From IMG/VR virus record IMGVR_UViG_3300042889_001061, positions 47,145 to 111,144 of that record: DNA of 64,000 nucleotides, one strand, 5' to 3'. Origin of the DNA: a virus. The notes below the pieces were generated by a model. It was not told where the DNA came from and searched no databases. It was given only the letters and a program-made list of their open reading frames with translations. Of this stretch, positions 1 to 64,000 are shown in pieces. Positions within the stretch are counted from its first letter, which is position 1, and the number at the start of each line of letters is the position of its first letter. Made by a program: the position numbers and the translations under genes.

Positions 1-1
1 G

Positions 2-1483
2 CACACAGGTATGATTCCATTTTTAAAGAAATGGTTTGGAGATTTACGTTCATGTTCACAGGGAGGAATTCGCAATGCAAGTGCTACTATCTTTTATCCA
101 ATCTGGCATCACCAGTTTGACGACCTTATTGTACTCAAGAACAACCAAGGAACAGAAGAAACCCGAGTCCGTCATATGGATTATGGGGTTGTGCTTAGTG
201 CTCTATTCTGGAGACGATTCAAAAACAAAGAACAAATAACATTCTTTGATCCTAATGAAGTGCCTGATTTATACCAAGCATTTTATTCTAACACAAAACT
301 ATTTGAAGAGCTTTATGTTAAGTATGAAAATACTCCGGGCCTTCGTACAAAAACAATGTCAGCCGAAGAAGTATTCAAGTCTGGCATCTTAAAAGAACGC
401 ACAGATACAGGACGTATCTACTTAGTGTTCATCGACAACGTGATGAATCAAGGACCATTTGATCCTGAGTATCACACCATTTACCAGAGTAATCTTTGCT
501 GTGAAATACTTTTACCTACTAAGTCCTTTAAACGTCTGGATGACGATAGCGGTCGTATCGCACTTTGCACCTTGGGCTCAATCAATTGGGGTGCGTTCCG
601 TAACCCAGAAGACATGCGCCGTGCTTGCCGTATACTGCATCGTAGCCTCAACAATATTCTTGACTATCAAGACTTTCTTTCCATCCAGTCTAAACTATCC
701 AACGACGAAATCAGACCACTGGGAATCGGTATCACCAATCTCGCCTACTGGCACGCCAAGCGAAGCCTCAAGTACGGAGAACGAGACTCCTTGGCTGAAG
801 TCAAGACGTGGATGGAACATCAAGCCTACTACCTAACTGAAGCCAGTGTAGAACTTGCCAAAGAACGTGGCAAGTGCTTAGGCAGTGATCATACTCGTTA
901 TGGACAAGGTACATTCCCGTGGGAACTACGTGCCAAAGGAGTGAACGAATTAACTGACTTTGCTCCGGAACTTGATTGGGAGACATTACGCAGTCAAATG
1001 AAGGAACACGGTGTTCGCAATGCTACACAAATGGCTGTAGCACCAGTTGAATCTAGTTCAGTTGTTATTAATAGTACAAATGGTATTGAAATGCCCATGT
1101 CGTTAATTAGTACTAAAGAAAGTAAAGCAGGATCATTTACACAGGTTGTTCCTGAGTATCATAAACTAAAGAACAAGTATCAGTTAATGTGGGAACAAAA
1201 AGACTGTGACGGTTATTTAAAAACTGCCGCAGTTATTGCTGCCTACGTTGATCAAAGTATCAGTACCAACACATTCTACAATCCTGCTCACTTTGCAGAT
1301 AGAAAAGTTCCTACAACGTTGATTGCCAAGAACCTGATGCAGAGTCATTACTGGGGATTAAAGACATTTTACTATAGTTTGATTAACAAAGCAGGCAGTA
1401 AAGCAGTTGCAGAAGATGCACCCGCTATGTTAGAACCTATAAACTTTGATGACGAAGAAGACTGTGAAAGTTGTAAACTATAA
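2..1483 (+). CDS. nrdA: Ribonucleotide reductase class Ia, large subunit (C-terminal part)
   Basis: The frame is open from base 2, so the 5' part lies outside the window; it begins near residue 275 of an E. coli-length NrdA. It reduces ribonucleoside diphosphates to dNTP precursors in the cytoplasm. Seen: the radical-site motif NLCCE (bases 491-505, Asn, Cys and Glu of the active site), the partner cysteine in IALCTLGS, the radical-transfer tyrosine pair in KTFYYS, and the C-terminal redox cysteines DCESCKL that are recharged by glutaredoxin. Its stop overlaps the next start (TAATG). nrdB and a glutaredoxin follow downstream, so the operon carries a complete class Ia system. Confidence 0.97.
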   Translation, partial: HTGMIPFLKKWFGDLRSCSQGGIRNASATIFYPIWHHQFDDLIVLKNNQGTEETRVRHMDYGVVLSALFWRRFKNKEQITFFDPNEVPDLYQAFYSNTKLFEELYVKYENTPGLRTKTMSAEEVFKSGILKERTDTGRIYLVFIDNVMNQGPFDPEYHTIYQSNLCCEILLPTKSFKRLDDDSGRIALCTLGSINWGAFRNPEDMRRACRILHRSLNNILDYQDFLSIQSKLSNDEIRPLGIGITNLAYWHAKRSLKYGERDSLAEVKTWMEHQAYYLTEASVELAKERGKCLGSDHTRYGQGTFPWELRAKGVNELTDFAPELDWETLRSQMKEHGVRNATQMAVAPVESSSVVINSTNGIEMPMSLISTKESKAGSFTQVVPEYHKLKNKYQLMWEQKDCDGYLKTAAVIAAYVDQSISTNTFYNPAHFADRKVPTTLIAKNLMQSHYWGLKTFYYSLINKAGSKAVAEDAPAMLEPINFDDEEDCESCKL

Positions 1484-2133
1484 TGTTAGAAACAATTTGT
1501 GAAGTTTTAGAAGACGCTTATAAGCGTAACTGGATTACCAGCCGTGATGGTAACGTCAGCATCCGTCACCATGATCGTGATCACTTTTACATCACACCTT
1601 CGGGTGTGCGTAAGCAGACTCTGCAACCAGATCAGTTTAAAAAGATGGGTATCGAGAAAGGTTACTGGAACCAACCTCCTCAAATTTACTATGCAAGCAA
1701 GGAATTAGAGTACACTGATATTAGTGAAAAGTTAAAACCCAGCGGAGAACTTCCCTTGCACTTCGGCCTACAAAAAGAAATGGGTCAACACAGCAACGAT
1801 GTGCGAGTAGTTGTACATGTTCATCCCACTTACTGTATTGCAGCCATGCACGCCGGCATAGATCTTAGTACTATCAGCGATGCATTTCCAGAACTCAATC
1901 GTTACACACGAGTAGCACCCAATGTAGGCGATGTGCCTCCTATCAGTCAAGAGCTTGCCGATCAGTGTCATAAGAATCTACAGTTAGATGATCTTGGTAA
2001 TATTGCCTATGATATTGTAGGTATCAAAGGTCATGGTGTTGTGGCCATTGATACAAGCCCGTGGCGGGCATACGAGCATATCGAACGATTAGAACATATT
2101 TGCCGGATAGTACTGGCCAGCGGAAAATATTAA
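1483..2133 (+). CDS. Class II aldolase / adducin family protein
   Basis: A 216 aa protein starting inside the nrdA stop codon (TAATG), so probably translationally coupled. Family features seen: SRDGNVSIR near residue 20, the SGE glutamate (about residue 88), the zinc-binding VHVHP histidine pair near residue 108, and GHGVVA near residue 186, which supplies the third histidine. The family includes fuculose and ribulose phosphate aldolases/epimerases and methylthioribulose-1-phosphate dehydratase; the substrate cannot be read from the sequence. Its place between nrdA and nrdB suggests a role in sugar-phosphate or nucleotide supply, which is inference. Confidence 0.88.
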   Translation: MLETICEVLEDAYKRNWITSRDGNVSIRHHDRDHFYITPSGVRKQTLQPDQFKKMGIEKGYWNQPPQIYYASKELEYTDISEKLKPSGELPLHFGLQKEMGQHSNDVRVVVHVHPTYCIAAMHAGIDLSTISDAFPELNRYTRVAPNVGDVPPISQELADQCHKNLQLDDLGNIAYDIVGIKGHGVVAIDTSPWRAYEHIERLEHICRIVLASGKY

Positions 2134-2745
2134 ATGACAGTGTTGCCCCAGCTGGGTGATGTAGATGTATTTGACAGCATAGCCATCGATGATCTTTGGT
2201 GTGTGGATAAACTAATCTTATCAAAAAAATTAGGTTATACATGTGGGCCTGCAGGTATATCGCCCCCAGCGCCTAGACAATATGTAGTGCGTCCTATTGT
2301 AAATCTAAAATCAATGAGTGTTGGTGCCACAATACAATATCTAGATTCAGATTCGATTCCAGATGGTTATTTCTGGTGCGAGCTGTTTGCTGGCCGTCAT
2401 ATGAGTTTTGATTACCACTGGGGCAAACAAACACTGGCAGTGGAAGGATTTAGAACAGATCCACTACGCTTGGACAGATTTAGTCAATGGACAAAAATCA
2501 ACGAAGTATTTGCATTGCCAGATGTACTGCAAACAGTTGCAGACCGCAATGAGTGGTTGAATGTGGAAGTGATAGGTGATAGGGTAATTGAAGTACATTT
2601 TAGATACAATGATGACTTTGCCAATCATGATGCCGCTACTATCGTACCAGTCTGGCGCGACGAGTTTTACCCCAGTCCCGCAGGTGATAGACTGGGATTT
2701 ATATTAAAAGATAATATCGAATTAACAAAACAGGATAACAAATGA
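2134..2745 (+). CDS. Conserved hypothetical protein in RNR operon
   Basis: 203 aa, starting at the base after the aldolase stop; its end overlaps nrdB by four bases (ATGA). No family recognised with certainty. Seen: a proline/glycine-rich N-terminal part with YVVRP near residue 50, then FWCELFAGRH and FDYHWG around residues 86-103, and a predicted mixed alpha/beta C-terminal half. Coupling on both sides between nrdA/aldolase and nrdB suggests a nucleotide-metabolism link, but no catalytic motif is evident. Confidence 0.85.
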   Translation: MTVLPQLGDVDVFDSIAIDDLWCVDKLILSKKLGYTCGPAGISPPAPRQYVVRPIVNLKSMSVGATIQYLDSDSIPDGYFWCELFAGRHMSFDYHWGKQTLAVEGFRTDPLRLDRFSQWTKINEVFALPDVLQTVADRNEWLNVEVIGDRVIEVHFRYNDDFANHDAATIVPVWRDEFYPSPAGDRLGFILKDNIELTKQDNK

Positions 2746-3842
2746 GTAAAGAACAATATAACTTAACAACAAAAACAGACTACCTAAGTCGCAAGATGTT
2801 TCTGGATCCAGCTGGTCCAGTTACTATTCAACGATTCGAAGAAGTCAAATATAAAAAAATTGCAGATTATGATGCAACTGCACGTGGCTTCTTTTGGCAA
2901 CCAGAAGAAGTAAGTCTTACAAAAGACAGCAATGATTTTAAAGAAGCCAGTGATGCAGTCAAACATATCTTTACCAGCAACCTGCTACGTCAAACCGCAC
3001 TAGATAGTCTACAAGGTCGTGGTCCAACACAGGTATTCACTCCGGTATGTTCATTACCAGAAGTAGAAGCACTGATGTATAACTGGGGATTCTTTGAAAC
3101 CAACATTCACAGTAAGAGTTATAGCCATATTATCCGCAACATCTATAACGTACCCAAAGATGTATTCAATACTATTCACGACACTAAAGAAATTGTAGAC
3201 ATGGCAAGTAGTGTTGGCAAATATTATGATGCGCTACATTTAATAAACTGCCGCAAGGAAGTGGGAGAAGTAATTGACGAGCATGAACACATCAAGGCTA
3301 TCTGGATGGCACTGAATGCTAGCTATGCATTAGAAGCATTTCGCTTTATGGTTAGCTTTGCTACAAGTTTAGCCATGGTAGAGAACAAAATCTTTATTGG
3401 TAACGGTAACATTATCAGTTTGATTCTACAAGACGAATTGTTGCACAAAGGCTGGACTGCTTATTTGATCAATCAAGTTGTCAAGGAAGATTCACGCTTT
3501 GTCAAAGCCAAACAAGAATGCGAGTCAGAAGTTTATGCTTTGTATGTAGATGTTATTCGTGAAGAAAAAGCCTGGGCAGATTACTTGTTCAAGAAAGGTC
3601 CGGTTATTGGATTGAACGCTGCCATCTTAAAAGAGTTTGTTGATTACACAGCAGTATCTGCATTAAAGGATATCGGTATTAAATATCAAAGTCCGGCCCC
3701 TAAATCAACTCCTATTCCTTGGTTTAACAAGCACAGTGACACTAGTAAAAAACAAACTGCATTGCAGGAAAATGAAAGCACCAATTATGTTATTGGTATA
3801 ATGAGCGACAGCATCGATTATGATGTATTACCAACTTTATAA
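2742..3842 (+). CDS. nrdB: Ribonucleotide reductase class Ia, small (radical) subunit
   Basis: 366 aa, full length. It houses the di-iron centre and tyrosyl radical for NrdA. Seen: FETNIHSKSYSHI, which gives the iron-ligand Glu and His and the radical Tyr of the E. coli E115/H118/Y122 helix; EAFRFM and DELLHKGW, which give the second ligand set (E204, E238 and H241 equivalents). The tail ends in acidic residues and VLPTL, as expected for the peptide that docks to the large subunit. The start overlaps the preceding stop (ATGA). Confidence 0.97.
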   Translation: MSKEQYNLTTKTDYLSRKMFLDPAGPVTIQRFEEVKYKKIADYDATARGFFWQPEEVSLTKDSNDFKEASDAVKHIFTSNLLRQTALDSLQGRGPTQVFTPVCSLPEVEALMYNWGFFETNIHSKSYSHIIRNIYNVPKDVFNTIHDTKEIVDMASSVGKYYDALHLINCRKEVGEVIDEHEHIKAIWMALNASYALEAFRFMVSFATSLAMVENKIFIGNGNIISLILQDELLHKGWTAYLINQVVKEDSRFVKAKQECESEVYALYVDVIREEKAWADYLFKKGPVIGLNAAILKEFVDYTAVSALKDIGIKYQSPAPKSTPIPWFNKHSDTSKKQTALQENESTNYVIGIMSDSIDYDVLPTL

Positions 3843-3853
3843 AGAAAGACATT

Positions 3854-4282
3854 ATGAAAATCAACGAAGTAGTAGCACAAATTAATGATGCGTGGTTTGA
3901 ACAAGGTAGTTTCAAAACATTTAAAAAGCCAGCCAAAGAACGCTATGAGATTGCCCGACAAGCTGGCACAGTTCAAACATTAGAAGGTCCTGTTAATTAT
4001 GAAGCAGGACATTACATTATGACTGGTCCTAAAGGCGAGCAATATCCAATTACTGCCGAGAAGTTCAACGCACTGAAAGATGATCAAGGTAACGGCATTG
4101 CTACTCCCAAGAAGATTCCCAAGATTGCTAAACTTGCTGATCATAATGGAGTTATTCACACATCATGGGGCGACTTGAATTACACAACAGGCAACGACTA
4201 TATTGTTAGACACGCCGCCAACGATTACGGTGCAGTAAAGAAAGATATCTTTGCACAAACATATGATACAACAGGAATCTAA
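3854..4282 (+). CDS. Tandem PGDYG-like domain protein
   Basis: 142 aa, starting 11 bases after nrdB. Two similar halves can be seen: residues about 38-75 (VNYEAGHYIMTGPKGEQYPI then a Phe) and about 98-138 (LNYTTGNDYIVRH then IFAQTYDTTG). Each looks like the small PGDYG-type fold that accompanies nucleotide-processing or ADP-ribose enzymes. The assignment is tentative; the internal duplication is visible directly. Confidence 0.7.
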   Translation: MKINEVVAQINDAWFEQGSFKTFKKPAKERYEIARQAGTVQTLEGPVNYEAGHYIMTGPKGEQYPITAEKFNALKDDQGNGIATPKKIPKIAKLADHNGVIHTSWGDLNYTTGNDYIVRHAANDYGAVKKDIFAQTYDTTGI

Positions 4283-4441
4283 ATGCAAATTAGAGTAAAA
4301 GAGAATCCAGAAGAATTTGGTAGCTGTGGATGCGGCCGCAGTCCAGATGGCAAGTGCATCGGCTGGCACGGACTAACCGAAGAACAATATCAAACAGCGT
4401 TAGACGAATATGAAAAGAATTTATTTGAGGATGAAGAATGA
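4283..4441 (+). CDS. 52-aa CDGSH-like cysteine/histidine protein
   Basis: The start follows the previous stop directly and the end overlaps the glutaredoxin start (ATGA). It contains SCGCGRSPDGKCIGWHG (about residues 14-30), that is CxCxxS-x4-CxGxH, close to the CDGSH pattern CxCxxS-x5-CDGxH that binds a 2Fe-2S cluster through three Cys and one His. The linker is one residue shorter than usual and the Asp is Ile. The C-terminal half is acidic and helical. Its position before glutaredoxin supports an iron-sulfur or redox role; this is inference. Confidence 0.75.
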   Translation: MQIRVKENPEEFGSCGCGRSPDGKCIGWHGLTEEQYQTALDEYEKNLFEDEE

Positions 4442-4677
4442 AAATAGAAATTTATACAAAGGACTCATGTCCATACTGCACACAAGCCAAGAACTTGTTT
4501 AAAAGCAAAGGCTGGGAGTTCACAGAACACTATATCACAGCAGAAACAAGAGAAACATTGTTAGAAAATCTAACAACAAGATTGGGGTCAGCACCACGCA
4601 CAGTGCCTCAAATCTTTATCGATGATCAGGCCATTGGAGGTTATACTGATCTAGTCTCGTGGTTAAAAACTCAATAA
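4438..4677 (+). CDS. Glutaredoxin
   Basis: 79 aa, complete glutaredoxin fold. Seen: the dithiol active site CPYC at residues 12-15, the cis-proline TVPQIF near residue 58, and the GGYTD glutathione-binding turn near residue 67. It reduces the C-terminal cysteines of NrdA using glutathione. Last redox gene of the RNR operon; it overlaps the 52-aa gene by four bases. Confidence 0.96.
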   Translation: MKIEIYTKDSCPYCTQAKNLFKSKGWEFTEHYITAETRETLLENLTTRLGSAPRTVPQIFIDDQAIGGYTDLVSWLKTQ

Positions 4678-4685
4678 ATACATAT

Positions 4686-4994
4686 ATGTTAAAAGAAAAC
4701 AAAATTGGTCATACAGTCAGTATGAAACTAGCCAACGGCGACGAAGTCGTGGGCAAAATTACAGGTCAAACCGCAGAGGGTCTTACTATCAGTAAGCCTG
4801 TTATTTTAGCTGCCAGCAGAGATGGATTACAAATGATTCCTTTCATGATGACTGCTGAACCCAACAGCGACTTTGTATTCAAAGCACATACAATTATGTG
4901 CGTTGCAGACACTAACGATCAAGTAGCAGATGCTTATCTTGAAAGTACAACTGGAATCAAACCAGTAAGAAATTCAAGTAGTATTATATTATAA
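4686..4994 (+). CDS. Small beta-barrel (Sm-like) hypothetical protein
   Basis: 102 aa using the ATG at 4686. The N-terminal 55 residues (VSMKLANGDEVVGKITG followed by alternating hydrophobics) look like a small Sm/SH3-type barrel with a turn at NGDE; the C-terminal part ends in TTGIKP. It sits between the redox genes and the PAAR spike. Function unknown; a minor virion or RNA-binding protein are both possible. Confidence 0.75.
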   Translation: MLKENKIGHTVSMKLANGDEVVGKITGQTAEGLTISKPVILAASRDGLQMIPFMMTAEPNSDFVFKAHTIMCVADTNDQVADAYLESTTGIKPVRNSSSIIL

Positions 4995-4995
4995 T

Positions 4996-5271
4996 ATGCC
5001 ACAAGTACATAGATTAACTGATGACAATACTGCTGGTGCCCCTATCATCACAGTAATTCAAAACTCTGTGTACACAAACTATTTGTTGACTAGTGTAGAT
5101 GGCAGTCCAGTTGCAGGACACGGGCCTGGAGTTCACGCCGGCCCGGTGACTGCTAATGGCAGTCCTAATGTATTCATTGAATATATACCTGTAAATAGAC
5201 TGGGCGATCCTGACACTTGCGGACATCCTAGAGCAATAGGTAGTCCGGATGTCTATGCCAATGGCGGTTAA
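4996..5271 (+). CDS. PAAR-repeat spike-tip protein
   Basis: 91 aa with features of PAAR proteins: HRLTDDNTAG at the N terminus, GSPVAGHGPGVHAG in the middle, NRLGDPDTCGHPRAIGSPDV near the end and a final NGG. Known PAAR proteins form the sharpened cone on the central spike of contractile tails (T4 gp5.4) and type VI secretion, often with a bound metal held by His/Cys. It implies a myovirus-like particle. The next gene is probably a baseplate component. Confidence 0.88.
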   Translation: MPQVHRLTDDNTAGAPIITVIQNSVYTNYLLTSVDGSPVAGHGPGVHAGPVTANGSPNVFIEYIPVNRLGDPDTCGHPRAIGSPDVYANGG

Positions 5272-5290
5272 ATGCTAGGTAAATACTAGT

Positions 5291-7453
5291 ATGGCAACAT
5301 TACCACCAATTAATGCAGGCGCATTAAAACTAACCTTTCCTACTAACCTTCCTAAGAACGAAAAAGATCTTATCTGTATGCTACTTGCTGGCAGATTAAA
5401 AGATCTACTTAATGGACGCTTGGTATGTGCTCAACTTGCCATAGATGATTTAATCAAAGATGCAACTGGAATCAGTGCATTAAGCTCACTGCGTGATTCT
5501 CTTGTCGGAATGAAATCTGCAATTGACAGAATGAAATCTGCAACAGGCTACGACAAGATATTACAAGGTGTGAATCAAGCACTGGGTCAAGTCAATAACG
5601 TATTCAGCTTAGGAGGGCTGTGCCCCAGCCCAATTCGTGCTCCTATGATACCAGACTTGTTGGGGCAGTTGAATGCAAATCTATTTGGCCAAGGACTTAA
5701 TATTTTAAATGCATTGGGCAAGGTCAGTAACCCTAGCATGTGCTTGGGCGGCGGCCCCGGCGGCTTTGGTATCAATTGGAACAGTATGCCAGGCGACTTA
5801 AGAAATCTTAAAAATGCAATCAAGCAAGCAGGTAATACACCATCTGCTACGATTAATGCTTTTAATCAAAATTTAAAATCGCAGACATCTAGATTAAAAT
5901 CAGAAGTAAAAAGACTAGAACAAAATTTAGCAGATCCATTAGGACTAAACAATAAACTTAATACAGCAAGAAATTTGCAACGTGCTAAGAGTGTCAGCGA
6001 TGGGTATCCGGTAAAAGACAGTCGCGGCATTCTTCATGACAACGTTTTAAAGTCAATGGTATCTGCTGACATTGAATCAGTGATAGACAATGGAGATCGA
6101 ACTCCAATTAAGTATGTGACTAAACCAATTCTTGACTATTGCGGAGTTGTAATAGGCTATGAAAAAGTAGCAGTCACTGGTGATCCGGCATATATAGGCT
6201 GGGACCCAAATGGAGATCTTAGTCTCAACACAGATCATCCAACCGTTAATCCCGTTGCAGGTTATGCCAGCTTTAAATATACGTTTAAGCAAGAAGGCAA
6301 TACAGTCAAGGTCTATGATAGCATAGGCGCAGTAGTCACCGATTTGTCTTTGTCGAGAGGTGTTGCTTACAGACTTAATTTTGAATTAACTAACAAAGAA
6401 ATTCAATTTTATTCTGATCCTGCTTATACAACGGTATGGACAGAAGGTTTAACCTACAGTAGAAATCCGGAATACGGTACAGACATGGAAATTATAACTC
6501 CTGATGTTAATACAAAATTTGTCCGAGGAGAACTAGATTGGGCAGTATTAATAGAAAATCCAACAACACCCAATATCGTTTATTGGAAAACTAATAACAA
6601 TAGCTCGGCTGGCAGTTTTGTTATCACAGGCGAAACTTCGATCCCATTGTCAGATAGAACGTATGACATATCGATGGCAGTTAAAAAAGCCTGCCTACAT
6701 TTAGTAAACGTTCCAGCAAGCTCTGCGATTCCTGTAAACTACGAAAACTTTTTAGGATCGCCTACTTCGTTTACTACGACAAGAACATATAACACAGTAA
6801 CAACAATATACGATTCAAGTGGTAATATAACAAGTACAACATCTTTATCTTCGATACCAATGACAGTAAAAGAAGATACAGAAACCAGTGACGAACTAGG
6901 AAACACTGATCCAAATAATAAAGTAATTAAATCAGTGGCAAGATTTAATGCTGCCTCGTATTTAATAACCAAACGTTATATAAGCACAGAAAACGGATTG
7001 GAATATACTCAGATTTATTTTTATCTATCTCCTAGTCAAAACGAAGCCAATGCTACATATTGTATATTATTGAAGTTTGATGATCCAATTACAATTTTAA
7101 ATTCTTCTAAGTTACCTTATACTGATAATTATTCTTATAAGTTAACCAGATTAATAAAATCTGGCAGCGAGTTCATTCCAGTAACTACACCAATTTCAAA
7201 TTCGGATGAAACCAAATTCGAACTAGTGCAATCAAATGGCAAAGAATTTATTAGATGGAATCTTACTTCGTTTAATGAATCTGACAAAGCAACTGTTCCT
7301 AAAAATGAATTTATATTTCAAACTGATATAGAAATAGATCCCACAGATCTTTCAAGGAATTTTATTGTTTCTAATCCAAAAGAATACAGAACATATTTCT
7401 ATTTTAAATTCGGTGACGGAACCGCCATCCAATCTACTATTACACTGATATAA
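5291..7453 (+). CDS. Large tail/baseplate structural protein
   Basis: 720 aa. Residues 1-230 are Leu/Gly/Asn-rich and helical with two glycine loops (LGGLCPSP and LGGGPGGFG); about 260-500 carry beta-rich segments, including a WDPNGD turn; the C-terminal 220 residues are beta-rich, Ser/Thr-rich and end in FKFGDGTAIQSTITLI. No enzyme motif is seen. Position straight after PAAR, length and composition suggest a baseplate or spike-associated structural protein; this is inference from context. Confidence 0.8.
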   Translation: MATLPPINAGALKLTFPTNLPKNEKDLICMLLAGRLKDLLNGRLVCAQLAIDDLIKDATGISALSSLRDSLVGMKSAIDRMKSATGYDKILQGVNQALGQVNNVFSLGGLCPSPIRAPMIPDLLGQLNANLFGQGLNILNALGKVSNPSMCLGGGPGGFGINWNSMPGDLRNLKNAIKQAGNTPSATINAFNQNLKSQTSRLKSEVKRLEQNLADPLGLNNKLNTARNLQRAKSVSDGYPVKDSRGILHDNVLKSMVSADIESVIDNGDRTPIKYVTKPILDYCGVVIGYEKVAVTGDPAYIGWDPNGDLSLNTDHPTVNPVAGYASFKYTFKQEGNTVKVYDSIGAVVTDLSLSRGVAYRLNFELTNKEIQFYSDPAYTTVWTEGLTYSRNPEYGTDMEIITPDVNTKFVRGELDWAVLIENPTTPNIVYWKTNNNSSAGSFVITGETSIPLSDRTYDISMAVKKACLHLVNVPASSAIPVNYENFLGSPTSFTTTRTYNTVTTIYDSSGNITSTTSLSSIPMTVKEDTETSDELGNTDPNNKVIKSVARFNAASYLITKRYISTENGLEYTQIYFYLSPSQNEANATYCILLKFDDPITILNSSKLPYTDNYSYKLTRLIKSGSEFIPVTTPISNSDETKFELVQSNGKEFIRWNLTSFNESDKATVPKNEFIFQTDIEIDPTDLSRNFIVSNPKEYRTYFYFKFGDGTAIQSTITLI

Positions 7454-7474
7454 ATTAATTTGGTAAATTAGCAT

Positions 7475-7503
7475 TTGACATAAAGTCGAAATCAGTATAT
7501 AAT
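7475..7503 (+). promoter_or_regulatory. Sigma70-type promoter
   Basis: TTGACA (7475-7480) and TATAAT (7498-7503), 17 bp apart, followed by a GGAG-type ribosome-binding site before the ATG at 7525. It starts a new unit after the structural gene. Confidence 0.85.
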
Positions 7504-7524
7504 TATGCACTAGGAGTAATTCTA

Positions 7525-7998
7525 ATGCTTAAACAAATTGCCAAATTACTTACCAAAATTGGTAGACAACGTATTATTTTAGACCGAGAAAGCAATGAGC
7601 CTTATTTGGAACGTTACTATGTATTTCTCAAAGATAGAACATGGTTTCCATTTAATATCTTCCTGCATAAATTTTTAAAATCTGATCCGGATGATGTTCA
7701 TGATCATCCATGGCCTTATGCCTCCCTGATACTTAAAGGCGGATATTGGGAATGGATTCCTCATTTTAATAGTCAGGGACAAAAGATTGGTGAATACCAA
7801 GTTTGGCGTGCTGCCGGAAGTTTTAGAATAAACAGTGCAAATAGTTATCACAGAATTGAGTTAGATCCCACAGTGGAATGTTGGACAATGTTTATGCCCG
7901 GCCCCCAAAAACGTGAATGGGGATTTTTAGTTAACAACAAATGGATACACAATGACGAATACATTAAACAACGTACTGCTACAGCCTCCAAGCAGTGA
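7525..7998 (+). CDS. Cupin-like protein
   Basis: 157 aa with a Shine-Dalgarno (AGGAG at about 7511). Cupin metal-site pattern: DDVHDHPWPYASLILKGGYWE (His-x-His then downstream Glu, residues about 54-75) and SYHRIEL near residue 110 for the last His. It resembles small phage/bacterial cupins of unknown substrate. First gene behind the promoter at 7475; its 3' end overlaps the next gene by 47 bp. Confidence 0.8.
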   Translation: MLKQIAKLLTKIGRQRIILDRESNEPYLERYYVFLKDRTWFPFNIFLHKFLKSDPDDVHDHPWPYASLILKGGYWEWIPHFNSQGQKIGEYQVWRAAGSFRINSANSYHRIELDPTVECWTMFMPGPQKREWGFLVNNKWIHNDEYIKQRTATASKQ

Positions 7999-8293
7999 AT
8001 GGACAGAAGAACAAGTAACTACATTTCGTAGTTGGTTAGTGGGAATGTTACAGATAGGTCCAGTAACTGTGACATTTAATAAAAAAGATGGTGCAGAACG
8101 TGTAATGACTTGTAGCCTGCAACCAGAATTATTGCCACCTGCACCCGTACACGAATCTAATACCAATAATCCCATTGACTTTCCAAAAGTTAAAAAAGAA
8201 AATCTAAACATTATTTCAGTATATGATTTAGAAGCAACTGCTTGGCGGAGTTTTACAGTTAAGAACGTTACCAATGTAACATTAAAATTATGA
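7952..8293 (+). CDS. DUF2693-like SH3-type small protein
   Basis: 113 aa. Typical pattern: VTVTFNKKDGAERVMTCSL (residues 37-55), a short variable loop, then SVYDLEATAWRSFTVKNVT. This small domain recurs in large phages and is thought to be a WYL/SH3-like barrel of unknown function. It overlaps the cupin 3' end and shares ATGA with the next gene. Confidence 0.78.
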   Translation: MTNTLNNVLLQPPSSEWTEEQVTTFRSWLVGMLQIGPVTVTFNKKDGAERVMTCSLQPELLPPAPVHESNTNNPIDFPKVKKENLNIISVYDLEATAWRSFTVKNVTNVTLKL

Positions 8294-8742
8294 AAAGATA
8301 TTATTTTGCCTATGGCATGAACACTAACGTCGCTGAAATGGCAAATCGTTGTCCCAAGGCTGTTAATCTCGGTCGTTGTACATTAACTGGCTTTGAATTA
8401 AAGTTTCGACTTCACGCTGACATTGACGAAGTTGTGGGCAGTGAAATGGAAGGTGTTCTTTGGGACATCACTGAAGAATGCGAACAAGCATTGGATCGTT
8501 TGGAAGGATATCCCTTTTACTATGATAAAATTGAAGTAATAGTTATCCCAGACACGCCAGTTAATAACAATACACATATCCGTGCCATGGCTTATATTAT
8601 GAACACCAAAGGTGCAGAAGAAGCTCCTAGTACTGGCTACGAAGATTGTTTGATTGAAGGCTACACAGCAAATGGATTGGATGTCAACAAGTTGACAAAA
8701 AAGGTCGATTCACTTATAATTAATCAAACAGGCTATGTATAA
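8290..8742 (+). CDS. Gamma-glutamylcyclotransferase-like (AIG2/GGCT) protein
   Basis: 150 aa. N-terminal YYFAYGMNTN is the substrate-binding YGS-type loop (here YGMN), followed by the LDRLEGYPFYYDK segment that carries the catalytic Glu (about residue 74). GGCT-like folds release 5-oxoproline from gamma-glutamyl peptides or act on gamma-glutamylamines. The start overlaps the previous stop (ATGA). The substrate is not predictable; the fold call is strong. Confidence 0.85.
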   Translation: MKRYYFAYGMNTNVAEMANRCPKAVNLGRCTLTGFELKFRLHADIDEVVGSEMEGVLWDITEECEQALDRLEGYPFYYDKIEVIVIPDTPVNNNTHIRAMAYIMNTKGAEEAPSTGYEDCLIEGYTANGLDVNKLTKKVDSLIINQTGYV

Positions 8743-9037
8743 ACAGGACAGCGTTCGTCAAGTGTTAATGGATTTTAAGATAACTATTACTGGCAATAAA
8801 GTAAAGCGTCAGTACAATGCAAATCCATTTACACATATTAACACAAGTTGGGATGACCCCATTTTTTATAAACCAGAAGAAGAACATGTTACAATGATCA
8901 CAGCAGAGATTCCAGAACGAGAATTTACAGCAATGGCAGATGTATTGTGCGAGTTCAGAGACTTGATGAGAGATCCAGAAACAGCAAGATTGTTAATGGA
9001 AGCAAGATTTATAAATAGATTAAAAGGTAATAGATAA
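8735..9037 (+). CDS. Hypothetical protein, 100 aa
   Basis: Overlaps the GGCT gene by eight bases. The N-terminal half holds beta-rich MDFKITITGNKVKRQYNAN; the C-terminal half is helical (MADVLCEFRDLMRDPETARLLMEAR). A start at 8768 (MDFK) is an alternative. No family recognised. Confidence 0.7.
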   Translation: MYKQDSVRQVLMDFKITITGNKVKRQYNANPFTHINTSWDDPIFYKPEEEHVTMITAEIPEREFTAMADVLCEFRDLMRDPETARLLMEARFINRLKGNR

Positions 9038-9038
9038 T

Positions 9039-9881
9039 ATGGCACAACATACACGCTACTGGAGTTGTACACCTTTTGCAGACTGGCTCCGAGGTACTAA
9101 AAAACTCAGTGCTGGCACAGCAGAGGAATGGGATGACTGGACAACAGCCGCACAGATGAAGCACAATTTTCGCTATTGGTTAGCGGAAGAAGCACTTGGA
9201 CATATCCAAGATTTTGTAACATGGCCTATAAGGACTTTATATGATATTAAATACTACATTAACAACCGTTTTGTTACCCGCACTCATAGCCTTACCGCTC
9301 ATCCCCGGGATATTAAGCCTGGCCAGTGGCAAGACGTGGGGAACCGCTTTTTGCCTTGCTTATTCAATGAGCTTGTTGATTTTGTTGAAATAGAATCAGC
9401 ATGGAGTCATATTGCCTGGGGCAGTAAAGAAGATCGTGAGAAATACAATACTCCTTTCTATGCCAGTGGCTGGTGGCGTTGGAGAACTTGGCGTTGCCCA
9501 CAAGCAGGCATAGATCATCTTGACTGGGCAATGACTTTGACAAACGGTGAATGGTGCAAGCCGGAAGATACAGACTATGGCAAGCCCACTGGTCAAGCAG
9601 AACGTGCAAAAGAGATCAAAGAACTTTATACATGGTGGACTACAGTATATCCTAATCGTCTTGATCCACATGATGCCAGTGGGTGGAGTGATTATTGCGA
9701 AGCAAGTCGTATTGCCAACGGCGGCAAGCTAAGTTGGTCGGGCAAGGATAAAACTCCCGAGCTTAAAGAAATGAGCGATAAATCGCACAAGCTTCTGCAG
9801 GAAATAGAGTCAGCCTATGAAGCAGAAGATGAAGCTATGATGATCCGTTTAATTAAAGCAAGAGATAGTCTATGGACATAA
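9039..9881 (+). CDS. Conserved large-phage hypothetical protein (Trp-rich)
   Basis: 280 aa, unusually rich in Trp (about 20). Begins MAQHTRYWSC, with FADWLRG and a run of aromatic motifs (WWRWRTWRCPQAG near residue 150; YTWWTTVYPNR near 200), then a helical charged C terminus. I recall this type from other large phages, with no known function. One base separates it from the upstream gene; the downstream zinc-ribbon gene overlaps its end. Confidence 0.82.
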   Translation: MAQHTRYWSCTPFADWLRGTKKLSAGTAEEWDDWTTAAQMKHNFRYWLAEEALGHIQDFVTWPIRTLYDIKYYINNRFVTRTHSLTAHPRDIKPGQWQDVGNRFLPCLFNELVDFVEIESAWSHIAWGSKEDREKYNTPFYASGWWRWRTWRCPQAGIDHLDWAMTLTNGEWCKPEDTDYGKPTGQAERAKEIKELYTWWTTVYPNRLDPHDASGWSDYCEASRIANGGKLSWSGKDKTPELKEMSDKSHKLLQEIESAYEAEDEAMMIRLIKARDSLWT

Positions 9882-10045
9882 ACCCAAATTATTGTAAGTG
9901 CGGTAATAAAAGGAAATATTCCGATCAATACGATGCCTATTACTGTGATTCCTGCAATAAATGGTTAGAAGCAAAATGTAACCACCCAGAATGCGAATAT
10001 TGTCCTAATCGTCCAGAGAATCCTGTCAACGAAACTATAACCTAA
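9872..10045 (+). CDS. 57-aa zinc-ribbon-like protein
   Basis: Overlaps the end of the previous gene by ten bases. Two cysteine clusters: CKCG (residue 8) paired with CDSC (residue 25), and CNHPECEYC (residues 36-44), enough for one or two zinc sites. Probably a small nucleic-acid or protein-binding zinc protein; function unknown. Confidence 0.75.
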   Translation: MDINPNYCKCGNKRKYSDQYDAYYCDSCNKWLEAKCNHPECEYCPNRPENPVNETIT

Positions 10046-10074
10046 AACGTTAAATATATAAGAAGGAGATAATT

Positions 10075-10377
10075 ATGAAAAAATTATTCATCACTCTGGC
10101 ATTAGCCTGTGTAACATTGCCTGCATTGGCACAACATCATGGATACCGTCATCACAATCACCACTATCGAGGTCCGGGATACGGCAGCTGGGTAGCACCG
10201 CTAATTATTGGCGGTGCTATTAGTTATACATTAACTAGACCTGAGCCTATAATTATACAGCAACCAGTATATATCGAACAGCAACCAATACCATTAAATC
10301 AAAATTGTGGTCCGTGGAAAGAAGTCTGGACTTCTGATGGCAAAATTTATAGAGAAAGAACTTGTACTAGTCAATAA
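10075..10377 (+). CDS. Secreted His-rich small protein
   Basis: 100 aa behind a strong AAGGAG site. A signal peptide (MKKLFITLALACVTLPALAQ, cleavage after ALA) is followed by a His/Tyr/Gly-rich stretch (HHGYRHHNHHYRG), a hydrophobic glycine segment, and a C-terminal part with two Cys (NCGPWKEVW...RTC). Likely exported to the host periplasm; the His stretch could bind metal. A terminator follows. Confidence 0.82.
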   Translation: MKKLFITLALACVTLPALAQHHGYRHHNHHYRGPGYGSWVAPLIIGGAISYTLTRPEPIIIQQPVYIEQQPIPLNQNCGPWKEVWTSDGKIYRERTCTSQ

Positions 10378-10410
10378 CTAATACTGACGCCGACCTAAAC
10401 TATTCGTATT

Positions 10411-10457
10411 AAACATTTATACGGTACTACTTTTAAGTACTAGTGTAAATGTTTTTA
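10411..10457 (+). terminator. Rho-independent terminator
   Basis: Stem AAACATTTA (10411-10419) with TAAATGTTT (10446-10454), inner stem GTACT/AGTAC, then a T run. It closes the unit of the secreted His-rich protein and lies just before the tRNA. Confidence 0.75.
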
Positions 10458-10459
10458 GT

Positions 10460-10546
10460 GGATAGTTGGTCGAGAGGCTTATGACACCAATCTCCGAAGT
10501 TGGCAAAGACGCGAGTCTTTCAGGGGTTCAAATCCCCTACTATCCT
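10460..10546 (+). tRNA. Class II tRNA-like gene, apparent anticodon CCG (identity uncertain)
   Basis: Acceptor GGATAGT/ACTATCC, D stem GTC/GAC, anticodon stem CCAAT/GTTGG around loop CTCCGAA (CCG at positions 34-36), long variable arm AAAGAC-GCGA-GTCTTT, T arm AGGGG-TTCAAAT-CCCCT. The body is serine-like, but CCG is an arginine anticodon, the discriminator is T and no CCA is encoded. It may be a tRNA-Ser relative with a changed anticodon or a decaying gene. Confidence 0.8.
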
Positions 10547-10559
10547 CTAAGAACATTTT

Positions 10560-10805
10560 ATGAAAACAATTATTTTATTAACAACAATCTTACTATCGGG
10601 GTGTAGTTCACTGAACACAGTATTGTATAACAGTGCCAATGCTTGTTTAGAAGCACAGAAATCAATTAGTAAAGATTCTGCGATGACAGAAATTGCAAGA
10701 TTAAATGCAATACAAGAAATAGCAAAAACTGCCAACGATGAAACTAAAAGGACATTGTCGTCTTTAATAAATAATAAACGACAAACTGATATTATATGTA
10801 AATAA
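10560..10805 (+). CDS. Small lipoprotein
   Basis: 81 aa. N-terminal MKTIILLTTILLSGCSS has a clear lipobox (LSGC, Cys at residue 15), so it is probably a lipid-anchored envelope protein. The mature part is helical (AMTEIARLNAIQEIAKTAND) and ends with a second Cys. It lies between the class II tRNA and the tmRNA. Could act in lysis control or superinfection exclusion; nothing specific supports either. Confidence 0.82.
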   Translation: MKTIILLTTILLSGCSSLNTVLYNSANACLEAQKSISKDSAMTEIARLNAIQEIAKTANDETKRTLSSLINNKRQTDIICK

Positions 10806-11232
10806 AAGTTAAGACTGTATGAAGTAGACAGAAAAGGATTCAAGACGCGGGGGCAGTGCCCGCCAGGTCCACCAAAAGTATTGTGAACAGAAACAAGTAA
10901 TGAACCCGAGCTGTGTACAGGCAGAGGTGTAGTGAACGAAAGTAAGTGGCACAGGCTAGTACAACGGAAGAGGTGTTAAACCCGTAGATTAAGTTCCTAC
11001 GCTCTCGCTCAACCGATGCCAGTAGATCGTACCTACTATACTTTTGATGGGCCTGACACAGGATCGATTGGGTCACAAGTATTGAAATGGACAGTCCGGC
11101 AATGTAGAAGCCGTTAGGATTGGGGATTTCCCGGTCGAAGAAGCAAAACAAAGTAACCGCAAACGACTCACAGTTCGCATTAGCTGCCTAAACTCAGCTT
11201 AGGGTAAGACATACCTCGTAACAGAAAATCAG
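10806..11232 (+). ncRNA. ssrA: Circularly permuted two-piece tmRNA
   Basis: tmRNA rescues stalled ribosomes and tags the nascent peptide for ClpXP. Seen: an acceptor piece first, with T-arm GCGGG/CCCGC (10847-10863) around a non-standard GGCAGTG loop, acceptor strand CAGGTCC (10864-10870), A73 and encoded CCA (10872-10874); then an intervening segment; then the 5' acceptor strand GGGCCTG (11049-11055) that pairs with CAGGTCC and keeps the G3-U70 alanine identity pair; then GACACAGGATCGATTGGG, matching the conserved tmRNA 5' domain; then the tag frame at 11159-11191. The order acceptor-before-coding is the permuted arrangement known from alphaproteobacteria, some cyanobacteria and a betaproteobacterial lineage. 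Exact mature ends are not determinable here. Confidence 0.93.
11159..11191 (+). other. tmRNA tag reading frame ANDSQFALAA-stop
   Basis: GCA AAC GAC then six codons to GCT GCC TAA encode ANDSQFALAA, a typical proteobacterial degradation tag ending in ALAA, which ClpXP recognises. It is preceded by AGTAACC, in the usual place just upstream of the resume codon. Confidence 0.95.
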
Positions 11233-11258
11233 AAACCCGCTTCGGCGGGTTTTCTTTT
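11233..11258 (+). terminator. Terminator of the tmRNA gene
   Basis: AAACCCGC-TTCG-GCGGGTTT hairpin (11233-11252) followed by TCTTTTCT. Confidence 0.92.
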
Positions 11259-11309
11259 CTAATTAATTATAAAAATTTTAAAGAGTTCTTCGCTGAGATA
11301 GATGTATTA

Positions 11310-12194
11310 TCAGTTCGGGGAATCGTTGATTATCTCACTACTGCAATAGTATTTGCCACCGGTGGTCAGCAAATCGCTGATTAACTGATCCAAAGGTACA
11401 CTAATGAAATCTTTTCTGTAAGTATGTCTTGGACCTTGTATTACATAGTCTATATTTTCTGCACCAGACATTTTTGGAAAATATATTAAATCTTTACCCC
11501 AATATTTTCCATAATACATGCCTTTAATAAAGGAGTCCCACCAACTGATATTACGTACTCCTTGTTTTGTGTATAGTCCATGAGCATTAATAAATGCTGT
11601 CATTATATCGTCTTTAACTGTACTTACAACAACTTCGCTGGTTTTATCAAATAATATATATTCAGCGGTTCTGCCTAAAGTGTCTCCTGCACGTTTTCGT
11701 GACATTTCAAAAGTATGATAACCTTCATAAAAATGTGCAATACCTTTAACAAAGGTTATAAAAGGGCCGTCTCCGCCCTGCAAAAAGTTTACATCAGGTA
11801 ATTGGCCGAGAAACTTACTATGAATTATTTGAAATGGCGGAATATTTAAATTTTTACTGATGTCAAGTATTTCTTCTTTACAGGCCATGGGATCAATGTC
11901 AATGATATGTGATTTAAACTGCCAAGCACGTTCCAATTTTTTTAAATTATTAAACTCAATATCATTATAACCTGGCATATAAAGAAATGCAGTTTCAATT
12001 TTAATACCTTGATCCATAAAACTTCTCAACGCGGCTTGACTATCAACACCAGAACTAATACCTAATATAAGTTTGTCCCCCAGGGCAATTATATCTCTAG
12101 CTCGACGATTATACTCTTCTCGAAGATTGCCCACTTCCCACTGACATTGGTCGTATTCGATGTAAAATCCTTGGCTATCTGTGTTGAATTGCAT
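11310..12194 (-). CDS. PP-loop ATPase (N-type ATP pyrophosphatase fold)
   Basis: 294 aa. The PP-loop ISSGVDSQAALR lies near residue 45 (SGxDS signature), with a second strand motif TAFLYMPGYNDIE. The fold adenylates a substrate and releases PPi, as in QueC, TilS, asparagine synthetase and PAPS reductase. The family member is not recognised; there are no zinc cysteines as in QueC. It is divergent from a second PP-loop gene 36 bp away, so the two probably form a functional pair. Confidence 0.83.
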   Translation of the reverse strand: MQFNTDSQGFYIEYDQCQWEVGNLREEYNRRARDIIALGDKLILGISSGVDSQAALRSFMDQGIKIETAFLYMPGYNDIEFNNLKKLERAWQFKSHIIDIDPMACKEEILDISKNLNIPPFQIIHSKFLGQLPDVNFLQGGDGPFITFVKGIAHFYEGYHTFEMSRKRAGDTLGRTAEYILFDKTSEVVVSTVKDDIMTAFINAHGLYTKQGVRNISWWDSFIKGMYYGKYWGKDLIYFPKMSGAENIDYVIQGPRHTYRKDFISVPLDQLISDLLTTGGKYYCSSEIINDSPN

Positions 12195-12230
12195 ATTGTA
12201 TATTGCCTTAATAAATACATATTTATTACT

Positions 12231-13385
12231 ATGACAAACAAAAAATTAGGGTATTATACATGTGCCGGTCTGGAATTTGAATCTAAAATTCAAGCATGTC
12301 TACATGCAGTCGCCACAGGTAGGGAAGTTCAATGGCATTTTAACGATGAGATTTTTTCAAAACACAATTGGAGTGTAGAGCCGGAATTAAGTCTTGATGC
12401 ATTGTATAATTTAAGAAGTAAGCAGATTAGAGAAAAATACGACTATGTTGTATTAAGTTACAGCGGTGGCGCAGACAGTCATAATATCTTAATGAGCTTT
12501 ATCCGCCAGGGTCTACACATAGACGAAATTGTTGTAAACAACATGGAAAAAGCCAACCGGCAATTCACGGATCTCAATGTAAACAATACAGATCCAACTA
12601 ATACTCCCGCCGAGTTTAGATTACAGGCTGTACCTAGATTAAAGGAAATCGCAGTACTAATTCCTAGAACAAAAATCACAGTCTGTGATCTCAGTGAACA
12701 CTTGTTTGACTACATGAATTCGGCCAAAGATGCCAGTTGGGTATTAGGCCGCAAGGAAGGCCTTAACGCTGCCAATGCCACTAGATATAATTATTTGGCC
12801 ATGACTGAAATTAGAAAACAGTTTGATAAAAACAAGTCCATGGTCATTGTTGTGGGCGTGGACAAACCACGTTGTTTTATACGCAATGGTGATTTTTATA
12901 TTAGATTTGCAGATCGTGCTGCCAACATTGTTCCAATCCCCGATCACTTGAACGAGTACACAAACAGCACGGTAGAACTATACTATTGGAGTCCGGACAG
13001 TATAGATATTTTAACTAAACAAGCACATGTTGTTCGTCGCTGGTTAAAATTTAAACCTGAAATGCAAAAATTGTTTGACAGTGATGTAATGGCAGATCCC
13101 AAAATATTTAGAATTTACCACGAGCAACTTCTTAAAAATATTGTATATACGACATGGAATGAAAATTGGTTTCAAACAGATAAAGCAGTCAAAGACTGGA
13201 CCAGTGAATTTGATCAATGGTTTGAAGATGGATACAGTGATACAAGAGCATATGGTATTTGGCTGGAAGGCGTTAACTTCGTCAAGGACAAGCTACACAC
13301 ATTTGCCAATCATCGCAATGGCGATCTCGATGGCTTAAAGCTGTTTGGAAAAAACTATAAAATAGGATCTTTTGCAGATCGTTGA
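12231..13385 (+). CDS. PP-loop ATPase, divergent partner
   Basis: 384 aa from the ATG at 12231. The PP-loop VLSYSGGADSHNILM is near residue 65, after an N-terminal strand region (YYTCAGLEFESKIQACLHA). The C-terminal half is Trp- and charge-rich. Same ATP-pyrophosphatase superfamily as the opposite-strand gene, with a longer C terminus; the two share little obvious identity outside the loop. It ends two bases before the convergent Bug-type gene. Confidence 0.83.
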   Translation: MTNKKLGYYTCAGLEFESKIQACLHAVATGREVQWHFNDEIFSKHNWSVEPELSLDALYNLRSKQIREKYDYVVLSYSGGADSHNILMSFIRQGLHIDEIVVNNMEKANRQFTDLNVNNTDPTNTPAEFRLQAVPRLKEIAVLIPRTKITVCDLSEHLFDYMNSAKDASWVLGRKEGLNAANATRYNYLAMTEIRKQFDKNKSMVIVVGVDKPRCFIRNGDFYIRFADRAANIVPIPDHLNEYTNSTVELYYWSPDSIDILTKQAHVVRRWLKFKPEMQKLFDSDVMADPKIFRIYHEQLLKNIVYTTWNENWFQTDKAVKDWTSEFDQWFEDGYSDTRAYGIWLEGVNFVKDKLHTFANHRNGDLDGLKLFGKNYKIGSFADR

Positions 13386-13387
13386 TT

Positions 13388-14293
13388 TTATTGTTTAATT
13401 TCTAGTTTATTGTTTTGTATAAATTTAGTCAACGCTCGATTTGATTTTAATACAGAATTTATCATCCAGGGCTCTGTTGAGCCTATGGGCAATAAACCTG
13501 CAACAAACGTAGTATCTTTAAATTCCTTGCTGGATAATATCTTCGAAACATCTGCGATAATTTTATTCTTATTGTCAGTTTCCATAGATTTAGAAACTAC
13601 TAATGCTACATAACTTTGATATGGAAATGGTTCTTTAAAGTATTGTTCCCATGTAAGAATTTTATCTCCCATGTCATGACTGGCAAATAACACAGTGATT
13701 CGTGGATCAGTGATTATTACTTTGATGCCTGCATAGTTGCCAAACGTACAATCTACATTTCCAGCCAGTACGTCCAATGCACCTTTGTTGCCGCCTGCAG
13801 GATAAGGTATTGCCAAATGCTTGCCTTTGGCATGAACAAACAAAGATTCGGATGCAATATGTTCGGAGCTGCCATAACCGTTAATGGCAAAACTCAATGA
13901 TTTTGTTGTTGATAAAAAGTCGTCAAACGTTTTGATTCCTAGTTTTGAATTACATATTAATAAATTTGGAAGAACAGCAACGACTGCTAATATTTCCAAG
14001 TCTGTGTCTGGATTGTATTCCAAATCTTTAAACATCATTGGATTGGTTACATATATTTGTGGTACAGTGGCCATTAAAACACTGTTGCCTTGTAAGACAT
14101 GTTTGACTGCGATTCTGCCGGCACCACCAGGACGATTTTGCACAATATAGCCAGCAGACGCTGGTAAGTTTTTTGTGATCAATCTGGCAATTCTATCGCT
14201 GGGTCCACCCGGAGCATGATGAACAGTGAATTCTACAGCATGAGCCGAAATGCATATACACATTCCCAAAAGTATTTTTTTAAGTTTATTCAT
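13388..14293 (-). CDS. Bug-type (TctC family) periplasmic solute-binding protein
   Basis: 301 aa with a signal peptide (MNKLKKILLGMCICISAHA). Family motifs: HHAPGGPSDRIARLI near residue 27, VQNRPGGAGRIAV near residue 52, PYPAGGNKGALDVLAGNVD near residue 165. Bug proteins capture carboxylates and aromatic acids for tripartite tricarboxylate transporters and are greatly expanded in Burkholderiales. No TctA/TctB genes are nearby, so it would have to work with a host transporter, act as a decoy or have another job. Very unusual cargo for a phage; likely acquired from the host. Confidence 0.9.
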   Translation of the reverse strand: MNKLKKILLGMCICISAHAVEFTVHHAPGGPSDRIARLITKNLPASAGYIVQNRPGGAGRIAVKHVLQGNSVLMATVPQIYVTNPMMFKDLEYNPDTDLEILAVVAVLPNLLICNSKLGIKTFDDFLSTTKSLSFAINGYGSSEHIASESLFVHAKGKHLAIPYPAGGNKGALDVLAGNVDCTFGNYAGIKVIITDPRITVLFASHDMGDKILTWEQYFKEPFPYQSYVALVVSKSMETDNKNKIIADVSKILSSKEFKDTTFVAGLLPIGSTEPWMINSVLKSNRALTKFIQNNKLEIKQ

Positions 14294-14413
14294 AGAATAA
14301 TATTTAGTTCTTGCTTATTGTTATTTTGGCTATGCACTCTTAAAGTGCTGGTGAAATTGTAATCTAAGATTAACTAACTTGTAATCTAACTCACTAGACA
14401 AAAAAATTGAAAT

Positions 14414-14459
14414 TAGTTATACTTACTATAACTATAAGATACACTGAAGTACTAGTACT
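14414..14459. promoter_or_regulatory. Two dyad repeats, candidate operators
   Basis: TAGTTATA-5 bp-TATAACTA (14414-14434) and the perfect palindrome AGTACTAGTACT (14448-14459) lie in the 241-bp gap upstream of the LuxR-type regulator. Dyads of this size are typical of dimeric regulators; autoregulation is a guess. Confidence 0.45.
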
Positions 14460-14534
14460 ACAGAGTATTAGTATTAAGAAGTATAGACTACATTAAGTAT
14501 TAACATAGCAGACCTAACAACGAAAAAACTTTAT

Positions 14535-15659
14535 ATGAAAACAGCAGACAATGTAAAAAAGACAATTTTATTTTATCAGCCAGATAGATATACTCGGCAT
14601 GCAGATAGCATCGTGGCAGATGCATATCTCGAAGAACACATTCTTTGTAATTTTTTAATTGCACTTACCTGGGATGATTTTGTCAGTAAATTAAACTTAA
14701 ACCCTGACTTAGTGGGTTTTCACTGTGATTTATTTGACAACGAAGAATTAAGTATTCATCAATTAATAAAAGCAATAGAAATAACTCTCAAGCTAAAAAA
14801 TAACCAAGCAGATATTTTTGTAAAAGTTAATAAAAAAACTTGTCGAGAAACTATTGATATGTTGAGAAACACAAACATCATAGGTCTGCAATTTGATCGG
14901 GGAGACTTTGGTTTAGAATATGCCACAGAATCCTTTCGAAAATTACTAACAGATAGACATCATTGGCCTGAAGAAGTTATTGCTACATCGTTAGAACATC
15001 AAGAAAATAAACGACCTTTGCACGTTTATTTTAGAGATGATATGGAGGTATATTATGACCCAGTAAGATTTGTAGAAGTAACAAAAGATATTAATGCTAG
15101 ATTTCTAATGTGTAAAAGTTTGAATGAGTTAAGTATAGCATTATCCGAGCGTCCTAAGAATCTTGTATTTCATATAGACATGGTTAGACGGCATGGCGGA
15201 ACAATATCAGAGTTTATGATGATGTTAGAAACTATGACGAAATACACTAATACAAAAATTAAACCTAACATCGGTGTTGGTATAGAAGCAGATACACATT
15301 TATCGACAATTAAAGAATTACAAAAACACAGAATACTGGCAATAGTACCAAGTGCAAAAACATTTGGCACAACTAGTACTCGCAGTGCCATAGAAGTAAT
15401 GCTGAATAATGAATCGCATTGGCCCAAAGACATTATCAGTACTCTTCCTGGCAATGAAAACAAAGTAAAAAATAAAAATAATAATGCCCTAACAATTAGA
15501 CAACAAGAAGTATTTGATCTAATTGCTAAACGAGGTCTAAGCAACAAGCAAATCGCCAGAGTGCTAAATATATCTGAGAGCACAGTTAAGATTCATGTCA
15601 GCGCAGTCATGAAGAACCTTTGTGTTAGAAATAGAACACAATTGGCCTTAACGAAATAA
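14535..15659 (+). CDS. LuxR-type regulator with two receiver-like domains
   Basis: 374 aa. Residues about 10-155 and 160-308 are two copies of the same alpha/beta domain: each has a strand ending in Asp (VGFHCDLF; VFHIDMV), a helix, a second strand, and finishes in HWPEEVI / HWPKDII. The layout resembles response-regulator receiver domains. Residues 316-374 are a clear LuxR/GerE helix-turn-helix (LTIRQQEVFDLIA, LSNKQIARVLNISESTVKIH). It precedes the surface-protein cluster and may control it. No cognate kinase is visible. Confidence 0.88.
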   Translation: MKTADNVKKTILFYQPDRYTRHADSIVADAYLEEHILCNFLIALTWDDFVSKLNLNPDLVGFHCDLFDNEELSIHQLIKAIEITLKLKNNQADIFVKVNKKTCRETIDMLRNTNIIGLQFDRGDFGLEYATESFRKLLTDRHHWPEEVIATSLEHQENKRPLHVYFRDDMEVYYDPVRFVEVTKDINARFLMCKSLNELSIALSERPKNLVFHIDMVRRHGGTISEFMMMLETMTKYTNTKIKPNIGVGIEADTHLSTIKELQKHRILAIVPSAKTFGTTSTRSAIEVMLNNESHWPKDIISTLPGNENKVKNKNNNALTIRQQEVFDLIAKRGLSNKQIARVLNISESTVKIHVSAVMKNLCVRNRTQLALTK

Positions 15660-15714
15660 TTAACAGCGTATATATCCGTATCCAAAACATCTTCTAATAC
15701 TGAAGCCAATCTAA

Positions 15715-15739
15715 TACTAAGTCATAGCACAACTTAGTA
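15715..15739 (+). promoter_or_regulatory. Inverted repeat upstream of surface cluster
   Basis: TACTAAGT-9 bp-ACTTAGTA (15715-15739) followed by a T-rich run; either the terminator of the regulator gene or an operator. A further hairpin ACTAGG/CCTAGT lies in the leader at about 15800-15823, before the next ATG. The 188-bp gap holds no other gene. Confidence 0.5.
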
Positions 15740-15847
15740 TATTTCCTTTTAAGTAATTTAGTAGCAAGCTAGAAATAGATTTTTAGTTTGCACAAACACT
15801 AGGGCGTAATAACAGTCCTAGTATTATTTACTTTAAGGAAAAATAAT

Positions 15848-16402
15848 ATGGCTGACATGTTAACAACAGATCCCTTCTTCGCACTTACAAATCAAGTAGC
15901 TGGCGTAAGAGAGAAAGTTTCCGATAGCATTTTCGAAAACTACAAACTACAAGTTGCTCAAACCAACGACATCAACAACCGTGCTATGCAAGTTGCATTA
16001 CACGATGCTACTGAACTATCTACTATCAAGCAAGAAATTGCTAATGGCACGCTTCAGACTATGTTGGCTGCTAGTCGTACAGACGCACAGATCGGTGCCA
16101 CAAGTGCTGCTCAACAACGTTTGATCATGGAACAAGCAGAAGCTACACGTCGTTTAATCGTCGACTTGAACACACAAAACTTGAACACAGCGTTGATCAA
16201 CACAAACACAGCATTGACTGGTTTGGGTGTATCATACGGTGGTTTAGGTCTTGCATATGGTGGCGCAGTGAGTGCTTACCAAAGTGCTAACTCTACATCA
16301 GCAATCAATGCATTGAACAGCGCAATCGCTAGTCAAGGTATGGTTACTGTAGGTGCTGGCGCAGTAGGCGGTACACAAACTGCTACACCAACAAGCGTTT
16401 AA
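15848..16402 (+). CDS. Surface-cluster protein with Gly/Ala-rich tail
   Basis: 184 aa after AAGGAAAAATAAT. Residues 1-110 form a long, Gln/Ala/Asn-rich helix without heptad breaks (ISTIKQEIANG, AQIGATSAAQQRLIMEQAEATRRL). The C-terminal 70 residues are Gly/Ser/Ala-rich and end in VGAGAVGGTQTATPTSV, a tail shared with the protein at 16674. GC and codon choice are higher than in neighbours, as in highly expressed virion genes. Probably an abundant structural or decoration protein. Confidence 0.8.
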   Translation: MADMLTTDPFFALTNQVAGVREKVSDSIFENYKLQVAQTNDINNRAMQVALHDATELSTIKQEIANGTLQTMLAASRTDAQIGATSAAQQRLIMEQAEATRRLIVDLNTQNLNTALINTNTALTGLGVSYGGLGLAYGGAVSAYQSANSTSAINALNSAIASQGMVTVGAGAVGGTQTATPTSV

Positions 16403-16421
16403 TCGCTAAAGGAGGCCTACT

Positions 16422-16607
16422 ATGTATCCATACTTAGGCGGATATGGTAGAGGCTTGGGGGGATTCCCTCGAGGCTATCTAGGAGCTGGCATAGGATATC
16501 CCTATCAAGGCTTCTGGGGCTACCCAGGTTGTGGTTGGGGCTACCCAGGTTATGGCATTGGCTGCTACGGCGGTTATGGCTATGGTTATGGCGGCGGCTT
16601 ACTATAA
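16422..16607 (+). CDS. Gly/Tyr-rich low-complexity protein
   Basis: 61 aa behind a strong AAAGGAGG site. Almost wholly Gly, Tyr, Pro and aromatic residues (GYGYGYGG, WGYPGCGWGYPGYG). Such sequences are typical of sticky, phase-separating or adhesive proteins. Followed by a terminator. No known family. Confidence 0.75.
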   Translation: MYPYLGGYGRGLGGFPRGYLGAGIGYPYQGFWGYPGCGWGYPGYGIGCYGGYGYGYGGGLL

Positions 16608-16623
16608 TCTAAAATAGTAAAGT

Positions 16624-16657
16624 AAGTAGGTTGGCTCATAAGGCTGACCTACTTTTT
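16624..16657 (+). terminator. Terminator between Gly/Tyr-rich genes
   Basis: AAGTAGGT (16624-16631) pairs with ACCTACTT (16647-16654), followed by T residues. Confidence 0.75.
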
Positions 16658-16673
16658 AATAAAGGAGATTGTT

Positions 16674-16883
16674 ATGTACGGTTATTTGTACCCATTTTAT
16701 AGAAGTCCATATATTGGAGGTTACGGAGGTTACGGCTATGGCTATCCATACAACTATGGTGGCTATTACAACAATAATGTTAGTAATGTTATAGGTAGCG
16801 CAGTTGCTAACCAATCAATGAATACTATTGGCGCCGGAGCCATAGGTGGCATTCAAGTTGCTACACCTACTGTAATTTGGTAA
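16674..16883 (+). CDS. Gly/Tyr-rich protein with shared C-terminal tail
   Basis: 69 aa after AAAGGAG. N-terminal 33 residues are Tyr/Gly-rich (GGYGGYGYGYPYNYGGYY); the C-terminal 25 residues (NQSMNTIGAGAIGGIQVATPT) match the tail of the protein at 15848 (SQGMVTVGAGAVGGTQTATPT). So the tail is a reusable module joined to different bodies. Confidence 0.78.
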   Translation: MYGYLYPFYRSPYIGGYGGYGYGYPYNYGGYYNNNVSNVIGSAVANQSMNTIGAGAIGGIQVATPTVIW

Positions 16884-16895
16884 AAGGAATTTAAG

Positions 16896-17636
16896 ATGTA
16901 TATCAGAAGCACTACACCAAAGCCAACTCCATTACCAGAAAAAGAAAAGTTGTGGATTACAGTTGACCCAGATCAACCCAATGGTGATTGTGAACCTCTG
17001 CCGCCCGTTGAATTAAAAAATAAAATAGGCGCAACCGATCCATTACCAAGTGTAGTAATAAATGAAGCTACTATGACATTTAGAATGAATAGTAGAACAT
17101 TATGGACAAAATACGCATTAGGTCTAGTTAATTTTGCTGTCAGTGATGTTGCCGACTTACCCACAACAGACAGTGTAGAACAACGTATGTATAAATCATC
17201 TACACTGATAGGTGATTTCTTTGTTCCTTATTATGGTATTCGTGCAGGCAGTGATATTGCAAAATTGCTAACTGAGATATTTAAAAATGGTGTTGATGTA
17301 GTTGCCGCAGTTAAAAAACAACAAGACACGGTTCCATATCAAATTAAATGGGCAGAACAAACAAAAGAACTTGCTGAATTGTTTAATAAATTAAACCCAA
17401 GTCAATACCCAACTTCATTATTACAAGAAATGTTAGATGCTTTAACTAAGTTATGGTTAGATAACATCATTGCTAGATATACTAACAATATTATTCTTAA
17501 TGCTGAAAGTATAGATGGCATTAACAAATTAGTTATCACTGGTATTGCTAATCACGTTAACAAAGGTTATCAGAGTTTAGCAGATGTGTTAAGTCGTGGA
17601 GTTATTGCTCAATATCCATTATCATTTTTGGAATAA
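16896..17636 (+). CDS. Helical surface-cluster protein
   Basis: 246 aa. A proline-rich N-terminal linker (TPKPTPLPEKEK) precedes a helical domain (about 60-240) with RMYKSSTLIGDF, FNKLNPSQYPTSLLQEML and the C-terminal GVIAQYPLSFLE. The same pattern is seen in the protein at 21284 (FNPAWQNTAISSLF, NGIISQHPERF), so these are paralogues. Function unknown; probably virion-associated by context. Confidence 0.78.
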   Translation: MYIRSTTPKPTPLPEKEKLWITVDPDQPNGDCEPLPPVELKNKIGATDPLPSVVINEATMTFRMNSRTLWTKYALGLVNFAVSDVADLPTTDSVEQRMYKSSTLIGDFFVPYYGIRAGSDIAKLLTEIFKNGVDVVAAVKKQQDTVPYQIKWAEQTKELAELFNKLNPSQYPTSLLQEMLDALTKLWLDNIIARYTNNIILNAESIDGINKLVITGIANHVNKGYQSLADVLSRGVIAQYPLSFLE

Positions 17637-17639
17637 GAA

Positions 17640-17879
17640 ATGGCGATAATAAACGTTCAGTCTAACAAGAATATTGAGTTTTTAGACTTAGAAGTTCACG
17701 CTGTCATGTGTGAACAACGACGTCTTGCACTAGAAGAAAAAATTAATTCAGTTGCACTTCGTATCAACGATTATGAACAGCAACAACTAGCAAACAAAAG
17801 ATTAATGCTAGGTGCAATAGTTTCTATTGCTACGGGCATTATCACAACAATAGTGTCTTTAGTAGGGAGGAATTTTTAA
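17640..17879 (+). CDS. Coiled-coil protein with C-terminal membrane segment
   Basis: 79 aa. Residues 15-52 form a charged helix (EQRRLALEEKINSVALRINDYEQQQ); residues 55-75 are hydrophobic (LMLGAIVSIATGIITTIVSLV). Resembles small membrane-anchored phage proteins with a cytoplasmic coil. It sits 3 bp after the helical protein and one base before the next gene. Confidence 0.72.
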   Translation: MAIINVQSNKNIEFLDLEVHAVMCEQRRLALEEKINSVALRINDYEQQQLANKRLMLGAIVSIATGIITTIVSLVGRNF

Positions 17880-17880
17880 A

Positions 17881-18498
17881 ATGAATCAACTTGAAATAAA
17901 CAGACAACGAGCACAATTATTAACAACAGCAAGAAATATGCTCAATGAAGAATATCAACGACAACGCAGTGAGCAATATACTAAGTGGCAAAGCGAATCA
18001 AATCACCTATGGATATCAAAAGGTATAATGTTGCCATATCCTAGTTCTTTTGGTTATCCCACTGAAGAAGAAGTTGTTGCAAAAGCATTAGAATTATATA
18101 ACACACAAAATAATAAACCAGTATCAAACACTGGTGTCGAATTACCTAAAACAGATGAATCAATGACTTCATCTGTGACAGCAAAACTAATGGAAGTTAG
18201 TCACAATGTTCGACCGGTTGTAATGCCAGAAGTACCTGATGTAACACCTTGGGAACAATACTTGGTGCCTGAACCAATTAAACAACCAGTACCGATTGTA
18301 GAAGAACCTGTAATAGAAGATGTTGTTGCCAAGGAACCCGAACTAATCGTAGAAGAGGAAGTAGCAGAACCTGAACTAACAGAAGAACAAATAGAAGAAG
18401 TAAAAAGTAATTCTAGATTAAGAGGGTTACTGGCACAATTTATTACCATGGCTAAAGGGCTTGATGCCAAAGCCCAAAAAGATGAAGGAACAAAATAA
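17881..18498 (+). CDS. Coiled-coil protein with Glu/Pro-rich tail (PTEEE family)
   Basis: 205 aa after GGAGG. Residues 1-45 are a helix ([20 protein letters not shown]); residues 52-75 include [23 protein letters not shown], shared with the 86-aa protein at 23658 (FRPFPTEEEIIKKAKVLNEF). The rest is acidic and Pro/Val-rich ([18 protein letters not shown]) and ends in a basic helix. A longer paralogue of a small family I recall from many large phages; function unknown. Confidence 0.78.
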
Positions 18499-18998
18499 TG
18501 TTTAATAATTTATTATTCAATAGAAGACCATTAAGAAGAGTTATTCGTCGTCCAGTATATAGACGTCCTATAATTAATCAGTATGGCGGCAATGGCAGTG
18601 ATATATTTTATAACAGCGGTGGAGGAGTTGGACCACCAGGGCCACCAGGGCCACCAGGGCCACCAGGACCACCAGGGCCACCAGGGCCACCAGGGCCTCC
18701 GGGCACACCAGGATTAGTGCCAGTAACCGTAGTAAACACAAGTCCTTATATTGCTTTACCCACTGATTATGATCTTGCTGTTACTGCTAACGCAGTTATA
18801 CCTGCCAGCATAGTGTTACCAGCAAGTCCTGTTGGAACTGTTTTTATTGTAAAAGACGCCGCAGGAGTGGCAAATATAAATTCAATCACAGTATCTGCCA
18901 TAGCATCGACTATTGACGGAGCAGCCAGTGCTGTTATCGATGCTCCATATGGTAGTTTACAATTTATATTCAACGGCATAGAATGGAACATAGTATAA
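18498..18998 (+). CDS. Collagen-like fibre protein
   Basis: 166 aa, start overlapping the previous stop (TAATG). A basic N terminus ([16 protein letters not shown]) leads into nine Gly-X-Y triplets, mostly GPP (residues 45-72), then a beta domain of about 90 residues ending [20 protein letters not shown]. Gly-X-Y runs trimerise fibres. The beta domain is shared with the genes at 19559 and 19959. Likely a virion surface fibre or decoration. Confidence 0.9.
18630..18713 (+). repeat. Triplet-codon repeat encoding GPP collagen motif
   Basis: Nine 9-bp units, mostly GGGCCACCA, encode (Gly-Pro-Pro)n ending in Gly-Thr-Pro-Gly. Near-identity of units suggests recent slippage expansion. Confidence 0.95.
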
Positions 18999-19549
18999 TG
19001 GCATACAAAGCACCACTTGCTTCAACAACCGATTTTGGAATTATGAAAGTCGGCACCGGTTTATCAGTTACTGATGGAACCGTTAACGCATCAACCGGCT
19101 TACTCAATTATGGATTTTTTGAAAACGGAACACAAACTAATCCAGTGGCCAGTGCAATTAATTTAGCATCATTTAGTATAACTGGTCCAGCAAATGGAAT
19201 TAGTATAGTTGGTGGTACTCAACTTACAGTAGTCAACGCTGGAACATACAACACGGTGTTTACAATGAATGTAAACAAAACATCCGGTGGCGCCAGCACT
19301 ATTAGCATATGGCTACGTCTAAATGGAGCAGACATTGCAGGCTCAGCACAAGATTTAATTTTAACAGGAGCATTGGATACAATCTTCGTTACAGGCAATT
19401 ATACATTGGATATACCTGCAGGAGGCAATATAGAAATATGCTGGAGTAGTGCTGACACTACCATGCAGTTATTGGCATTGCCAGCAAGAGTTGGTCCAGT
19501 GCGTCCAAGCGGCGCCAGTGTAAAAGTTACACTAACAAGAATTAGTTAA
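18998..19549 (+). CDS. C1q/TNF-like jelly-roll fibre protein
   Basis: 183 aa; start at 18998 inside the previous stop (TAATG). N-terminal KAPLASTTDFGIMKVGTGLSV is a typical phage-fibre connector. Residues 55-180 show the C1q-like strand pattern: VNAGTYNTVFTMNV, ISIWLRLNGADIAGSA, YTLDIPAGGNIEICWSS. Trimeric binding heads of this fold are common on phage fibres and decoration proteins. Confidence 0.82.
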   Translation: MAYKAPLASTTDFGIMKVGTGLSVTDGTVNASTGLLNYGFFENGTQTNPVASAINLASFSITGPANGISIVGGTQLTVVNAGTYNTVFTMNVNKTSGGASTISIWLRLNGADIAGSAQDLILTGALDTIFVTGNYTLDIPAGGNIEICWSSADTTMQLLALPARVGPVRPSGASVKVTLTRIS

Positions 19550-19558
19550 GGAAATAAT

Positions 19559-19918
19559 ATGTCTGCAAATTTAAACACAAAAATAGTTACAACAACACCT
19601 TACACCGTGTTATCATCAGATGAAGTAATTTTTATGAATGTCCTTGGACCATCGTCTGTTATATTGCCAGCCAATGGCCTGGCCACAGGTGAAGATTGTT
19701 GCGGCGATGATGATGACGACTACAACGGCAAAAAAAAGCCAGTGCTAAAGCGTTCATATTACATCAAAGATATTTCAGGTAACTCGGCAGCGAACCCAGT
19801 TACTATTACATCAGCAGGATCCAAGTCCATTGACAGCAATCCATTTGCAATCATCAATGGCGGATATGGTCATATACAGGTAGTGTATGACGGTACAAAC
19901 TGGAAGATTATAGGATAA
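19559..19918 (+). CDS. Beta-domain surface protein with Cys-Asp loop
   Basis: 119 aa. Same beta domain as in the collagen-like protein: TPYTVLSSDEVIFMNVLGPSSVILPA, then YYIKDISGNSAANPVTI, ending YGHIQVVYDGTNWKIIG. A unique insertion of about 20 residues (EDCCGDDDDDYNGKKK) sits where the paralogues have a short turn; it could bind Ca2+ or another metal. Virion decoration is the best guess. Confidence 0.8.
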   Translation: MSANLNTKIVTTTPYTVLSSDEVIFMNVLGPSSVILPANGLATGEDCCGDDDDDYNGKKKPVLKRSYYIKDISGNSAANPVTITSAGSKSIDSNPFAIINGGYGHIQVVYDGTNWKIIG

Positions 19919-19958
19919 TCATTCCAATTAAAATTAGTTAATATAAAGGAAAACTAAA

Positions 19959-20363
19959 ATGTCATATACAAATAACCCAACGTCGATACTTGCCGGAGCA
20001 GGTATTACAGTATCACCAACAACAGGTACAGGTGCAAATACAATTACTCTTAGTGCCAGTGGTATTAATCCTGTGGCAGTTAGAGTTGCAGTTGCAACTC
20101 CAGTCGTGGCCAGTGCAACCACAGATGAAGTAATCAGCGTACAAGTTCCTGGTCCAGTTGCTGTGGCAGTTACATTGCCAGCAGGTGTTGCCGGTAAAGT
20201 ATTCACAATCAAAGACGGACTAGGATTGGCTGCACCAGCAACACCTATTACTATTACACCAACAGTCCCTGACACAGTAGATGGCGCCGCCACTGCTACA
20301 ATTGATGCACCATTTGGTTCATTGACATTGGTCTTTGATGGCGCACAGTGGATACTAGTATAA
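19959..20363 (+). CDS. Beta-domain surface protein
   Basis: 134 aa after AAAGGAAAACTAAA. An N-terminal connector (SILAGAGITVSPTTGTGANTI) is followed by the shared domain: DEVISVQVPGPVAVAVTLPA, VFTIKDGLGLAAP, TVDGAATATIDAPFGSLTLV, ending DGAQWILV. Third copy of the module in this cluster. Val/Ala/Thr-rich with even codon use, as in abundant virion proteins. Confidence 0.8.
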   Translation: MSYTNNPTSILAGAGITVSPTTGTGANTITLSASGINPVAVRVAVATPVVASATTDEVISVQVPGPVAVAVTLPAGVAGKVFTIKDGLGLAAPATPITITPTVPDTVDGAATATIDAPFGSLTLVFDGAQWILV

Positions 20364-20364
20364 T

Positions 20365-20643
20365 ATGTACAAAAGAATCACTCATACGATTGTCGAGGAA
20401 CATTTCGACCATCCTGAGGCAGTAGCAATGGCAGCCGAATCTAAATCTAAAGGTAAAGCCCCATTGCGCTATTATGCTGACGGCCAACAGATAGCATCTG
20501 ATTTACCGCAGTCTTATCAATTAGCAGTAGGAGAAAATCGCTGTGGCAATTGTCTAGCATTTGACCCAACTAGAAACGTTTGTAAGCAATGGATGTTACC
20601 TGTGCGAGCAGACTATGTTTGTGCCGCATGGACAGTAATTTAA
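20365..20643 (+). CDS. Four-cysteine protein with shared N-terminal tag
   Basis: 92 aa. Residues 1-17 (MYKRITHTIVEEHFDHP) nearly repeat the start of the protein at 21284. The C-terminal half has RCGNCLAFDPTRNVC and VCAAW, that is C-x2-C-x9-C-x12-C followed by Trp, resembling high-potential iron-sulfur-like four-Cys sites. Either a cluster-binding or a zinc-binding surface protein. Confidence 0.75.
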   Translation: MYKRITHTIVEEHFDHPEAVAMAAESKSKGKAPLRYYADGQQIASDLPQSYQLAVGENRCGNCLAFDPTRNVCKQWMLPVRADYVCAAWTVI

Positions 20644-20655
20644 AAGGATAATAAA

Positions 20656-21273
20656 ATGGGAATTATAAGAAGACCTGAGCCACTTAAAGTCAAACTAGAA
20701 GATGTAGATACTCCTGTGGAAAACGAAGTAGTATGTATAGTCGAAGAAAGCGATGATGGTAACATTATTGAAATAATATGTGTACCAGAAGAATTTCTCG
20801 AAAAAGTCAAACCAGTAGAAGAAGTTCGAGCAGAATTTAAACCCAAGGCTGTGGTAACTTCTACTGCCACTGGGGAACAGTTCGGAACTTGGATTCCCGT
20901 TTTGCGTAGTACAGGCACAATTGATGTTAACATTAGAAATGCTTTTTATACAAAAGTTGGACAGTTAGTAACCTGTACATTTGATATAATAGTTACTAAC
21001 ATGTCTGAACGAAATAATTCTTCTATAACGCTGAATGGACTGCCAATTAACAGTATAAATTCTCAGGGAATAGCAGGATCTGCTCATTTATCTTATTTTA
21101 AAACGCCAACCAATGAATTAACTCATATAAGTGGCACAATAAACGGCAACGATACTAGAATAGATTTGTGGTGTGAACGACATGGTCGCAAAGGACTATT
21201 ACCGTTAACTCAACAGGATATTCAAATCAACACAGTTCTAGCAGGAACTGTAACTTATATTACAAATTCTTAA
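20656..21273 (+). CDS. Fibre-like protein with C-terminal beta domain
   Basis: 205 aa. An acidic N-terminal 65 residues (EESDDGNIIEIICVPEEFLEKV) precedes a typical phage fibre domain: FGTWIPVLRSTGTIDVN, TKVGQLVTCTFDIIVTN, SSITLNGLPIN. Such domains form trimeric fibre tips. It lies between the two genes that share the MYK..THxIVEEHFDHP tag. Confidence 0.8.
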   Translation: MGIIRRPEPLKVKLEDVDTPVENEVVCIVEESDDGNIIEIICVPEEFLEKVKPVEEVRAEFKPKAVVTSTATGEQFGTWIPVLRSTGTIDVNIRNAFYTKVGQLVTCTFDIIVTNMSERNNSSITLNGLPINSINSQGIAGSAHLSYFKTPTNELTHISGTINGNDTRIDLWCERHGRKGLLPLTQQDIQINTVLAGTVTYITNS

Positions 21274-21283
21274 GGAGAATATT

Positions 21284-21976
21284 ATGTACAAAAAAATTAC
21301 GCACAACATAGTCGAAGAGCACTTTGACCATCCCGTAGCCAGTCAGATTAAGAAATCTATGACTAGATCTAAAATTCCTAATAATGAAGTTTTTTCAGAA
21401 ATCAAATTTAGATCAGATATAAACTCATATTTCGAAAACTATAAATCACGAATTAATTCTATGATCAACAGTGCAACTGGCACTGAAGAAGATTTAATTA
21501 AACCATTTGAAGAAATATTCAACAACTCTTGGGTTGATGGTCTTGGCAACATGACCAAGCCCATATACTTCAGCGAATTAGGTGAAAGAATTAATTCTGC
21601 TTTTAGAAGTTTTCCTGTGACTTTATTAATAATGATACAACTCTTAAAAACTGGAAGAGATATAACTGCGTCAACTCGTAGATTTGTAGGTGCCAGGGAT
21701 GACTTGTCAATAGCATTAAATAATTTTAATCCGGCTTGGCAAAATACAGCAATAAGCTCGTTGTTTACGACCATTACAACTGAAATGATAAATCAAGTTA
21801 AAGCTCGATTGAAAAAAGATTCCAATGCTGAATTACAATCTGCACAACAAATTGCTCAAGCATTCGAAACATTTGAAAATGCATTTGTAAATGGAATAAT
21901 CAGTCAACATCCAGAAAGATTTTCTATATCAACTCCTGTGATTGCTCCAACTTCTTATAATAGAGATATAATGTAG
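21284..21976 (+). CDS. Helical protein with shared N-terminal tag
   Basis: 230 aa after AAGGAG. Residues 1-17 (MYKKITHNIVEEHFDHP) match the tag of the protein at 20365; residues 40-215 are helical and related to the protein at 16896 (FNPAWQNTAISSLFTTI, NGIISQHPERF). Thus it combines one module from each of two neighbours. Confidence 0.78.
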   Translation: MYKKITHNIVEEHFDHPVASQIKKSMTRSKIPNNEVFSEIKFRSDINSYFENYKSRINSMINSATGTEEDLIKPFEEIFNNSWVDGLGNMTKPIYFSELGERINSAFRSFPVTLLIMIQLLKTGRDITASTRRFVGARDDLSIALNNFNPAWQNTAISSLFTTITTEMINQVKARLKKDSNAELQSAQQIAQAFETFENAFVNGIISQHPERFSISTPVIAPTSYNRDIM

Positions 21977-21984
21977 ATTATAAA

Positions 21985-22731
21985 ATGTATGCCAAAGATT
22001 TTAGAGTAAGAGCTGACCCCGCAGACCGGCGAGATCGTTATTATAATTTTGCCAGAATAGAACAGCCCAGGAACTATGTCGATCTTCGACCCTGGGCTAG
22101 TCCTGTGGAAGATCAATTACATCTAGGAAGTTGTGTTGGACAAGCAGTTGTAGGCGCCTATGAATTATTATTAAACAAGTCGGATAGAACCAAGTTTACG
22201 GACCTAAGTAGATTATTTGTGTATTACAATGCACGTTTGTTGGATAATTCAATAGACGAAGACGTGGGTGCTTATGTTCGAGATGGAATTAAAGCTGTAA
22301 ACAAATACGGAGTTTGCAGTGAACAGTCGTGGCCATACTTAATAAAACGATTTACAGATGCTCCTAGTGTTCAAAGCTACGAAGATGCTCGTCGTAGATT
22401 GATAAAAAAATATTATAGAATAGAAAGTATAAAAGATATAGTCGATGCACTAAACGCAGACTGCCCTGTGGTCACTAGTTTTAATGTCTATAACAGCTTT
22501 GATGATTTAGAATATTCAGGCAATCACGTATTGCCAATGCCACAAGCCAGCGAAAACTTAATTGGTGGTCATGCTGTTACTTTTGTAGGCTATGATTTAT
22601 CAAAGAAATTGTTTTTAGCAAGAAATAGTTTCGGTACAGATTGGGGTATGGACGGATACTTTTGGGTACCCTTTGACTATGCAGAAAAAGACTTTATGGA
22701 TAGCTGGGTATTTGACATCGAACTAATTTAG
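21985..22731 (+). CDS. Papain-family (C1) cysteine peptidase
   Basis: 248 aa. Catalytic set complete: oxyanion Gln and nucleophile Cys in EDQLHLGSCVGQA (about residues 42-54), His in GGHAVTFVGYD (about 192) and Asn in ARNSFGTDWG (about 214). No propeptide or signal peptide, so probably active intracellularly or carried in the virion. Last gene of the surface cluster; may process its members or host surface proteins. The active-site call is firm, the substrate unknown. Confidence 0.92.
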   Translation: MYAKDFRVRADPADRRDRYYNFARIEQPRNYVDLRPWASPVEDQLHLGSCVGQAVVGAYELLLNKSDRTKFTDLSRLFVYYNARLLDNSIDEDVGAYVRDGIKAVNKYGVCSEQSWPYLIKRFTDAPSVQSYEDARRRLIKKYYRIESIKDIVDALNADCPVVTSFNVYNSFDDLEYSGNHVLPMPQASENLIGGHAVTFVGYDLSKKLFLARNSFGTDWGMDGYFWVPFDYAEKDFMDSWVFDIELI

Positions 22732-22815
22732 GGTCTTGTTACCAGTTTTTCTTTCAGGTACATAAAAATAGCGATCGAACTAGAACAGCTAGATAAAATA
22801 CATACGGTTAGTTAC

Positions 22816-22946
22816 GAGTCGCAGGACTATATAATAAGTTACAGACAATAAATAGTTTATACATTACATACATAGAGAGAAAATTATGAGCATAAACAGT
22901 TATGAAATTTGTCTTGAACTATTCAAGATGTCAAAAGAAACACTAG
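22816..22946 (+). repeat. Direct repeat copy A (leader plus gene start)
   Basis: About 130 bp, roughly 85-90% identical by eye to 23592-23718: GAGTC..GACTATATAATA..ACAGACAATA..AGTTTxTACATTACAxACATAGAGAGAAAATTATGAGCA and the first 20 codons of the PTEEE-family gene. The copies flank the 2OG-oxygenase gene. Confidence 0.9.
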
Positions 22947-22957
22947 TAAATATATGA
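22886..22957 (+). pseudogene. Truncated copy of the PTEEE-family gene
   Basis: A 23-codon frame whose first 20 residues (MSINSYEICLELFKMSKETL) match the start of the intact gene at 23658 (MSTNGYEIRLELLKMSKEML), then it stops where the oxygenase begins (ATGA overlap). It keeps leader and ribosome-binding site, so it may now serve as a translated leader that couples to the oxygenase. Confidence 0.85.
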
Positions 22958-23571
22958 TGAACAGTGATTTTTCTATCATAGAAGATTGTAGTCCTTATTA
23001 TATAAGATTTACGCACAGTAATATCGATGACATTATAAAATTAGCCAATGATGCAATAGCAGAATATACGTTTTCTGAAAAATGGACAGTTCAAAATCTT
23101 GACTATGCTGTAGTAAAAAAAATAAAAAATCTCTGCCCGTTATTCGACGCCTTTGATCTGTCAGTACATCGTGTTAGTATGTTTGTTTCCCAACCCGGAC
23201 TTTATTATAGAGCACATAAAGATGGTCCCAATCATAGATTTAGTATAAACTATACAGTTAAGATTTTAGACAATAAATGTGTTACTAGTTGGTACAGCGA
23301 TGAAGACTTACAAAAATATCCAATTGATTATCTAGGTGGCAGGTCAAGGGAATGTGTGGATTTTGATAAATCTGCTCATACGCCTTTGAAAAGTATGGTT
23401 GCAGTTCCGGGGGAATGTATATTATTCAACACTGATATATTTCATGCCTGGGATAATCAAGCTAGCAAAAATGAAAGAATGGTATTAACATTAAGATTGA
23501 AAGATTATAGTCAACCTAATTCTTTTTTCCAAGATGCAAGAGATACATTATTAAAATTAGCAGACAAATAA
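22954..23571 (+). CDS. 2-oxoglutarate/Fe(II)-dependent oxygenase-like protein
   Basis: 205 aa. Double-stranded beta-helix signature: RAHKDGPNHRFSINY gives the H-x-D pair (about residue 88), ILFNTDIFHAWDNQ the distal His (about 166), and RMVLTLRLKD the 2OG-binding Arg. Such phage enzymes hydroxylate proteins, small molecules or nucleic acids; the substrate is not predictable. Its start overlaps the truncated gene copy (ATGA) and the gene is flanked by direct repeats, suggesting insertion as a cassette. Confidence 0.85.
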   Translation: MMNSDFSIIEDCSPYYIRFTHSNIDDIIKLANDAIAEYTFSEKWTVQNLDYAVVKKIKNLCPLFDAFDLSVHRVSMFVSQPGLYYRAHKDGPNHRFSINYTVKILDNKCVTSWYSDEDLQKYPIDYLGGRSRECVDFDKSAHTPLKSMVAVPGECILFNTDIFHAWDNQASKNERMVLTLRLKDYSQPNSFFQDARDTLLKLADK

Positions 23572-23591
23572 GAAGATATTCATTGATTTGT

Positions 23592-23718
23592 GAGTCATAA
23601 GACTATATAATAGTGTACAGACAATAGTTTGTACATTACACACATAGAGAGAAAATTATGAGCACAAATGGCTATGAAATTCGTCTTGAACTACTCAAGA
23701 TGTCAAAAGAAATGCTAG
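23592..23718 (+). repeat. Direct repeat copy B (leader plus gene start)
   Basis: Intact copy of the repeat described at 22816; it contains the leader and the first 20 codons of the gene at 23658. Confidence 0.9.
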
Positions 23719-23918
23719 AGCAAGACTGGCATGCAAATCGCGAGACGCTTCAGCGTCAATGGGAACAAGAGGTTAATCTGGTCCAGATCCGAGCACAAGC
23801 GTCCGATCAACCAGTTGAATCGATTCCTACACAACCAACCTTCCGACCTTTTCCTACAGAAGAAGAGATCATCAAGAAGGCCAAGGTCTTAAACGAGTTT
23901 GTTGCCCAACGAGCATAA
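23658..23918 (+). CDS. Small coiled-coil protein (PTEEE family)
   Basis: 86 aa. A charged helix (residues 5-45, EIRLELLKMSKEMLEQDW) leads to FRPFPTEEEIIKKAKVLNEFV. Members of this small family are frequent in large myoviruses, usually as highly expressed proteins of unknown role. A longer paralogue is at 17881 and a truncated copy at 22886. A strong terminator follows. Confidence 0.85.
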   Translation: MSTNGYEIRLELLKMSKEMLEQDWHANRETLQRQWEQEVNLVQIRAQASDQPVESIPTQPTFRPFPTEEEIIKKAKVLNEFVAQRA

Positions 23919-23939
23919 ACGGTTAAACTGACCACTAAA

Positions 23940-23974
23940 ACGGAGAAATGCACTATTGCTTTCTCCGTTTTTTT
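23940..23974 (+). terminator. Rho-independent terminator
   Basis: ACGGAGAAA (23940-23948) with TTTCTCCGT (23960-23968) and a T7 run. Confidence 0.93.
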
Positions 23975-24040
23975 GTTGTATAATAGTTTTACGTTGTTAA
24001 AGTTAACAGCGACGATTTTAACATTTAAAGGAAAATTAAA

Positions 24041-24301
24041 ATGAACGTTACTACAAAATCAGGCAAGTTGCTAGAAGCATTGCAATCTGGTGAGAAGTTG
24101 ACAGCCAAGCAGATCTCTGCTCGCTTTGGTATTAAAAACCCAACAGCAACCGTAAGCGATCTACGCTTCAGCGGTTATGCAATTTATGCTAATCAGCATA
24201 AAGATACTAATGGTCGTCAGACCACTAAGTATCGCTTGGGCAATCCAAGCCGCCGTATTGTAGCCGCAGGCTACCGTGCTATGGCAGGTGGCCTAGTCTA
24301 A
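24041..24301 (+). CDS. Small HTH (winged-helix) DNA-binding protein
   Basis: 86 aa, closed by its own terminator, with codon use suggesting high expression. Helix-turn-helix: SGEKLTAKQISARFGIKNPTATVSDLR (residues 16-43), with a possible wing in YANQHKDTNGRQTTKYRLG. The basic C terminus (SRRIVAAGYRAM) fits DNA contact. Possibly a transcription regulator or a nucleoid-like protein. A TATAAT at 23989-23994 lies just upstream without a clear -35 box. Confidence 0.82.
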   Translation: MNVTTKSGKLLEALQSGEKLTAKQISARFGIKNPTATVSDLRFSGYAIYANQHKDTNGRQTTKYRLGNPSRRIVAAGYRAMAGGLV

Positions 24302-24323
24302 TCTAGACTTAGGTTAGTAAATA

Positions 24324-24350
24324 AAAGGATACAGAGATGTATCCTTTTTT
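24324..24350 (+). terminator. Rho-independent terminator
   Basis: AAAGGATAC (24324-24332) with GTATCCTTT (24339-24347) and a T run. Confidence 0.92.
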
Positions 24351-24362
24351 CACGAGTGCAAT

Positions 24363-24887
24363 ATGGATTTAAAGCAAATAATTAGAACAGTGAATGATTT
24401 TCCTAAACCAGGAGTTAAGTTTTTAGATGTAACTAGTATACTAGAAAATCCAATGGCATTTAGAAAAACAATTAATTGGCTGATTAAAGTAGCGGCAGCT
24501 CATGAAATTGAAAGTATCGTAGCAATTGATGCTCGGGGATTTATTTGGGCGGGCGCTGTTGCCAATGAACTACGTTGTCCATTACATCTTGCACGGAAGC
24601 CAAGCAAGCTACCTGGCAATATAGTTACTAACACCTACGACACAGAATACAGTACTGCCAGCTTGAGCATGTTAAAAGACATAAAAATTAAAGGTCCAGT
24701 AATGATCATAGATGACATACTGGCCACTGGCGGAACATTAAATGCCGTTGGAGAAATGCTACATCGAGAATTTCAAATCGAGCCCGAGAATCAAATCCAT
24801 ACTGTAATTGCCAACTTAGATTTTCTACCCGGTAAACAGTTTTTAATCGATAAAGGTTATATAGTCAAGAATTTGATTAATTACTGA
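24363..24887 (+). CDS. apt: Adenine phosphoribosyltransferase
   Basis: 174 aa, normal length for APT. It salvages adenine with PRPP to AMP in the cytoplasm. Seen: DFPKPGVKFLDVTSIL at the N terminus, DARGFIWAG, the flexible-loop ARKPSKLPG, and the PRPP motif VMIIDDILATGGTL near residue 120. In phage context it supplies purine nucleotides alongside RNR. The 3' end overlaps the opposite-strand radical SAM gene by seven bases. Confidence 0.93.
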   Translation: MDLKQIIRTVNDFPKPGVKFLDVTSILENPMAFRKTINWLIKVAAAHEIESIVAIDARGFIWAGAVANELRCPLHLARKPSKLPGNIVTNTYDTEYSTASLSMLKDIKIKGPVMIIDDILATGGTLNAVGEMLHREFQIEPENQIHTVIANLDFLPGKQFLIDKGYIVKNLINY

Positions 24888-25735
24888 CCAACTCTAATTT
24901 TATGTCTGTCAACGGCAGAACGGCACCACAGCATGGGACACGCAAAAGACAAGTCAGGTGCTTGCCAATCCTCGTCAAATACGTTTCTTATATCCCTGCC
25001 ACCGCATTCACTGCCAGATGCAAAGCCTTTATGACTGATGCGTAAAAAATCAATGCCTGCATAACATTGTTTTCCTGTATAGCTAGGACTGTTGTCTTTA
25101 GGAGGCTCGTTCAACGGAATGTACACAGGAGCCTGTATGACCACAGGTACTTGATAATCTTCAGGCAAGCCCTGTATTAAATTAATATCTTTAATACTGT
25201 AACCTGACCAATAATTATTTCCATCTTCATTTTTTAAAATTTGTTCCTCTACTCCAATTTCTAGGCTAGATAACTCAACAACTTTTTCCCTGCATTCTTT
25301 GATCTTACCAGGCATTAATGGTACCATAATTCTTATTTTTTTATCATTTTCTTTACACAAGTCGACGATATATTCTAACACGCTTGAGTTTTGCCAATGA
25401 TGATGTGTTACCTTTAAGTAGTCTACATAGTTGATAATTTCCATTACTCCAAACCAACTGTCTCCACCAGATGTGTCCAATCTAACATAAGATTCTTTTT
25501 CTTTTATTTTTCTAAGTAATAAATTTAAGTTGGGGAAATGCAAGGGCTCGCCGCCACTTAATGTCCATTTAATTTTATCACCGTGCTGATATCTAGTTTG
25601 TTGTAGCTTTTCCACCACGCCTAAATATTGATCTAAAGTTCGAGTTAATTCGCCACCACTCCATTTACTGGGGCAGTATTCACAGTCATGTTCGCAATAA
25701 CTATTGAGTTTCCAGTTGATTTCTAAGGTTTTCAT
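24881..25735 (-). CDS. Radical SAM protein with C-terminal cysteine cluster
   Basis: 284 aa. Radical SAM motif YCEHDCEYCPS (residues 12-22, CxxxCxxC), GGEPLHFP as the SAM-binding GGE motif, and a C-terminal cysteine set (QCYAG, SECGG, FACPMLWC) that suggests an auxiliary Fe-S cluster (SPASM/twitch type). QueE (7-carboxy-7-deazaguanine synthase) is similar at the N terminus, but the extra cluster argues against it. Probably peptide- or nucleotide-modifying; the substrate is unknown. Confidence 0.85.
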   Translation of the reverse strand: MKTLEINWKLNSYCEHDCEYCPSKWSGGELTRTLDQYLGVVEKLQQTRYQHGDKIKWTLSGGEPLHFPNLNLLLRKIKEKESYVRLDTSGGDSWFGVMEIINYVDYLKVTHHHWQNSSVLEYIVDLCKENDKKIRIMVPLMPGKIKECREKVVELSSLEIGVEEQILKNEDGNNYWSGYSIKDINLIQGLPEDYQVPVVIQAPVYIPLNEPPKDNSPSYTGKQCYAGIDFLRISHKGFASGSECGGRDIRNVFDEDWQAPDLSFACPMLWCRSAVDRHKIRVGQ

Positions 25736-25756
25736 ACACTTATTTAACCTTTACCG

Positions 25757-25786
25757 TTGACATATGAAGTTTAAACAGTGTATAAT
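25757..25786 (+). promoter_or_regulatory. Sigma70-type promoter
   Basis: TTGACA (25757-25762), 18 bp, TATAAT (25781-25786). Drives the membrane protein / ClpX / IF-3 unit, with a leader of about 55 nt. Confidence 0.85.
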
Positions 25787-25846
25787 ACATATTGATAACA
25801 TTAAAGTAGTAGTAAGAACTTTTCTGTTATGCACTAAATAAACTAC

Positions 25847-27226
25847 ATGGCATTTTTATTATTTTTTACAGCATTTGTCCTAAGCGGCATTGCGGCATAT
25901 TACAGCGTTATCGGTTTAATTGCAATCTTTTCAGCGGCAGTAATACCTGTTGCGATTATGGGTGGCAGTTTAGAAGCGGCCAAACTAGTTGTGGCTAGTT
26001 GGCTGTATCGATATTGGAAAAGTATTCCTTTCTTAATGAAAGCATACTTTACATCGGCATTGGTTATCCTTATGCTGATCACAAGTATGGGTATCTTTGG
26101 TTTCTTGAGTAAAGCACACAGTGACCAAAGTTTAGTCAGTGGCGACGTAACTGCAAAAATTGCAGTCTACGATGAAAAAATCAAAACAGCAAAAGAGAAC
26201 ATAGATGCAAATCGCAAAGCACTTAAACAAATGGATGAAGCAGTTGACCAAGTCATGGGTCGCAGTACATCAGAAACGGGTGCCGATAAAGCCGTGGCTC
26301 TCCGTAGGAGTCAACAAAAGGAACGTGGGCGTCTCATTACTGAAATCGAAGCTTACCAGAAAACAGTTAGCGTACTTGCTGAACAGCGAGCGCCGATTGC
26401 CGCAGAAGTCCGCAAAGTAGAAGCTGAAGTAGGACCCATCAAATATATTGCCGCTATGATATATGGCGACAATCCTGATGAGAATAGTTTAGAACGTAGT
26501 GTACGTTGGTTGATTATTTTATTGATTGCAGTATTTGATCCATTAGCAGTTCTTATGCTGATAGCCGCTAATTTAACAATGATTAAACAAAAAGAGTGGC
26601 GAGAAAAATCAGCTTACGAAAAAGATGATGGACCATTAACAGAAGAACAAGTTGATCAAATTAAAGAATCTGTAAAAGAAGATTTACCTACAGGTGAAGT
26701 TACTACCAAGTCAGAACTTTTTCCAGAAGTTGAAAAATCTATGCTGGATACACATCCTTACTTATACAAGCCGTTTGTTCATTTTAGAGATACCACACCT
26801 ATAGTAGCTGAAAAAATAATAGAAGAGCCCGAACTAAAAATAGAGGAAGTTACTCATGATGATATGGAACAAATTAAAGATACAACTAACGAAGTTGGCC
26901 TGTCAGTGGTTGTTGAAGAACCACCAAGAACACCAGAAACTAATAAACAAGATGCTGGTTCCGGCTTTACTCCCAAGCCAGCAGTGGAAACAATGGGAAT
27001 AGACGCTCCAGCCAAAAAACCCCGGACCTCCAAAAAAAAAGTTGATGTAGAACAGGTCAATGAAGATAAATCTAATAGTGTCAGCGTAGAAGATCAAGTT
27101 AACTCAATGATTGAAAATAATGACACTACTGGATTAGAATCTATATATAAACAAATAGTAAAAGAGCTAGCAACAAAAAACCGCAGTAAAAGTACACACT
27201 GGGGACCTTTAAAAACTAAAAAATGA
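25847..27226 (+). CDS. Four-TM membrane protein with coiled coil and long acidic tail
   Basis: 459 aa. Membrane segments near residues 1-20, 22-43, 65-87 and 212-240; between TM3 and TM4 a coiled coil of about 100 residues (KIKTAKENIDANRKALKQMDE). Residues 250-459 are disordered, acidic and Pro/Lys-rich. The motif FDPLAVLMLIAA is in TM4. I recall similar proteins in other T4-like marine phages with no assigned role. It overlaps the next gene by four bases. Confidence 0.85.
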   Translation: MAFLLFFTAFVLSGIAAYYSVIGLIAIFSAAVIPVAIMGGSLEAAKLVVASWLYRYWKSIPFLMKAYFTSALVILMLITSMGIFGFLSKAHSDQSLVSGDVTAKIAVYDEKIKTAKENIDANRKALKQMDEAVDQVMGRSTSETGADKAVALRRSQQKERGRLITEIEAYQKTVSVLAEQRAPIAAEVRKVEAEVGPIKYIAAMIYGDNPDENSLERSVRWLIILLIAVFDPLAVLMLIAANLTMIKQKEWREKSAYEKDDGPLTEEQVDQIKESVKEDLPTGEVTTKSELFPEVEKSMLDTHPYLYKPFVHFRDTTPIVAEKIIEEPELKIEEVTHDDMEQIKDTTNEVGLSVVVEEPPRTPETNKQDAGSGFTPKPAVETMGIDAPAKKPRTSKKKVDVEQVNEDKSNSVSVEDQVNSMIENNDTTGLESIYKQIVKELATKNRSKSTHWGPLKTKK

Positions 27227-27651
27227 CAGACGAAACACAACATTATTACATCACTCCCCCTACTTTATTTTTACCTCCTGCGGGTCTTAGAGTATCATTA
27301 ATCGGTGTCGACGAAGATTGGATTGACAATATGAGTGACGAACTAGAGGATACTTTACCCAGTATTCCTATGACGTTTTATCATTTGGATACCAAAACAT
27401 CAGATCAATGGCAATGGCAATATCATATGATGGAACAAAGCAATCTTATTGTGGTCAATGTTGCACGTAGCTTGTCCATTGATTTATTGTTATCCTTTTT
27501 ACATATGGGCGACAACAAAATTTGGTTCTTTGTTGACCCAGAAGAAGTAGACAAAAACATTATGATATTATTAAATACTATTAATGCAAATGTGTTTTCT
27601 AGTTCGGATGAATTTCATAGTATGTTAACAGCGTTTATTGGTAATGCCTAA
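27223..27651 (+). CDS. Hypothetical protein upstream of ClpX
   Basis: 142 aa, ATGA overlap with the membrane protein and eight-base overlap with clpX, so tightly coupled. Alternating strands and helices (LRVSLIGVDEDWIDNM, SNLIVVNVARSLSIDLLLSFL, KIWFFVDPEEVD) suggest a Rossmann-like alpha/beta fold. No catalytic motif recognised. Confidence 0.8.
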   Translation: MTDETQHYYITPPTLFLPPAGLRVSLIGVDEDWIDNMSDELEDTLPSIPMTFYHLDTKTSDQWQWQYHMMEQSNLIVVNVARSLSIDLLLSFLHMGDNKIWFFVDPEEVDKNIMILLNTINANVFSSSDEFHSMLTAFIGNA

Positions 27652-28876
27652 TCAACCATTGATGAAATGCAGTTTCTGTGAAAAATCGCAGAACGAAGTA
27701 AAAAAACTTGTTGCAGGTGCAACTGGTTACATCTGCGATGAATGTATTGTATTGTGCAATGAAGTCATCAAAGATGATTTAATCAAATCGTCGTCTAAAG
27801 ACAATAAACTTCCCACTCCTCGAGAAATATTTGATCATCTTGATCAGTATGTTATTGGACAGGATCTTCCCAAATTAACTATGAGTGTGGCAGTGTACAA
27901 TCACTACAAGCGATTGTTTAACAAAAGCGATGTAGAGATTGAAAAGAGCAATGTATTATTAATTGGTCCAACTGGCAGTGGTAAAACATTATTGGCTAAA
28001 AGTATTGCTAGATTCCTGGATGTGCCTTTTGCTATCACAGATGCTACAAGTTTAACAGAAGCAGGCTATGTTGGTGAAGATGTTGAAAACGTTATTCATA
28101 AATTATATCAGGCGGCAGATCAAAACATCGAACGCTGTGAACAGGGCATTATCTATATTGACGAAATAGATAAAAAAGGACGCAAGAGTGAAGGTACTAG
28201 TATTACTCGTGATGTATCGGGCGAAGGCGTACAGCAAGCATTGTTAAAGATCATCGAAGGCACAGAATGTCGTGTACCAAGTGGAGGCGGCCGTAAACAT
28301 CCCGGTGGCGAAACATTAACTATTAACACTAAGAATATTTTGTTTATTCTAGGTGGAGCATTTGTAGGTCTAGAAGAAATTATTAACAAACGGGTAAATA
28401 CAAAATCTACCATGGGCTTTGTAGGAAGTCCTGTTAAAGAAAAAACATCGTTGGCGGGTGTTACATCCAGTGATGTTATCAAATGGGGTATGATTCCTGA
28501 GCTTGTGGGACGTATGCCACAGATTGCTGTATTAGAAGAACTCACAGAAGAACAACTTGTACGAGCAATGACCGAACCGAAGAACAGCTTGGTCAGTCAA
28601 TATCAAAGTCTATTCAAAATGGACAATGTCGAATTGACCATAGACGATCGAGCGGCATTGGCCATTGCAGTCAAATGCACTGAAATGAAATTAGGAGCAC
28701 GTGGTTTACGTGCAGAGCTAGAAAGTATACTGCTTAAAACGCAGTTTGTATTACCTGACTTGGCAGCAGAGAATGTCACGAAAGTTACAATTACAGAGGA
28801 AACAGTAACACATGGTAAAGAACCACTATTAATATATGGCAAACGAAAGACAAAACGAGAACAGAATTCTCAGTAA
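27644..28876 (+). CDS. clpX: ATP-dependent Clp protease unfoldase ClpX
   Basis: 410 aa, full length. N-terminal zinc domain CSFC...YICDEC (residues 9-40), Walker A GPTGSGKTLLAKS (about 107), Walker B IIYIDEIDKKG (about 167), sensor 2 GARGLRAELE. ClpX unfolds substrates, including tmRNA-tagged proteins, for ClpP. The start at 27644 was chosen because it is the first ATG (TTG at 27638 and ATG at 27662 are alternatives). With phage ClpP (50372), ClpS and tmRNA it forms a degradation kit. It overlaps infC by 41 bp. Confidence 0.96.
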   Translation: MPNQPLMKCSFCEKSQNEVKKLVAGATGYICDECIVLCNEVIKDDLIKSSSKDNKLPTPREIFDHLDQYVIGQDLPKLTMSVAVYNHYKRLFNKSDVEIEKSNVLLIGPTGSGKTLLAKSIARFLDVPFAITDATSLTEAGYVGEDVENVIHKLYQAADQNIERCEQGIIYIDEIDKKGRKSEGTSITRDVSGEGVQQALLKIIEGTECRVPSGGGRKHPGGETLTINTKNILFILGGAFVGLEEIINKRVNTKSTMGFVGSPVKEKTSLAGVTSSDVIKWGMIPELVGRMPQIAVLEELTEEQLVRAMTEPKNSLVSQYQSLFKMDNVELTIDDRAALAIAVKCTEMKLGARGLRAELESILLKTQFVLPDLAAENVTKVTITEETVTHGKEPLLIYGKRKTKREQNSQ

Positions 28877-29366
28877 TCGCGAAATCAGAAGTCGCGATGT
28901 TCGTCTAATCAACGAAGATGGAAGTAACGGAGGAGTCGTACCGTTCTTCACTGCATTGAACTTAGCGCAGAATCAAGGACTTGACTTGATTCAAATCAAT
29001 GCTACGACTAATCCTCCGGTTTGCAAAATAGGTGACTTGGGTAAGTACAAATACGAAGCGCAGAAGAAACAAAACGAGCAAAATAAAAAGAACAGAGAGA
29101 ATCGTGTGGACATCAAAGAAGTGCAACTTCGTCCTGCGATTGATACACATGATTTGGATATTAAAGTAAATAAGATCAAGGAGTGGATTGCCGACGGAGA
29201 TAAAGTTAAAGTTGTAATTCGTTTCCGTGGACGAGAAATGGCCAACCAATCAGTTGGATTTAAATTAATCGAACACATTATAGCAACAGTACCGAGTGCT
29301 AAAGTTGAAGGCCGTAGCGAAATTCAGGGCAATAGACTTACTGCTATAATCAGTCAAGCAAAGTGA
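28836..29366 (+). CDS. infC: Translation initiation factor IF-3
   Basis: 176 aa, full length with both domains: N-domain (RDVRLINEDGSNGGVVPFF, NPPVCKIGDLGKYKYE), linker helix rich in Lys/Asn, C-domain (DLDIKVNKIKEWI, KVVIRFRGREMA, SEIQGNRLTAII). IF-3 separates ribosomal subunits and checks the start codon and initiator tRNA. It uses ATG rather than the rare AUU that autoregulates host infC, so it can escape that control. The start lies inside clpX (41-bp overlap). Rare in phages, known in huge ones. Confidence 0.95.
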   Translation: MANERQNENRILSNREIRSRDVRLINEDGSNGGVVPFFTALNLAQNQGLDLIQINATTNPPVCKIGDLGKYKYEAQKKQNEQNKKNRENRVDIKEVQLRPAIDTHDLDIKVNKIKEWIADGDKVKVVIRFRGREMANQSVGFKLIEHIIATVPSAKVEGRSEIQGNRLTAIISQAK

Positions 29367-29373
29367 GATAAAC

Positions 29374-29610
29374 ATGGCAAGAAAAGATGGCCCATTAATG
29401 GGCAGTAAAGTTATTGTACAAAACGATAACTGGGAAAAGGCATTACGCACTTTTAAGAAAAAGATTCTTGAAAGCGGTAAACTAATCGAACTTAAAGAAA
29501 AAGAGTTCTATGAAAAGCCAACGACTAAGCGTCGTAAGAATAAAAATCAACAAATTCGCCGGGCACAAAAGAAGCGCGAAGCAGAAGCACTACCGAAAAA
29601 AATGTATTGA
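29374..29610 (+). CDS. rpsU: Ribosomal protein bS21
   Basis: 78 aa with the bS21 pattern: SKVIVQNDNWEKALRTFKKKI, KLIELKEKEFYEKPTTKRR and a very basic C-terminal tail. bS21 sits near the anti-Shine-Dalgarno region of the 30S platform and exchanges readily, so a phage version could redirect initiation. The gene is 7 bp after infC, in the same translation-takeover operon. Confidence 0.95.
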   Translation: MARKDGPLMGSKVIVQNDNWEKALRTFKKKILESGKLIELKEKEFYEKPTTKRRKNKNQQIRRAQKKREAEALPKKMY

Positions 29611-29611
29611 T

Positions 29612-29989
29612 ATGAATGACGATACTATAACTATTGATTTGAGTGAGGTCAAACCCGTAGAATTCTCATGGAACGAAAGTGACATGAGCACTAGTTTTAT
29701 AGCACAGGATGTTGGAACAGCTTATACTATATTAGGTAATAATCCTAATACTGTTACACTAAACAGTGGAATTAGTATTACAACTACAGGCATTGCCGCC
29801 AGCGGCAGCTATACCATTTCAACACCCTATGATGACATGGAACAGCGTTTAGCGAGATTGGAAAAGATCATAGCTGAAGAAGACGAAGTTCGCAAGAATC
29901 ATCCTGCTGTTCAAATGGCCTATGATGAGTATCGTTTGTTATACATTTTGGCAAAGAAAAATGCCGGCGACTACTTGACAGACGAGTGA
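29612..29989 (+). CDS. Hypothetical protein after bS21 with C-terminal coiled coil
   Basis: 125 aa from the ATG at 29612. A Ser/Thr-rich beta N-terminal part (NTVTLNSGISITTTGIAASG) resembles fibre proteins; residues 70-112 are a helix (MEQRLARLEKIIAEEDEVRK). The 3' end contains the -35 box of the next promoter. Function unknown. Confidence 0.72.
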   Translation: MNDDTITIDLSEVKPVEFSWNESDMSTSFIAQDVGTAYTILGNNPNTVTLNSGISITTTGIAASGSYTISTPYDDMEQRLARLEKIIAEEDEVRKNHPAVQMAYDEYRLLYILAKKNAGDYLTDE

Positions 29990-30003
29990 TATTTTAGTAT
30001 AAT
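29975..30003 (+). promoter_or_regulatory. Sigma70-type promoter of hsp20
   Basis: TTGACA (29975-29980), 17 bp, TATAAT (29998-30003). The -35 lies within the upstream reading frame. Predicted start of RNA near 30010. Confidence 0.87.
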
Positions 30004-30019
30004 ACAAGATAAATAATAT

Positions 30020-30088
30020 TGTACAGTGCCAAGAGGGCTGTACAGTTAGGGCATGTAGCCCAAAACGTTCTTGCTTATTTAAGGAGAA
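30020..30088 (+). promoter_or_regulatory. ROSE-like RNA thermometer in hsp20 leader
   Basis: Three hairpins in the 83-nt leader: TGTACAG/CTGTACA (30020-30044), GGGC/GCCC (30049-30061), and TTCTTGCTT (30068-30076) pairing with AAGGAGAA (30081-30088) over a 4-nt loop with one bulged G. The last masks the Shine-Dalgarno and contains UUGCU facing AGGA, the hallmark of ROSE elements. Heat would open it and switch on Hsp20. Confidence 0.75.
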
Positions 30089-30092
30089 AATT

Positions 30093-30533
30093 ATGAACGC
30101 ATTAACACGATTTGACACAGCCGCTTTACAGCAAATGAATAAAGCACTTATTGGATTTGACCGCTTGTTTACAGAACGAGCATACACTACAAATCCAACT
30201 TACCCTCCATACAATATCATTAAGAAAAGTGAAGACAACTACGAAATCGAAGTAGCAGTTGCTGGCTTTACACTTGATGAAATTGATGTAGAAGTCAATC
30301 AAAACCAACTTATTATTCGTGGACAAAGCCAGCGTGATGCTGACGCTGAAGTCGAATACTTACATAGAGGTCTTGCTAATAGAGACTTCGAAAAAGTACT
30401 TACATTAGCAGAACACATGCAAGTGGGTGACGCTAGTATCAAGGATGGAGTTCTTAGAGTAGAAATAACTAGGATTGTACCTGAGGCATTAAAACCTCGC
30501 AAAATCAACGTTATCGGCATCGATAAGAACTAA
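30093..30533 (+). CDS. Small heat-shock protein (Hsp20/IbpA type)
   Basis: 146 aa. Alpha-crystallin domain at residues 35-125 (YPPYNIIKKSEDNYEIEVAV, GFTLDEIDVEV, FEKVLTLAEHM, VLRVEITRIV) and the C-terminal I-x-I anchor INVIGI that docks in dimers. ATP-independent holdase that protects unfolding proteins. Has its own promoter and a predicted thermosensing leader. Common in T4-like phages, where it may aid capsid or host protein stability. Confidence 0.95.
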   Translation: MNALTRFDTAALQQMNKALIGFDRLFTERAYTTNPTYPPYNIIKKSEDNYEIEVAVAGFTLDEIDVEVNQNQLIIRGQSQRDADAEVEYLHRGLANRDFEKVLTLAEHMQVGDASIKDGVLRVEITRIVPEALKPRKINVIGIDKN

Positions 30534-30543
30534 AGCGTAAGAT

Positions 30544-30562
30544 GGGGGACATTTCGTCCCCC
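30544..30562 (+). other. GC-rich hairpin between hsp20 and clpS
   Basis: GGGGGAC-5 nt-GTCCCCC (30544-30562) with no T run after it; probably an mRNA processing or stability element rather than a terminator. Confidence 0.6.
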
Positions 30563-30588
30563 TGATAAATACTAATACAAGGAATAAA

Positions 30589-30891
30589 ATGACTTTAATG
30601 GCAACAGAAACTTCTCAAACTACAAAAATCGTTATTAAAAAACCTAGCTTATATAAGGTTATTTTTAACAACGACGAAAGCACACCTGCTGATTTTGTCA
30701 AGGATTTATTAAAAGCCATTTTCCATCATGATGATATTCGGGCAGAGAATATCACTACGGAAATCCATGAACAGGGCAAAGGCGTAGCAGGCATTTATAC
30801 GTTTGAAGTAGCCGAACAAAAACATCAAGAAGCCATTTATGTAGCCCGCACAAATGGACACCCACTAAACATTAATTTAGAGTCAGAATAA
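30589..30891 (+). CDS. clpS: ClpS-like N-end rule adaptor
   Basis: 100 aa with an AAGGA site. Features: YKVIFNNDESTPADFV (strand and the conserved NND used for N-degron binding), FHHDD, IHEQGKGVAGIYTFEVAEQK, and GHPL near the C terminus. ClpS delivers N-degron substrates to ClpAP and inhibits other ClpA substrates. No phage ClpA is in the window, so it may steer host ClpA. It shares TAATG with the next gene. Confidence 0.93.
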   Translation: MTLMATETSQTTKIVIKKPSLYKVIFNNDESTPADFVKDLLKAIFHHDDIRAENITTEIHEQGKGVAGIYTFEVAEQKHQEAIYVARTNGHPLNINLESE

Positions 30892-31172
30892 TGGATCCCA
30901 AAACAAAAGAAGCATTGGACATTCTCCAAGAAGAATGTGCTGAGGTAATCCAAGCTGTGAGTAAAATCAGCCGCTTTGGATTAGATAATTTAAAACCAGG
31001 TAAACCTAAAACTAATAAAGAACATTTAGAAGAGGAACTAGGCGACTTGTTGGCTATGGTTGATATCTTATTAGAAAAAGGCATTGTTTCTAAAACATCT
31101 CTAGATTCTGCTAATAAAGCTAAAATTGAAAAACTAAAAAAGTGGAGTAATATTTTTAGTACTGAAGCGTAA
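30891..31172 (+). CDS. MazG-like NTP pyrophosphohydrolase
   Basis: 93 aa. The all-alpha NTP-PPase signature is visible: EECAEVIQAVSK (residues 14-25) and HLEEELGDLLAMVDIL (residues 44-59), matching EExxE ... ExxD. These enzymes hydrolyse NTPs or (p)ppGpp-like nucleotides to monophosphates; phage versions are thought to tune nucleotide pools. Confidence 0.9.
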   Translation: MDPKTKEALDILQEECAEVIQAVSKISRFGLDNLKPGKPKTNKEHLEEELGDLLAMVDILLEKGIVSKTSLDSANKAKIEKLKKWSNIFSTEA

Positions 31173-31214
31173 TATCAGTGTTTATACTGAGTAAATATTG
31201 CATTGCAACATAAA

Positions 31215-31248
31215 TAGTATTAGTAGAAACCATGAGTTTCTCATACTA
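31215..31248 (+). promoter_or_regulatory. Leader hairpin
   Basis: TAGTAT/ATACTA (31215-31220, 31243-31248) with inner GAAAC/GTTTC (31226-31240), ending just before the AAAGGA ribosome-binding site of the next gene; could modulate its translation. Confidence 0.55.
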
Positions 31249-31260
31249 AAGGAAAACGCA

Positions 31261-31425
31261 ATGACAGCAACAATAGCAAAACTAGTTGAGCGTCTAGCAG
31301 AGATGTTTCCAAAAGAGAACTATCAAAGTAAATTAGATGCTTACCTTTCAAATAAAAACGTTAAAGACATCAGTGAAGTAGAACATTGGACCAAAGAATT
31401 TGACCGTAAAGGAAATTACCTATGA
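31261..31425 (+). CDS. 54-aa hypothetical protein
   Basis: Starts at the ATG behind AAAGGAAAACGCA. Sequence begins MTATIAKLVERLAEMFPKEN and is helical and charged; ends KGNYL with an ATGA overlap into the next mini-gene. Small proteins of this kind recur in large phages; function unknown. Confidence 0.72.
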   Translation: MTATIAKLVERLAEMFPKENYQSKLDAYLSNKNVKDISEVEHWTKEFDRKGNYL

Positions 31426-31550
31426 AAAATATTTTAAGCTCAATATATGAAATCTTCGAAAGCATAGGCAAAGCCAAAACAGCCGCACATTTAACTCGTT
31501 GCGGAATGCACGCCGAAGCCAAAGCGTTAATGATGGAGAAATCACTGTGA
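31422..31550 (+). CDS. 42-aa helical mini-protein
   Basis: ATGA-coupled to the previous gene. MKNILSSIYEIFESIGKAKT then AAHLTRCGMHAEAKALM: an amphipathic helix pair. The next mini-gene has the same IxxxFEIF pattern, so they are probably paralogues. Confidence 0.68.
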   Translation: MKNILSSIYEIFESIGKAKTAAHLTRCGMHAEAKALMMEKSL

Positions 31551-31648
31551 AATCTATTAAAAACTTTCTAAATACAGTTTTTGAAATTTTCATCGAAACA
31601 CGCAAATTAAAAGCCGAATCTTTTGCTCGTAAATATAGCAAACTATAA
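31547..31648 (+). CDS. 33-aa helical mini-protein (GTG start)
   Basis: GTG at 31547 overlaps the previous stop (GTGA). Reads (M)KSIKNFLNTVFEIFIETRKL and ends ARKYSKL. Same helical layout as the preceding 42-aa protein. Short, so support rests on coupling and similarity. Confidence 0.6.
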   Translation: MKSIKNFLNTVFEIFIETRKLKAESFARKYSKL

Positions 31649-31697
31649 TTATTTGAAAACTTAGATATATAGTTTATCCCACCCCCAAGGAGACTGT

Positions 31698-32126
31698 ATG
31701 GCCAAGAAGAAGGACATTACCAGAACCAAATTATTCAAAATGGTTCAAAGTTTCGACGAGCACGATGCCAAGTTTAGGCCTACGATTTCTGATTGCAGGG
31801 AAATCTGGCGTAATATCAATCGCAATGTTTTCAATAACGAACTTAAAATGCCAAGTTTTAGGTTAGTATATACAAAAGCATTTTGGGGTGAATGCCAGGG
31901 TGTTTTAGAAGATCAAACTCGAGTTAAAATGAAAATCAATAAGAGTTTCTTAAGCAAACGATTATTCATTAATACCATGGCTCATGAAATGGTTCATCAG
32001 TGGGAATGGCTAGTTAATGAGAATATGACTCATGGTCCGCAATTCTTTTTATGGCGAGAGCAATTAACCAACTATAATATCACATTAAGCCGATGTTATA
32101 GAATGAAACATTATAGATTAGATTAA
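31698..32126 (+). CDS. SprT-like zinc metallopeptidase
   Basis: 142 aa with a strong AAGGAG site. Zinc-peptidase motif MAHEMVHQWEW (HExxH, about residue 97) and a downstream THGPQFFLW that supplies the third ligand, as in SprT/Spartan proteins. Preceded by a winged N-terminal helix set. SprT domains act on DNA-protein crosslinks in eukaryotes; phage versions have no proven target. Confidence 0.9.
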   Translation: MAKKKDITRTKLFKMVQSFDEHDAKFRPTISDCREIWRNINRNVFNNELKMPSFRLVYTKAFWGECQGVLEDQTRVKMKINKSFLSKRLFINTMAHEMVHQWEWLVNENMTHGPQFFLWREQLTNYNITLSRCYRMKHYRLD

Positions 32127-32188
32127 TAATATTATATAGATAATCGAATATAATCATTATACGATGGTTATCTACATTAATATTTTAA

Positions 32189-32217
32189 TTGACATAAACT
32201 AAATCTTCTGTTATAAT
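32189..32217 (+). promoter_or_regulatory. Promoter of tRNA-Cys
   Basis: TTGACA (32189-32194), 17 bp, TATAAT (32212-32217), just before the tRNA. Confidence 0.87.
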
Positions 32218-32227
32218 AATATTTTAA

Positions 32228-32305
32228 GCAACGGTGGCAGAGCGGCCCAATGCAACGGATTGCAAATCCGTAAAACCGGGGGTTCAAATCCCTCCCGTTG
32301 CTCCA
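32228..32305 (+). tRNA. tRNA-Cys (GCA)
   Basis: Acceptor GCAACGG/CCGTTGC, anticodon stem ACGGA/TCCGT around TTGCAAA (GCA), T arm with TTCAAAT, discriminator T73 (cysteine identity) and encoded CCA. Confidence 0.95.
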
Positions 32306-32313
32306 ATTTTAAA

Positions 32314-32342
32314 TTGGCACAAATTGGTTTCTGTGTTATAAT
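32314..32342 (+). promoter_or_regulatory. Promoter with the conserved spacer
   Basis: TTGGCA, spacer CAAATTGGTTTCTGTGT, TATAAT. The first ATG of the downstream gene lies only 7 bases past the -10 box. Confidence 0.85.
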
Positions 32343-32348
32343 TAATAC

Positions 32349-32663
32349 ATGATGAAACGCAAAACACGTACAGATAGAAACCATGCAATATATGTTATCA
32401 CTAACTCTGTGACAGCAGAGCAGTATGTTGGTGTTACAGTTTGCAGTGGTAACGTCAAAAAAGCACTGAAAGTTCGTATGCAAAAACACGTTCGTCGTGC
32501 TTTAACAGAAAACAAAGACTGGGCATTGTGCAAGAGCATTCGTGCTCATGGCGTTGATGCTTTTACATATGGTTTGTTAGAGACACTTCGCGGCAAGGCT
32601 CCTGCTCACGCACGTGAACGTGAATTGACCAAGATTCACAGTCCAGTTTTGAACACGCTTTAA
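32349..32663 (+). CDS. GIY-YIG-type nuclease-like protein, probably leaderless
   Basis: 104 aa. The first 60 residues follow the GIY-YIG layout: HAIYVITNSVTAEQYVGVT (the two strand tyrosines), then a basic helix KVRMQKHVRRAL and an Arg/Glu pattern. No ribosome-binding site: ATG codons at 32349 and 32352 fall at the expected transcription start. May be a homing-type or restriction-like nuclease. Convergent with the radical SAM gene 3 bp away. Confidence 0.8.
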   Translation: MMKRKTRTDRNHAIYVITNSVTAEQYVGVTVCSGNVKKALKVRMQKHVRRALTENKDWALCKSIRAHGVDAFTYGLLETLRGKAPAHARERELTKIHSPVLNTL

Positions 32664-32665
32664 TA

Positions 32666-34057
32666 TTAGACAGGGCTGTGTCTTGCTAAATTAGCAAGAG
32701 GTTGCTCTAACATTATATCAGGGCAATGTCTTGCTAAGATGTCATGTACTTCTGGCAAGACCTTTCGCCAGTTGGTGCCCCTGATTTTATCTAGTTTGTC
32801 CATTACTGTTACAAATTCTTGATATTTTTTTGAATTTTCTCGGTCTATATATTTTTCTAATAATTTAATAATTGCTTTATACCACTTGGTGCGATTTTCT
32901 GTATGATGCATTAAATTTTTATAATGTTCGATGATTTCTTCCTTGGCCGATCTTGGTAAAGATCGCAGATCTAACCAAGCTGGACCTTCTAAAAATCTAA
33001 ATTCTGCAGGGACGTCTAGTTCTTCGGCAACTTCAACTATTCGTTCTATAGAGTATATAGACGCGAGTCCTATACAACATGAAAGATAACGTATACTCAT
33101 ACCATTTTCTTTAATAGTTTTTATGTTCTTAACAATATTATTATAATTTCCCGGAAAACGAATAAGATTGTATCTTTCCTCCACGTCGTCGAGACTAACA
33201 CAAAAGTCAATATTCTTAAAGAATTTAAATTTTTCAATAATCTTATTATTGATTACAGTTAAATTTGTATCGTATCGCAGTGTAATATTTTTTGCAAAAT
33301 CCCTTGCTATTAAACGATTTAATATTTCAGTCATAGCAGGAGAAATCAACGGCTCGCCACCGGAAAAATAAATGTATCTCAAGTCGGGTGCAATCTTATC
33401 AAAACGTTCCCACCAAATATCACTTTCCCACCATTTCGAATAATCTAAAATCTCTCGACCTTTGGTATCTGTGGTCATCCTATAATCTTTGTCACCCCAC
33501 TCAGTACCCGCCGGCGTAACTTGGACATCGCCCCAAAGTTTACTCCAATCTTCATACCAAAGACTGCTGTATTCAGGACTGCACATTATACATTTTTGAT
33601 TGCATAAATTGCTCAATCGAAGGCCTAAATTTACAACCTTGGCAGTTGAAGTACCATCGGGTAATGTATATTGATCGGCCTGATCCCAGCGGACATATTC
33701 TGGAATCCGTTTAGTCATATGCCTATTGACTCGTTGTCTTTTACTCTTGCCCCATTTTTTAACATCTTCGTCGCCTGGCACATCAAGGCCTTTAGTGCTA
33801 TGCTCAGCATCATAACAATTACGACATCTCGTTACTTTAATATTTTCTTTAAGTTGTAATCGATGATTTTTATGGGTTACACTATTAATAGCCTCTTCTA
33901 TGGAATGGGTCATGACATTCATTACGTTGCCATTCTCATCATGCGCCATTCCATAATCTTTATTATAATTTGCCAGGCAACATATTTTATAGTCACCGAG
34001 TGTGTTGATTTCTATTTGGCTCCACAACTCGCCACAAAAACTTTCTAAATTAAACAT
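32666..34057 (-). CDS. Twitch-domain radical SAM protein (1)
   Basis: 463 aa. The cysteine-rich twitch part comes first (FCGELWSQIEINTLGDYKIC near residue 8; CRNCYDAEH near 76), then the radical SAM core with SNLCNQKCIMCSPEYSS (CxxxCxxC, about residue 153), IYFSGGEPLISPAM and CVSLDDVEERY. This inverted domain order matches the N-terminal-twitch radical SAM proteins seen in phages and marine bacteria. Product unknown. Closely related in layout to the gene at 57892. Confidence 0.9.
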   Translation of the reverse strand: MFNLESFCGELWSQIEINTLGDYKICCLANYNKDYGMAHDENGNVMNVMTHSIEEAINSVTHKNHRLQLKENIKVTRCRNCYDAEHSTKGLDVPGDEDVKKWGKSKRQRVNRHMTKRIPEYVRWDQADQYTLPDGTSTAKVVNLGLRLSNLCNQKCIMCSPEYSSLWYEDWSKLWGDVQVTPAGTEWGDKDYRMTTDTKGREILDYSKWWESDIWWERFDKIAPDLRYIYFSGGEPLISPAMTEILNRLIARDFAKNITLRYDTNLTVINNKIIEKFKFFKNIDFCVSLDDVEERYNLIRFPGNYNNIVKNIKTIKENGMSIRYLSCCIGLASIYSIERIVEVAEELDVPAEFRFLEGPAWLDLRSLPRSAKEEIIEHYKNLMHHTENRTKWYKAIIKLLEKYIDRENSKKYQEFVTVMDKLDKIRGTNWRKVLPEVHDILARHCPDIMLEQPLANLARHSPV

Positions 34058-34104
34058 AACAATATTTATTTCATAATTCCGTAAATACAGACTTATAAAT
34101 TAAA

Positions 34105-34133
34105 TTGACATAAATTTAAATTGACTGTATAAT
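34105..34133 (+). promoter_or_regulatory. Sigma70-type promoter
   Basis: TTGACA (34105-34110), 17 bp, TATAAT (34128-34133), ahead of the 57-aa gene. Confidence 0.85.
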
Positions 34134-34157
34134 ACATTATCGTAACTAGGAGCATTT

Positions 34158-34331
34158 ATGGCAGGCAAAGCAAAATCAATCTATCTCACAATACTGCCCA
34201 AGGGTCAGCATATGAGTGTTTTTAAGAAAGTATTCTTTGAAGCCAAGTCTTACAATGAATACATCAAGTCAGAAGAGTTCAAAGCCAAGTGGCCCGCAGA
34301 CCAATTTGACATTGTTAAAGAAACCTATTAA
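34158..34331 (+). CDS. 57-aa hypothetical protein
   Basis: MAGKAKSIYLTILPKGQHMS then a helical charged segment (FEAKSYNEYIKSEEFKAKW). It follows a promoter and a TAGGAG site. Its stop codon abuts the -35 box of the next promoter. No family recognised. Confidence 0.72.
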   Translation: MAGKAKSIYLTILPKGQHMSVFKKVFFEAKSYNEYIKSEEFKAKWPADQFDIVKETY

Positions 34332-34360
34332 TTGACACAAATTGGTTTCGGCGTTATAAT
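34332..34360 (+). promoter_or_regulatory. Promoter with the conserved spacer
   Basis: TTGACA, spacer CAAATTGGTTTCGGCGT, TATAAT, then ACATACATAG and a CAGGAG leader. Confidence 0.92.
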
Positions 34361-34392
34361 ACATACATAGTTTAACAAAACAGGAGTTTGAA

Positions 34393-34857
34393 ATGGGAAC
34401 ACGTAGTCGTATTGGTGTTATGCATGGTGAAATCTGCAAGTCAGTATACTGTCACTGGGATGGTTATTTGGAACACAATGGTGCCATCCTACAAGAACAC
34501 TATGACAGCGCCAAGGCCAATAACCTAGTGGCACTGGGTGACTTGTCAAGTCTCAAAGCCACGATTGGCGAGAAGCACGCCTTTAGCCAGTTTGAGTTGC
34601 GGGCTGAAGAAGTTGCGGGCTACAAACTGTTGACTGAGAATATGTGTACATTCTACGGTCGCGACCGCGGTGAAGAAGGTGTAGAGTTTAAGTCAGACAT
34701 GACCTTTGCAGACTTCTTGGATCGTGTGGACAACTGTGGTGCAGAGTATTACTATATCATGCGTGATGGTGTATGGTATACAGGTTGCCCTGGTAAAGGT
34801 TCCAAGTTGGTGCCTTTGGCAGAAGCATTGGCCGCAGTCAAAGAGACAGTAGAATGA
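34393..34857 (+). CDS. Conserved phage protein (MGTRSRIGV family)
   Basis: 154 aa. Starts MGTRSRIGVMHGEICKSVYC with HWDGYLEHNGAIL, a pattern I recall from many bacterial and phage hypothetical proteins; ends with an alpha-helical tail. Mixed alpha/beta with conserved Cys. High-quality codons and a strong promoter suggest good expression. Function unknown. Confidence 0.85.
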   Translation: MGTRSRIGVMHGEICKSVYCHWDGYLEHNGAILQEHYDSAKANNLVALGDLSSLKATIGEKHAFSQFELRAEEVAGYKLLTENMCTFYGRDRGEEGVEFKSDMTFADFLDRVDNCGAEYYYIMRDGVWYTGCPGKGSKLVPLAEALAAVKETVE

Positions 34858-34931
34858 TTATCGTATTGGGAATGTGTTTTGGAGTTTGTTTAGGTGTAGC
34901 GATACATCTTTATTATAAGAACAAAGAATAA
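34854..34931 (+). CDS. 25-aa single-TM micro-protein
   Basis: ATGA overlap with the preceding gene. MIIVLGMCFGVCLGVAIHLY is one membrane helix, followed by YKNKE. Supported by coupling and by similar micro-proteins at 36333, 37485, 37828 and 48755. Confidence 0.55.
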   Translation: MIIVLGMCFGVCLGVAIHLYYKNKE

Positions 34932-34961
34932 CTAATGTAGAAGTTGCGTAAAGGATTTAAA

Positions 34962-35282
34962 ATGGAATATCAACGACGATTTGATGACCAAGGTTTGGTA
35001 GCAGTATTGATCTCCTCTGGCTTTGGTGCTGGTTGGAGCACTTGGGCACACGTACATGAACGAGAAGGCCTGTTGTTCGACAGCCGACTGGTTGACTATG
35101 TGTTGCAGACAGGCACAGAAGGCTTGGCAGACTATGCCGAGTCCTTGGGTTATACAAGCTACGGTGGCGGTGCAGAAGATGTTCGAGTAGAATGGTTGGA
35201 ACAAGGCACACGATTCTATGTAGAAGAATACGACGGCAGCGAAAGCATCCGTACATTCGATCACTTGAGTCACGTAGCATAA
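34962..35282 (+). CDS. Hypothetical protein, 106 aa
   Basis: Starts at the ATG after AAAGGAT. Alternating alpha/beta: LVAVLISSGFGAGWSTW, SRLVDYVLQTG, LEQGTRFYVEEYDGSES. I recall similar proteins in large phages (an acidic one-domain family). Function unknown. Confidence 0.8.
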   Translation: MEYQRRFDDQGLVAVLISSGFGAGWSTWAHVHEREGLLFDSRLVDYVLQTGTEGLADYAESLGYTSYGGGAEDVRVEWLEQGTRFYVEEYDGSESIRTFDHLSHVA

Positions 35283-35291
35283 GGAAATAAA

Positions 35292-35648
35292 ATGGCAGGA
35301 TATCAATCAGTATTGGCACTTCGCAGTCTTGAAGCAGAAATCGATGCACTTGGCTTCATTCTCTGCGATCCCAAAACGGGCTGGGGCGGCGATGACTTTA
35401 ATAACTTAGTGGGCATTAGACCCAAAACCATTGATGCCCTGCCAATTTATGCCCGTGACGCAGAAATCTTTAGAGGTACACTAGAAGAACTTCGAGTATG
35501 GGTTCGAGGTGTTCATTGGGCTCGCGAGTATGACCGTATGCTCAAAGTCAGCGACGATAAAACACGAGCAAAGAAAGAAGATCATGAGCGCGGCCGACAA
35601 TTAATTGCCAAACTTAAAAAAGACCACACTAATGTCATCGCAGAATAA
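35292..35648 (+). CDS. Hypothetical protein, 118 aa
   Basis: After AAGGAAATAAA. Begins MAGYQSVLALRSLEAEIDAL, with FILCDPKTGWGG and a helical second half rich in Arg/Lys (YDRMLKVSDDKTRAKKEDHE). Typical accessory phage protein; a DNA- or RNA-binding role is conceivable from its basic tail. Confidence 0.78.
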   Translation: MAGYQSVLALRSLEAEIDALGFILCDPKTGWGGDDFNNLVGIRPKTIDALPIYARDAEIFRGTLEELRVWVRGVHWAREYDRMLKVSDDKTRAKKEDHERGRQLIAKLKKDHTNVIAE

Positions 35649-35964
35649 ATTCCTTGCTATGTGGGACTGCAACGGTCTCGAGTGTTTGTTTGACATCACA
35701 GATTTAGAAGGCGATAATTTTATGGCAACGCTGAAAGGCCAAACACATAAAACTCCTTTTAATATTGGCACGATGATGCTTAGGGCACGATATAACAGCC
35801 AGCGTAGTTATGAGATTTATATCTTTGATACAGACGAAACAATGGACTATGATTTCGTTAAAGATATGTTTGATAATGATCCTCAGATCATTGTAAATTC
35901 TATTCGTGAGAATGGCAGAAAATTGTACAGCGATTACAGTCCAAAACAGCGAGCTATATCTTGA
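35632..35964 (+). CDS. Hypothetical protein, 110 aa
   Basis: Overlaps the previous gene by 17 bp; start at the ATG 35632. Mainly beta in the first half (FLAMWDCNGLECLFDI) then DTDETMDYDFVKDMFDNDPQ. Ends overlapping a TTG-initiated gene. Confidence 0.75.
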   Translation: MSSQNKFLAMWDCNGLECLFDITDLEGDNFMATLKGQTHKTPFNIGTMMLRARYNSQRSYEIYIFDTDETMDYDFVKDMFDNDPQIIVNSIRENGRKLYSDYSPKQRAIS

Positions 35965-36134
35965 CTTTATTAGTAAAAGAGTATAATATATGTAAAGCAA
36001 TATCGCTGACAAACCTTGTTGAATTGATAAATGGTTATATTCGACAAGGCTGGCAACCTTTTGGAAGTGTGGCGCAGGTAGAGGGTGAACACGGTATTAG
36101 AGAATACTGCCAAACAATGGTGAAATATGAATAA
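35961..36134 (+). CDS. DUF1737-like 57-aa protein (TTG start)
   Basis: TTG at 35961 overlaps the previous stop (TTGA). Contains LTNLVELINGYIRQGWQPFG and YCQTMVKYE, the pattern of the DUF1737 small domain (helix, GWQP-G turn, tail with Gln-x-Met). A TTGACT and TATAAT pair here (35961-35987) is spaced 15 bp and inside the frame, so it is doubtful as a promoter. Confidence 0.72.
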   Translation: MTLLVKEYNICKAISLTNLVELINGYIRQGWQPFGSVAQVEGEHGIREYCQTMVKYE

Positions 36135-36336
36135 AAAACTTAGACAATTTGAAAAACAAAGTGGTCTTGATATCTACGGACTTGGTGCTAGAAGAGAAAT
36201 TTGGGACAAGGCCATGGAAAAATATGCCAAGTTGATCATACAAGACTGCATCGAAATTAACAAGCAAGAACTTTCATTTACAGCGTTCGAGCGCTTGATG
36301 AACAAGTATCAAGAAAATTTCGGAGTTGAAGAATGA
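36127..36336 (+). CDS. HFGVE-family protein (copy 1)
   Basis: 69 aa, overlapping the previous gene by eight bases. MNKKLRQFEKQSGLDIYGLG, then the family core KYAKLIIQDCIEI and the C terminus YQENFGVEE. Nine relatives occur in the window. The last codons, GGAGTTGAAGAATGA, also carry GGAG placed as ribosome-binding site for the next gene. Confidence 0.85.
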   Translation: MNKKLRQFEKQSGLDIYGLGARREIWDKAMEKYAKLIIQDCIEINKQELSFTAFERLMNKYQENFGVEE

Positions 36337-36428
36337 ATTTTTTTTGGGGATTCCTGTTAGGGTATATTGTGGGAGTGCTGTACATGGCATATCGTTCTAA
36401 CACGGATTCGAGGACAACCACAGAATGA
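36333..36428 (+). CDS. 31-aa single-TM micro-protein
   Basis: MNFFWGFLLGYIVGVLYMAY is a membrane helix, then RSNTDSRTTTE. Start is ATGA-coupled to copy 1 with the embedded GGAG as its binding site; stop is ATGA-coupled to the next gene. Confidence 0.62.
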   Translation: MNFFWGFLLGYIVGVLYMAYRSNTDSRTTTE

Positions 36429-36598
36429 ATACTATAATATTAGCATGGGTACTAGTGGTAGGGGCGCACGGAGACAATACTCCTCCTATAATCTCTCCTT
36501 TGGTAGCAGACTTGGCCAGTTGTGAGCGTATGCAACAAGCGGTGAGGATTGGTCGGGATCGCAGTTCACAATGCGTGGAAATAAAGGTATTGAAATGA
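36425..36598 (+). CDS. 57-aa exported two-cysteine protein
   Basis: N-terminal MNTIILAWVLVVGAHG is a signal peptide or anchor; the body has LASCERMQQAVRIG and SQCVEIKVLK, giving two Cys about 17 residues apart that could form a disulfide in the periplasm. Similar architecture at 43280 and 49121. Confidence 0.68.
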   Translation: MNTIILAWVLVVGAHGDNTPPIISPLVADLASCERMQQAVRIGRDRSSQCVEIKVLK

Positions 36599-36825
36599 AC
36601 AAACGAATTAAAGAACTTTACCAACAGGCTTACGATTCAGTACATGAATTTCAGGCAGGCATGCTAGTATTAGATCCTGTAGAAGAAAAGTTCGCCGAGT
36701 TGATTGTGCAAGAATGTATTCTAACTATCCAAATGGGAATTACTCGTGATGGATACGATACTGAAAAGTATCAAAGGTCAATGAAACATATTAAACAGAT
36801 TAAAGAACATTTCGGAGTTGAATAA
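36595..36825 (+). CDS. HFGVE-family protein (copy 2)
   Basis: 76 aa: MNKRIKELYQQAYDSVHEFQ, core EEKFAELIVQECILTIQMG, end KEHFGVE. Coupled on both sides (ATGA; TAATG). Confidence 0.85.
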   Translation: MNKRIKELYQQAYDSVHEFQAGMLVLDPVEEKFAELIVQECILTIQMGITRDGYDTEKYQRSMKHIKQIKEHFGVE

Positions 36826-37064
36826 TGGACATAGATAAATCAGCGGTATTCCTAGCAGGCAGTGTATTAATTATGCTTGGGTTCGTTATAATTGTTGCAG
36901 GCATTGCAGTAATCAACAATATCTTGCACAAGTACTGGAAACCTGTGAAAATATTCACAGCAGACAGTTGGCAACCTTTTGGCGGAACATCGCTTCCCCG
37001 CTATGCAACGGAAGAAGAACTAAAGATTGCATCTCGCCTTAACGAAGGGAAGAATAAACCATGA
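36825..37064 (+). CDS. Small membrane protein, 79 aa
   Basis: Residues 8-34 are a membrane helix (FLAGSVLIMLGFVIIVAGIA). The cytoplasmic part holds TADSWQPFGGTSLPRYATEE. Overlaps its neighbours by one and four bases in this tightly packed array. Confidence 0.75.
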   Translation: MDIDKSAVFLAGSVLIMLGFVIIVAGIAVINNILHKYWKPVKIFTADSWQPFGGTSLPRYATEEELKIASRLNEGKNKP

Positions 37065-37273
37065 ACTCACGAATTAAACAACTTGCTGAACAAGCTACTA
37101 CCTACATTGATCCAACAGCCAATGACGGGGTATGTTGGGACTTTGACAAAGAAAAGTTCGCCCAGCTGATTGTGCGGGAATGTGCTGGTATCTTTGAGGG
37201 AGTCTATACAGATCAACAAAGGCCCGAGCGTATTGATACCAGAATCAAAGAACATTTCGGAGTTGAAGAATGA
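37061..37273 (+). CDS. HFGVE-family protein (copy 3)
   Basis: 70 aa: MNSRIKQLAEQATTYIDPTA, core KEKFAQLIVRECAGIFEGV, end KEHFGVEE. Its end again carries the GGAG used by the next gene. Confidence 0.87.
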   Translation: MNSRIKQLAEQATTYIDPTANDGVCWDFDKEKFAQLIVRECAGIFEGVYTDQQRPERIDTRIKEHFGVEE

Positions 37274-37488
37274 ACACTCCAATTGTACCAGATAATAAAT
37301 TCAAGTTTTGGGCGGATCCTAGATTTGAAATACTGGCCGAAGTTGATAAACTGTTGAACGGTAGCAAGATTTGGGGCGGTATGGAGTGGAGCTATCATCC
37401 TATCCATCCTGTCAAATATCGTCCTGTTGCTGAAAAAGTTCGAGTAGCAATGGATGCGCTAAAAGCTGAATACGGAATTGAAGAATGA
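37270..37488 (+). CDS. Hypothetical protein, 72 aa
   Basis: MNTPIVPDNKFKFWADPRFE, later WGGMEWSYHPIHPVKYRPVA and the C terminus YGIEE. It is not an HFGVE core member but ends in a related peptide because the same embedded ribosome-binding site (GGAATTGAAGAATG) is used for the next gene. Confidence 0.75.
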   Translation: MNTPIVPDNKFKFWADPRFEILAEVDKLLNGSKIWGGMEWSYHPIHPVKYRPVAEKVRVAMDALKAEYGIEE

Positions 37489-37604
37489 TTAACGATATTT
37501 TCCTTTGGATGATGGCGCTGCCACAGTTTTGGCTACAGGTCATGTGGGTAGGCAGTATTGTTATGCCAATTGTGCTACTGGGTGTTTTTAGGATCTTACA
37601 ATGA
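37485..37604 (+). CDS. 39-aa membrane micro-protein
   Basis: MINDIFLWMMALPQFWLQVM and WVGSIVMPIVLLGVFRILQ: two short hydrophobic stretches. ATGA-coupled on both sides. Confidence 0.6.
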   Translation: MINDIFLWMMALPQFWLQVMWVGSIVMPIVLLGVFRILQ

Positions 37605-37831
37605 ACGAACGAATTCGACAACTTGCTGAAAAAGCAAACATTGAGTTTACCTATGACCCAACAGAGACACCTGTCAGAGCATTTGTCGAGTGTTGGGAAG
37701 ATGAACTTGAAAAGTTCGCTGACATGATTGTGCAAGAATGCGGTGTAGCATTGAGTCCTATGTTGCGTGATATGATCAGCCGTGGGCAGGCTGTGGAGTT
37801 GATTAAGAAACATTTTGGAGTTGAACTATGA
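37601..37831 (+). CDS. HFGVE-family protein (copy 4)
   Basis: 76 aa: MNERIRQLAEKANIEFTYDP, core LEKFADMIVQECGVALSPM, end KKHFGVEL. Confidence 0.86.
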   Translation: MNERIRQLAEKANIEFTYDPTETPVRAFVECWEDELEKFADMIVQECGVALSPMLRDMISRGQAVELIKKHFGVEL

Positions 37832-37947
37832 CACAGAACGATTGGGTATTACTAATGTGTCTAGCAATTGGATGGCTACAGGGTCTGTATATTGGATGGT
37901 TACTGTGGCGTAGACCACAATTGAAATATCACGGAGTTGAAGAATGA
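37828..37947 (+). CDS. 39-aa single-TM micro-protein
   Basis: MTQNDWVLLMCLAIGWLQGL then YIGWLLWRRPQLKYHGVEE. One membrane helix; its C-terminal HGVEE again comes from the embedded GGAGTTGAAGAATGA. Confidence 0.62.
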   Translation: MTQNDWVLLMCLAIGWLQGLYIGWLLWRRPQLKYHGVEE

Positions 37948-38144
37948 ACTTACGAATTCAAGAACTTTTAAAACAAGCTAGGGTCACTGATAACTGGAAC
38001 AAGGCAGACTGGTACAGTATGAGTCCAGAGATGATTGAAAAATTCGCCCAGTTGATTGTCAAGGAATGTGCCGAGGTAGCTGATAAAGCAGAACCGTATC
38101 AGACCAGTGATTTGATTTTGAAACATTTCGGAGTTGAACTATGA
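37944..38144 (+). CDS. HFGVE-family protein (copy 5)
   Basis: 66 aa: MNLRIQELLKQARVTDNWNK, core IEKFAQLIVKECAEVADKA, end KHFGVEL; couples to the beta-lactamase-like gene. Confidence 0.86.
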   Translation: MNLRIQELLKQARVTDNWNKADWYSMSPEMIEKFAQLIVKECAEVADKAEPYQTSDLILKHFGVEL

Positions 38145-39304
38145 AAAATTTACTTTGTTATCCACGTAAAATTCACTTTGGTATAATTGCATTAGTTTCT
38201 ACTTGTGCAGTTTCGCAAACTGTACTACCTATGAAGGATGGGCAATTCTTCATGCCAGACGAATGGTTGATGAGCGTGGGGCAACCTTATCATTATAAAA
38301 TTCCAGCATCTAATAATGGAGCAGTTATATCTAGTAGAGCACCCATCAATTCTGAAAAATCAGTAATTGAAAGAGCTAATTCTTATCTAGACAAATCTGC
38401 ATCTAAAGTTATTTTACTAGGTGATGGTAAGAAAATTGTTCATGTAAATTTTAAATCACCTGCTAATGAATCAAAGTTGTATCTAAGTGCTAGTATGGAT
38501 AAAACTATTACAGCATTGAGTGCTGGAGTTGCAATCTGTGACGGTAAAATTTCGTTAACTACTAAAGCACAAGATCTAATTCCTAGCCTAACGGGCACCG
38601 ACTTGGGTCGAAGCACATTAGAAGATAACTTGAAAATGGCATCGGGCACAGTAACAGCTATGGACGATGGCCAAAGTGAAACTCCTGCAGAATTGGCTAG
38701 CAGAATGTCGGGTAAAACTAATTTTATGGACATACTATCAGGAAGGCTAGGAAAAGCTCGTACAACAATATTTGGTAAAAAGACTCAGCCCGGCGAAACA
38801 TTTGATTATAAATCACAAGATCCATTGCTAGTAGGTATGATGATTTCTGCCGCATACGGACAAGAAGGAAAGAATTTAAGGGCATGGCAAGAGAAGAACT
38901 TTTGGCCAAAGGTTCGTGTAAATGATAGAATCATACAAGGCGAAGACCAATCGGGATATGCACAGTCGGATGGTAACACTCGTTTAACTATTGCAGATTG
39001 GACTCGGTTGGCAAATTTTGTTATAGACAGTCGTAAAGAAACTGGATGCTATGGTGATTTTGTACGTTCGGCAACCAAGACACAAATTAAAACAGATAAT
39101 CGATTTGCTAAAATGTACAATGGTTATGGATACTTTATATGGTCAGATAATTCTCAACTACCAGGTAGCTTCTCATCTTTGGGTTACGGTGGTCAAAGCA
39201 TTACTTGGAATACAAAGAATGACAAATATGTTATTGTATTCTCCAATCAAGGAGATTTAACTGGTGTACATAAAATTGCAGATCAATGGTTCAACGCAAA
39301 ATGA
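38141..39304 (+). CDS. Exported serine beta-lactamase-fold hydrolase
   Basis: 387 aa with an N-terminal hydrophobic export signal (about residues 8-28). Serine-hydrolase motifs of the class C / EstB group: SASMDKTITALSAG (SxxK, about residue 125), FDYKSQDPLL (Tyr-x-Ser, about 227) and SLGYGGQSITW near the end in place of KTG. Such enzymes cleave peptidoglycan peptides, esters or amide oligomers. With the carboxypeptidase at 41426 it suggests cell-wall remodelling; resistance function is not implied. Confidence 0.87.
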   Translation: MKNLLCYPRKIHFGIIALVSTCAVSQTVLPMKDGQFFMPDEWLMSVGQPYHYKIPASNNGAVISSRAPINSEKSVIERANSYLDKSASKVILLGDGKKIVHVNFKSPANESKLYLSASMDKTITALSAGVAICDGKISLTTKAQDLIPSLTGTDLGRSTLEDNLKMASGTVTAMDDGQSETPAELASRMSGKTNFMDILSGRLGKARTTIFGKKTQPGETFDYKSQDPLLVGMMISAAYGQEGKNLRAWQEKNFWPKVRVNDRIIQGEDQSGYAQSDGNTRLTIADWTRLANFVIDSRKETGCYGDFVRSATKTQIKTDNRFAKMYNGYGYFIWSDNSQLPGSFSSLGYGGQSITWNTKNDKYVIVFSNQGDLTGVHKIADQWFNAK

Positions 39305-39768
39305 AAAAAATATTCTATGAAAAAGTCGGCCGAAGATATAAACCTGTGGCCGAATACGACAATGAATACCTTGACAGTTTTCCTAAAGGTGCTCATTTAG
39401 TCTTGGTTAACCCTGGTATTAGTAGTCGTAGGTTTCGCATTGATCCAGCTCTTGCTCCAATGATTGCCGCGGGACATTATGCCGAAGATGCTATCTGTGA
39501 TGCACTTCGCAGAGCCAGCGAAATGAAACCTCAACGCACACCCATTACTACAGGTCAACTCAAGGCTTGGAAAAAACTAGCCAAAGAGTTTGGTGATGAA
39601 TTATGTCCATTGATGCAGGCCAGTGCCAGAGATTTAGCAGAAGCCGGAGTGCAGGCCATGCAAATAGAAGCAGATAAACTCATGCAAAATGCCGCAGTAA
39701 AAGAAGCCTACGATCATTTTATGTTCTTGGCCAAGTTGACCTACGATGAAAATCAAAACAAAGTCTAA
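39301..39768 (+). CDS. Hypothetical protein, 155 aa
   Basis: ATGA overlap with the hydrolase. N-terminal FYEKVGRRYKPVAEYDNEYL and FPKGAHLVLVNPGISSRRF; helical second half with QAMQIEADKLMQNAAVKEAY. I recall this family in other large phages, function unknown. Confidence 0.8.
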   Translation: MKKIFYEKVGRRYKPVAEYDNEYLDSFPKGAHLVLVNPGISSRRFRIDPALAPMIAAGHYAEDAICDALRRASEMKPQRTPITTGQLKAWKKLAKEFGDELCPLMQASARDLAEAGVQAMQIEADKLMQNAAVKEAYDHFMFLAKLTYDENQNKV

Positions 39769-39958
39769 CGGTAAATGCGTTTTGGAGTTTGAAGAATTCT
39801 ACGGCATCCACTTAACTGAAACAGTGGATGCCGTTGTCGACTTGGCCAAAGAACACAATGCAAGACGCACCTCTTACAATATGTGGGAATTCAAAGATCA
39901 AAAAACAGCAGAAGAATTTATATTTTTATATAGGCTAACACATGAAAATAAAAATTAA
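39746..39958 (+). CDS. LKxG-family small protein (copy 1, divergent)
   Basis: 70 aa, overlapping its neighbours. MKIKTKSNGKCVLEFEEFYG, then WEFKDQKTAEEFIFLYRLTH. The end aligns with the C-terminal pattern D/E-x-x-A-x-x-F-x-L of the next six genes, but lacks the final Gly. Confidence 0.72.
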   Translation: MKIKTKSNGKCVLEFEEFYGIHLTETVDAVVDLAKEHNARRTSYNMWEFKDQKTAEEFIFLYRLTHENKN

Positions 39959-40244
39959 GCGCACAGACAAGCGTCATACTGCTCACAACAGATTTAAATA
40001 CTATGTCGAGATCAAACACGATGACTGGTCAAAACGAAATGACGCTCGCGAAAAGTTTTTTGAATTAAGATTATGGTGCTGGGAAACTTGGGGACCCAGC
40101 CGAGAAGTTGATCAATATAGTTTAGATTATAAAGACACACCTGACAAAAATAACCATTGGTCTTGGATTAATGATCCTTATAGAGCAAGATTGTACTTAG
40201 CCAGCCCAGAAGATGCTGCCTTCTTTACATTAAAGTGGGCATGA
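39942..40244 (+). CDS. LKxG-family small protein (copy 2)
   Basis: 100 aa. Ends YLASPEDAAFFTLKWA. N-terminal beta strand (HNRFKYYVEIKHDDW) and a central aromatic part. Overlaps the next gene (ATGA). Confidence 0.78.
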   Translation: MKIKIKRTDKRHTAHNRFKYYVEIKHDDWSKRNDAREKFFELRLWCWETWGPSREVDQYSLDYKDTPDKNNHWSWINDPYRARLYLASPEDAAFFTLKWA

Positions 40245-40459
40245 CTGAATTCAAAATATATCGCAGTCTAGATAAGGTATTGGATATAGTTTATACTCTA
40301 CGCAGTCAAGGACTACAGCAGGGAAAGGACTTTGATTTTACCTGGGTTCCAGAAAATAACTATGGATTTTATCACGAAGAAGAATATAAGAAACACGTCA
40401 TCTTTACTTTTTACAATGACGAACTTGCTATGATGTTTGCACTAAAATATGGATCATAA
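40241..40459 (+). CDS. LKxG-family small protein (copy 3)
   Basis: 72 aa: MTEFKIYRSLDKVLDIVYTL at the start, ends FTFYNDELAMMFALKYGS. Start chosen at ATG 40241 because of the ATGA overlap. Confidence 0.8.
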   Translation: MTEFKIYRSLDKVLDIVYTLRSQGLQQGKDFDFTWVPENNYGFYHEEEYKKHVIFTFYNDELAMMFALKYGS

Positions 40460-40802
40460 ATTATACCCTTATCAACAACAAATCTTAAAAAATATTGTAT
40501 CGGGCGGTACCAAGACTATTATTTCTTCAGGCAGGCAATTAGGAAAAAGCCGTGTAAATCAGTGGATACAATGGCTTCCGGATGATGCTACGAACTATCG
40601 AGTCCACAGACAAGCCTTGGTAGATAATAAACCGTGGTATACGGTTCACTGTGGCAAAGATGTGTCTGCTTGGATCAGGCAACAACCATGTAAAGACAAA
40701 GAATGGTATCAGCACATCGATGCTAGGTGGGATATGTATGTGTATGCATTCGATATTACCGAAGAACTTTATATGTTGTTAGTTTTAAAGTTTGGAAAAT
40801 GA
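40449..40802 (+). CDS. LKxG-family protein with Walker-A-like N terminus (copy 4)
   Basis: 117 aa. Residues 3-38 (YPYQQQILKNIVSGG, IISSGRQLGKSRVNQW) resemble the Q-motif plus Walker A of terminase or DEAD-type ATPases (GRQxGKS), but no Walker B or motor domain follows. The C terminus FDITEELYMLLVLKFGK is the family signature. Probably a fusion of an ATPase fragment to this domain. Confidence 0.78.
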   Translation: MDHKLYPYQQQILKNIVSGGTKTIISSGRQLGKSRVNQWIQWLPDDATNYRVHRQALVDNKPWYTVHCGKDVSAWIRQQPCKDKEWYQHIDARWDMYVYAFDITEELYMLLVLKFGK

Positions 40803-41248
40803 AAACCACAGACATAAAAAATCTCATAGACAATGTAACCGAAAATTTAAAAAGTCGGTGGGACTTCTATCGTCATGCCGCTTACTTGAAAGAAAAGAAC
40901 TGGACTGAAGAGCAATATCAAGACTATAAGGATCCCGATAGAAATCTACGTGCTACTCGTATTAAAGATTACTATCGAGGATATCCTTATATTGTGGTAT
41001 TCGAAAGTTCCCGTGGTGATCCATGGACAAGATATCCCAGTTGGGTGGAAGGCTACAAGGCTTTATCAAGGTGGTGTCAAAAAAACTGTAAAGATAAATT
41101 CCGCAGTGATATTCATAGAGTTATTCGAGCACCAAGTACTGGCAACGAATGGGAGTTGAATGACATTGGCGGTGGTGATGCATTGTTTTTCGTGTTTAAG
41201 AGCCAAGAAGATTGTTTTATGTTTACATTAAAGTGGGGCGGAGGATGA
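40799..41248 (+). CDS. LKxG-family protein (copy 5)
   Basis: 149 aa from ATG 40799 (ATGA overlap). Trp/Arg-rich middle (YRGYPYIVVFESSRGDPWTR) and C terminus FKSQEDCFMFTLKWGGG. Longest copy. Confidence 0.78.
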   Translation: MKTTDIKNLIDNVTENLKSRWDFYRHAAYLKEKNWTEEQYQDYKDPDRNLRATRIKDYYRGYPYIVVFESSRGDPWTRYPSWVEGYKALSRWCQKNCKDKFRSDIHRVIRAPSTGNEWELNDIGGGDALFFVFKSQEDCFMFTLKWGGG

Positions 41249-41433
41249 CTGCAATGAAAATTAAAGGGCATGGCCCAGCAGTTGCCGCCGCCACTTGGCT
41301 CAAAAACAAAGGTTGGCACTACACAATGAAGTTATCTAATAATCGTCCATTCAGTGCAATCTACGACATAAGTATATCAAACAGAGAACAAGCGATGATA
41401 TTTAAATTAACCTTTGGAGCCGAAATTGTTTAA
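41245..41433 (+). CDS. LKxG-family protein (copy 6)
   Basis: 62 aa from ATG 41245. MTAMKIKGHGPAVAAATWLK, then ISNREQAMIFKLTFGAEIV. The last codons contain GGAG that serves the TTG start at 41426. Confidence 0.75.
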   Translation: MTAMKIKGHGPAVAAATWLKNKGWHYTMKLSNNRPFSAIYDISISNREQAMIFKLTFGAEIV

Positions 41434-42193
41434 ACGAATTCTATTAATATTTTGTTTGCTATTTGCAAACAGCGTATATGCCAACAGCTACGGGCTCTAC
41501 GATTTTGACAACGTTCGATATGAGCACAGCAAAAATACCGCCGACGTCCGCAGTATTGCCAGCATAACAAAACTATTCACAGCCTACGCAGTAGTCATGA
41601 GTTTAGTAGATTTAGATGAAAAAGTCAAAGTACAGGGAAAATCCTCTGGCAGATTTGCTCGTGGCTCTTATTTACAACGCAGTGAATTGATGCGGGCCAT
41701 GTTAATGAGCAGTGATAATTTAGCCGCAGAAACATTAGCTCACGCCCACCCTGGAGGTTACGAACAATTTCTCAAAGATATTAATTGGCATCTAGGACTT
41801 AATGGATTTAAAGAAACTAAAATTGTAGACGCCACAGGCTTACTGGCAGGCAACGTCAGCACAGTGGATGAACTAAAAGAGTTTTTGTTTATATTACGCA
41901 GAATAGATATCATTAGATATTATAGCAGTGACAAAATATATTCGGTTAAATATCAACCACCAAAGAGTAAACGTACAATAACTATTCAATTAAGGAATAC
42001 TAATCCACAGATTTTTACCTATGACAGTATTGTACTGACTAAAACAGGATTTACCAACGCCGCTGGTAGATGTCTTGCCATGCTAGTAGAAAAGAATGGT
42101 GTGCTGTATGCTATGATCACATTGGGTAACAAAGATGTCAGACAGCGCACCGGTGTCATCAACGAAATGTTCAACGTACATGTACATGACTGA
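41426..42193 (+). CDS. D-alanyl-D-alanine carboxypeptidase-like (S11) protein
   Basis: 255 aa from TTG 41426, chosen because GGAG lies 7 bases upstream and no ATG precedes the signal peptide (FKRILLIFCLLFANSVYANS). All penicillin-binding motifs are present: ASITKLFTAYA (SxxK, about residue 45), SSDNLAAE (SxN, about 98) and LTKTGFTNAAG (KTG, about 209). It trims the terminal D-Ala of peptidoglycan in the periplasm. Second cell-wall enzyme of the region. Confidence 0.9.
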   Translation: MFKRILLIFCLLFANSVYANSYGLYDFDNVRYEHSKNTADVRSIASITKLFTAYAVVMSLVDLDEKVKVQGKSSGRFARGSYLQRSELMRAMLMSSDNLAAETLAHAHPGGYEQFLKDINWHLGLNGFKETKIVDATGLLAGNVSTVDELKEFLFILRRIDIIRYYSSDKIYSVKYQPPKSKRTITIQLRNTNPQIFTYDSIVLTKTGFTNAAGRCLAMLVEKNGVLYAMITLGNKDVRQRTGVINEMFNVHVHD

Positions 42194-42377
42194 AGTACGA
42201 GTGGATTGGCAAGCCGGAGACGATGTTCCCCTTTGGGATAAAAAATGTATCAGTGTGTTAGAACGTTTTGGATTGCCTGGCAACAAATACGAAACTAAAA
42301 TAACTGATGATTATATGATTTTTTATTTCGATGATCCCGAAGATGCATTAGTAGCAAAACTAATGTTGGGCGGATAG
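42186..42377 (+). CDS. LKxG-family protein (copy 7)
   Basis: 63 aa, overlapping the carboxypeptidase by eight bases. MTEVRVDWQAGDDVPLWDKK, ends YFDDPEDALVAKLMLGG, so the array resumes after the carboxypeptidase, which seems inserted into it. Confidence 0.75.
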   Translation: MTEVRVDWQAGDDVPLWDKKCISVLERFGLPGNKYETKITDDYMIFYFDDPEDALVAKLMLGG

Positions 42378-42460
42378 AGTTGTAATCTTATTGTAACAGT
42401 ATTTCTATTAAATATAACATCGCTGGTCAGCGGCGTACAATGTGATAAATGGCTGACACT

Positions 42461-42483
42461 AAGAGCCCATGGGCTCTTTTTTT
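42461..42483 (+). terminator. Rho-independent terminator
   Basis: AAGAGCCC-AT-GGGCTCTT followed by a T run. Ends the long coupled operon that begins before 34 kb. Upstream, 42378-42460 holds a small CGCTG/CAGCG hairpin and no gene. Confidence 0.93.
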
Positions 42484-42525
42484 ATGGTTAACAGCGTTGT
42501 AATCGAATTTTGGTTAAATATTACT

Positions 42526-43317
42526 ATGACAACCAAAACATATCGCAGTATTTTTATCAGTGACATACATTTAGGTACAAGAGATTGTAAAGCAGAAAAA
42601 CTAAATAACTTTTTAAAACATAATACCTGCGATACCTTATATCTAGTGGGTGATATAATAGATGCATGGCGAATACAACAAAATAAATGGCGTTGGAAAC
42701 AAAGTCATACCAATGTTGTTCGTAGAATACTAGGACATGCAAAAAGAGGCACACGAGTTATATATGTAGCAGGCAATCATGATGAATTTCTTAGACCAAT
42801 GATACCCTATGGATTTAGCTTTGGATCAATTGAGATTTGTAATCAAACAAATCACACCGGTGTGGATGGACTAAAATATCTTGTTGTTCATGGTGATTTG
42901 TTTGATGGTATTACAAGACTGGCACCTTGGTTATCATTTTTAGGAGACAGGGCATATGATTTCATTTTATCGCTTAATAGCAAGTTCAATTGGATACGCC
43001 ATCGCTTTGGTTTTGGGTATTTTAGTCTTAGTAAATATCTCAAACATAGAGTAAAAAAAGCCATAGACTTTATGTTCAAGTTCGAACAAAATCTTGCTGG
43101 CTATTGTAAGAAGCGTGGCTTTGACGGAGTTATTTGCGGACATATACATCACGCAGAAATCAAAGACATTGACGGGGTTAAATATATGAATGATGGTGAC
43201 TGGGTCGAAAGTTGTACTGCTTTAGTAGAACATCACAGCGGTCACTGGGAAATCATTACATGGACCAAGGAGAAAGACAATGTGGTTATTGATCCTATTA
43301 GCAATTCACAGCAATGA
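42526..43317 (+). CDS. LpxH-like metallophosphoesterase
   Basis: 263 aa from ATG 42526. Calcineurin-type metal motifs in order: ISDIHLGT (10), VGDIIDAW (about 42), AGNHDEF (about 86), VVHGDLFD (about 125) and CGHIHHAE (about 205). The spacing fits UDP-2,3-diacylglucosamine hydrolases, which act in lipid A synthesis. A phage copy could alter host outer membrane synthesis; substrate not proven. Confidence 0.87.
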   Translation: MTTKTYRSIFISDIHLGTRDCKAEKLNNFLKHNTCDTLYLVGDIIDAWRIQQNKWRWKQSHTNVVRRILGHAKRGTRVIYVAGNHDEFLRPMIPYGFSFGSIEICNQTNHTGVDGLKYLVVHGDLFDGITRLAPWLSFLGDRAYDFILSLNSKFNWIRHRFGFGYFSLSKYLKHRVKKAIDFMFKFEQNLAGYCKKRGFDGVICGHIHHAEIKDIDGVKYMNDGDWVESCTALVEHHSGHWEIITWTKEKDNVVIDPISNSQQ

Positions 43318-43450
43318 TCCAAAAGATGTTCCGGGACGAATAGAACTAACATTCCAAGATAAGGTATCCTGTGAACAAAGTTTACAAACTATGACTTATT
43401 GGTTAAAGTTTAATCAATTCAAAATTGAAGGAAGGTGTATAAAAAAATGA
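43280..43450 (+). CDS. 56-aa exported two-cysteine protein
   Basis: Overlaps the LpxH-like gene by 38 bp; AAGGAGA precedes its ATG. N-terminal MWLLILLAIHS is a membrane/signal segment; VSCEQSLQTMTYWL and EGRCIKK hold the two Cys. Relatives at 36425 and 49121. Couples to the glycosyltransferase (ATGA). Confidence 0.7.
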   Translation: MWLLILLAIHSNDPKDVPGRIELTFQDKVSCEQSLQTMTYWLKFNQFKIEGRCIKK

Positions 43451-44157
43451 AAATCAGTGATAAAATTACCATTGTAGTACCCTGCAAGAATGAAGAAAAC
43501 TACATCGCACATTTATTAATGCATTTGCGCCAGCAATCAATTGGCAATACTAGAATTATCATTGCAGATTGTAGTACGGACAATACACGAGAAGTTATAG
43601 AAATAATGAAAGGCGAATTGAATGTTGAAGTCATCGACGGAGGCCCTGTGTCTTTGGCCAAGAACAATGGAGCCGCAATGGTCACTACTCCTTATATCTT
43701 ATTCATCGATGCTGATGTTCGATTCTTCAAGGACTCAGTAATACAAGACGCTGTTAATATTATCGAATCAAAGAATTTAGATTTAGTTGGATTGAAAATC
43801 AAGTGTTATGATCGTGATCTAAGAGCCCATCTTGGATTCATTATTTTTAATACTATAAACCATGCCATGAAGTATTTTTCACCTTTTGCAGTTGGAGCTT
43901 TCATGCTGACACGCAGAGACAGGTTTGAGGAATATGGCGGCTTCCCTGAAAACTTTTCAACCAGCGAAGACTACTTCTTGAGCCGCAAGTACAGCCCACG
44001 AAAGTTTAGAATTGTCCGACATCATTTTGGACAAGATAGTCGCAGGTTCAAGAAGATGGGTTATATGGGCATGGCCAAGTATCTTGTAAAAAACTTTGTC
44101 AACCGCAACAATAAAGCATACTGGGACAGTTTAGACTCTTCAAAATATTGGAGTTAA
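43447..44157 (+). CDS. Family 2 glycosyltransferase
   Basis: 236 aa. GT-A fold: ITIVVPCKNEENYIAHLL (residues 6-23), DCSTDNT, metal-binding DADVRF (about 92-97), and FSTSEDYFLSRK as acceptor/catalytic region near residue 175. It transfers sugar from a nucleotide sugar; it could decorate phage or host glycans or modify DNA. No C-terminal membrane span. Follows the LpxH-like gene in one unit. Confidence 0.92.
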   Translation: MKISDKITIVVPCKNEENYIAHLLMHLRQQSIGNTRIIIADCSTDNTREVIEIMKGELNVEVIDGGPVSLAKNNGAAMVTTPYILFIDADVRFFKDSVIQDAVNIIESKNLDLVGLKIKCYDRDLRAHLGFIIFNTINHAMKYFSPFAVGAFMLTRRDRFEEYGGFPENFSTSEDYFLSRKYSPRKFRIVRHHFGQDSRRFKKMGYMGMAKYLVKNFVNRNNKAYWDSLDSSKYWS

Positions 44158-44186
44158 TTGACATAAATTCATTTTGGTAATATAAT
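44158..44186 (+). promoter_or_regulatory. Promoter, conserved-spacer type (weak match)
   Basis: TTGACA, TAAATTCATTTTGGTAA, TATAAT; begins in the stop codon of the glycosyltransferase gene. Confidence 0.87.
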
Positions 44187-44209
44187 ACTATTTTACGAAA
44201 GGAAATAGT

Positions 44210-44404
44210 ATGACTGTTACTGTAGCAAGAATGAACGACAGAGTTGTCGAAGTTGTCAGGGTCGTAGACACTGTTTCCTTTTCCACCGAGCGTGGCTGGG
44301 TCATGGTATGTTTCGACTTTGAAAAAGCAGAGCGTAAAAAAAGCGAATTCCGTTGGGTACCTGCAAGCACCCGATTTGACTGGGTTCGCACGTTTGCTTT
44401 CTAA
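44210..44404 (+). CDS. 64-aa hypothetical protein
   Basis: Single gene between two promoters, with GAAAGGAAATAGT before its ATG. Beta-rich and basic (MTVTVARMNDRVVEVVRVVD, RKKSEFRWVPASTRFDWVR). Function unknown. Confidence 0.75.
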   Translation: MTVTVARMNDRVVEVVRVVDTVSFSTERGWVMVCFDFEKAERKKSEFRWVPASTRFDWVRTFAF

Positions 44405-44414
44405 ACCCAATTAA

Positions 44415-44443
44415 TTGACACAAATTGGGTTTGGCTTTATAAT
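44415..44443 (+). promoter_or_regulatory. Promoter with the conserved spacer
   Basis: TTGACA, CAAATTGGGTTTGGCTT, TATAAT, then ACATACATAG and CAGGAG. Confidence 0.93.
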
Positions 44444-44474
44444 ACATACATAGTAAACAAAACAGGAGTCGAAA

Positions 44475-44765
44475 ATGGGTTTAAGATACGATACATTGGG
44501 TGAGATGATTACTTTGAACGAACAAGAAAAACGTGAAGTTCGTATGTATGGCGTCACTGAAAAGGGTATGCGTGAAGCAGTTGAAAGTTCAATTACTTTC
44601 AAACTTTCTGGACCTATGATGATGGCCGCGGGCATTCTCAGCGATGCACAAGAAATGATTAACACAGAATACGGCGAAGTTGACAGTATGCGAGCAGAAG
44701 ATGCTCGTCAAGCGATTAATCGTGCTAAGTGGATCATGTTTGAATACATGGACAAACCACGTTAA
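44475..44765 (+). CDS. 96-aa hypothetical protein
   Basis: Helical protein: LNEQEKREVRMYGVTEKGMR, MMMAAGILSDAQEMI, DARQAINRAKWIMFEYM. Single-gene unit with its own promoter. Similar compact helical proteins are common in large phages; no function known. Confidence 0.8.
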   Translation: MGLRYDTLGEMITLNEQEKREVRMYGVTEKGMREAVESSITFKLSGPMMMAAGILSDAQEMINTEYGEVDSMRAEDARQAINRAKWIMFEYMDKPR

Positions 44766-44794
44766 TTGATACAAATTGTTTTTGGTGTTATAAT
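44766..44794 (+). promoter_or_regulatory. Promoter with the conserved spacer
   Basis: TTGATA, CAAATTGTTTTTGGTGT, TATAAT. It starts within the stop codon of the upstream gene and precedes a long structured leader. Confidence 0.92.
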
Positions 44795-44800
44795 ATACAC

Positions 44801-44995
44801 ATAGTAAGAAAATAAGGTTGCTGAAGTAAAGAGCACGTAAGTCCGCTTGAGGAACAGCGGTAAAGCCCCAGAGCACTGGGGCACTTAGGTGGGGCAACGG
44901 ATAATTACGGTTCGTTCAAAAAGCAAGCCACGCGAAAGCAAAAAGGCAAGCAGGAACGATTAAATGGGCCTAGCCCAGCCAATCTAATTTAACAG
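44801..44995 (+). ncRNA. Structured leader or small RNA (unknown class)
   Basis: About 200 nt with no reading frame between promoter and gene. Hairpins: CCGCT/AGCGG (44843-44860), GCCCCA/TGGGGC (44865-44882), TCGTTC/GAACGA (44912-44959), TGGGC/GCCCA (44965-44977). Other conserved-spacer promoters here have leaders of about 25-40 nt, so this one is exceptional; it may be a riboswitch-like leader or a processed RNA. Confidence 0.65.
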
Positions 44996-45003
44996 GAGTT
45001 GAA

Positions 45004-45198
45004 ATGAAAGATAAAGAAAGAGCAAAAAAACTTGCCAAGGCAAGAGAGTTGATTGCACGAGCCGAGGACTTGATTTCAGAAGCCTTGCCGGCCACTGAGT
45101 ACAGTCAAGACATGTGTTTTTCACTGTATAAAAATTATGTATCATTGGAAAGCGATGTTGCATTTTATAAACACGGCGAAGTTGATCCCGTCCGTTAA
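45004..45198 (+). CDS. 64-aa hypothetical protein
   Basis: After CAGGAGTTGAA. Basic N-terminal helix (MKDKERAKKLAKARELIARA) and ISEALPATEYSQDM. First gene behind the structured leader; its expression is presumably set by that leader. Confidence 0.75.
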   Translation: MKDKERAKKLAKARELIARAEDLISEALPATEYSQDMCFSLYKNYVSLESDVAFYKHGEVDPVR

Positions 45199-45207
45199 GG
45201 AACTGTC

Positions 45208-45444
45208 ATGGGTTTTGTAGTTTATAACAAAGAAAACGGCCGAGGAGAACGGTATTACAAAACCGAATCCGTGGCCAAGTCACAGGTCACTCGTCATAAC
45301 AAAGAATTGGATTGGCGTGGCCGACCTGTGTCAGAATGGGCACATTGCTCATATCTCGAATATGAAGGTATTCTAATGGGAATGAATGATTCTACTTGGT
45401 GTATGTGGAAGTTCTTCCAACAAGGAAAATTTGCCACTAGTTGA
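45208..45444 (+). CDS. 78-aa hypothetical protein
   Basis: MGFVVYNKENGRGERYYKTE, SVAKSQVTRHNKEL and CSYLEYEGILMGMND; resembles small phage proteins with a beta-hairpin and helix that I recall from T4-like viruses. Function unknown. Confidence 0.78.
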   Translation: MGFVVYNKENGRGERYYKTESVAKSQVTRHNKELDWRGRPVSEWAHCSYLEYEGILMGMNDSTWCMWKFFQQGKFATS

Positions 45445-45500
45445 CTATGAATAGCGAAAAATGTTGCAGTATGATAAATATAATGTTAGGAGAAACAAAC

Positions 45501-45725
45501 ATGGCAACATTTAAAGAGTGGCAAGCGGCAAATTTGACAGAACAACAGCAAGAAGAGTGCAATCAATTGGGCGTGGAATATCAAGATAAATTAATTGCAT
45601 CAAACGCAAATATTTCGGTAAATCCACCAACATGGTCTACTGATGATGAAAGATGCACATTTTATAATAACGTTAATCCAAAATTCAACGAATATTGGAA
45701 ACGATACGAACTTGCTAATACGTAA
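45501..45725 (+). CDS. 74-aa hypothetical protein
   Basis: Start at ATG 45501 behind AGGAGAAAC. MATFKEWQAANLTEQQQEEC then NPPTWSTDDERCTFYNN. A TATAAT at 45479-45484 lacks a good -35. Ends at a strong terminator. Confidence 0.75.
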   Translation: MATFKEWQAANLTEQQQEECNQLGVEYQDKLIASNANISVNPPTWSTDDERCTFYNNVNPKFNEYWKRYELANT

Positions 45726-45742
45726 TATAGAAGTATACATTT

Positions 45743-45769
45743 AAAAACCCGGATTTTCCGGGTTTTTTT
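45743..45769 (+). terminator. Rho-independent terminator
   Basis: AAAAACCCGG-5 nt-CCGGGTTTTTTT. Confidence 0.95.
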
Positions 45770-45789
45770 ATGTCAAAAATATCCGTTAA

Positions 45790-45818
45790 TTGACTGAAAT
45801 TGATTTTGGTGCTACAAT
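45790..45818 (+). promoter_or_regulatory. Promoter with the conserved spacer
   Basis: TTGACT, GAAATTGATTTTGGTGC, TACAAT. Confidence 0.88.
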
Positions 45819-45846
45819 GTTTGTATTGTAGTTAAAAGGAGTCAAA

Positions 45847-46065
45847 ATGATTACCAGCACAGAATACAGTATGTTCACAGATCAAGGCAATCTTGCCGTT
45901 GCGGCCTTGGTCAACTATGCCCGAGTGGCAGGCCTTACTTGGCCCGAAACTTGTCGTTGTTTGGAATCTCTGTCCAGAAATGATGCTTACGGAGAAGCCA
46001 TGGATACAGCGGTACGAGAATGTGTCTATAGTGCTCTTGGATTTGAGTCAAATTTTTATTGCTAA
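45847..46065 (+). CDS. 72-aa hypothetical protein
   Basis: After AAAAGGAGTCAAA. Helical, MITSTEYSMFTDQGNLAVAA then RVAGLTWPETCRCLESLSR. Four Cys in the C-terminal half (two in CRC). Single-gene unit. Function unknown. Confidence 0.75.
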   Translation: MITSTEYSMFTDQGNLAVAALVNYARVAGLTWPETCRCLESLSRNDAYGEAMDTAVRECVYSALGFESNFYC

Positions 46066-46066
46066 A

Positions 46067-46095
46067 TTGACTGAAATTGGTTTTGGTGTTATAAT
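46067..46095 (+). promoter_or_regulatory. Promoter with the conserved spacer
   Basis: TTGACT, GAAATTGGTTTTGGTGT, TATAAT. Confidence 0.94.
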
Positions 46096-46120
46096 TAATA
46101 CTTAGCAACAAGGAGATGGT

Positions 46121-46384
46121 ATGAAAGAAATCAAAATTAAAGTATTCGGTGATTCAGGTCATGCGTGGGCCCGCTTCCCAAAAGCTCGCTTGGTCAAACT
46201 TGGCATCGCTGATAAGATCACTCCCTACAGTTATCAAAATGGTGTGAATGCCTTTTTGGAAGAAGACTGTGACTTGTCAACACTAATTAACACTTTGCAG
46301 GCCAAAGGCTTTAAGGTCAAGTTCGAAGAAAGTTTTACCAATAAGTCCAGCAAGATTCGCGGCTATTGCAGTTACCAGGCTTAA
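46121..46384 (+). CDS. 87-aa hypothetical protein
   Basis: After CAAGGAGATGGT. MKEIKIKVFGDSGHAWARFP, KARLVKLGIADKITPYSYQ, then LEEDCDLSTLINTLQAKGFK. This beta-alpha layout recalls small phage proteins of unknown role that begin with a 'GHxWxxxP' strand. Its stop codon is inside the next promoter. Confidence 0.8.
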   Translation: MKEIKIKVFGDSGHAWARFPKARLVKLGIADKITPYSYQNGVNAFLEEDCDLSTLINTLQAKGFKVKFEESFTNKSSKIRGYCSYQA

Positions 46385-46414
46385 TTGACTGAAATTGGTT
46401 TTTGGTGTTATAAT
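46385..46414 (+). promoter_or_regulatory. Promoter with the conserved spacer (18 bp)
   Basis: TTGACT, GAAATTGGTTTTTGGTGT, TATAAT; one extra T in the spacer. Confidence 0.92.
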
Positions 46415-46438
46415 ACATTATCGCAACAAGGAGTAGAC

Positions 46439-46606
46439 ATGAAACTTACTACAGCAATTTCGGTTTTAGAAAAAGATGCTAAATTTTTAGGTATGAGCTT
46501 TCTCAGCTATATCAAATTTGTCAGAGACAACCCTTTGGCTCAAACTCAAAAAACTATGGAAGCCTATCGTGTGTTTACCGCAGAGGCTACGGCGTTCTTT
46601 GCTTAA
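46439..46606 (+). CDS. 55-aa hypothetical protein
   Basis: Start at 46439 after CAAGGAGTAGAC. MKLTTAISVLEKDAKFLGMS, FLSYIKFVRDNPLAQTQKTM, helical. A short protein type seen elsewhere in large phages; function unknown. Confidence 0.75.
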   Translation: MKLTTAISVLEKDAKFLGMSFLSYIKFVRDNPLAQTQKTMEAYRVFTAEATAFFA

Positions 46607-46615
46607 GGATTGATG

Positions 46616-46924
46616 ATGAAACGAATTTTAGCAGTGGTATTGGTTAGCACATTGTTTACTGGTTGTGCTCAACTACAAGATGGTGCCCGCAGATATATGA
46701 CATCTCCTGCAGAATTGGCAGTAGAAGATTGTAATAAAATGGGGTTCAAATCAGGAACTCAGTCATTTCAGAATTGCGTACTGACGACTAGTCAAAGTAT
46801 CAGAAACGCAAGAGCACAACAAGCCGCGGCTTCCGAAGCCGCACGGATTTCAGCTGAAAGATCACGTCCTAGATCTATTAATTGTACTAGGACTGGTTCA
46901 TATGTTAATTGCACAGAGTTTTAA
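46616..46924 (+). CDS. Small lipoprotein
   Basis: 102 aa from ATG 46616 (AAGGA six bases upstream; ATG 46613 possible). Lipobox VSTLFTGCAQ (Cys near residue 18). Central helix rich in Ala/Arg, four further Cys (DCNKMG, QNCVL, NCTRTG, NCTEF). Probably a periplasmic lipid-anchored protein. Confidence 0.82.
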   Translation: MKRILAVVLVSTLFTGCAQLQDGARRYMTSPAELAVEDCNKMGFKSGTQSFQNCVLTTSQSIRNARAQQAAASEAARISAERSRPRSINCTRTGSYVNCTEF

Positions 46925-46944
46925 GTTGTAAAAATACCCAATAA

Positions 46945-46973
46945 TTGACATAAATTGGTTTTGGTTGTATAAT
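46945..46973 (+). promoter_or_regulatory. Promoter with the conserved spacer
   Basis: TTGACA, TAAATTGGTTTTGGTTG, TATAAT. Confidence 0.93.
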
Positions 46974-47006
46974 ACTTACATAGCGAAACAAAACAAGGAG
47001 TTGGCA

Positions 47007-47204
47007 ATGGGCTATCGTGTTATGAATTCTGTGGACAATATGCGTGAAAAGTATGGAGCCCGTGCGGGCTTGGAAGGTCCTTTCAACTACGATGGTCGCG
47101 TTCTTTACTACGATCCAAAAGAAGGCGCCTACTACGATCCAACCACAGACTTCTATGTGGAGAATGATGAGTTGGCCATCATCATGAAAATGTCTAACGT
47201 CTAA
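47007..47204 (+). CDS. 65-aa hypothetical protein
   Basis: Start at 47007 after CAAGGAGTTGGCA. MGYRVMNSVDNMREKYGARA, FNYDGRVLYYDPKEGAYYDP: small beta-rich domain with repeated Tyr-Asp-Pro turns. Function unknown. Confidence 0.77.
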   Translation: MGYRVMNSVDNMREKYGARAGLEGPFNYDGRVLYYDPKEGAYYDPTTDFYVENDELAIIMKMSNV

Positions 47205-47213
47205 GGAGAAGAG

Positions 47214-47456
47214 ATGATTGATACAACTCAAGAATACACCGTAGAGCACAACGGCCGCTCATTCACATTCAAGCATGGCGATCCATTTGATCGCGGCATG
47301 TCAGACAGCTACTATGGTCGCATCCGTGGACCACACAAAGGCGGCGTTGGCGGCAACAGCGGCCTTCGCAACACGAACCTCTCTCTGCAAGAGATCGCAG
47401 ACTACGGTGCTGGCTATAACTATAACGAAGCTTCTGGCGACAAGAAAGAATATTGA
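47214..47456 (+). CDS. 80-aa hypothetical protein
   Basis: After AAGGAGAAG. HNGRSFTFKHGDPFDRGMSD, then YGRIRGPHKGGVGGN and a Tyr-rich end (YGAGYNYNEA). Its stop codon overlaps the next promoter. I recall 'HGGPFDRGSADSYYGRxxxPH' proteins in phages; no function known. Confidence 0.8.
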   Translation: MIDTTQEYTVEHNGRSFTFKHGDPFDRGMSDSYYGRIRGPHKGGVGGNSGLRNTNLSLQEIADYGAGYNYNEASGDKKEY

Positions 47457-47481
47457 CACAAATTGGGTTTGGCGTTATAAT
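47453..47481 (+). promoter_or_regulatory. Promoter with the conserved spacer
   Basis: TTGACA, CAAATTGGGTTTGGCGT, TATAAT; the -35 box overlaps the upstream stop codon. Confidence 0.93.
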
Positions 47482-47512
47482 ATATACATACAGCAACAAA
47501 AAGGACTTGAAA

Positions 47513-47896
47513 ATGACAGCATTTACATCTTGGGAAGAAATGACAGAGTTAGAGCAGGCCCAGACTACATTCTGGGATATGTACAAGGATGCTCATGGTT
47601 TCCGTCCACGCCACGTTGACACTTCTACCTGGACACTCGCGCAGTTCGAGCAAGAGTTTGTTGAGTTGTCAGAAGTGATGAAAGCCAACGATATCCAACA
47701 AGGTATCCAAGAAGCGATTGCCACTGAGAATTTTGAACGACGTGTTGCAGAGTTGTTGAGCATGGGTGCTAAAGACTATGCCATGGCTTTACGTTGGATC
47801 CACGAAGCTGAAGAGACTAATGGCGACGACAGCTACCTTGCTTGGACACTGGGCTTGCCCTATCGTTACTTTGCTAAACAAACCCAAACAGTTTAA
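47513..47896 (+). CDS. 127-aa hypothetical protein
   Basis: Start at 47513 after AAAAGGACTTGAAA. Helical: FTSWEEMTELEQAQTTFWDM, YKDAHGFRPRHVDTSTWTL, AKDYAMALRWIHEAEET. The FWDxYKDxHGxRPR pattern is one I recall from many phage genomes, with no assigned function. Two-gene unit with the next gene. Confidence 0.85.
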   Translation: MTAFTSWEEMTELEQAQTTFWDMYKDAHGFRPRHVDTSTWTLAQFEQEFVELSEVMKANDIQQGIQEAIATENFERRVAELLSMGAKDYAMALRWIHEAEETNGDDSYLAWTLGLPYRYFAKQTQTV

Positions 47897-47907
47897 TAGG
47901 AGACACT

Positions 47908-48249
47908 ATGTCTAATAAATTACTAGTTCGCTTCCAACGTCAAGTTGAATCGCAGAATGCCACACTGGCCAAGTTCAAGTTGGCCCTGGACAAAGATCCG
48001 GCTCACGCTCTTACTTGGGGCTTGGATGCTTTCCGCAGTGCCGCAACTCTTAAAGTTCTGAATCAAATCGTTGGTTCATTGGAAGCAGGCCACGCAGACA
48101 TGGAGAACATCAAAGCCACATTGATGGATCGTGTTTTGCATCGTAGCAAGTACCCTGCACAAAGCACTAGTCCAACCAGCAACCTCATGGAACAATATGA
48201 GTTGTCGGCCTGCGCTGAAATCCTGTCAGATTTGCAGTACATAGATTAA
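47908..48249 (+). CDS. 113-aa hypothetical protein
   Basis: After AGGAGACACT. Helical with RFQRQVESQNATLAKFKLAL, ALTWGLDAFRSAATLKVL. Ends at a promoter. Similar helical 'xxxLTWxxxxFxxAA' proteins are widespread in large phages. Confidence 0.82.
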   Translation: MSNKLLVRFQRQVESQNATLAKFKLALDKDPAHALTWGLDAFRSAATLKVLNQIVGSLEAGHADMENIKATLMDRVLHRSKYPAQSTSPTSNLMEQYELSACAEILSDLQYID

Positions 48250-48278
48250 TTGACTGAAATTGGTTTTGGTGTTATAAT
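48250..48278 (+). promoter_or_regulatory. Promoter with the conserved spacer
   Basis: TTGACT, GAAATTGGTTTTGGTGT, TATAAT; begins at the upstream stop. Confidence 0.94.
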
Positions 48279-48309
48279 ATATACATACAGAAACAAAAAG
48301 GACTTGAAA

Positions 48310-48576
48310 ATGCGTAAACAACAAATCGTCAGTGGAATGAATAACAGCCAAAAGATCCGTTTTATTGTCAACGGTTTTGGTATGTATTGCAAGGTCTCTG
48401 ACATTGAAAACTTTGCTACCAGCCCACATCGTGTTGCAGTTATTTCAGCATTACAGCATCTACAATGCGACCGTGATTTGCACAAGAGCACAGGCAGAAA
48501 AGACATGCCAACAGGCTTTGGAACTCGTAGTACATTCCAAGGTGTTGACATTGATGTTCAGGTAAACTTGGCATGA
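48310..48576 (+). CDS. 88-aa hypothetical protein
   Basis: Start at 48310 after AAAAGGACTTGAAA. MRKQQIVSGMNNSQKIRFIV, GMYCKVSDIENFA and basic KSTGRKDMPTGFG. Mixed fold; no family recognised. ATGA overlap with the next gene. Confidence 0.76.
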   Translation: MRKQQIVSGMNNSQKIRFIVNGFGMYCKVSDIENFATSPHRVAVISALQHLQCDRDLHKSTGRKDMPTGFGTRSTFQGVDIDVQVNLA

Positions 48577-48752
48577 TAAAAGAATTATTGAATCCCATTG
48601 AAGTCATGCAAGTGCAAATTGATTTAGAAAAGCGTGGCATAAAGAATTATAATATGCAAGCAGGCAATGATTGCATTTGGGTTAACTATGGTTTGGTTAA
48701 CTGCTATTACATTTTTCGCAATGGCGAAATTGCAGATGTTCAAGTTGATTGA
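48573..48752 (+). CDS. 59-aa hypothetical protein
   Basis: ATGA-coupled. MIKELLNPIEVMQVQIDLEK, then NYNMQAGNDCIWVNYGL and RNGEIADVQVD, an alpha-beta-beta layout. Function unknown. Confidence 0.7.
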   Translation: MIKELLNPIEVMQVQIDLEKRGIKNYNMQAGNDCIWVNYGLVNCYYIFRNGEIADVQVD

Positions 48753-48754
48753 TC

Positions 48755-48829
48755 ATGGACACAATACTAATGTTTATTGGAGTGATTGTTTTTATTGCAA
48801 TCAAGTTTTGGCTTTTAACTAAAATCTAA
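48755..48829 (+). CDS. 24-aa single-TM micro-protein
   Basis: MDTILMFIGVIVFIAIKFWL then LTKI. One membrane helix; lies two bases after the previous stop. Short, so moderate confidence. Confidence 0.5.
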   Translation: MDTILMFIGVIVFIAIKFWLLTKI

Positions 48830-48839
48830 AGGACTTATA

Positions 48840-49121
48840 ATGTTGACAATTCAAGAAATTAATAAAGCAATTATGTTTGGCAAGTTCAGCAACGAGGAAC
48901 TGATCAGCATCGGTGATGCGCTCAAGTTTAATCGTGCCCAACTGGTCAAGCAGGTCAAAAGAAATGTGACCCTTGGCAGTACAGTGAAGTTTACCTCTAA
49001 CCGCAATGGCGTAACTTATGTTGGTACTGTGGAAAAGATTGCCATCAAGTATGTCACAATCCGTGATTCATCTGCCCGTGGACTTTGGAAAGTTCCAGCA
49101 AGTATGTTGGAAGTTGTATAA
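48840..49121 (+). CDS. 93-aa small phage protein with SH3-like C terminus
   Basis: After AAAGGACTTATA. N-terminal helices (TIQEINKAIMFGKFSNEEL), then a small barrel NVTLGSTVKFTSNRNGVTYV, GTVEKIAIKYVTIRD, LWKVPASMLEVV. I recall this family from many T4-like phages; the C-terminal half looks nucleic-acid binding (KOW/SH3-like), which is inference. Confidence 0.85.
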   Translation: MLTIQEINKAIMFGKFSNEELISIGDALKFNRAQLVKQVKRNVTLGSTVKFTSNRNGVTYVGTVEKIAIKYVTIRDSSARGLWKVPASMLEVV

Positions 49122-49330
49122 TGTCTACTTGGTTTTTAATTATATTCCTTTCATTGCCCACTGGCGAAAGTGTGGATAAAGTAGCAGTTCGAATGAAAGG
49201 TACTGTGGAGCATAGTTGTGTTAAAGACAAGACTGGTATTTGGCGATATCCTAGTCCAATTGAAGGTGTTGAACGTCACAAAATTATAACAGTATGCGTC
49301 AGTGAAAAACATTGGCACGGTAAAGGTTAA
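49121..49330 (+). CDS. 69-aa exported two-cysteine protein
   Basis: TAATG overlap with the preceding gene. N-terminal MSTWFLIIFLSLPTG is a signal/anchor; Cys in EHSCVKD and ITVCVSEKHW. Third member of the group at 36425 and 43280. Confidence 0.72.
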   Translation: MSTWFLIIFLSLPTGESVDKVAVRMKGTVEHSCVKDKTGIWRYPSPIEGVERHKIITVCVSEKHWHGKG

Positions 49331-49343
49331 CTTAGGAGATTGT

Positions 49344-49520
49344 ATGTTAGATAAATTTATTGTTTGGTTTGGTAATAATCGTAAAGCTATTGGTTATTCC
49401 ATTGGCGGCGTTAATATATTGGCTGGACTAAATCATGCTTTCCAAGGAGATTATGGATTGGCATTACTTTGGTTTATCATAGGCGGCGCTATAATTCTTG
49501 ACTCCTACGAATTCAAATGA
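49344..49520 (+). CDS. 58-aa membrane protein
   Basis: Start at 49344 after TAGGAGATTGT. Two hydrophobic segments (AIGYSIGGVNILAGL; YGLALLWFIIGGAIILDS). ATGA overlap with the next gene. Confidence 0.72.
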   Translation: MLDKFIVWFGNNRKAIGYSIGGVNILAGLNHAFQGDYGLALLWFIIGGAIILDSYEFK

Positions 49521-49750
49521 ATAATAGAATCGAAGACTTGATGTATCAGTCTGGACTCACTGCCAGTGGCTGTTGGGATGAAATGGATGACTACGCCCAT
49601 ACTGCTATTGAAAAGTTTGGCAAGTTAACTGTCGAGGATTGTATCCAAGTGTTAGTCGATCATGGCTACACTGATGCGGCTCGTGCGTTGACCGAAGCAC
49701 ATTTTGGCGAAGAGCCCGAATGGCAAGTATATAAATTTCCGGAGATTTAA
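49517..49750 (+). CDS. HFGVE-family protein (copy 6, divergent)
   Basis: 77 aa: MNNRIEDLMYQSGLTASGCW, core IEKFGKLTVEDCIQVLVDH, then EAHFGEEPEWQVYKFPEI. Here the HFG motif is internal and followed by an extra tail, so the coupling-driven end has been extended. Confidence 0.8.
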   Translation: MNNRIEDLMYQSGLTASGCWDEMDDYAHTAIEKFGKLTVEDCIQVLVDHGYTDAARALTEAHFGEEPEWQVYKFPEI

Positions 49751-49751
49751 A

Positions 49752-50081
49752 ATGGGATTTTTTAGTTGGAAGTGTGCCAAATCTGAAAAACCAGTGATGG
49801 CAGAAGTTGCAGTACAAGGAACTCCTTGGAGTTTTGCCAGCGATGTTATTGTACTGTTTAAAAATGGCGATCGTATCAGCGGCACCTATGATGGCTATGG
49901 CCGAGTCGATGGTTTCGAACTAATTGATCGCCCAGAAGAATCTTGGCGAATGATCATAGAACGCTATTACAACGGAGAAGCCTTCGAAGAATTGTCACAG
50001 AATAAATATGATCAAGGACAGGGATTCTTTTATAATGATGAAGATTTAGAACAAGAATTTAATGTCTTGACACTTAAATAA
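49752..50081 (+). CDS. MGFFSWKCAKS-family protein
   Basis: 109 aa, one base after the previous stop. MGFFSWKCAKSEKPVMAEVA, VIVLFKNGDRISGTYDGYGR, NGEAFEELSQNKYDQGQGFF. This family, with the N-terminal FSWKCA, is common in phages and some bacteria; function unknown. The end contains the promoter at 50067. Confidence 0.85.
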   Translation: MGFFSWKCAKSEKPVMAEVAVQGTPWSFASDVIVLFKNGDRISGTYDGYGRVDGFELIDRPEESWRMIIERYYNGEAFEELSQNKYDQGQGFFYNDEDLEQEFNVLTLK

Positions 50082-50095
50082 GATTAGTGTATAAT
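50067..50095 (+). promoter_or_regulatory. Sigma70-type promoter
   Basis: TTGACA (50067-50072), 17 bp, TATAAT (50090-50095); inside the end of the upstream gene. Drives the clpP unit. Confidence 0.87.
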
Positions 50096-50112
50096 AAGTT
50101 TTTAGGAATTGT

Positions 50113-50370
50113 ATGGAGATAATTCGTTTTTTACAATGGCAATGGCGCCAGTTCGAACTATGGCAGAAATGTTATTTTGTAGCATTGTTTTGTTTGGGTT
50201 TTGGTCTGGCAACAGATAATCCGGTACACAAGGAATATATGTTAACACTGGGCGGCGGCATTATTGGTTTGCTACTATTCAAATGGGTGTTCATTGATCA
50301 AACAAAGAAAAGTTATAATGAATACAAACGTCAAAGAGATAATTTGTTTAATGAAATTAAAGGTGAATAA
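50113..50370 (+). CDS. Small membrane protein before clpP
   Basis: 85 aa. One to two membrane segments ([32 protein letters not shown]) then a charged helix ([18 protein letters not shown]). Lies directly before clpP in the same unit. Confidence 0.75.
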
Positions 50371-50371
50371 A

Positions 50372-50992
50372 ATGAGTTTGGTTCCAATGGTATTAGAACG
50401 CACGGGTAATTCAGAACGTGCCATGGATCTGTATAGCCGTTTAATGCGTGACCGTATTATTCTGCTTGAAGGCGAAGTACATGATCAAATGGCTAACCTT
50501 ATTGTAGCACAGATGCTATTCCTCGAAAGTGAAGACAGCGGTAAAGACATTACAATGTTTATTAACAGTCCTGGCGGAAGTGTAACGTCTGGCTTGGCTA
50601 TCTATGACACTATGCAGTTTATTAAACCAGATGTATCAACGTATGTCATGGGTCAAGCGTCTAGCATGGGTTCGTTCCTAGCACAGGCAGGTGCCGCAGG
50701 TAAGCGTTTTGTTCTTCCAGAAAGTCGTACGATGATCCATCGTGTTAGTTCAGGTACTCGTGGCACCAGCGGCAGTGTCCACGTACAAGACCTACAGTTT
50801 GAAGATGCTAAACGTAGTTTCGAGGAAAGTGTGCGGATCAACAAAAGATTGACAGAATTGTATGTACGTCACAATACTGCTGGCAAGACATATGATGAAC
50901 TATTTGCAACAATGAAGTTTGACACATTCCTTAGTGCAGAAGAGGCAGTGGCAAGTGGTTTGGCTGACCAAGTAATTTATAAACGACCATGA
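50372..50992 (+). CDS. clpP: ATP-dependent Clp protease proteolytic subunit
   Basis: 206 aa. Start at 50372 (AAAGGTGAATAAA before ATG). Catalytic triad: Ser in [10 protein letters not shown] (about residue 95), His in [10 protein letters not shown] (about 120), Asp in [10 protein letters not shown] (about 170). N-terminal PMVLERT is the usual start of the mature enzyme. Forms the ClpXP/ClpAP chamber; with phage ClpX it could make an all-phage protease or mixed complexes. Confidence 0.95.
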
Positions 50993-51309
50993 TAGATTTT
51001 ATTACTAATACAATCTTTTGGGTTGCTGTTTTTTGGCTGGTTATAAAAATATGGGAAAAGTATCTTATTGCTAGGAATATTATCTTACAAGAAGAGCTCA
51101 AAGAGATGACCAATAAGATTAAAAATAATTTTATTTGTGTTGACATTGAAAAACATGATAATATGTTTTATTTGTACGAGAAAGATACTCGAGAATTTAT
51201 TGCACAAGGCAGCAACTTTGAAGAAGTTAAACAACGTTGTGAAAACAGGTTTAAAGGTAAATCAGTAGTTGCCAATGAAGAACAAATGGAACAACTTGGT
51301 TTAAAGTAA
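50989..51309 (+). CDS. Membrane-anchored 106-aa protein
   Basis: ATGA overlap with clpP. TM helix residues 4-22 ([18 protein letters not shown]) then a helical and beta domain ([39 protein letters not shown]). Function unknown; coupled to clpP. Confidence 0.78.
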
Positions 51310-51317
51310 TTTAGATG

Positions 51318-51346
51318 TTGACAGCCGTCTAAATCAGTGTTATAAT
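51318..51346 (+). promoter_or_regulatory. Sigma70-type promoter
   Basis: TTGACA, 17 bp, TATAAT (51341-51346); spacer differs from the conserved one. Confidence 0.87.
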
Positions 51347-51378
51347 AAGGCTGTGTTTTAATTTAATAGGATAGTAAA

Positions 51379-51558
51379 ATGTCAAATATGACTTGGACAG
51401 TTACATGTGGTAAATTCCGTAAAGTGTTCGAGGACTTCCAATCAGCGAAGGCCGAGGCAGAAAAGGAATCGTGGCTACAGGACCGAAGTGCGGAGATTAA
51501 AACTAACTTGGGTAAGTCCAAGCGTGTTAAAGTTCACAAGCCATATAGCTTTGCATAA
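51379..51558 (+). CDS. 59-aa hypothetical protein
   Basis: MSNMTWTVTCGKFRKVFEDF, QSAKAEAEKESWLQDRSAEI then a basic tail (GKSKRVKVHKPYSFA). First gene behind the promoter at 51318. Basic and helical, possibly nucleic-acid binding; unknown. Confidence 0.72.
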   Translation: MSNMTWTVTCGKFRKVFEDFQSAKAEAEKESWLQDRSAEIKTNLGKSKRVKVHKPYSFA

Positions 51559-51569
51559 TGGGATTTAAA

Positions 51570-51782
51570 ATGTCTTGGAGTGTTAACAGAATACAAGGCG
51601 ACCTCCAGATGATGAGCCACGAATGCCGTTATCGTGGAAATGATGGCTATACTCAATTTGCTATCAAGAAGGACTTAATGGAAATTAAGTTTCTTCTCGA
51701 GGACTTAATTGAAAACTGCCCAACGTTTGTTGGTGAAGAAGAATGGTTGCATGAGCGCCTAATAAACAAACTTTCAAAATGA
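51570..51782 (+). CDS. 70-aa MSWSVNR-family protein
   Basis: Start at 51570 with GGGA upstream (ATG 51558, in TAATG, is an alternative). MSWSVNRIQGDLQMMSHECR, GYTQFAIKKDLMEIKFLLED, PTFVGEEEWLHER. I recall this family from large phages; helical; no function known. Confidence 0.82.
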   Translation: MSWSVNRIQGDLQMMSHECRYRGNDGYTQFAIKKDLMEIKFLLEDLIENCPTFVGEEEWLHERLINKLSK

Positions 51783-52627
51783 AAATCAAAGTAGTATCAG
51801 ATTTGCATCTAGAGTTTTCAGATGTAGATATTCCCAACGATGAGAACTGTGATGTTCTTATTCTCAGCGGCGACATCATGACCGCCGAAGATCTGCATGA
51901 CCATCCAGAAACAAGTTATGGTATGTACAGTAATGTCAACTTAGATAACCTAGGTCGCAGACAAAAAGTGGCACAACGATTCCGTGACTTCCTCAAACGT
52001 TGCAGTTTTCAATTCCCCCATGTAGTCTATGTTGCAGGTAATCATGAATTCTATCACGGACGATGGAATGCCAGCATTGATCATCTACGCGAAGAATGTG
52101 CCAAGTTCAACAATGTATATTTCCTAGAACGAGATATGAAAGTCATCGATGATGTAGTATTTGTCGGAGGTACCCTTTGGACAGATATGAACAAGCACGA
52201 TCCGTTGACTCTTCATGCCGTACGTGATATGATGAATGACTTTAGAGTTATTAAAAAAGATAAAGAAGGCTTTACTAATTTAAAACCAGCGGACACTGCT
52301 TTTCGTCATAAGCAGACTTTGGATTATATTAAACAGATTGTCACAGAACATAAAGATAAGAAGTGCGTGGTAGTCGGACATCATAGCCCCAGCCAGTTAA
52401 GCACTCACGAGATGTATAAAAATGAAACCATTATGAATGGTGCTTATCATAGTAGATTGGAAGAGTTTATATTAGATCATCCACAGATTGTAGTGTGGAC
52501 ACATGGACATACTCATTATTGCTTTGATTATGTTATAGGTGAGACTCGTGTTTTTTGTAATCCCCGAGGATATGAAGGACACGAGCCAGATAGTGGTTGG
52601 GACAAAACTAAGTTTATTAACATTTAA
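51779..52627 (+). CDS. Calcineurin-like metallophosphoesterase
   Basis: 282 aa, ATGA overlap. Metal motifs in order: VVSDLHLEF (6), LSGDIMTA (about 30), AGNHEFY (about 87), VVGHHSPS (about 202) and WTHGHTHYCFD (about 240). Distinct from the LpxH-like gene; closest to phage/bacterial phosphoesterases of unclear substrate, possibly phosphodiesters of nucleotides. Confidence 0.9.
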   Translation: MKIKVVSDLHLEFSDVDIPNDENCDVLILSGDIMTAEDLHDHPETSYGMYSNVNLDNLGRRQKVAQRFRDFLKRCSFQFPHVVYVAGNHEFYHGRWNASIDHLREECAKFNNVYFLERDMKVIDDVVFVGGTLWTDMNKHDPLTLHAVRDMMNDFRVIKKDKEGFTNLKPADTAFRHKQTLDYIKQIVTEHKDKKCVVVGHHSPSQLSTHEMYKNETIMNGAYHSRLEEFILDHPQIVVWTHGHTHYCFDYVIGETRVFCNPRGYEGHEPDSGWDKTKFINI

Positions 52628-52635
52628 GGACTAAT

Positions 52636-53151
52636 ATGATTACGTTAAAAGAATGGATGGAAGTTGTTAATTATCGCATCACAGAGGGCAGTAACTTTAT
52701 GTGGGACTGTTATGGTCCTGATAGTTATAGCCTAGACAGTTGGAGTGGTGAACAAGACGGAAATAGTTTCACAGTCATCTTTGATACAAAGACACAAGTT
52801 GTCTACGAAGTTCAAAGTCATGATTATAGAAATCAGCGAGCATACCGTTTGGTTAATCCTGATTTCAAATCTGAACGGGATATTGAAAGCACCGACCGAA
52901 ATGTCTCATTGAATGAAGCATGGGATGAAGTCAACTATGTTGATTTGGAATCCGATGATGATTGGTTCCAAAAAGCATTGGCCATTGTAGCTGGAGAAGA
53001 ATATGACACTCGTGTTAGTATTCCTTTGGACTTGGAAGACGACCTAGTCTTTACTTTGATGAAAATGGCTCACGCACGTGATTTAACATTCAACGAATTT
53101 GTGGAAGAAATTCTACTCGAGCAGTTGACCAAACTGGGTGCTAAACTTTAA
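52636..53151 (+). CDS. Hypothetical protein with Arc-like C terminus
   Basis: 171 aa. N-terminal LKEWMEVVNYRITEGSNFMW and beta-rich TVIFDTKTQVVYEV; C-terminal 45 residues VSIPLDLEDDLVFTLMKMAH then FNEFVEEILLEQL, which resembles a ribbon-helix-helix. I recall this architecture from T4-like phages. A conserved-spacer promoter starts at its stop. Confidence 0.82.
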   Translation: MITLKEWMEVVNYRITEGSNFMWDCYGPDSYSLDSWSGEQDGNSFTVIFDTKTQVVYEVQSHDYRNQRAYRLVNPDFKSERDIESTDRNVSLNEAWDEVNYVDLESDDDWFQKALAIVAGEEYDTRVSIPLDLEDDLVFTLMKMAHARDLTFNEFVEEILLEQLTKLGAKL

Positions 53152-53180
53152 TTGACATGAATTGATTTTGGTGTTATACT
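53152..53180 (+). promoter_or_regulatory. Promoter with the conserved spacer
   Basis: TTGACA, TGAATTGATTTTGGTGT, TATACT. The gene's ATG lies 7 bases after the -10 box. Confidence 0.9.
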
Positions 53181-53186
53181 TTACAT

Positions 53187-53546
53187 ATGAAAGTTAAAGT
53201 ACAAAATCCGCAGTTTAATCGTCCTGGCATTTGGATGTTTGACCAACCCGAATTCTTCGAATACGAAGGCGATGAGGTACAGGTCAAATGGCTAAATCCT
53301 GGACAGATTGCACTAAGCACAGGCAATCCAGAATTTCCGTTTAGGGTATTAAATAGGTCAACTATTGTTTCTATAAATAACCAAACAATAGAACAAAAAG
53401 AATCCGCGGTTAAAACTTTTACTGTCAAAGGCAGTAAAGGAGATACTTATACAGTAACAGTTAATTCTGGTGCAAGTCATTGCACTTGCAGTGGATTTCA
53501 ATTTAGAAAATCTTGTAAACATGTAAAGGAAGTTGATTATGCGTAA
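53187..53546 (+). CDS. SWIM zinc-finger protein, probably leaderless
   Basis: 119 aa. The ATG is placed at the expected transcription start, with no ribosome-binding site. Residues 98-114, HCTCSGFQFRKSCKHVKEV, match the SWIM zinc finger (CxC-xn-CxH). The N-terminal half is beta-rich (EGDEVQVKWLNPGQIALSTG). SWIM domains bind DNA or proteins; role unknown. Confidence 0.85.
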   Translation: MKVKVQNPQFNRPGIWMFDQPEFFEYEGDEVQVKWLNPGQIALSTGNPEFPFRVLNRSTIVSINNQTIEQKESAVKTFTVKGSKGDTYTVTVNSGASHCTCSGFQFRKSCKHVKEVDYA

Positions 53547-53895
53547 AATAGTATATAGTACTTTAGTACTAATTGCTCTTTCCGGATGTGCTACTCACCA
53601 GCAAAGTAATGAATTGACTGGTGCAGTTGTCGGTGGAGTAATTGGTCGACAGCTTGGTGGCACTGGCGGTGCCATTCTTGGCGCCGGTGTAGGAACAATA
53701 ATTGGCGGTCAACAACCAACTCAACGTGGTCAAAATGTATATATAGAACGACAAGTCATTGTACCAAATCGCAGTTATCAATGCCAGCAGTATGCCGACC
53801 GTGAACGTAATTGTTGGAACCTGCAATATCGAGATACTCGTGCCATGTGCATAGAAGATGCTCGCCAGCACTATCAAAGTTGCATGTATCGTTAA
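53539..53895 (+). CDS. Glycine-zipper outer-membrane lipoprotein
   Basis: 118 aa from ATG 53539 with AAGGAAG upstream. Lipobox VLIALSGCATH, then a double glycine zipper (GAVVGGVIGRQLGGTGGAIL, GAGVGTIIGG), then a Cys-rich tail (YQCQQYADRERNCWN, QSCMYR). Similar to the Rickettsia 17-kDa antigen type. Its stop abuts the next promoter. Confidence 0.88.
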   Translation: MRKIVYSTLVLIALSGCATHQQSNELTGAVVGGVIGRQLGGTGGAILGAGVGTIIGGQQPTQRGQNVYIERQVIVPNRSYQCQQYADRERNCWNLQYRDTRAMCIEDARQHYQSCMYR

Positions 53896-53924
53896 TTGAC
53901 ATAAATTGATTTTGGTGTTATAAT
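53896..53924 (+). promoter_or_regulatory. Promoter with the conserved spacer
   Basis: TTGACA, TAAATTGATTTTGGTGT, TATAAT. Confidence 0.94.
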
Positions 53925-53951
53925 AGTTGTATTGTAACAAAAGAGGTGCGT

Positions 53952-54623
53952 ATGGCTTATTCAACTAGCAAAAAAGTTACCTTCCCCATTGGCCTTGCAT
54001 GGTCGGCGATCTCTGCCGCTGATCGTATCAACGAAGGCAAATACATCAATCAAAATACATACCCTTACTTAGAAGGTACAAAGTTCAGCAAGGACATTGC
54101 TTTTAGCATCTGCGAAAATCCCGGTGCCCTTACTGATGAAGACAAAGCAATGGGTGAAACACTTGCCAAGCATTTTTCAGGCCTACTGTTTAAAACTTTG
54201 TCAGGTCCGATTAACAACGGCTTTATGGCCACCATTGCAAATATTGTTGCCATGGAGTCAGTGGGCAAATACGAAATCGCTTGTATGTCTTGTTTAGTAC
54301 AGACATATCGTAAAGATTTAGAGCGTGAAGTCAAGCAAGAAAAAAAGCAGGCATTTATGGCCACTTCAACGTTTATTGGTACAGAAGCCAGTAAGCATGA
54401 ACTCGACATAGAAATTATTGATGCCTTTTATAGCAAAAACTATAACATCTTTATCAATACTGCCACTGATGGAGTAAATATATTTAAGTTCTCCACAGCA
54501 CATGGTGCTACCATTTTTCCTTTAAATGAAAAGATTCGTGTTAAAGGAAGTGTAAAGCGTCATGACATTGACAAATACACTGGTGTCAAGGAAACTTGGT
54601 TAACTCGTGTCAAAAGGATCTAA
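53952..54623 (+). CDS. Conserved large-phage hypothetical protein, 223 aa
   Basis: Start at 53952 behind AAAGAGGTGCGT. Helical first half (FPIGLAWSAISAADRINEGK, ALTDEDKAMGETLAKHFSG), then VFxxF-like strands in the C-terminal half (NYNIFINTATDGVNIFKFST). The tail has a small OB-like look (IRVKGSVKRHDIDKYTGVKE). Recurs in large phages; function unknown. Confidence 0.8.
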   Translation: MAYSTSKKVTFPIGLAWSAISAADRINEGKYINQNTYPYLEGTKFSKDIAFSICENPGALTDEDKAMGETLAKHFSGLLFKTLSGPINNGFMATIANIVAMESVGKYEIACMSCLVQTYRKDLEREVKQEKKQAFMATSTFIGTEASKHELDIEIIDAFYSKNYNIFINTATDGVNIFKFSTAHGATIFPLNEKIRVKGSVKRHDIDKYTGVKETWLTRVKRI

Positions 54624-54624
54624 A

Positions 54625-54822
54625 ATGGAAGTCAGCAGAATATCACAACAATCAATTGAGATATACAATCGTAATTTGTTCAAGCAAGCAGACATTCGTC
54701 ATGCAGAGCGAGTTCTCGAAGAGCGTAGAGCTAAAGAAAATTCAACCATTGCAGAACAAAAACGCATTGAAATGAATTGTCGTATGAATCGAGCCGGACA
54801 AAATGTGGATAAAATGGCATGA
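54625..54822 (+). CDS. 65-aa MEVSRISQQSIEIYNRN-family protein
   Basis: Two bases after the previous stop (GGATCTAAA). Helical, strongly charged: IEIYNRNLFKQADIRHAERV, EERRAKENSTIAEQKRIEMN, ends AGQNVDKMA. I recall near-identical proteins in many large phages, which suggests constraint on the whole sequence. ATGA overlap with the next gene. Confidence 0.85.
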   Translation: MEVSRISQQSIEIYNRNLFKQADIRHAERVLEERRAKENSTIAEQKRIEMNCRMNRAGQNVDKMA

Positions 54823-54944
54823 TCAAACTTATTACAAATCGGGAGGGCAGTATCAACTATCCGTGGGAACCAGGTCTGCTAGAATGGTTACACGAAAATT
54901 ACCCCTACAGTGGTTACTATATCAGAGAGATTGAATATGCCTAA
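54819..54944 (+). CDS. 41-aa hypothetical protein
   Basis: MIKLITNREGSINYPWEPGL then LEWLHENYPYSGYYIREIEY. ATGA-coupled; aromatic-rich. Its end overlaps the next gene's start. Confidence 0.62.
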   Translation: MIKLITNREGSINYPWEPGLLEWLHENYPYSGYYIREIEYA

Positions 54945-55524
54945 CTGGAATTCGAATATTTTAACTCTTGTACACGAAGATCGTAAGATGATCAGTCGTG
55001 CAGTCAAAGCCGCGCAAAAAGATGCTTTGCTTAATGAATTTGTTCCTTGTCCGCAGGCATTATTAGATACCACAGAAGGTTCGTTTGGTGATAAACTTGA
55101 ACAAGAAAGACTGAATGCTCTTAGAGAAAACAATCGTAAGACGTATGGTTATTCGAGTTGGTATGACTTTGCCATCGGCGAATGGGGTTGTAAGTGGGAC
55201 ATTAGTAATGGCGGAGATGATTATAAAATTAAAAAAGTCGATGCTGGTTATGCTGTTACTTTGAGCTTTGATACAGCATGGAGTCCTCCTATTAACTTTT
55301 ATGATAAGTTAATAGAACTTGAATTCGAAGTTGATGCAATGTATTATGAACCCGGTGTTAATTTCTGCGGACAATACTTTGATGGCAGTGAAGAAAACTA
55401 CGACCTATCCAGCTTGACCAGCGAACAAGTTAAAGAACAAGTGCCGGAAGAACTTGACGACACCTTTGGTATCAGCGAACAAATGGCTGAATATGAAGCC
55501 GAACAAGAGGAAGAAAATGAGTAA
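54937..55524 (+). CDS. Api92/YubB-like (DUF1281) ferredoxin-fold protein
   Basis: 195 aa from ATG 54937. N-terminal MPNWNSNILTLVHEDRKMIS, FVPCPQALLDTTEG, and FAIGEWGCKWDISNGG follow the DUF1281 pattern. Acidic C-terminal tail (EYEAEQEEENE). Found on conjugative plasmids and in phages; role unproven. Confidence 0.85.
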   Translation: MPNWNSNILTLVHEDRKMISRAVKAAQKDALLNEFVPCPQALLDTTEGSFGDKLEQERLNALRENNRKTYGYSSWYDFAIGEWGCKWDISNGGDDYKIKKVDAGYAVTLSFDTAWSPPINFYDKLIELEFEVDAMYYEPGVNFCGQYFDGSEENYDLSSLTSEQVKEQVPEELDDTFGISEQMAEYEAEQEEENE

Positions 55525-55708
55525 AAAAGTAGAACTAGATTCGGATGTTGTGGATCGACTGGCATTGATTAGTTTATATGATCATCGCAATTATCTCATC
55601 GACTCTTTAGAAGGCGGCGTGGATTTTTTGCACCCAGACGATCAACAACGAAATGCAAGATTGATTGGTGCATTCACTGAAGTTATTAATTACTATGGTG
55701 GCAAATAA
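55517..55708 (+). CDS. 63-aa hypothetical protein
   Basis: Overlaps the previous gene by eight bases, start behind GAGGAAG. MSKKVELDSDVVDRLALISL, YDHRNYLIDSLEGG, then ARLIGAFTEVINYYGGK. Helical; phage accessory family. One base before the next gene. Confidence 0.75.
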   Translation: MSKKVELDSDVVDRLALISLYDHRNYLIDSLEGGVDFLHPDDQQRNARLIGAFTEVINYYGGK

Positions 55709-55930
55709 ATGATTGATAAAGAACTAACTTTAACTTGCATTGACAACGGAAAGAAAGTACAATGTCATGTATTAGCTTTTAAAGAACATGCATTCATGGA
55801 TGTGGCAGTTAATACAGTTCGTATTAAATTGACTTACAATATGGGCACGTATGCTGGTAGCTTGGGCGGCTACGAGTTTAGCATTAAAGAAAATCAACTG
55901 CCACAAACAGGCAAGGAGTATCGACGATGA
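55709..55930 (+). CDS. 73-aa hypothetical protein
   Basis: Beta-rich: LTLTCIDNGKKVQCHVLAFK, FMDVAVNTVRIKLTYNMGTY, YEFSIKENQLPQTG. Probably a small barrel. ATGA overlap with the next gene. Confidence 0.75.
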   Translation: MIDKELTLTCIDNGKKVQCHVLAFKEHAFMDVAVNTVRIKLTYNMGTYAGSLGGYEFSIKENQLPQTGKEYRR

Positions 55931-56274
55931 ACGAACGAATTCGAGAACTACTGAAACAGGCTGGCTGGGGTCAGGGCAAAACATACGATGATTGTATGCG
56001 GTGCAGTCCATTTGATCCTGAAAAGTTCGCCGAACTGATTGTGGCTGAATGTTTGGCTCAGGTTGCCCGGGTGGATGACATGTTGGAAGATGAGCCTGCA
56101 CAACATGCGGCAGTGGCCTGGGTGGCCTCGTCGATTGCCGACCATTTTGGAGTTGCAAAACCACAGTCAGACTGGGATCAAGAAGCAGCCGCATTTATTG
56201 CCGCAGAGGATAAAAAGGTTGCCAGCAGATACGGATATGTCCCAAAACTTCATCCCTCAGAATGGAAAGACTAA
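55927..56274 (+). CDS. HFGVE-family protein (copy 7, extended)
   Basis: 115 aa: MNERIRELLKQAGWGQGKTY, core PEKFAELIVAECLAQVARV, DHFGVAKPQ then an extra 35 residues ending SEWKD. Longer version of the family. Confidence 0.85.
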   Translation: MNERIRELLKQAGWGQGKTYDDCMRCSPFDPEKFAELIVAECLAQVARVDDMLEDEPAQHAAVAWVASSIADHFGVAKPQSDWDQEAAAFIAAEDKKVASRYGYVPKLHPSEWKD

Positions 56275-56463
56275 ATGAACACACGAATTAAAGAGTTGGC
56301 TGAACAATGCTGGGACAAGCGTCCAGAAGGCCAACTACATTTTGACAATGAAAAGTTCGCCGAGTTGATTGTGCTGGAATGTTCCAGCATTTGCTACAGG
56401 GGATTAGAAAATGGTGATGAGGCTGCTAGCCTTTTGATGAACACATTCGGAGTTGAAGAATGA
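56275..56463 (+). CDS. HFGVE-family protein (copy 8)
   Basis: 62 aa: MNTRIKELAEQCWDKRPEGQ, core NEKFAELIVLECSSICYRG, end NTFGVEE with the embedded GGAG. Confidence 0.86.
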   Translation: MNTRIKELAEQCWDKRPEGQLHFDNEKFAELIVLECSSICYRGLENGDEAASLLMNTFGVEE

Positions 56464-56591
56464 ACGAACATGATAGCAAACTACTTAATAGTTATTTCTT
56501 TGTCAATGGTGTAATCGCTGTAATTATAGTTATTGGTGCGGCACTAGCAATGTTGATAATCACAGCGTATACCCTTTGGAATATGACATGA
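56460..56591 (+). CDS. 43-aa single-TM micro-protein
   Basis: MNEHDSKLLNSYFFVNGVIA, VIIVIGAALAMLIITAYTLW: one strong membrane helix. ATGA-coupled at both ends. Confidence 0.65.
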   Translation: MNEHDSKLLNSYFFVNGVIAVIIVIGAALAMLIITAYTLWNMT

Positions 56592-56818
56592 ACGAACGAA
56601 TTAAAGAACTTGCCGAACAGGCTACTGAATATGCCAATGAACAAAATGAATTACATGGCGTAGGTTATGTAATAACATTCAAGGAAAAGTTCGCCGAGTT
56701 GATTGTGCGGGAATGTGTTGCTATTGCTAATAGACAGTTTAGTGCGGCAACAGGATTAGATGACCGTGACTGTTTGACTGCTCAGCAGATGAAACAACAT
56801 TTCGGAGTTGAAGAATGA
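56588..56818 (+). CDS. HFGVE-family protein (copy 9)
   Basis: 76 aa: MNERIKELAEQATEYANEQN, core KEKFAELIVRECVAIANRQ, end KQHFGVEE with GGAG for the next gene. Confidence 0.87.
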   Translation: MNERIKELAEQATEYANEQNELHGVGYVITFKEKFAELIVRECVAIANRQFSAATGLDDRDCLTAQQMKQHFGVEE

Positions 56819-57126
56819 AAGTCAGTGAATTAAAATCTATTCTTGAACGAGAAGATGACAATCTAGACGTAATGATCTTGATTGATCTACCCTATGCAAC
56901 TGTGGGCAGTCGTCCAATGGTGGGAATTGAATCTGTGTACGGCGGGTTCGATTGGGAAGCTGGTCGGTTAATGTTCAAACCAACAGAAAGTCTAACTCCT
57001 GCAGACCGAGACTTTGCAAAACAAATGAAAGACATGCAGGAACGAGCCGGTTGGGCAGATTATGAAAATCGCAATCTCAAAGCAGAGATTCGTAAGTTGA
57101 AAAAACAGCTGAAGGTTGAAGAATGA
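56815..57126 (+). CDS. 103-aa hypothetical protein
   Basis: MKVSELKSILEREDDNLDVM, ILIDLPYATVGSRPMVGIES then a coiled coil (DYENRNLKAEIRKLKKQLKV). Ends KVEE with GAAGAATGA, again coupled to the next gene. N-terminal part resembles small phage regulators of unknown role. Confidence 0.77.
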   Translation: MKVSELKSILEREDDNLDVMILIDLPYATVGSRPMVGIESVYGGFDWEAGRLMFKPTESLTPADRDFAKQMKDMQERAGWADYENRNLKAEIRKLKKQLKVEE

Positions 57127-57521
57127 AAATCGGAACAAGTCTCGGTAAGTGTGTACGCAGTATCCTTGCTGGAGAAGTCAAAGAAGAAGATGTATTGTTT
57201 ATTGTAACCAATACTAATTGCCCAACGATAGAAACATTAATGGGCGTCATTGAACAATACTACTATGAATATCAGGGTAGTGGTAGAAGAGCTGCCTATG
57301 ATATGAGCGCCTATAGTTTGGCCGATGCCTGTGCTGTTGCTCAACGTTTGTTTGAAAGCGGCAAGCTACATCAGCCTAGAGCAGTTGTCAAGGGCATGTA
57401 TAGCAATGCTCATGCCTTGCAAGATACTTGGTATGACATTGTGCCCAGCCCTGTGTCAGACAATGAAAGTGTGCAGTCAGCGTGGAATCACTACACAATG
57501 ATTAAAAATCTTGTGGCATGA
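57123..57521 (+). CDS. 132-aa hypothetical protein
   Basis: MKIGTSLGKCVRSILAGEVK then DVLFIVTNTNCPTIETLMGV, YSLADACAVAQRLFESGKLH, HYTMIKNLVA. Conserved in large phages, mixed alpha/beta; function unknown. Last gene before the tRNA array. Confidence 0.83.
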   Translation: MKIGTSLGKCVRSILAGEVKEEDVLFIVTNTNCPTIETLMGVIEQYYYEYQGSGRRAAYDMSAYSLADACAVAQRLFESGKLHQPRAVVKGMYSNAHALQDTWYDIVPSPVSDNESVQSAWNHYTMIKNLVA

Positions 57522-57526
57522 AGATG

Positions 57527-57555
57527 TTGACAACAATGTTGAATGATGTTATAAT
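57527..57555 (+). promoter_or_regulatory. Promoter of the tRNA-Met/Leu/Arg cluster
   Basis: TTGACA, 17 bp, TATAAT (57550-57555); spacer not of the conserved type. Confidence 0.88.
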
Positions 57556-57589
57556 CAATACATAAATAAAAGTAGTATATAATTATTTA

Positions 57590-57667
57590 GGGACTTTAGC
57601 TCATGTTGGTTAGAGCAGTGGACTCATAATCCATTGGTGCTGTGTTCGACTCACAGAAGTCCCACCA
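57590..57667 (+). tRNA. tRNA-Met (CAT)
   Basis: GGGACTT/AAGTCCC acceptor, GTGGA/TCCAT anticodon stem with CTCATAA, T loop TTCGACT, A73 and encoded CCA. The paired first acceptor base pair makes it an elongator, or a CAU-anticodon tRNA-Ile that is lysidine-modified; sequence alone does not decide. Confidence 0.93.
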
Positions 57668-57673
57668 GAATTT

Positions 57674-57759
57674 GCGAGTATGGAGAAATTGGTAGACTCA
57701 AGAGACTTAAAATCTCTCGCTGTAATGGCATCCCGGTTCGACCCCGGGTACTCGCACCA
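57674..57759 (+). tRNA. tRNA-Leu (TAA)
   Basis: GCGAGTA/TACTCGC acceptor, AGAGA/TCTCT anticodon stem with CTTAAAA, class II variable arm, A73, encoded CCA. Confidence 0.95.
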
Positions 57760-57766
57760 TAGACAA

Positions 57767-57841
57767 CCGGCCTTAGTATAATGGATAATACAGCGGTCTT
57801 CTACACCGTGAATATGGGTTCGATTCCTGTAGGCCGGACCA
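57767..57841 (+). tRNA. tRNA-Arg (TCT)
   Basis: CCGGCCT/AGGCCGG acceptor, GCGGT/ACCGT anticodon stem with CTTCTAC, T loop TTCGATT, A73, encoded CCA. Reads AGA/AGG, frequent in this AT-rich sequence. Confidence 0.95.
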
Positions 57842-57891
57842 AACAAAACTTGTATCATGCAGATTTTTAATTTTAATCGCTAAATATCAAC

Positions 57892-59307
57892 ATGACTATA
57901 AAAGGAAATAATTTTAGCAACGAGAGTTTTTGTCCAGAAGTATATAATCAGATTCAGATTGATATGCAAGGCGATTTAAGAGTTTGCTGTTTGTCTTCTG
58001 ACGGCGGCCTAGCTAGAGAGGCCAGCGGAACTCCAATGAATGTAAAAACGCATTCAATCATCACCGCAATGAACAGCGAAATACACAAACAACACAGGTT
58101 AGATTTAAGTAATAACATTAAACCTCAACGATGCAGTAATTGCTATAATTGGGAAAATCACAGCAATGATACGAGTCGTCGTAAAAAGTTTATCAGACTA
58201 TCTCAAAATAAACTTGACTATGTCAAAGCCAGTGAAGCATTTGATGTAACAAACGATGACGGCTCCGTCGATGTTGACACTACTAAGTTGATTAATTTAG
58301 ATATAAGATTTGGTAATCTGTGTAACCTCAAGTGCATTATGTGTGATCCAGGAAATAGTAGTCTGTGGTATGAAGACTGGGATCTGCTATCTAGAAAATT
58401 TTCAAAAACTGAAGCCAGTGGACGATCGGTTAAATTTCAATTGGGTGGAATAGATCCGATCACTGGAAATACTCAGTACTGGAAAGATAAAACTAAATTT
58501 TATTCTCTTGAAAAGAATCAGTTAGGCAAATTGAAATTGCAAAATGAAGAAAACTGGTGGGAAACTGAATCGTGGAAAAATCAGTTTAAAAAAATTGCGC
58601 CCCAGTTACAGCATATTTACTTTACAGGCGGAGAGCCCTTGCTGGTACCAGCAATGGAAGAACACTTAACTTATCTAATTGAAAACGATTTTGCTAAAAA
58701 TATTATGCTGTGTTACGACACAAACCTGACAGTTGTCAATTCAAACATAATTAACAAATGGAAATTTTTTAAAGAAGTTGACTTGAGGGTCAGCGTAGAC
58801 GACACCGGTGACCGCTATAATGTGGTTCGAAATCCTGGAAATTTTGACAAGTTATATGATAACATAACTCGAATTCAAGAAGCCAACATAAAAATTAAAT
58901 ACATAAGCATAGTTTGTCACTTGGCCAATGTTTATGGTGTAATTCGCGTTGCAAAGTTAGCAAAACAGATAGGTGCTTCAATGTCATTGAGATTTGTAAC
59001 TAGACCGGGATGGATGAATGTGTCGAATTTACCTAATTCTGCTAAAGAAGAAGTAATTTCAGTGCTTACTAAATTTTTAGAATCCGAAGAATGTGAATCT
59101 ATCCGAGGATATGAAAATTTCGTTCAACAACAAATAAAGCATTTTCGTGACAACCAAACAACATCTTCACCAAACACAGGATCAAATTTGGAAACTTTTG
59201 TGCAAGTAATGAATCTAATGGATCAGTCTAGAAATCTAAACTGGAAACATACATTGTCTGATATTGCAGAACTTTTAAAGAAACATGTGCCGGGATTGGA
59301 CATATAA
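57892..59307 (+). CDS. Twitch-domain radical SAM protein (2)
   Basis: 471 aa. Twitch part first (FCPEVYNQIQIDMQGDLRVC near residue 13; CSNCYNWENH near 82), then radical SAM core FGNLCNLKCIMCDPGNSS (about residue 144), IYFTGGEPLLVPAM and RVSVDDTGDRY. Long C-terminal helices and a Ser/Asn-rich insert. Same layout as the gene at 32666 and probably a paralogue. It lies between tRNA-Arg and tRNA-Thr. Confidence 0.9.
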   Translation: MTIKGNNFSNESFCPEVYNQIQIDMQGDLRVCCLSSDGGLAREASGTPMNVKTHSIITAMNSEIHKQHRLDLSNNIKPQRCSNCYNWENHSNDTSRRKKFIRLSQNKLDYVKASEAFDVTNDDGSVDVDTTKLINLDIRFGNLCNLKCIMCDPGNSSLWYEDWDLLSRKFSKTEASGRSVKFQLGGIDPITGNTQYWKDKTKFYSLEKNQLGKLKLQNEENWWETESWKNQFKKIAPQLQHIYFTGGEPLLVPAMEEHLTYLIENDFAKNIMLCYDTNLTVVNSNIINKWKFFKEVDLRVSVDDTGDRYNVVRNPGNFDKLYDNITRIQEANIKIKYISIVCHLANVYGVIRVAKLAKQIGASMSLRFVTRPGWMNVSNLPNSAKEEVISVLTKFLESEECESIRGYENFVQQQIKHFRDNQTTSSPNTGSNLETFVQVMNLMDQSRNLNWKHTLSDIAELLKKHVPGLDI

Positions 59308-59319
59308 AAGAAAAATATA

Positions 59320-59348
59320 TTGACACAAAATTGTAAATACAGTACAAT
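59320..59348 (+). promoter_or_regulatory. Promoter of tRNA-Thr
   Basis: TTGACA, 17 bp, TACAAT (59343-59348). Confidence 0.82.
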
Positions 59349-59367
59349 AGACACAAGTTAAACAAAA

Positions 59368-59443
59368 GCCCTTATAGCTCAGCTGGTAGAGCAACTGATT
59401 TGTAATCAGTAGGTCCGGTGTTCGAATCATCGTGGGGGCACCA
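59368..59443 (+). tRNA. tRNA-Thr (TGT)
   Basis: GCCCTTA/TGGGGGC acceptor (two G-T pairs), ACTGA/TCAGT anticodon stem with TTTGTAA, T loop TTCGAAT, A73 and encoded CCA. Confidence 0.94.
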
Positions 59444-59473
59444 AAATTAGTTTTTATGTTTACTCAAAAGTAG

Positions 59474-59502
59474 TTGACATAAAAGATAAATAAATGTATA
59501 AT
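59474..59502 (+). promoter_or_regulatory. Sigma70-type promoter
   Basis: TTGACA (59474-59479), 17 bp, TATAAT (59497-59502). Confidence 0.88.
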
Positions 59503-59551
59503 ATACACATACGCTAAAGAAAGCGTCAAGAAAGAAATTTTAGGAAAAGAT

Positions 59552-59677
59552 ATGAAAACGATTTTGAATCATAAACATTTTAATATATCCAAGCAGATGG
59601 GCTTAGTGCCATCCATTTGGTTTATTAGCTATGATGATTCACAAGAACGTATCGGGGTCCTGGAGACCAAAGTGTAA
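59552..59677 (+). CDS. 41-aa hypothetical protein
   Basis: MKTILNHKHFNISKQMGLVP then SIWFISYDDSQERIGVLETK. Has its own promoter, a TAGGAAAAG site and a terminator, which supports a real small gene. Basic first half, acidic second. Confidence 0.65.
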   Translation: MKTILNHKHFNISKQMGLVPSIWFISYDDSQERIGVLETKV

Positions 59678-59703
59678 TAAGATTACATTTTAACTTCCAA
59701 GGA

Positions 59704-59732
59704 CCCTAGGCTTAAAAACCCTAGGGTTTTTT
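59704..59732 (+). terminator. Rho-independent terminator
   Basis: CCCTAGG (59704-59710) with CCTAGGG (59720-59726) and a T6 run. Confidence 0.92.
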
Positions 59733-59749
59733 GTTTGTGAAAAGGAATT

Positions 59750-59914
59750 ATGACAGACGTAGATATTAAGAAACAAAAAGAAGCTGAGTGGATTCGACAG
59801 CATACGTTAACTCGGGAAGAAACTAAACAGTTGATTCTTAACAAGTTTAAACGTGCTGAAGCTATGCAGTCAGCTTTGAGAAAGCGGGAGATGTTTGTCA
59901 GCAAGCATCGTTGA
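59750..59914 (+). CDS. 54-aa basic helical protein
   Basis: MTDVDIKKQKEAEWIRQHTL, TREETKQLILNKFKRAEAMQ, then SALRKREMFVSKHR. Preceded by AAAAGGAATT. Very basic and helical, possibly nucleic-acid binding; unknown. Confidence 0.7.
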   Translation: MTDVDIKKQKEAEWIRQHTLTREETKQLILNKFKRAEAMQSALRKREMFVSKHR

Positions 59915-59924
59915 TCGCAGAGTG

Positions 59925-60188
59925 TGTAATAAGAGCAGAAATGCCCAGGAAACGAGGTCCTGACATCGCACTATAAACATTGATGTAAACGGGCGGCCTG
60001 TAGGATGGAACTCTTCTTCTAGAGCGAAAAATTACAGCGTATTAAAGCATACTTTCAATCTGAATTGACAGATACAAACAACCAAGGGGATCCGCTGGAC
60101 TTGAGCCAGGTGCATTCTGAATTGACAGGAATAAGGTTGTAAGGGGAGCCGAGTATGCTTTAATACACACATTCGCAAGAGTGTGTTT
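59925..60188 (+). ncRNA. Candidate structured RNA with long stem and internal repeats
   Basis: No reading frame of note. GTATTAAAGCATACT (60039-60053) pairs perfectly with AGTATGCTTTAATAC (60152-60166). Inside, TCTGAATTGACAG occurs at 60059-60071 and 60116-60128, each followed at the same distance by AAGGGGAxCCG; the segments between are complementary (ACAACC versus GGTTGT). A terminator-like hairpin ACACAC/GTGTGT (60165-60186) closes it. Class unknown. Confidence 0.65.
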
Positions 60189-60191
60189 AAA

Positions 60192-60785
60192 TTATTCTTC
60201 GGGATATGTTACTGTAATATTAGTATAATCGGTTCTATAATGGTGACCGTGAAACTTATAATGCATGTGAGACCAGTTATATGGTTTTGTGGCATCAAAC
60301 GGCTTTCCTATAGATAATGTTATTGGAGCAATCAGTTGGCCTGAAGCTTCGTCAATTTGAATATACTTTTTTAAAGTATCCCACGCTGACATTGCATGAA
60401 TCTTGAAACTACAGCAGAAGCCAGTTAAATATCCTTGTTCAATTGCTAGCATGCCTAGTTTAGTTTGTAACCTGCCAATTTGCATCATTGAGTACATATC
60501 GTTATTTCTTTTTGGCGTACACAAGATTAATATGGGTGCTATTACCTGAGTATTAGTTTTCCATGCAAACTTAGGCAATTCATATTCGTGATTAGCACTT
60601 GAATGAATTAATTTTATCTCCGATTCGTTGGTAATAACAAAACTGTTTATATCTAACTTTTCATGAGAAATAAATTCATCGTGTGTGTGTTTTATTAAAT
60701 TCATAAATTCACCGTCAATCTGATTGTGAACATCAAATGATCGTTGACATTTTTTAAATGTATCCTGTTTAATAAAATTATACAT
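60192..60785 (-). CDS. Nitroreductase-like flavoprotein
   Basis: 197 aa. The central part APILILCTPKRNNDMYSMMQ, IGRLQTKLGMLAIEQGYLTG, FCCSFK, then ITLSIGKPFDATKP matches the FMN-binding core of nitroreductases (helix followed by a Gly-x-x-x-G/Cys turn and the SIGKP strand). The N-terminal Arg/Ser loop is degenerate, so substrate and cofactor use are uncertain. Minus-strand pair with the next gene. Confidence 0.75.
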   Translation of the reverse strand: MYNFIKQDTFKKCQRSFDVHNQIDGEFMNLIKHTHDEFISHEKLDINSFVITNESEIKLIHSSANHEYELPKFAWKTNTQVIAPILILCTPKRNNDMYSMMQIGRLQTKLGMLAIEQGYLTGFCCSFKIHAMSAWDTLKKYIQIDEASGQLIAPITLSIGKPFDATKPYNWSHMHYKFHGHHYRTDYTNITVTYPEE

Positions 60786-61107
60786 TGATTATGAACCTCG
60801 CATTAATTTCATCGTCGACGACAAAGATTTCTTTAGAATAATTAAGTTTTTTATCAGTTAAGTAGTACTCTATAGAACCTATTGCAATGCCAGTGGCGTG
60901 CCATTTTTCTATTAATTTTTGATAGTCTTCTTGATAGTTAAGGAATGGATTTACCACTCGATCTCCAAAAAAATCTAAAGTAGATGATATCTCTACTTTA
61001 ATTGTAGAATTTGATATTGGAGATATGTTAGCACGAAAATATGTTTTTAAAAAACGAGCAGGGCTCCTTTTAAATATTTCGTTAAGTTCGGTTAATATCT
61101 CATTCAT
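60778..61107 (-). CDS. Hypothetical protein upstream of nitroreductase-like gene
   Basis: 109 aa from the ATG at 61107; a longer frame to 61191 would run into the tRNA and is rejected. MNEILTELNEIFKRSPARFL, VVNPFLNYQEDYQKLIEKWH, DDEINARFIINV. Overlaps the nitroreductase-like gene by eight bases. Function unknown. Confidence 0.72.
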   Translation of the reverse strand: MNEILTELNEIFKRSPARFLKTYFRANISPISNSTIKVEISSTLDFFGDRVVNPFLNYQEDYQKLIEKWHATGIAIGSIEYYLTDKKLNYSKEIFVVDDEINARFIINV

Positions 61108-61143
61108 ATAAATTATCAGTGTAAAGTATTTATGTTTTAATTC

Positions 61144-61235
61144 ACCCCTGTAGTTTAATGGTAAAACGGCGGATTTATATCCCGTAAGCAACAGATAATT
61201 GGTTCATGTGGGTTCAATTCCCGCCGGGGGTACCA
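61144..61235 (+). tRNA. Atypical tRNA (possible anticodon TAT)
   Basis: Acceptor ACCCCTG/CGGGGGT, D arm GTTT/AAAC, T arm GTGGG-TTCAATT-CCCGC, A73 and encoded CCA are all clear. The anticodon arm GCGGA-TTTATAT-CCCGT has one mismatch, and 22 nt separate it from the T arm, too long for class I. Either a class II tRNA or one with an insertion. The anticodon TAT would read AUA (Ile), but identity is open. Confidence 0.75.
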
Positions 61236-61239
61236 AATT

Positions 61240-61325
61240 GGAGGAACGGCGCAGATGGCGGTGCGCGGCAGACTGTAAATCTGTTCTCAAAAGGCTAGTT
61301 GGTTCGAATCCATCTTCCTCCACCA
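61240..61325 (+). tRNA. tRNA-Tyr (GTA)
   Basis: GGAGGAA/TTCCTCC acceptor, CAGA/TCTG stem with CTGTAAA, variable arm, T loop TTCGAAT, A73, encoded CCA. Confidence 0.93.
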
Positions 61326-61337
61326 AGTTTAGAATAA

Positions 61338-61412
61338 GCCATAGTAGTCCTCGGGGAGGGCAACGGATTGTCTATCCGTACCAGGTGGGTTCGAGTCCCA
61401 TCTATGGCGCCA
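61338..61412 (+). tRNA. tRNA-Asp (GTC)
   Basis: GCCATAG/CTATGGC acceptor, ACGGA/TCCGT with TTGTCTA, G73 (aspartate identity), encoded CCA. Confidence 0.95.
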
Positions 61413-61417
61413 ATTAT

Positions 61418-61491
61418 GTATCCCTGATGTAATGGCAGCATAGCGGTCTCCAAAACCGTTTGTCAAGGTTCGAGTCCTTGGGGGTATGCCA
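61418..61491 (+). tRNA. tRNA-Trp (CCA), copy 1
   Basis: GTATCCC/GGGGTAT acceptor with two G-T pairs, GCGGT/ACCGT anticodon stem with CTCCAAA, T stem CAAGG/CCTTG, G73, encoded CCA. Confidence 0.9.
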
Positions 61492-61715
61492 AGTTTTGTA
61501 AGTGTCAGCAAGTGAAGTCACGCTGTTCAGTATTCTTCGAAGGTACTGAGTAGTAGAAGGCAAGCGGGTTCGATGCCCGGCCTATCTGTAATGGATAGGC
61601 GATAGATGGAATCCACGCTGGATGAATCCCAAGTGACGTACCGATTCCCGTCCGGACTAGTTAATTCGGGTGAATGGTTCTAATAACGTGGTGGAACTAC
61701 TTACAAATTCAATAT
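61492..61715 (+). other. Structured non-coding spacer between two tRNA-Trp genes
   Basis: 224 bases without a reading frame. Hairpins: CAGTA..TACTG around CTTCGAAG (about 61529-61549), GCCTATC/GATAGGC (61580-61600), CGGG-TTCGATG-CCCG (tRNA T-arm-like, about 61565-61580), and CCCG..CGGG near 61650-61670. Looks like an RNA gene or a rearranged tRNA remnant; no class recognised. Confidence 0.55.
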
Positions 61716-61789
61716 GTATCCATAGTGTAATGGCAGCATCGCGGTCTCCAAAACCGTCAGTCTAGGTTCGAGTCCTAGTGGGTACGCCA
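61716..61789 (+). tRNA. tRNA-Trp (CCA), copy 2
   Basis: GTATCCA/TGGGTAC acceptor, GCGGT/ACCGT stem with CTCCAAA, T stem CTAGG/CCTAG, G73, encoded CCA. Its last 41 bases are repeated at 63088. Confidence 0.94.
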
Positions 61790-61822
61790 AATAAGTAATG
61801 CCAGTGTACTAAATAATAAACT

Positions 61823-63073
61823 ATGTCAAAAACAAAATTCTCTCAAACTGTTGTATGTCCAAATCCATGGACCGCAATGTATTTTCATATCAACTCTCCA
61901 AGTCCGTGTCATATCATAAGAAACGGTCTTATGAACATGACCATGGAAGAGTATATAAACAGCGAGTGGTTAGTAGACATTAAACAAAAAATGATTAATG
62001 GCATACGCCCAAAAGAATGCGAAAATTGCGAAACGAAAGAAAGACTAGGTCTCAAAAGTACTAGGGGTGCTTCTTGGCGTTACTGGAACATAGGTGAAGA
62101 ACCTAATCTAGAAGATCAACCATGGTTTCACAATATAACTGTTGACACTCCTACAAAGCCTAAACGAATAGAGTTGAGATTTAGTAATTTGTGCAATATG
62201 AAATGCAGAATGTGTGATGAAGCATCGAGTTCTGAAATTGCAAAAGAAAAACAAAAATACAATTTAGGCAATGATATTAATAATAATCCCGATAATATCT
62301 TTTTCGAAGATACTGACGAAAGCGTGTTAAAAATTACTGATGATAATATTCAAGGTTTAAAGAATATTGAATTACTACGCGACTTGCGTAAAGTATGTTT
62401 CACTGGCGGAGAACCATTTCTAATCAAAGGTTATTATGATTATCTTGATTTTTTAATTGAACACAAATTTAACGAGCGAGTTGAATTAGAATTATTTACA
62501 AATACAAGTGTATATAATAAATTGTTTGTAGATCGTTTAATGAAATTTCCTAAAGTAGAATTTACCATGAGCATTGACGGCGTTGGTAAAACAGCTGAAT
62601 ATATTAGACATGGTACAAAATGGGCTACGATTGAAAAAAATGTATTAACATTCAATTCTATGCCAAAGCCAATATTATGCTCGATAAATGTTGCAATTTC
62701 AGCTTATGTTTTGTTAGATGTATCTAATCTGGCATTATTTTTGATGAGACTATATCGTGAAAATAATAACATATTGATTAAATGTTATACTGTATTAATG
62801 CAGAGTCTTCGTTTTACATCTGCCCCTGCACATCTCAAAGAACGTATGTTACGTGAAATTGATTTAGCAATAGATATATTAGACTGTCCAAATTTTGCAA
62901 TATTTAGAAATGAATTGCTGAATTTACGTCCGCGAGTACTGTCAGCATTGAATGTTTCTAGGCCGCTCGACGAGAAGAAATTTATAGAGTTTACTCAAAC
63001 ATACGATAAGATTAGAAACGAATCGTTCGAGAATACATTCGGTATCCCGTTAATTTTAGATAAGGAAGAATGA
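61823..63073 (+). CDS. Twitch-domain radical SAM protein (3)
   Basis: 416 aa. Cysteine-rich N terminus (VVCPNPWTAMYFHINSPSPC; ECENCETKERLG), core SNLCNMKCRMCDEASSS (about residue 125), VCFTGGEPFLIKGY and FTMSIDGVGKTAEYI. Shorter and more divergent than the other two. It sits alone between tRNA-Trp copy 2 and the duplicated tRNA-Trp 3' half, suggesting insertion at the tRNA gene. Confidence 0.9.
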   Translation: MSKTKFSQTVVCPNPWTAMYFHINSPSPCHIIRNGLMNMTMEEYINSEWLVDIKQKMINGIRPKECENCETKERLGLKSTRGASWRYWNIGEEPNLEDQPWFHNITVDTPTKPKRIELRFSNLCNMKCRMCDEASSSEIAKEKQKYNLGNDINNNPDNIFFEDTDESVLKITDDNIQGLKNIELLRDLRKVCFTGGEPFLIKGYYDYLDFLIEHKFNERVELELFTNTSVYNKLFVDRLMKFPKVEFTMSIDGVGKTAEYIRHGTKWATIEKNVLTFNSMPKPILCSINVAISAYVLLDVSNLALFLMRLYRENNNILIKCYTVLMQSLRFTSAPAHLKERMLREIDLAIDILDCPNFAIFRNELLNLRPRVLSALNVSRPLDEKKFIEFTQTYDKIRNESFENTFGIPLILDKEE

Positions 63074-63087
63074 CATGAAACGTTCGG

Positions 63088-63127
63088 CAAAACCGTCAGT
63101 CTAGGTTCGAGTCCTAGTGGGTACGCC
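63088..63127 (+). repeat. Duplicated tRNA-Trp 3' half
   Basis: 40 bases identical to 61749-61788 (from the anticodon to CC of the CCA end): the anticodon 3' stem, variable loop, T arm and acceptor strand. The 5' half is missing, so it is not a tRNA gene. With the intact gene it forms a direct repeat around the radical SAM gene. Confidence 0.97.
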
Positions 63128-63142
63128 GGAATAAATATATGT

Positions 63143-63715
63143 ATGCTAGAATATGCCTACAGATTAGATTTTCCAGGATTGCTTGACGTTGTTCAAGATA
63201 AATTCAAGACAGATACATTCAAAACAATTTGTAACAAACCAAATGGTATTTTTCGGTTACATCCGAAAGAATTTCTTCATCCAGATTGGACTTCCATAAA
63301 AAACTTAAATTGGGATAGACTTACTATCTTTAATAGGACACCGGGGAAATTCGGCGATGCACATACTGATAATTCCACCGACAATGATTTAAGATGGTCA
63401 ATTAATTGGGTTTTCGGTTCTGGCGGCGGCATGTGCTATTGGGAAGACGAACAAGTAAAAGATCGATTTGTCGATCAGGATAGTGCAGGCTTGTATAGAA
63501 CTAGATTTACATTAAATGGACCACCATCTAGAAATTATAAAACTGTGCATAACGGAGTATATCTAGTTAACGCATCTAAAATTCATAATGGATATAATGA
63601 AGAAACTGCTACAGATTTTAGATATGCCGTAGCAATCAAAGCCGAACTAACCCCGCACACACGCAAGTGGGAAGACGTAGTTAATTTATTTCAATCTTCT
63701 ATAATTAGTTGGTAA
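63143..63715 (+). CDS. 2OG-Fe(II) oxygenase-like protein
   Basis: 190 aa. H-x-D in FGDAHTDNSTDN (about residue 74), distal His in NASKIHNGYNE (about 148) and Arg in FRYAVAIKAE. The middle GSGGGMCYWEDE is a glycine-rich loop between strands. Substrate unknown. Located between the tRNA-Trp half and tRNA-Lys; differs strongly from the oxygenase at 22954. Confidence 0.82.
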   Translation: MLEYAYRLDFPGLLDVVQDKFKTDTFKTICNKPNGIFRLHPKEFLHPDWTSIKNLNWDRLTIFNRTPGKFGDAHTDNSTDNDLRWSINWVFGSGGGMCYWEDEQVKDRFVDQDSAGLYRTRFTLNGPPSRNYKTVHNGVYLVNASKIHNGYNEETATDFRYAVAIKAELTPHTRKWEDVVNLFQSSIISW

Positions 63716-63735
63716 TGAACTAAATCATTAAATAT

Positions 63736-63811
63736 GGGACTATAGCTCAGCCGGTAGAGCAGCGGACTTTTAATCCGTTGGTCGCGAGTTCGAATCTCGC
63801 TGGTCCCACCA
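63736..63811 (+). tRNA. tRNA-Lys (TTT)
   Basis: GGGACTA/TGGTCCC acceptor, GCGGA/TCCGT stem with CTTTTAA, T arm GCGAG-TTCGAAT-CTCGC, A73 and CCA. The CCA end is the start of a long inverted repeat. Confidence 0.95.
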
Positions 63812-63881
63812 TATAAAAACACACTTCCGACAGCAGGCGGAGGTGACAATGTCCATTCGGGTGAGTGTGTTTTTATATGGT
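63808..63881 (+). other. Long perfect inverted repeat after tRNA-Lys
   Basis: ACCATATAAAAACACACT (63808-63825) and AGTGTGTTTTTATATGGT (63864-63881) are perfect 18-nt complements around 38 nt that contain smaller pairings. The left arm includes the tRNA's ACCA end, so the precursor would bury the CCA; it may also terminate transcription (T5 in the right arm). The final 119 bases of the window hold only a weak, truncated reading frame. Confidence 0.75.
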
Positions 63882-64000
63882 AAAACTATTTGAGTTCAAT
63901 GGTCACACGCCCTTGCTTGAATTAGAAGTTGCCATAGTTGAATACATTCATCATTGGTTGACCCGACAGTCTGCTTGGTTAGCAGGGCGGACGCAACGAA

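What the first reader, a model, noticed from the sequence alone, without database searches (positions are those of the whole stretch)
10806..11258. Circularly permuted two-piece tmRNA carried by a phage
The acceptor piece with CCA end (10847-10874) lies upstream of the 5' acceptor strand and tag frame (11049-11191). The acceptor halves pair over seven base pairs with the G3-U70 alanine signal, the tag reads ANDSQFALAA and a clean terminator follows. The T-loop of the acceptor piece is non-canonical, as expected for two-piece molecules. One-piece tmRNAs are known in some phages; a permuted one here suggests capture from a host lineage (probably betaproteobacterial) and links to phage ClpX and ClpP.
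Basis: partly seen in the sequence, partly recalled or inferred. Interest (0 to 1): 0.9.

Follow-up and report, generated by a model that had tools for sequence, protein, structure and literature searches.

The report
Phage two-piece tmRNA with swappable insert
A virus of bacteria carries its own copy of the RNA that rescues stuck ribosomes, built in two pieces with a removable spacer between them; related viruses trade these spacers like cassettes, and some spacers hold complete small genes.

Summary
Confirmed: window 10813-11191 is a circularly permuted (two-piece) tmRNA gene (Rfam RF04321, 99.6 bits, cut-off 47, E 3.5e-18). It lies on a 111-kb fragment of a jumbo myovirus whose tail sheath is nearest PA5oct-like phages. 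The tag is ANDSQFALAA, the acceptor stem is 7/7 with G3-U70, and a terminator follows. The phage also encodes ClpX, ClpP, ClpS, IF3, bS21 and Hsp20, but no SmpB; none of 39 other permuted-tmRNA records of 80 kb or more has SmpB either. Phage two-piece tmRNAs are already published (Melnitz, PMC9004378), so the gene is a new member. It is mosaic: alpha-type T- and D-loops on a beta-type coding piece. The new part is the 174-nt intervening segment. In a relative 93-96% identical around this locus exactly that segment is replaced, while a phage with an 81%-identical coding piece carries the same segment at 97%. Across 157 phage tmRNAs the segment behaves as an exchangeable cassette. In some phages (16 of 113; 0.6 expected) it holds a complete small gene, usually ending at the conserved UGA before GGG. 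The window's own segment holds no such gene. No RNA data were available.

The parts
10813..10874 (+). acceptor piece: P2 strand 10813-10817, T stem-loop 10847-10863 (loop GGCAGUG, alpha-type), 3' acceptor strand 10864-10870, ACCA 10871-10874
   Evidence: RF04321 alignment; RF04321 33 bits on this piece alone, cut off at its 3' end; letters
10875..11048 (+). intervening segment (174 nt), expected to be removed; closing stem AAAGTAT 10875-10881 / ATACTTT 11038-11044; ends TGAT. Exchangeable cassette; no SD+ORF here
   Evidence: 97.1% identical over 174/174 nt to the segment of L029, whose coding piece is only 81% identical; replaced in L116/L473 with both flanks 93-96% identical; closing stem and TGAT conserved in 157 tmRNAs
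11049..11230 (+). coding piece (3' end approximate): 5' acceptor strand 11049-11055, D-loop with GGATCGAT, P2 strand 11092-11096, conserved 3' block 11199-11226 (TTAGGGTAAGACATACCTCGTAACAGAA)
   Evidence: best Rfam match of the piece alone is beta_tmRNA, 44.8 bits; conserved block in relatives
11159..11191 (+). tag reading frame, ANDSQFALAA and stop
   Evidence: same tag in 69 of 157 unique phage tmRNAs in a sample partly chosen by tag
11232..11258 (+). rho-independent terminator
   Evidence: letters
27638..28876 (+). phage ClpX (zinc finger, Walker A GPTGSGKT, MGF in the ClpP-contact loop); probable start ATG 27644
   Evidence: Pfam zf-C4_ClpX 60.8 bits, AAA_2 99.6; sequence; Walker A
50264..50992 (+). 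phage ClpP, Ser-His-Asp residues present
   Evidence: Pfam CLP_protease 209.9 bits; sequence; 54.9% identical to PA5oct-group ClpP
30589..30891 (+). phage ClpS adaptor
   Evidence: Pfam ClpS 83.9 bits
28836..29366 (+). phage translation initiation factor IF-3, directly after clpX
   Evidence: Pfam IF3_N 94.2 and IF3_C 88.7 bits
29374..29610 (+). phage ribosomal protein bS21
   Evidence: Pfam Ribosomal_S21 42.6 bits
30093..30533 (+). phage small heat-shock protein (Hsp20)
   Evidence: Pfam HSP20 63 bits

Best explanation
This is a working phage gene for a two-piece tmRNA. A precursor is transcribed from upstream of 10813 and stops at the terminator at 11232-11258. The acceptor stem, extended by the closing stem of the intervening segment, brings the halves together; host RNase P cuts before GGG 11049 and 3' processing frees CCA 10874, so the 174-nt segment is lost and two RNAs held by the acceptor stem and P2 remain. 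Charged with alanine and carried by host SmpB, it frees ribosomes stalled on broken mRNA in the infected cell and adds ANDSQFALAA, whose -ALAA end directs the product to ClpXP, host's or phage's own. Because the removed segment does not enter the mature RNA, it is free to change: phages exchange it as a cassette, and in some relatives it is a complete small protein gene. Shown by sequence: gene structure, acceptor pairing with covariation, tag, terminator, phage Clp proteins, absence of SmpB, exchange of the segment, coding character of the inserts in other phages. Inferred: expression, cleavage, charging, tagging, and the protease used.
For: CM match at twice the gathering score. Acceptor halves covary over 20-339 nt spacers, 98% paired versus 82% in re-dealt pairs, G3-U70 constant. 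T-loop and D-loop types go together (GGCAGTG with GGATCGAT in 23 of 24). A relative keeps the gene at the same locus. Closing stem of at least 6 bp in 97% of segments versus 8% of shuffles; window 7 bp. Exchange: same segment, different tmRNA (window/L029 97.1% versus 81%; L514/L529 95% over 382 nt with coding pieces too different for a blastn hit); same tmRNA, different segment (window versus L104, L021, L096, L117: coding pieces 91-95%, no match between segments). Phage ClpX/ClpP/ClpS, with 0 SmpB in the window's contig and in 39 further tmRNA-bearing records.
Against: No transcript, cleavage or tagging data. The window's segment folds no better than shuffles (z -0.11) apart from its closing stem. 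clpP is present in only 18 of 39 of the large tmRNA-bearing records, so phage ClpP is not required. The contig is a fragment, so smpB could lie on the missing part.
Confidence: 0.83

Rival explanations
1. The RNA is made but serves mainly to occupy SmpB or the host rescue path (a decoy), rather than to tag proteins, as suggested for the tag-less phage DS6A tmRNA.
For: No phage SmpB in any of 40 permuted-tmRNA phage records including the window; a tRNA-like-domain-only RNA inhibits tmRNA (PMC4131195; PMC11915505).
Against: All extracted phage tmRNAs have a tag frame because they were chosen so, but its C-terminus is strongly constrained and AND.xFALAA variants dominate even in sets not chosen by tag; a decoy needs no tag.
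Confidence: 0.1
2. A degenerating passenger: a captured tmRNA gene without use to the phage.
For: tmRNA is present or absent among related jumbo phages (absent from Cassandra, Atu_ph07 and the fragment G012).
Against: Compensatory acceptor changes, T-loop/D-loop coupling, intact tag and terminator, retention in many diverged phages.
Confidence: 0.04
3. The intervening segment is itself a functional RNA conserved by selection, so that the 97% match to L029 reflects constraint and not transfer.
For: 97% over 174 nt while the coding piece is 81%; some segment families show paired changes in the closing stem.
Against: Relatives 91-95% identical in the coding piece have unrelated segments of 70-339 nt in its place; the fold is no better than shuffles; found only in these two contigs by exact 27-mer, none in 50,697 phage records.
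Confidence: 0.12
4. The small ORFs in other phages' segments are chance open frames or metagenome assembly errors.
For: All come from metagenomic contigs; the cultured phage Phosso has a long segment with no evident SD+ORF.
Against: 16 observed versus 0.59 expected with segment ends held fixed (max 4 in 500); changes by codon position 49/18/96, one pair per family (p 5e-13); dN/dS about 0.1 in the better-sampled families; Pfam hits above cut-off: DUF2061 72.6 bits, CxxCxxCC 29.4; CM matches run across the inserts in 12 of 13 loci; the same inserts recur in different samples.
Confidence: 0.06

Closest known systems
Two-piece tmRNA of Methylophilales phage Melnitz and pelagiphages (PMC9004378)
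   Same: Circularly permuted tmRNA gene in a large aquatic myovirus, with alpha-like features
   Different: Melnitz carries a glutamine riboswitch motif in the gene; none found here. Here the coding piece is beta-type, and the phage also has clpX, clpP and clpS. No exchange of the intervening segment was reported in the passages read
Rfam tmRNA_permuted (RF04321), with alpha_tmRNA (RF01849) and beta_tmRNA (RF01850)
   Same: Whole-length match above the RF04321 and RF01849 cut-offs
   Different: Mosaic: beta-type coding piece, alpha-type T- and D-loops; a long intervening segment
Sinorhizobium jumbo phages AP-J-162 (PMC11242549) and Phosso
   Same: Phosso is related by tail sheath (45.8%) and has a permuted tmRNA by CM (113 bits), unannotated in its record; AP-J-162 is reported to have a tmRNA, ClpX beside IF-3, and Hsp20
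   Different: Phosso's tmRNA is alpha-type (108 bits) with an unrelated segment of roughly 400 nt
Intervening sequences of bacterial permuted tmRNAs (PMC11915505)
   Same: The same gene slot; single cases with an inserted tRNA-Ala or a repetitive element are noted there
   Different: No protein genes or systematic exchange described in the text read
Group I introns of tmRNA with homing endonucleases (PMC11915505)
   Same: Inserts in a tmRNA gene that can carry a gene and move
   Different: Those sit in the T-loop and self-splice; here the insert lies between CCA and the 5' end and is expected to be removed by tRNA-processing enzymes; only one insert looks HNH-like (L580, 20.6 bits versus cut-off 21.4)

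Membership tests
permuted (two-piece) tmRNA | Match to the family model above its cut-off, whole length | tested here: met
   RF04321 99.6 bits, cut-off 47, positions 1-213 of 213
permuted (two-piece) tmRNA | CCA-bearing piece encoded upstream of the 5' acceptor strand and tag | tested here: met
   CCA 10872-10874, GGG 11049, tag 11159-11191
permuted (two-piece) tmRNA | 7-bp acceptor stem between the pieces with the G3-U70 alanine signal | tested here: met
   7/7 in the window; covaries across phage tmRNAs
permuted (two-piece) tmRNA | Tag frame ending in a ClpX/ClpA-type signal (-ALAA) and a stop | tested here: met
   ANDSQFALAA*
permuted (two-piece) tmRNA | Precursor cut into two RNAs in the cell | not testable with these tools
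   needs RNA ends; a closing stem that favours it is present
permuted (two-piece) tmRNA | Charged with alanine, bound by SmpB, active in trans-translation | not testable with these tools
   the phage contig has no smpB, so host SmpB would be needed
beta_tmRNA (RF01850) as the origin | Whole gene above the beta cut-off (84 bits) | tested here: not met
   40.5 bits; the coding piece alone is best matched by beta (44.8 bits)
alpha_tmRNA (RF01849) as the origin | Whole gene above the alpha cut-off (50 bits) | tested here: met
   64.5 bits, but the coding piece is beta-type, hence mosaic
Melnitz-type tmRNA with glutamine riboswitch | glnA/glutamine riboswitch in or beside the gene | tested here: not met
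   no such Rfam match in the window or at relaxed threshold in 10300-11400
group I intron tmRNA | Intron interrupting the T-loop | tested here: not met
   T-loop intact, no intron family match

The most novel reading that the evidence does not exclude
The slot between the two pieces of phage permuted tmRNA genes is a general cargo site. Phages exchange complete inserts there by recombination between the conserved acceptor ends, and many inserts are genes read from the tmRNA precursor or from the excised piece. In the gene-bearing inserts the Shine-Dalgarno sequence lies in the same closing stem that folds the precursor for processing, and the stop is often the UGA of the UGAU just before the RNase P cut. 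Making tmRNA and translating the nested gene would then be alternative fates of one transcript, and the state of translation in the infected cell would decide between them. The window carries a non-coding insert of this kind.
Probability: 0.3. Interest if true: 0.82.

Novelty: new variant of a known kind. Interest (0 to 1): 0.62.

Why it matters
tmRNA is a near-universal housekeeping RNA. That phages keep their own two-piece versions, with a tag not found in bacterial chromosomes in the spelling searched, and with their own ClpX/ClpP/ClpS, makes phage control of ribosome rescue testable. The exchangeable segment shows a stable RNA gene used as a docking site for small protein genes, some of known families, that annotation can miss because they lie inside an RNA gene. 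It also bears on why permuted tmRNA genes persist: the slot is free to carry cargo without harming the mature RNA.

Tried and rejected
ARAGORN does not report the gene. No relative of the whole tmRNA was found by blastn in 50,697 phage records (only short T-arm and terminator hits). The window's segment has no match there, no Rfam family, no antisense match longer than 12 nt in the phage, no tRNA by ARAGORN, and no SD+ORF; a 58-codon open frame on its minus strand was judged unsupported and set aside. The idea that the tag pattern marks a host lineage failed: the one bacterial match was a phage contig in a small-genome MAG. The pattern starts with GCAAACGAY, so bacterial genes that begin GCC (the beta consensus) would have been missed; the tag is therefore called virus-specific only in that spelling. 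A bacterial control for exchange of the segment could not be drawn, because no proteobacterial genome handle could be had. The first regexes for the 5' strand missed many cases or were off by one in GGGG runs and were replaced. Coupling of tmRNA with phage ClpP as a rule was rejected: 18 of 39. The papers on two-piece tmRNA by Keiler 2000 and Sharkady & Williams 2004 are not held, so inserts described there may have been missed.

Full report
WHAT IS THERE. The window is bases 47145-111144 of a 111,144-base IMG/VR virus record. Rfam's permuted tmRNA model matches 10813-11191 over its full length at 99.6 bits (cut-off 47, E 3.5e-18), and the alpha model matches at 64.5 bits. The letters show the parts in permuted order: T stem-loop, 3' acceptor strand and ACCA (to 10874), a 174-nt intervening segment, GGGCCTG (11049-11055), the P2 partner strand, the tag ANDSQFALAA (11159-11191), a conserved 3' block and a terminator.

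IS IT MORE THAN CHANCE. I collected phage permuted tmRNAs from IMG/VR by three DNA patterns (tag, and two T-arm types) and extracted those whose 5' strand sits before the D-loop motif: 164 unique, 157 with at least 6 acceptor pairs. The two acceptor strands pair at 98% of positions; strands re-dealt among the sequences pair at 82%, and the best of 1000 re-deals reached 85%. The third pair is G-U in every one. CM searches independently confirm 39 of 43 large records, the other four being related phages or fragments without the gene.

THE PHAGE. The tail sheath is 44.5% identical to PA5oct-like Pseudomonas jumbo phages and 45-46% to Sinorhizobium phage Phosso and Agrobacterium phage Atu_ph07. 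The contig also encodes ClpX, IF-3 (directly after clpX, as reported for AP-J-162 in PMC11242549), bS21, Hsp20, ClpS and, 40 kb from the tmRNA, a ClpP with its catalytic residues. SmpB is absent here and from all 43 other large records searched, while the same search rings in 10 of 14 control genomes. Host SmpB must therefore serve, unless smpB lies on the missing part of the genome. ClpP occurs in 18 of 39 tmRNA-bearing records and is within about 2.1 kb of the tmRNA in G026, G027, G031 and G034, and shortly after it in L179. The contig has a TctC-family receptor, a family that is greatly expanded in Burkholderiales (own knowledge), which with the beta-type coding piece hints at a betaproteobacterial host.

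ORIGIN: A MOSAIC. The coding piece alone is best matched by the beta model (44.8 bits), but the whole gene scores alpha 64.5 and beta 40.5, while the close relative G033 scores beta 105 and alpha 59; the coding piece of L096, of the same locus type as G033, is 93.6% identical to the window's. The difference is the tRNA-like domain: the window has T-loop GGCAGTG and D-loop GGATCGAT, which go together in 23 of 24 cases, whereas TGCGAAT-type T-loops mostly go with GTTTCGAC or GATTCGAC. So the T-arm, segment and D-loop of the window look exchanged as a unit on a beta-type background. This is inference from sequence types, not a dated event. The pattern requires GCAAACGAY, so the claim holds for that spelling only.

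THE SEGMENT IS A CASSETTE. Aligned with the relative L116/L473, the window is 87-89% identical up to 10403, 93% over 10539-10878 and 96% over 11042-13000; between 10878 and 11042, that is the segment, there is no similarity. Conversely L029, with a different T-arm and an 81%-identical coding piece, has the window's segment at 97.1% over 174 of 174 nt. The same two patterns recur widely: 29 pairs have segments at least 88% identical and coding pieces below 82% or unalignable, and dozens of pairs with coding pieces at least 90% identical have segments with no match to each other. In one case a 382-nt segment is 95% identical between tmRNAs whose coding pieces give no blastn hit. What stays constant is the frame: 97% of segments have a closing stem of at least 6 bp (8% in shuffles; 7 bp in the window) and 135 of 157 end in TGAT before GGG.

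SOME CASSETTES ARE GENES. Of 113 unique segments of 70 nt or more, 16 have a Shine-Dalgarno sequence, an ATG within 25 nt of CCA and an ORF of at least 20 codons that fills the segment; 0.19 are expected from dinucleotide shuffles and 0.59 (at most 4 in 500) if both segment ends are kept. Two further scans chosen for CCA+AAGGA+ATG raised this to 60 distinct gene-bearing segments; in 41 the stop is exactly the conserved TGA of TGAT|GGG. Substitutions fall on codon positions 49/18/96, counting one pair per family, and a 44-aa family has dN/dS near 0.1. Products include a DUF2061 membrane protein (72.6 bits), a CxxCxxCC protein (29.4, cut-off 23), a probable HNH endonuclease (20.6, just under its cut-off of 21.4) and many 22-40 aa peptides that look like single membrane helices by eye. 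CM matches run across the inserts in 12 of 13 such loci tested. One such gene (MFENWHWVYMWG...) lies inside the segment in L186 but as an ordinary gene just upstream of the tmRNA in L027 and L058/L109. In 57 of the 60 the Shine-Dalgarno core lies inside the closing stem; for those found by the last two scans this partly follows from how they were selected.

HOW IT MOST LIKELY WORKS. As stated under best explanation. Shown by sequence: the gene, its pairing, tag, terminator, the Clp proteins, the lack of SmpB, the exchange of segments, and the coding nature of inserts elsewhere. Inferred: transcription, cleavage by RNase P and 3' enzymes (general for permuted tmRNA, PMC3985003; two pieces seen in Orientia, PMC7335160), alanine charging, tagging, and degradation by ClpXP. 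The mechanism of exchange is not shown; homologous recombination in the conserved acceptor and D-loop ends is the simplest idea, and homing is conceivable for L580 only.

KNOWN OR NEW. Phage two-piece tmRNAs are published (PMC9004378; huge phages with tmRNA and SmpB, PMC7162821). This gene is a new member of that kind with a mosaic make-up. Exchange of the segment as a cassette and protein genes inside it were not found in the literature I could read; single bacterial cases with a tRNA or a repeat in the segment are known (PMC11915505). Older primary papers could not be read. I therefore class the finding as a new variant of a known kind, interest 0.62.

Noticed in passing
window 10460-10547 (+): tRNA with a long variable arm, anticodon CCG and U at the discriminator position; called tRNA-Arg by ARAGORN. 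It is absent from the close relative L116/L473, where the flanks join directly, so it differs between near relatives beside the tmRNA.
   Followed up: partly
window 27638-30891: A run of translation and protein-quality genes: clpX, IF-3, bS21, hsp20, clpS.
   Followed up: partly
L478 (Sinorhizobium phage Phosso 349596-350198): Unannotated permuted tmRNA with a segment of roughly 400 nt in a deposited complete genome.
   Followed up: partly
L179 (CAIMDH010000093.1): Phage contig with a permuted tmRNA (tag ANDTQFALAA), several tRNAs and clpP, binned in a bacterial MAG of a small-genome phylum.
   Followed up: yes
G026, G027, G031, G034: tmRNA and a divergent clpP lie within about 2.1 kb of each other in these phage contigs, a possible trans-translation module.
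   Followed up: partly
L044, L131, L269, L274 (segments): Segment family that looks like a reduced tRNA (T-arm GGTTCAAGTCC and an acceptor-like stem) inside the tmRNA segment.
   Followed up: no
window 13388-14293 (-): TctC-family tricarboxylate receptor on the phage, a family common in Burkholderiales; possible host clue.
   Followed up: no
window 11310-12194 (-) and 12147-13385 (+): Two divergent neighbouring genes that read like PP-loop ATPases (SGVDS / SGGADS motifs) with no Pfam or PHROG match.
   Followed up: no
window 32666-34057, 57892-59307, 61823-63073: Three proteins whose first residues resemble radical-SAM/SPASM-type proteins (CCLAN/CCLSS cysteine motifs), by eye only.
   Followed up: no
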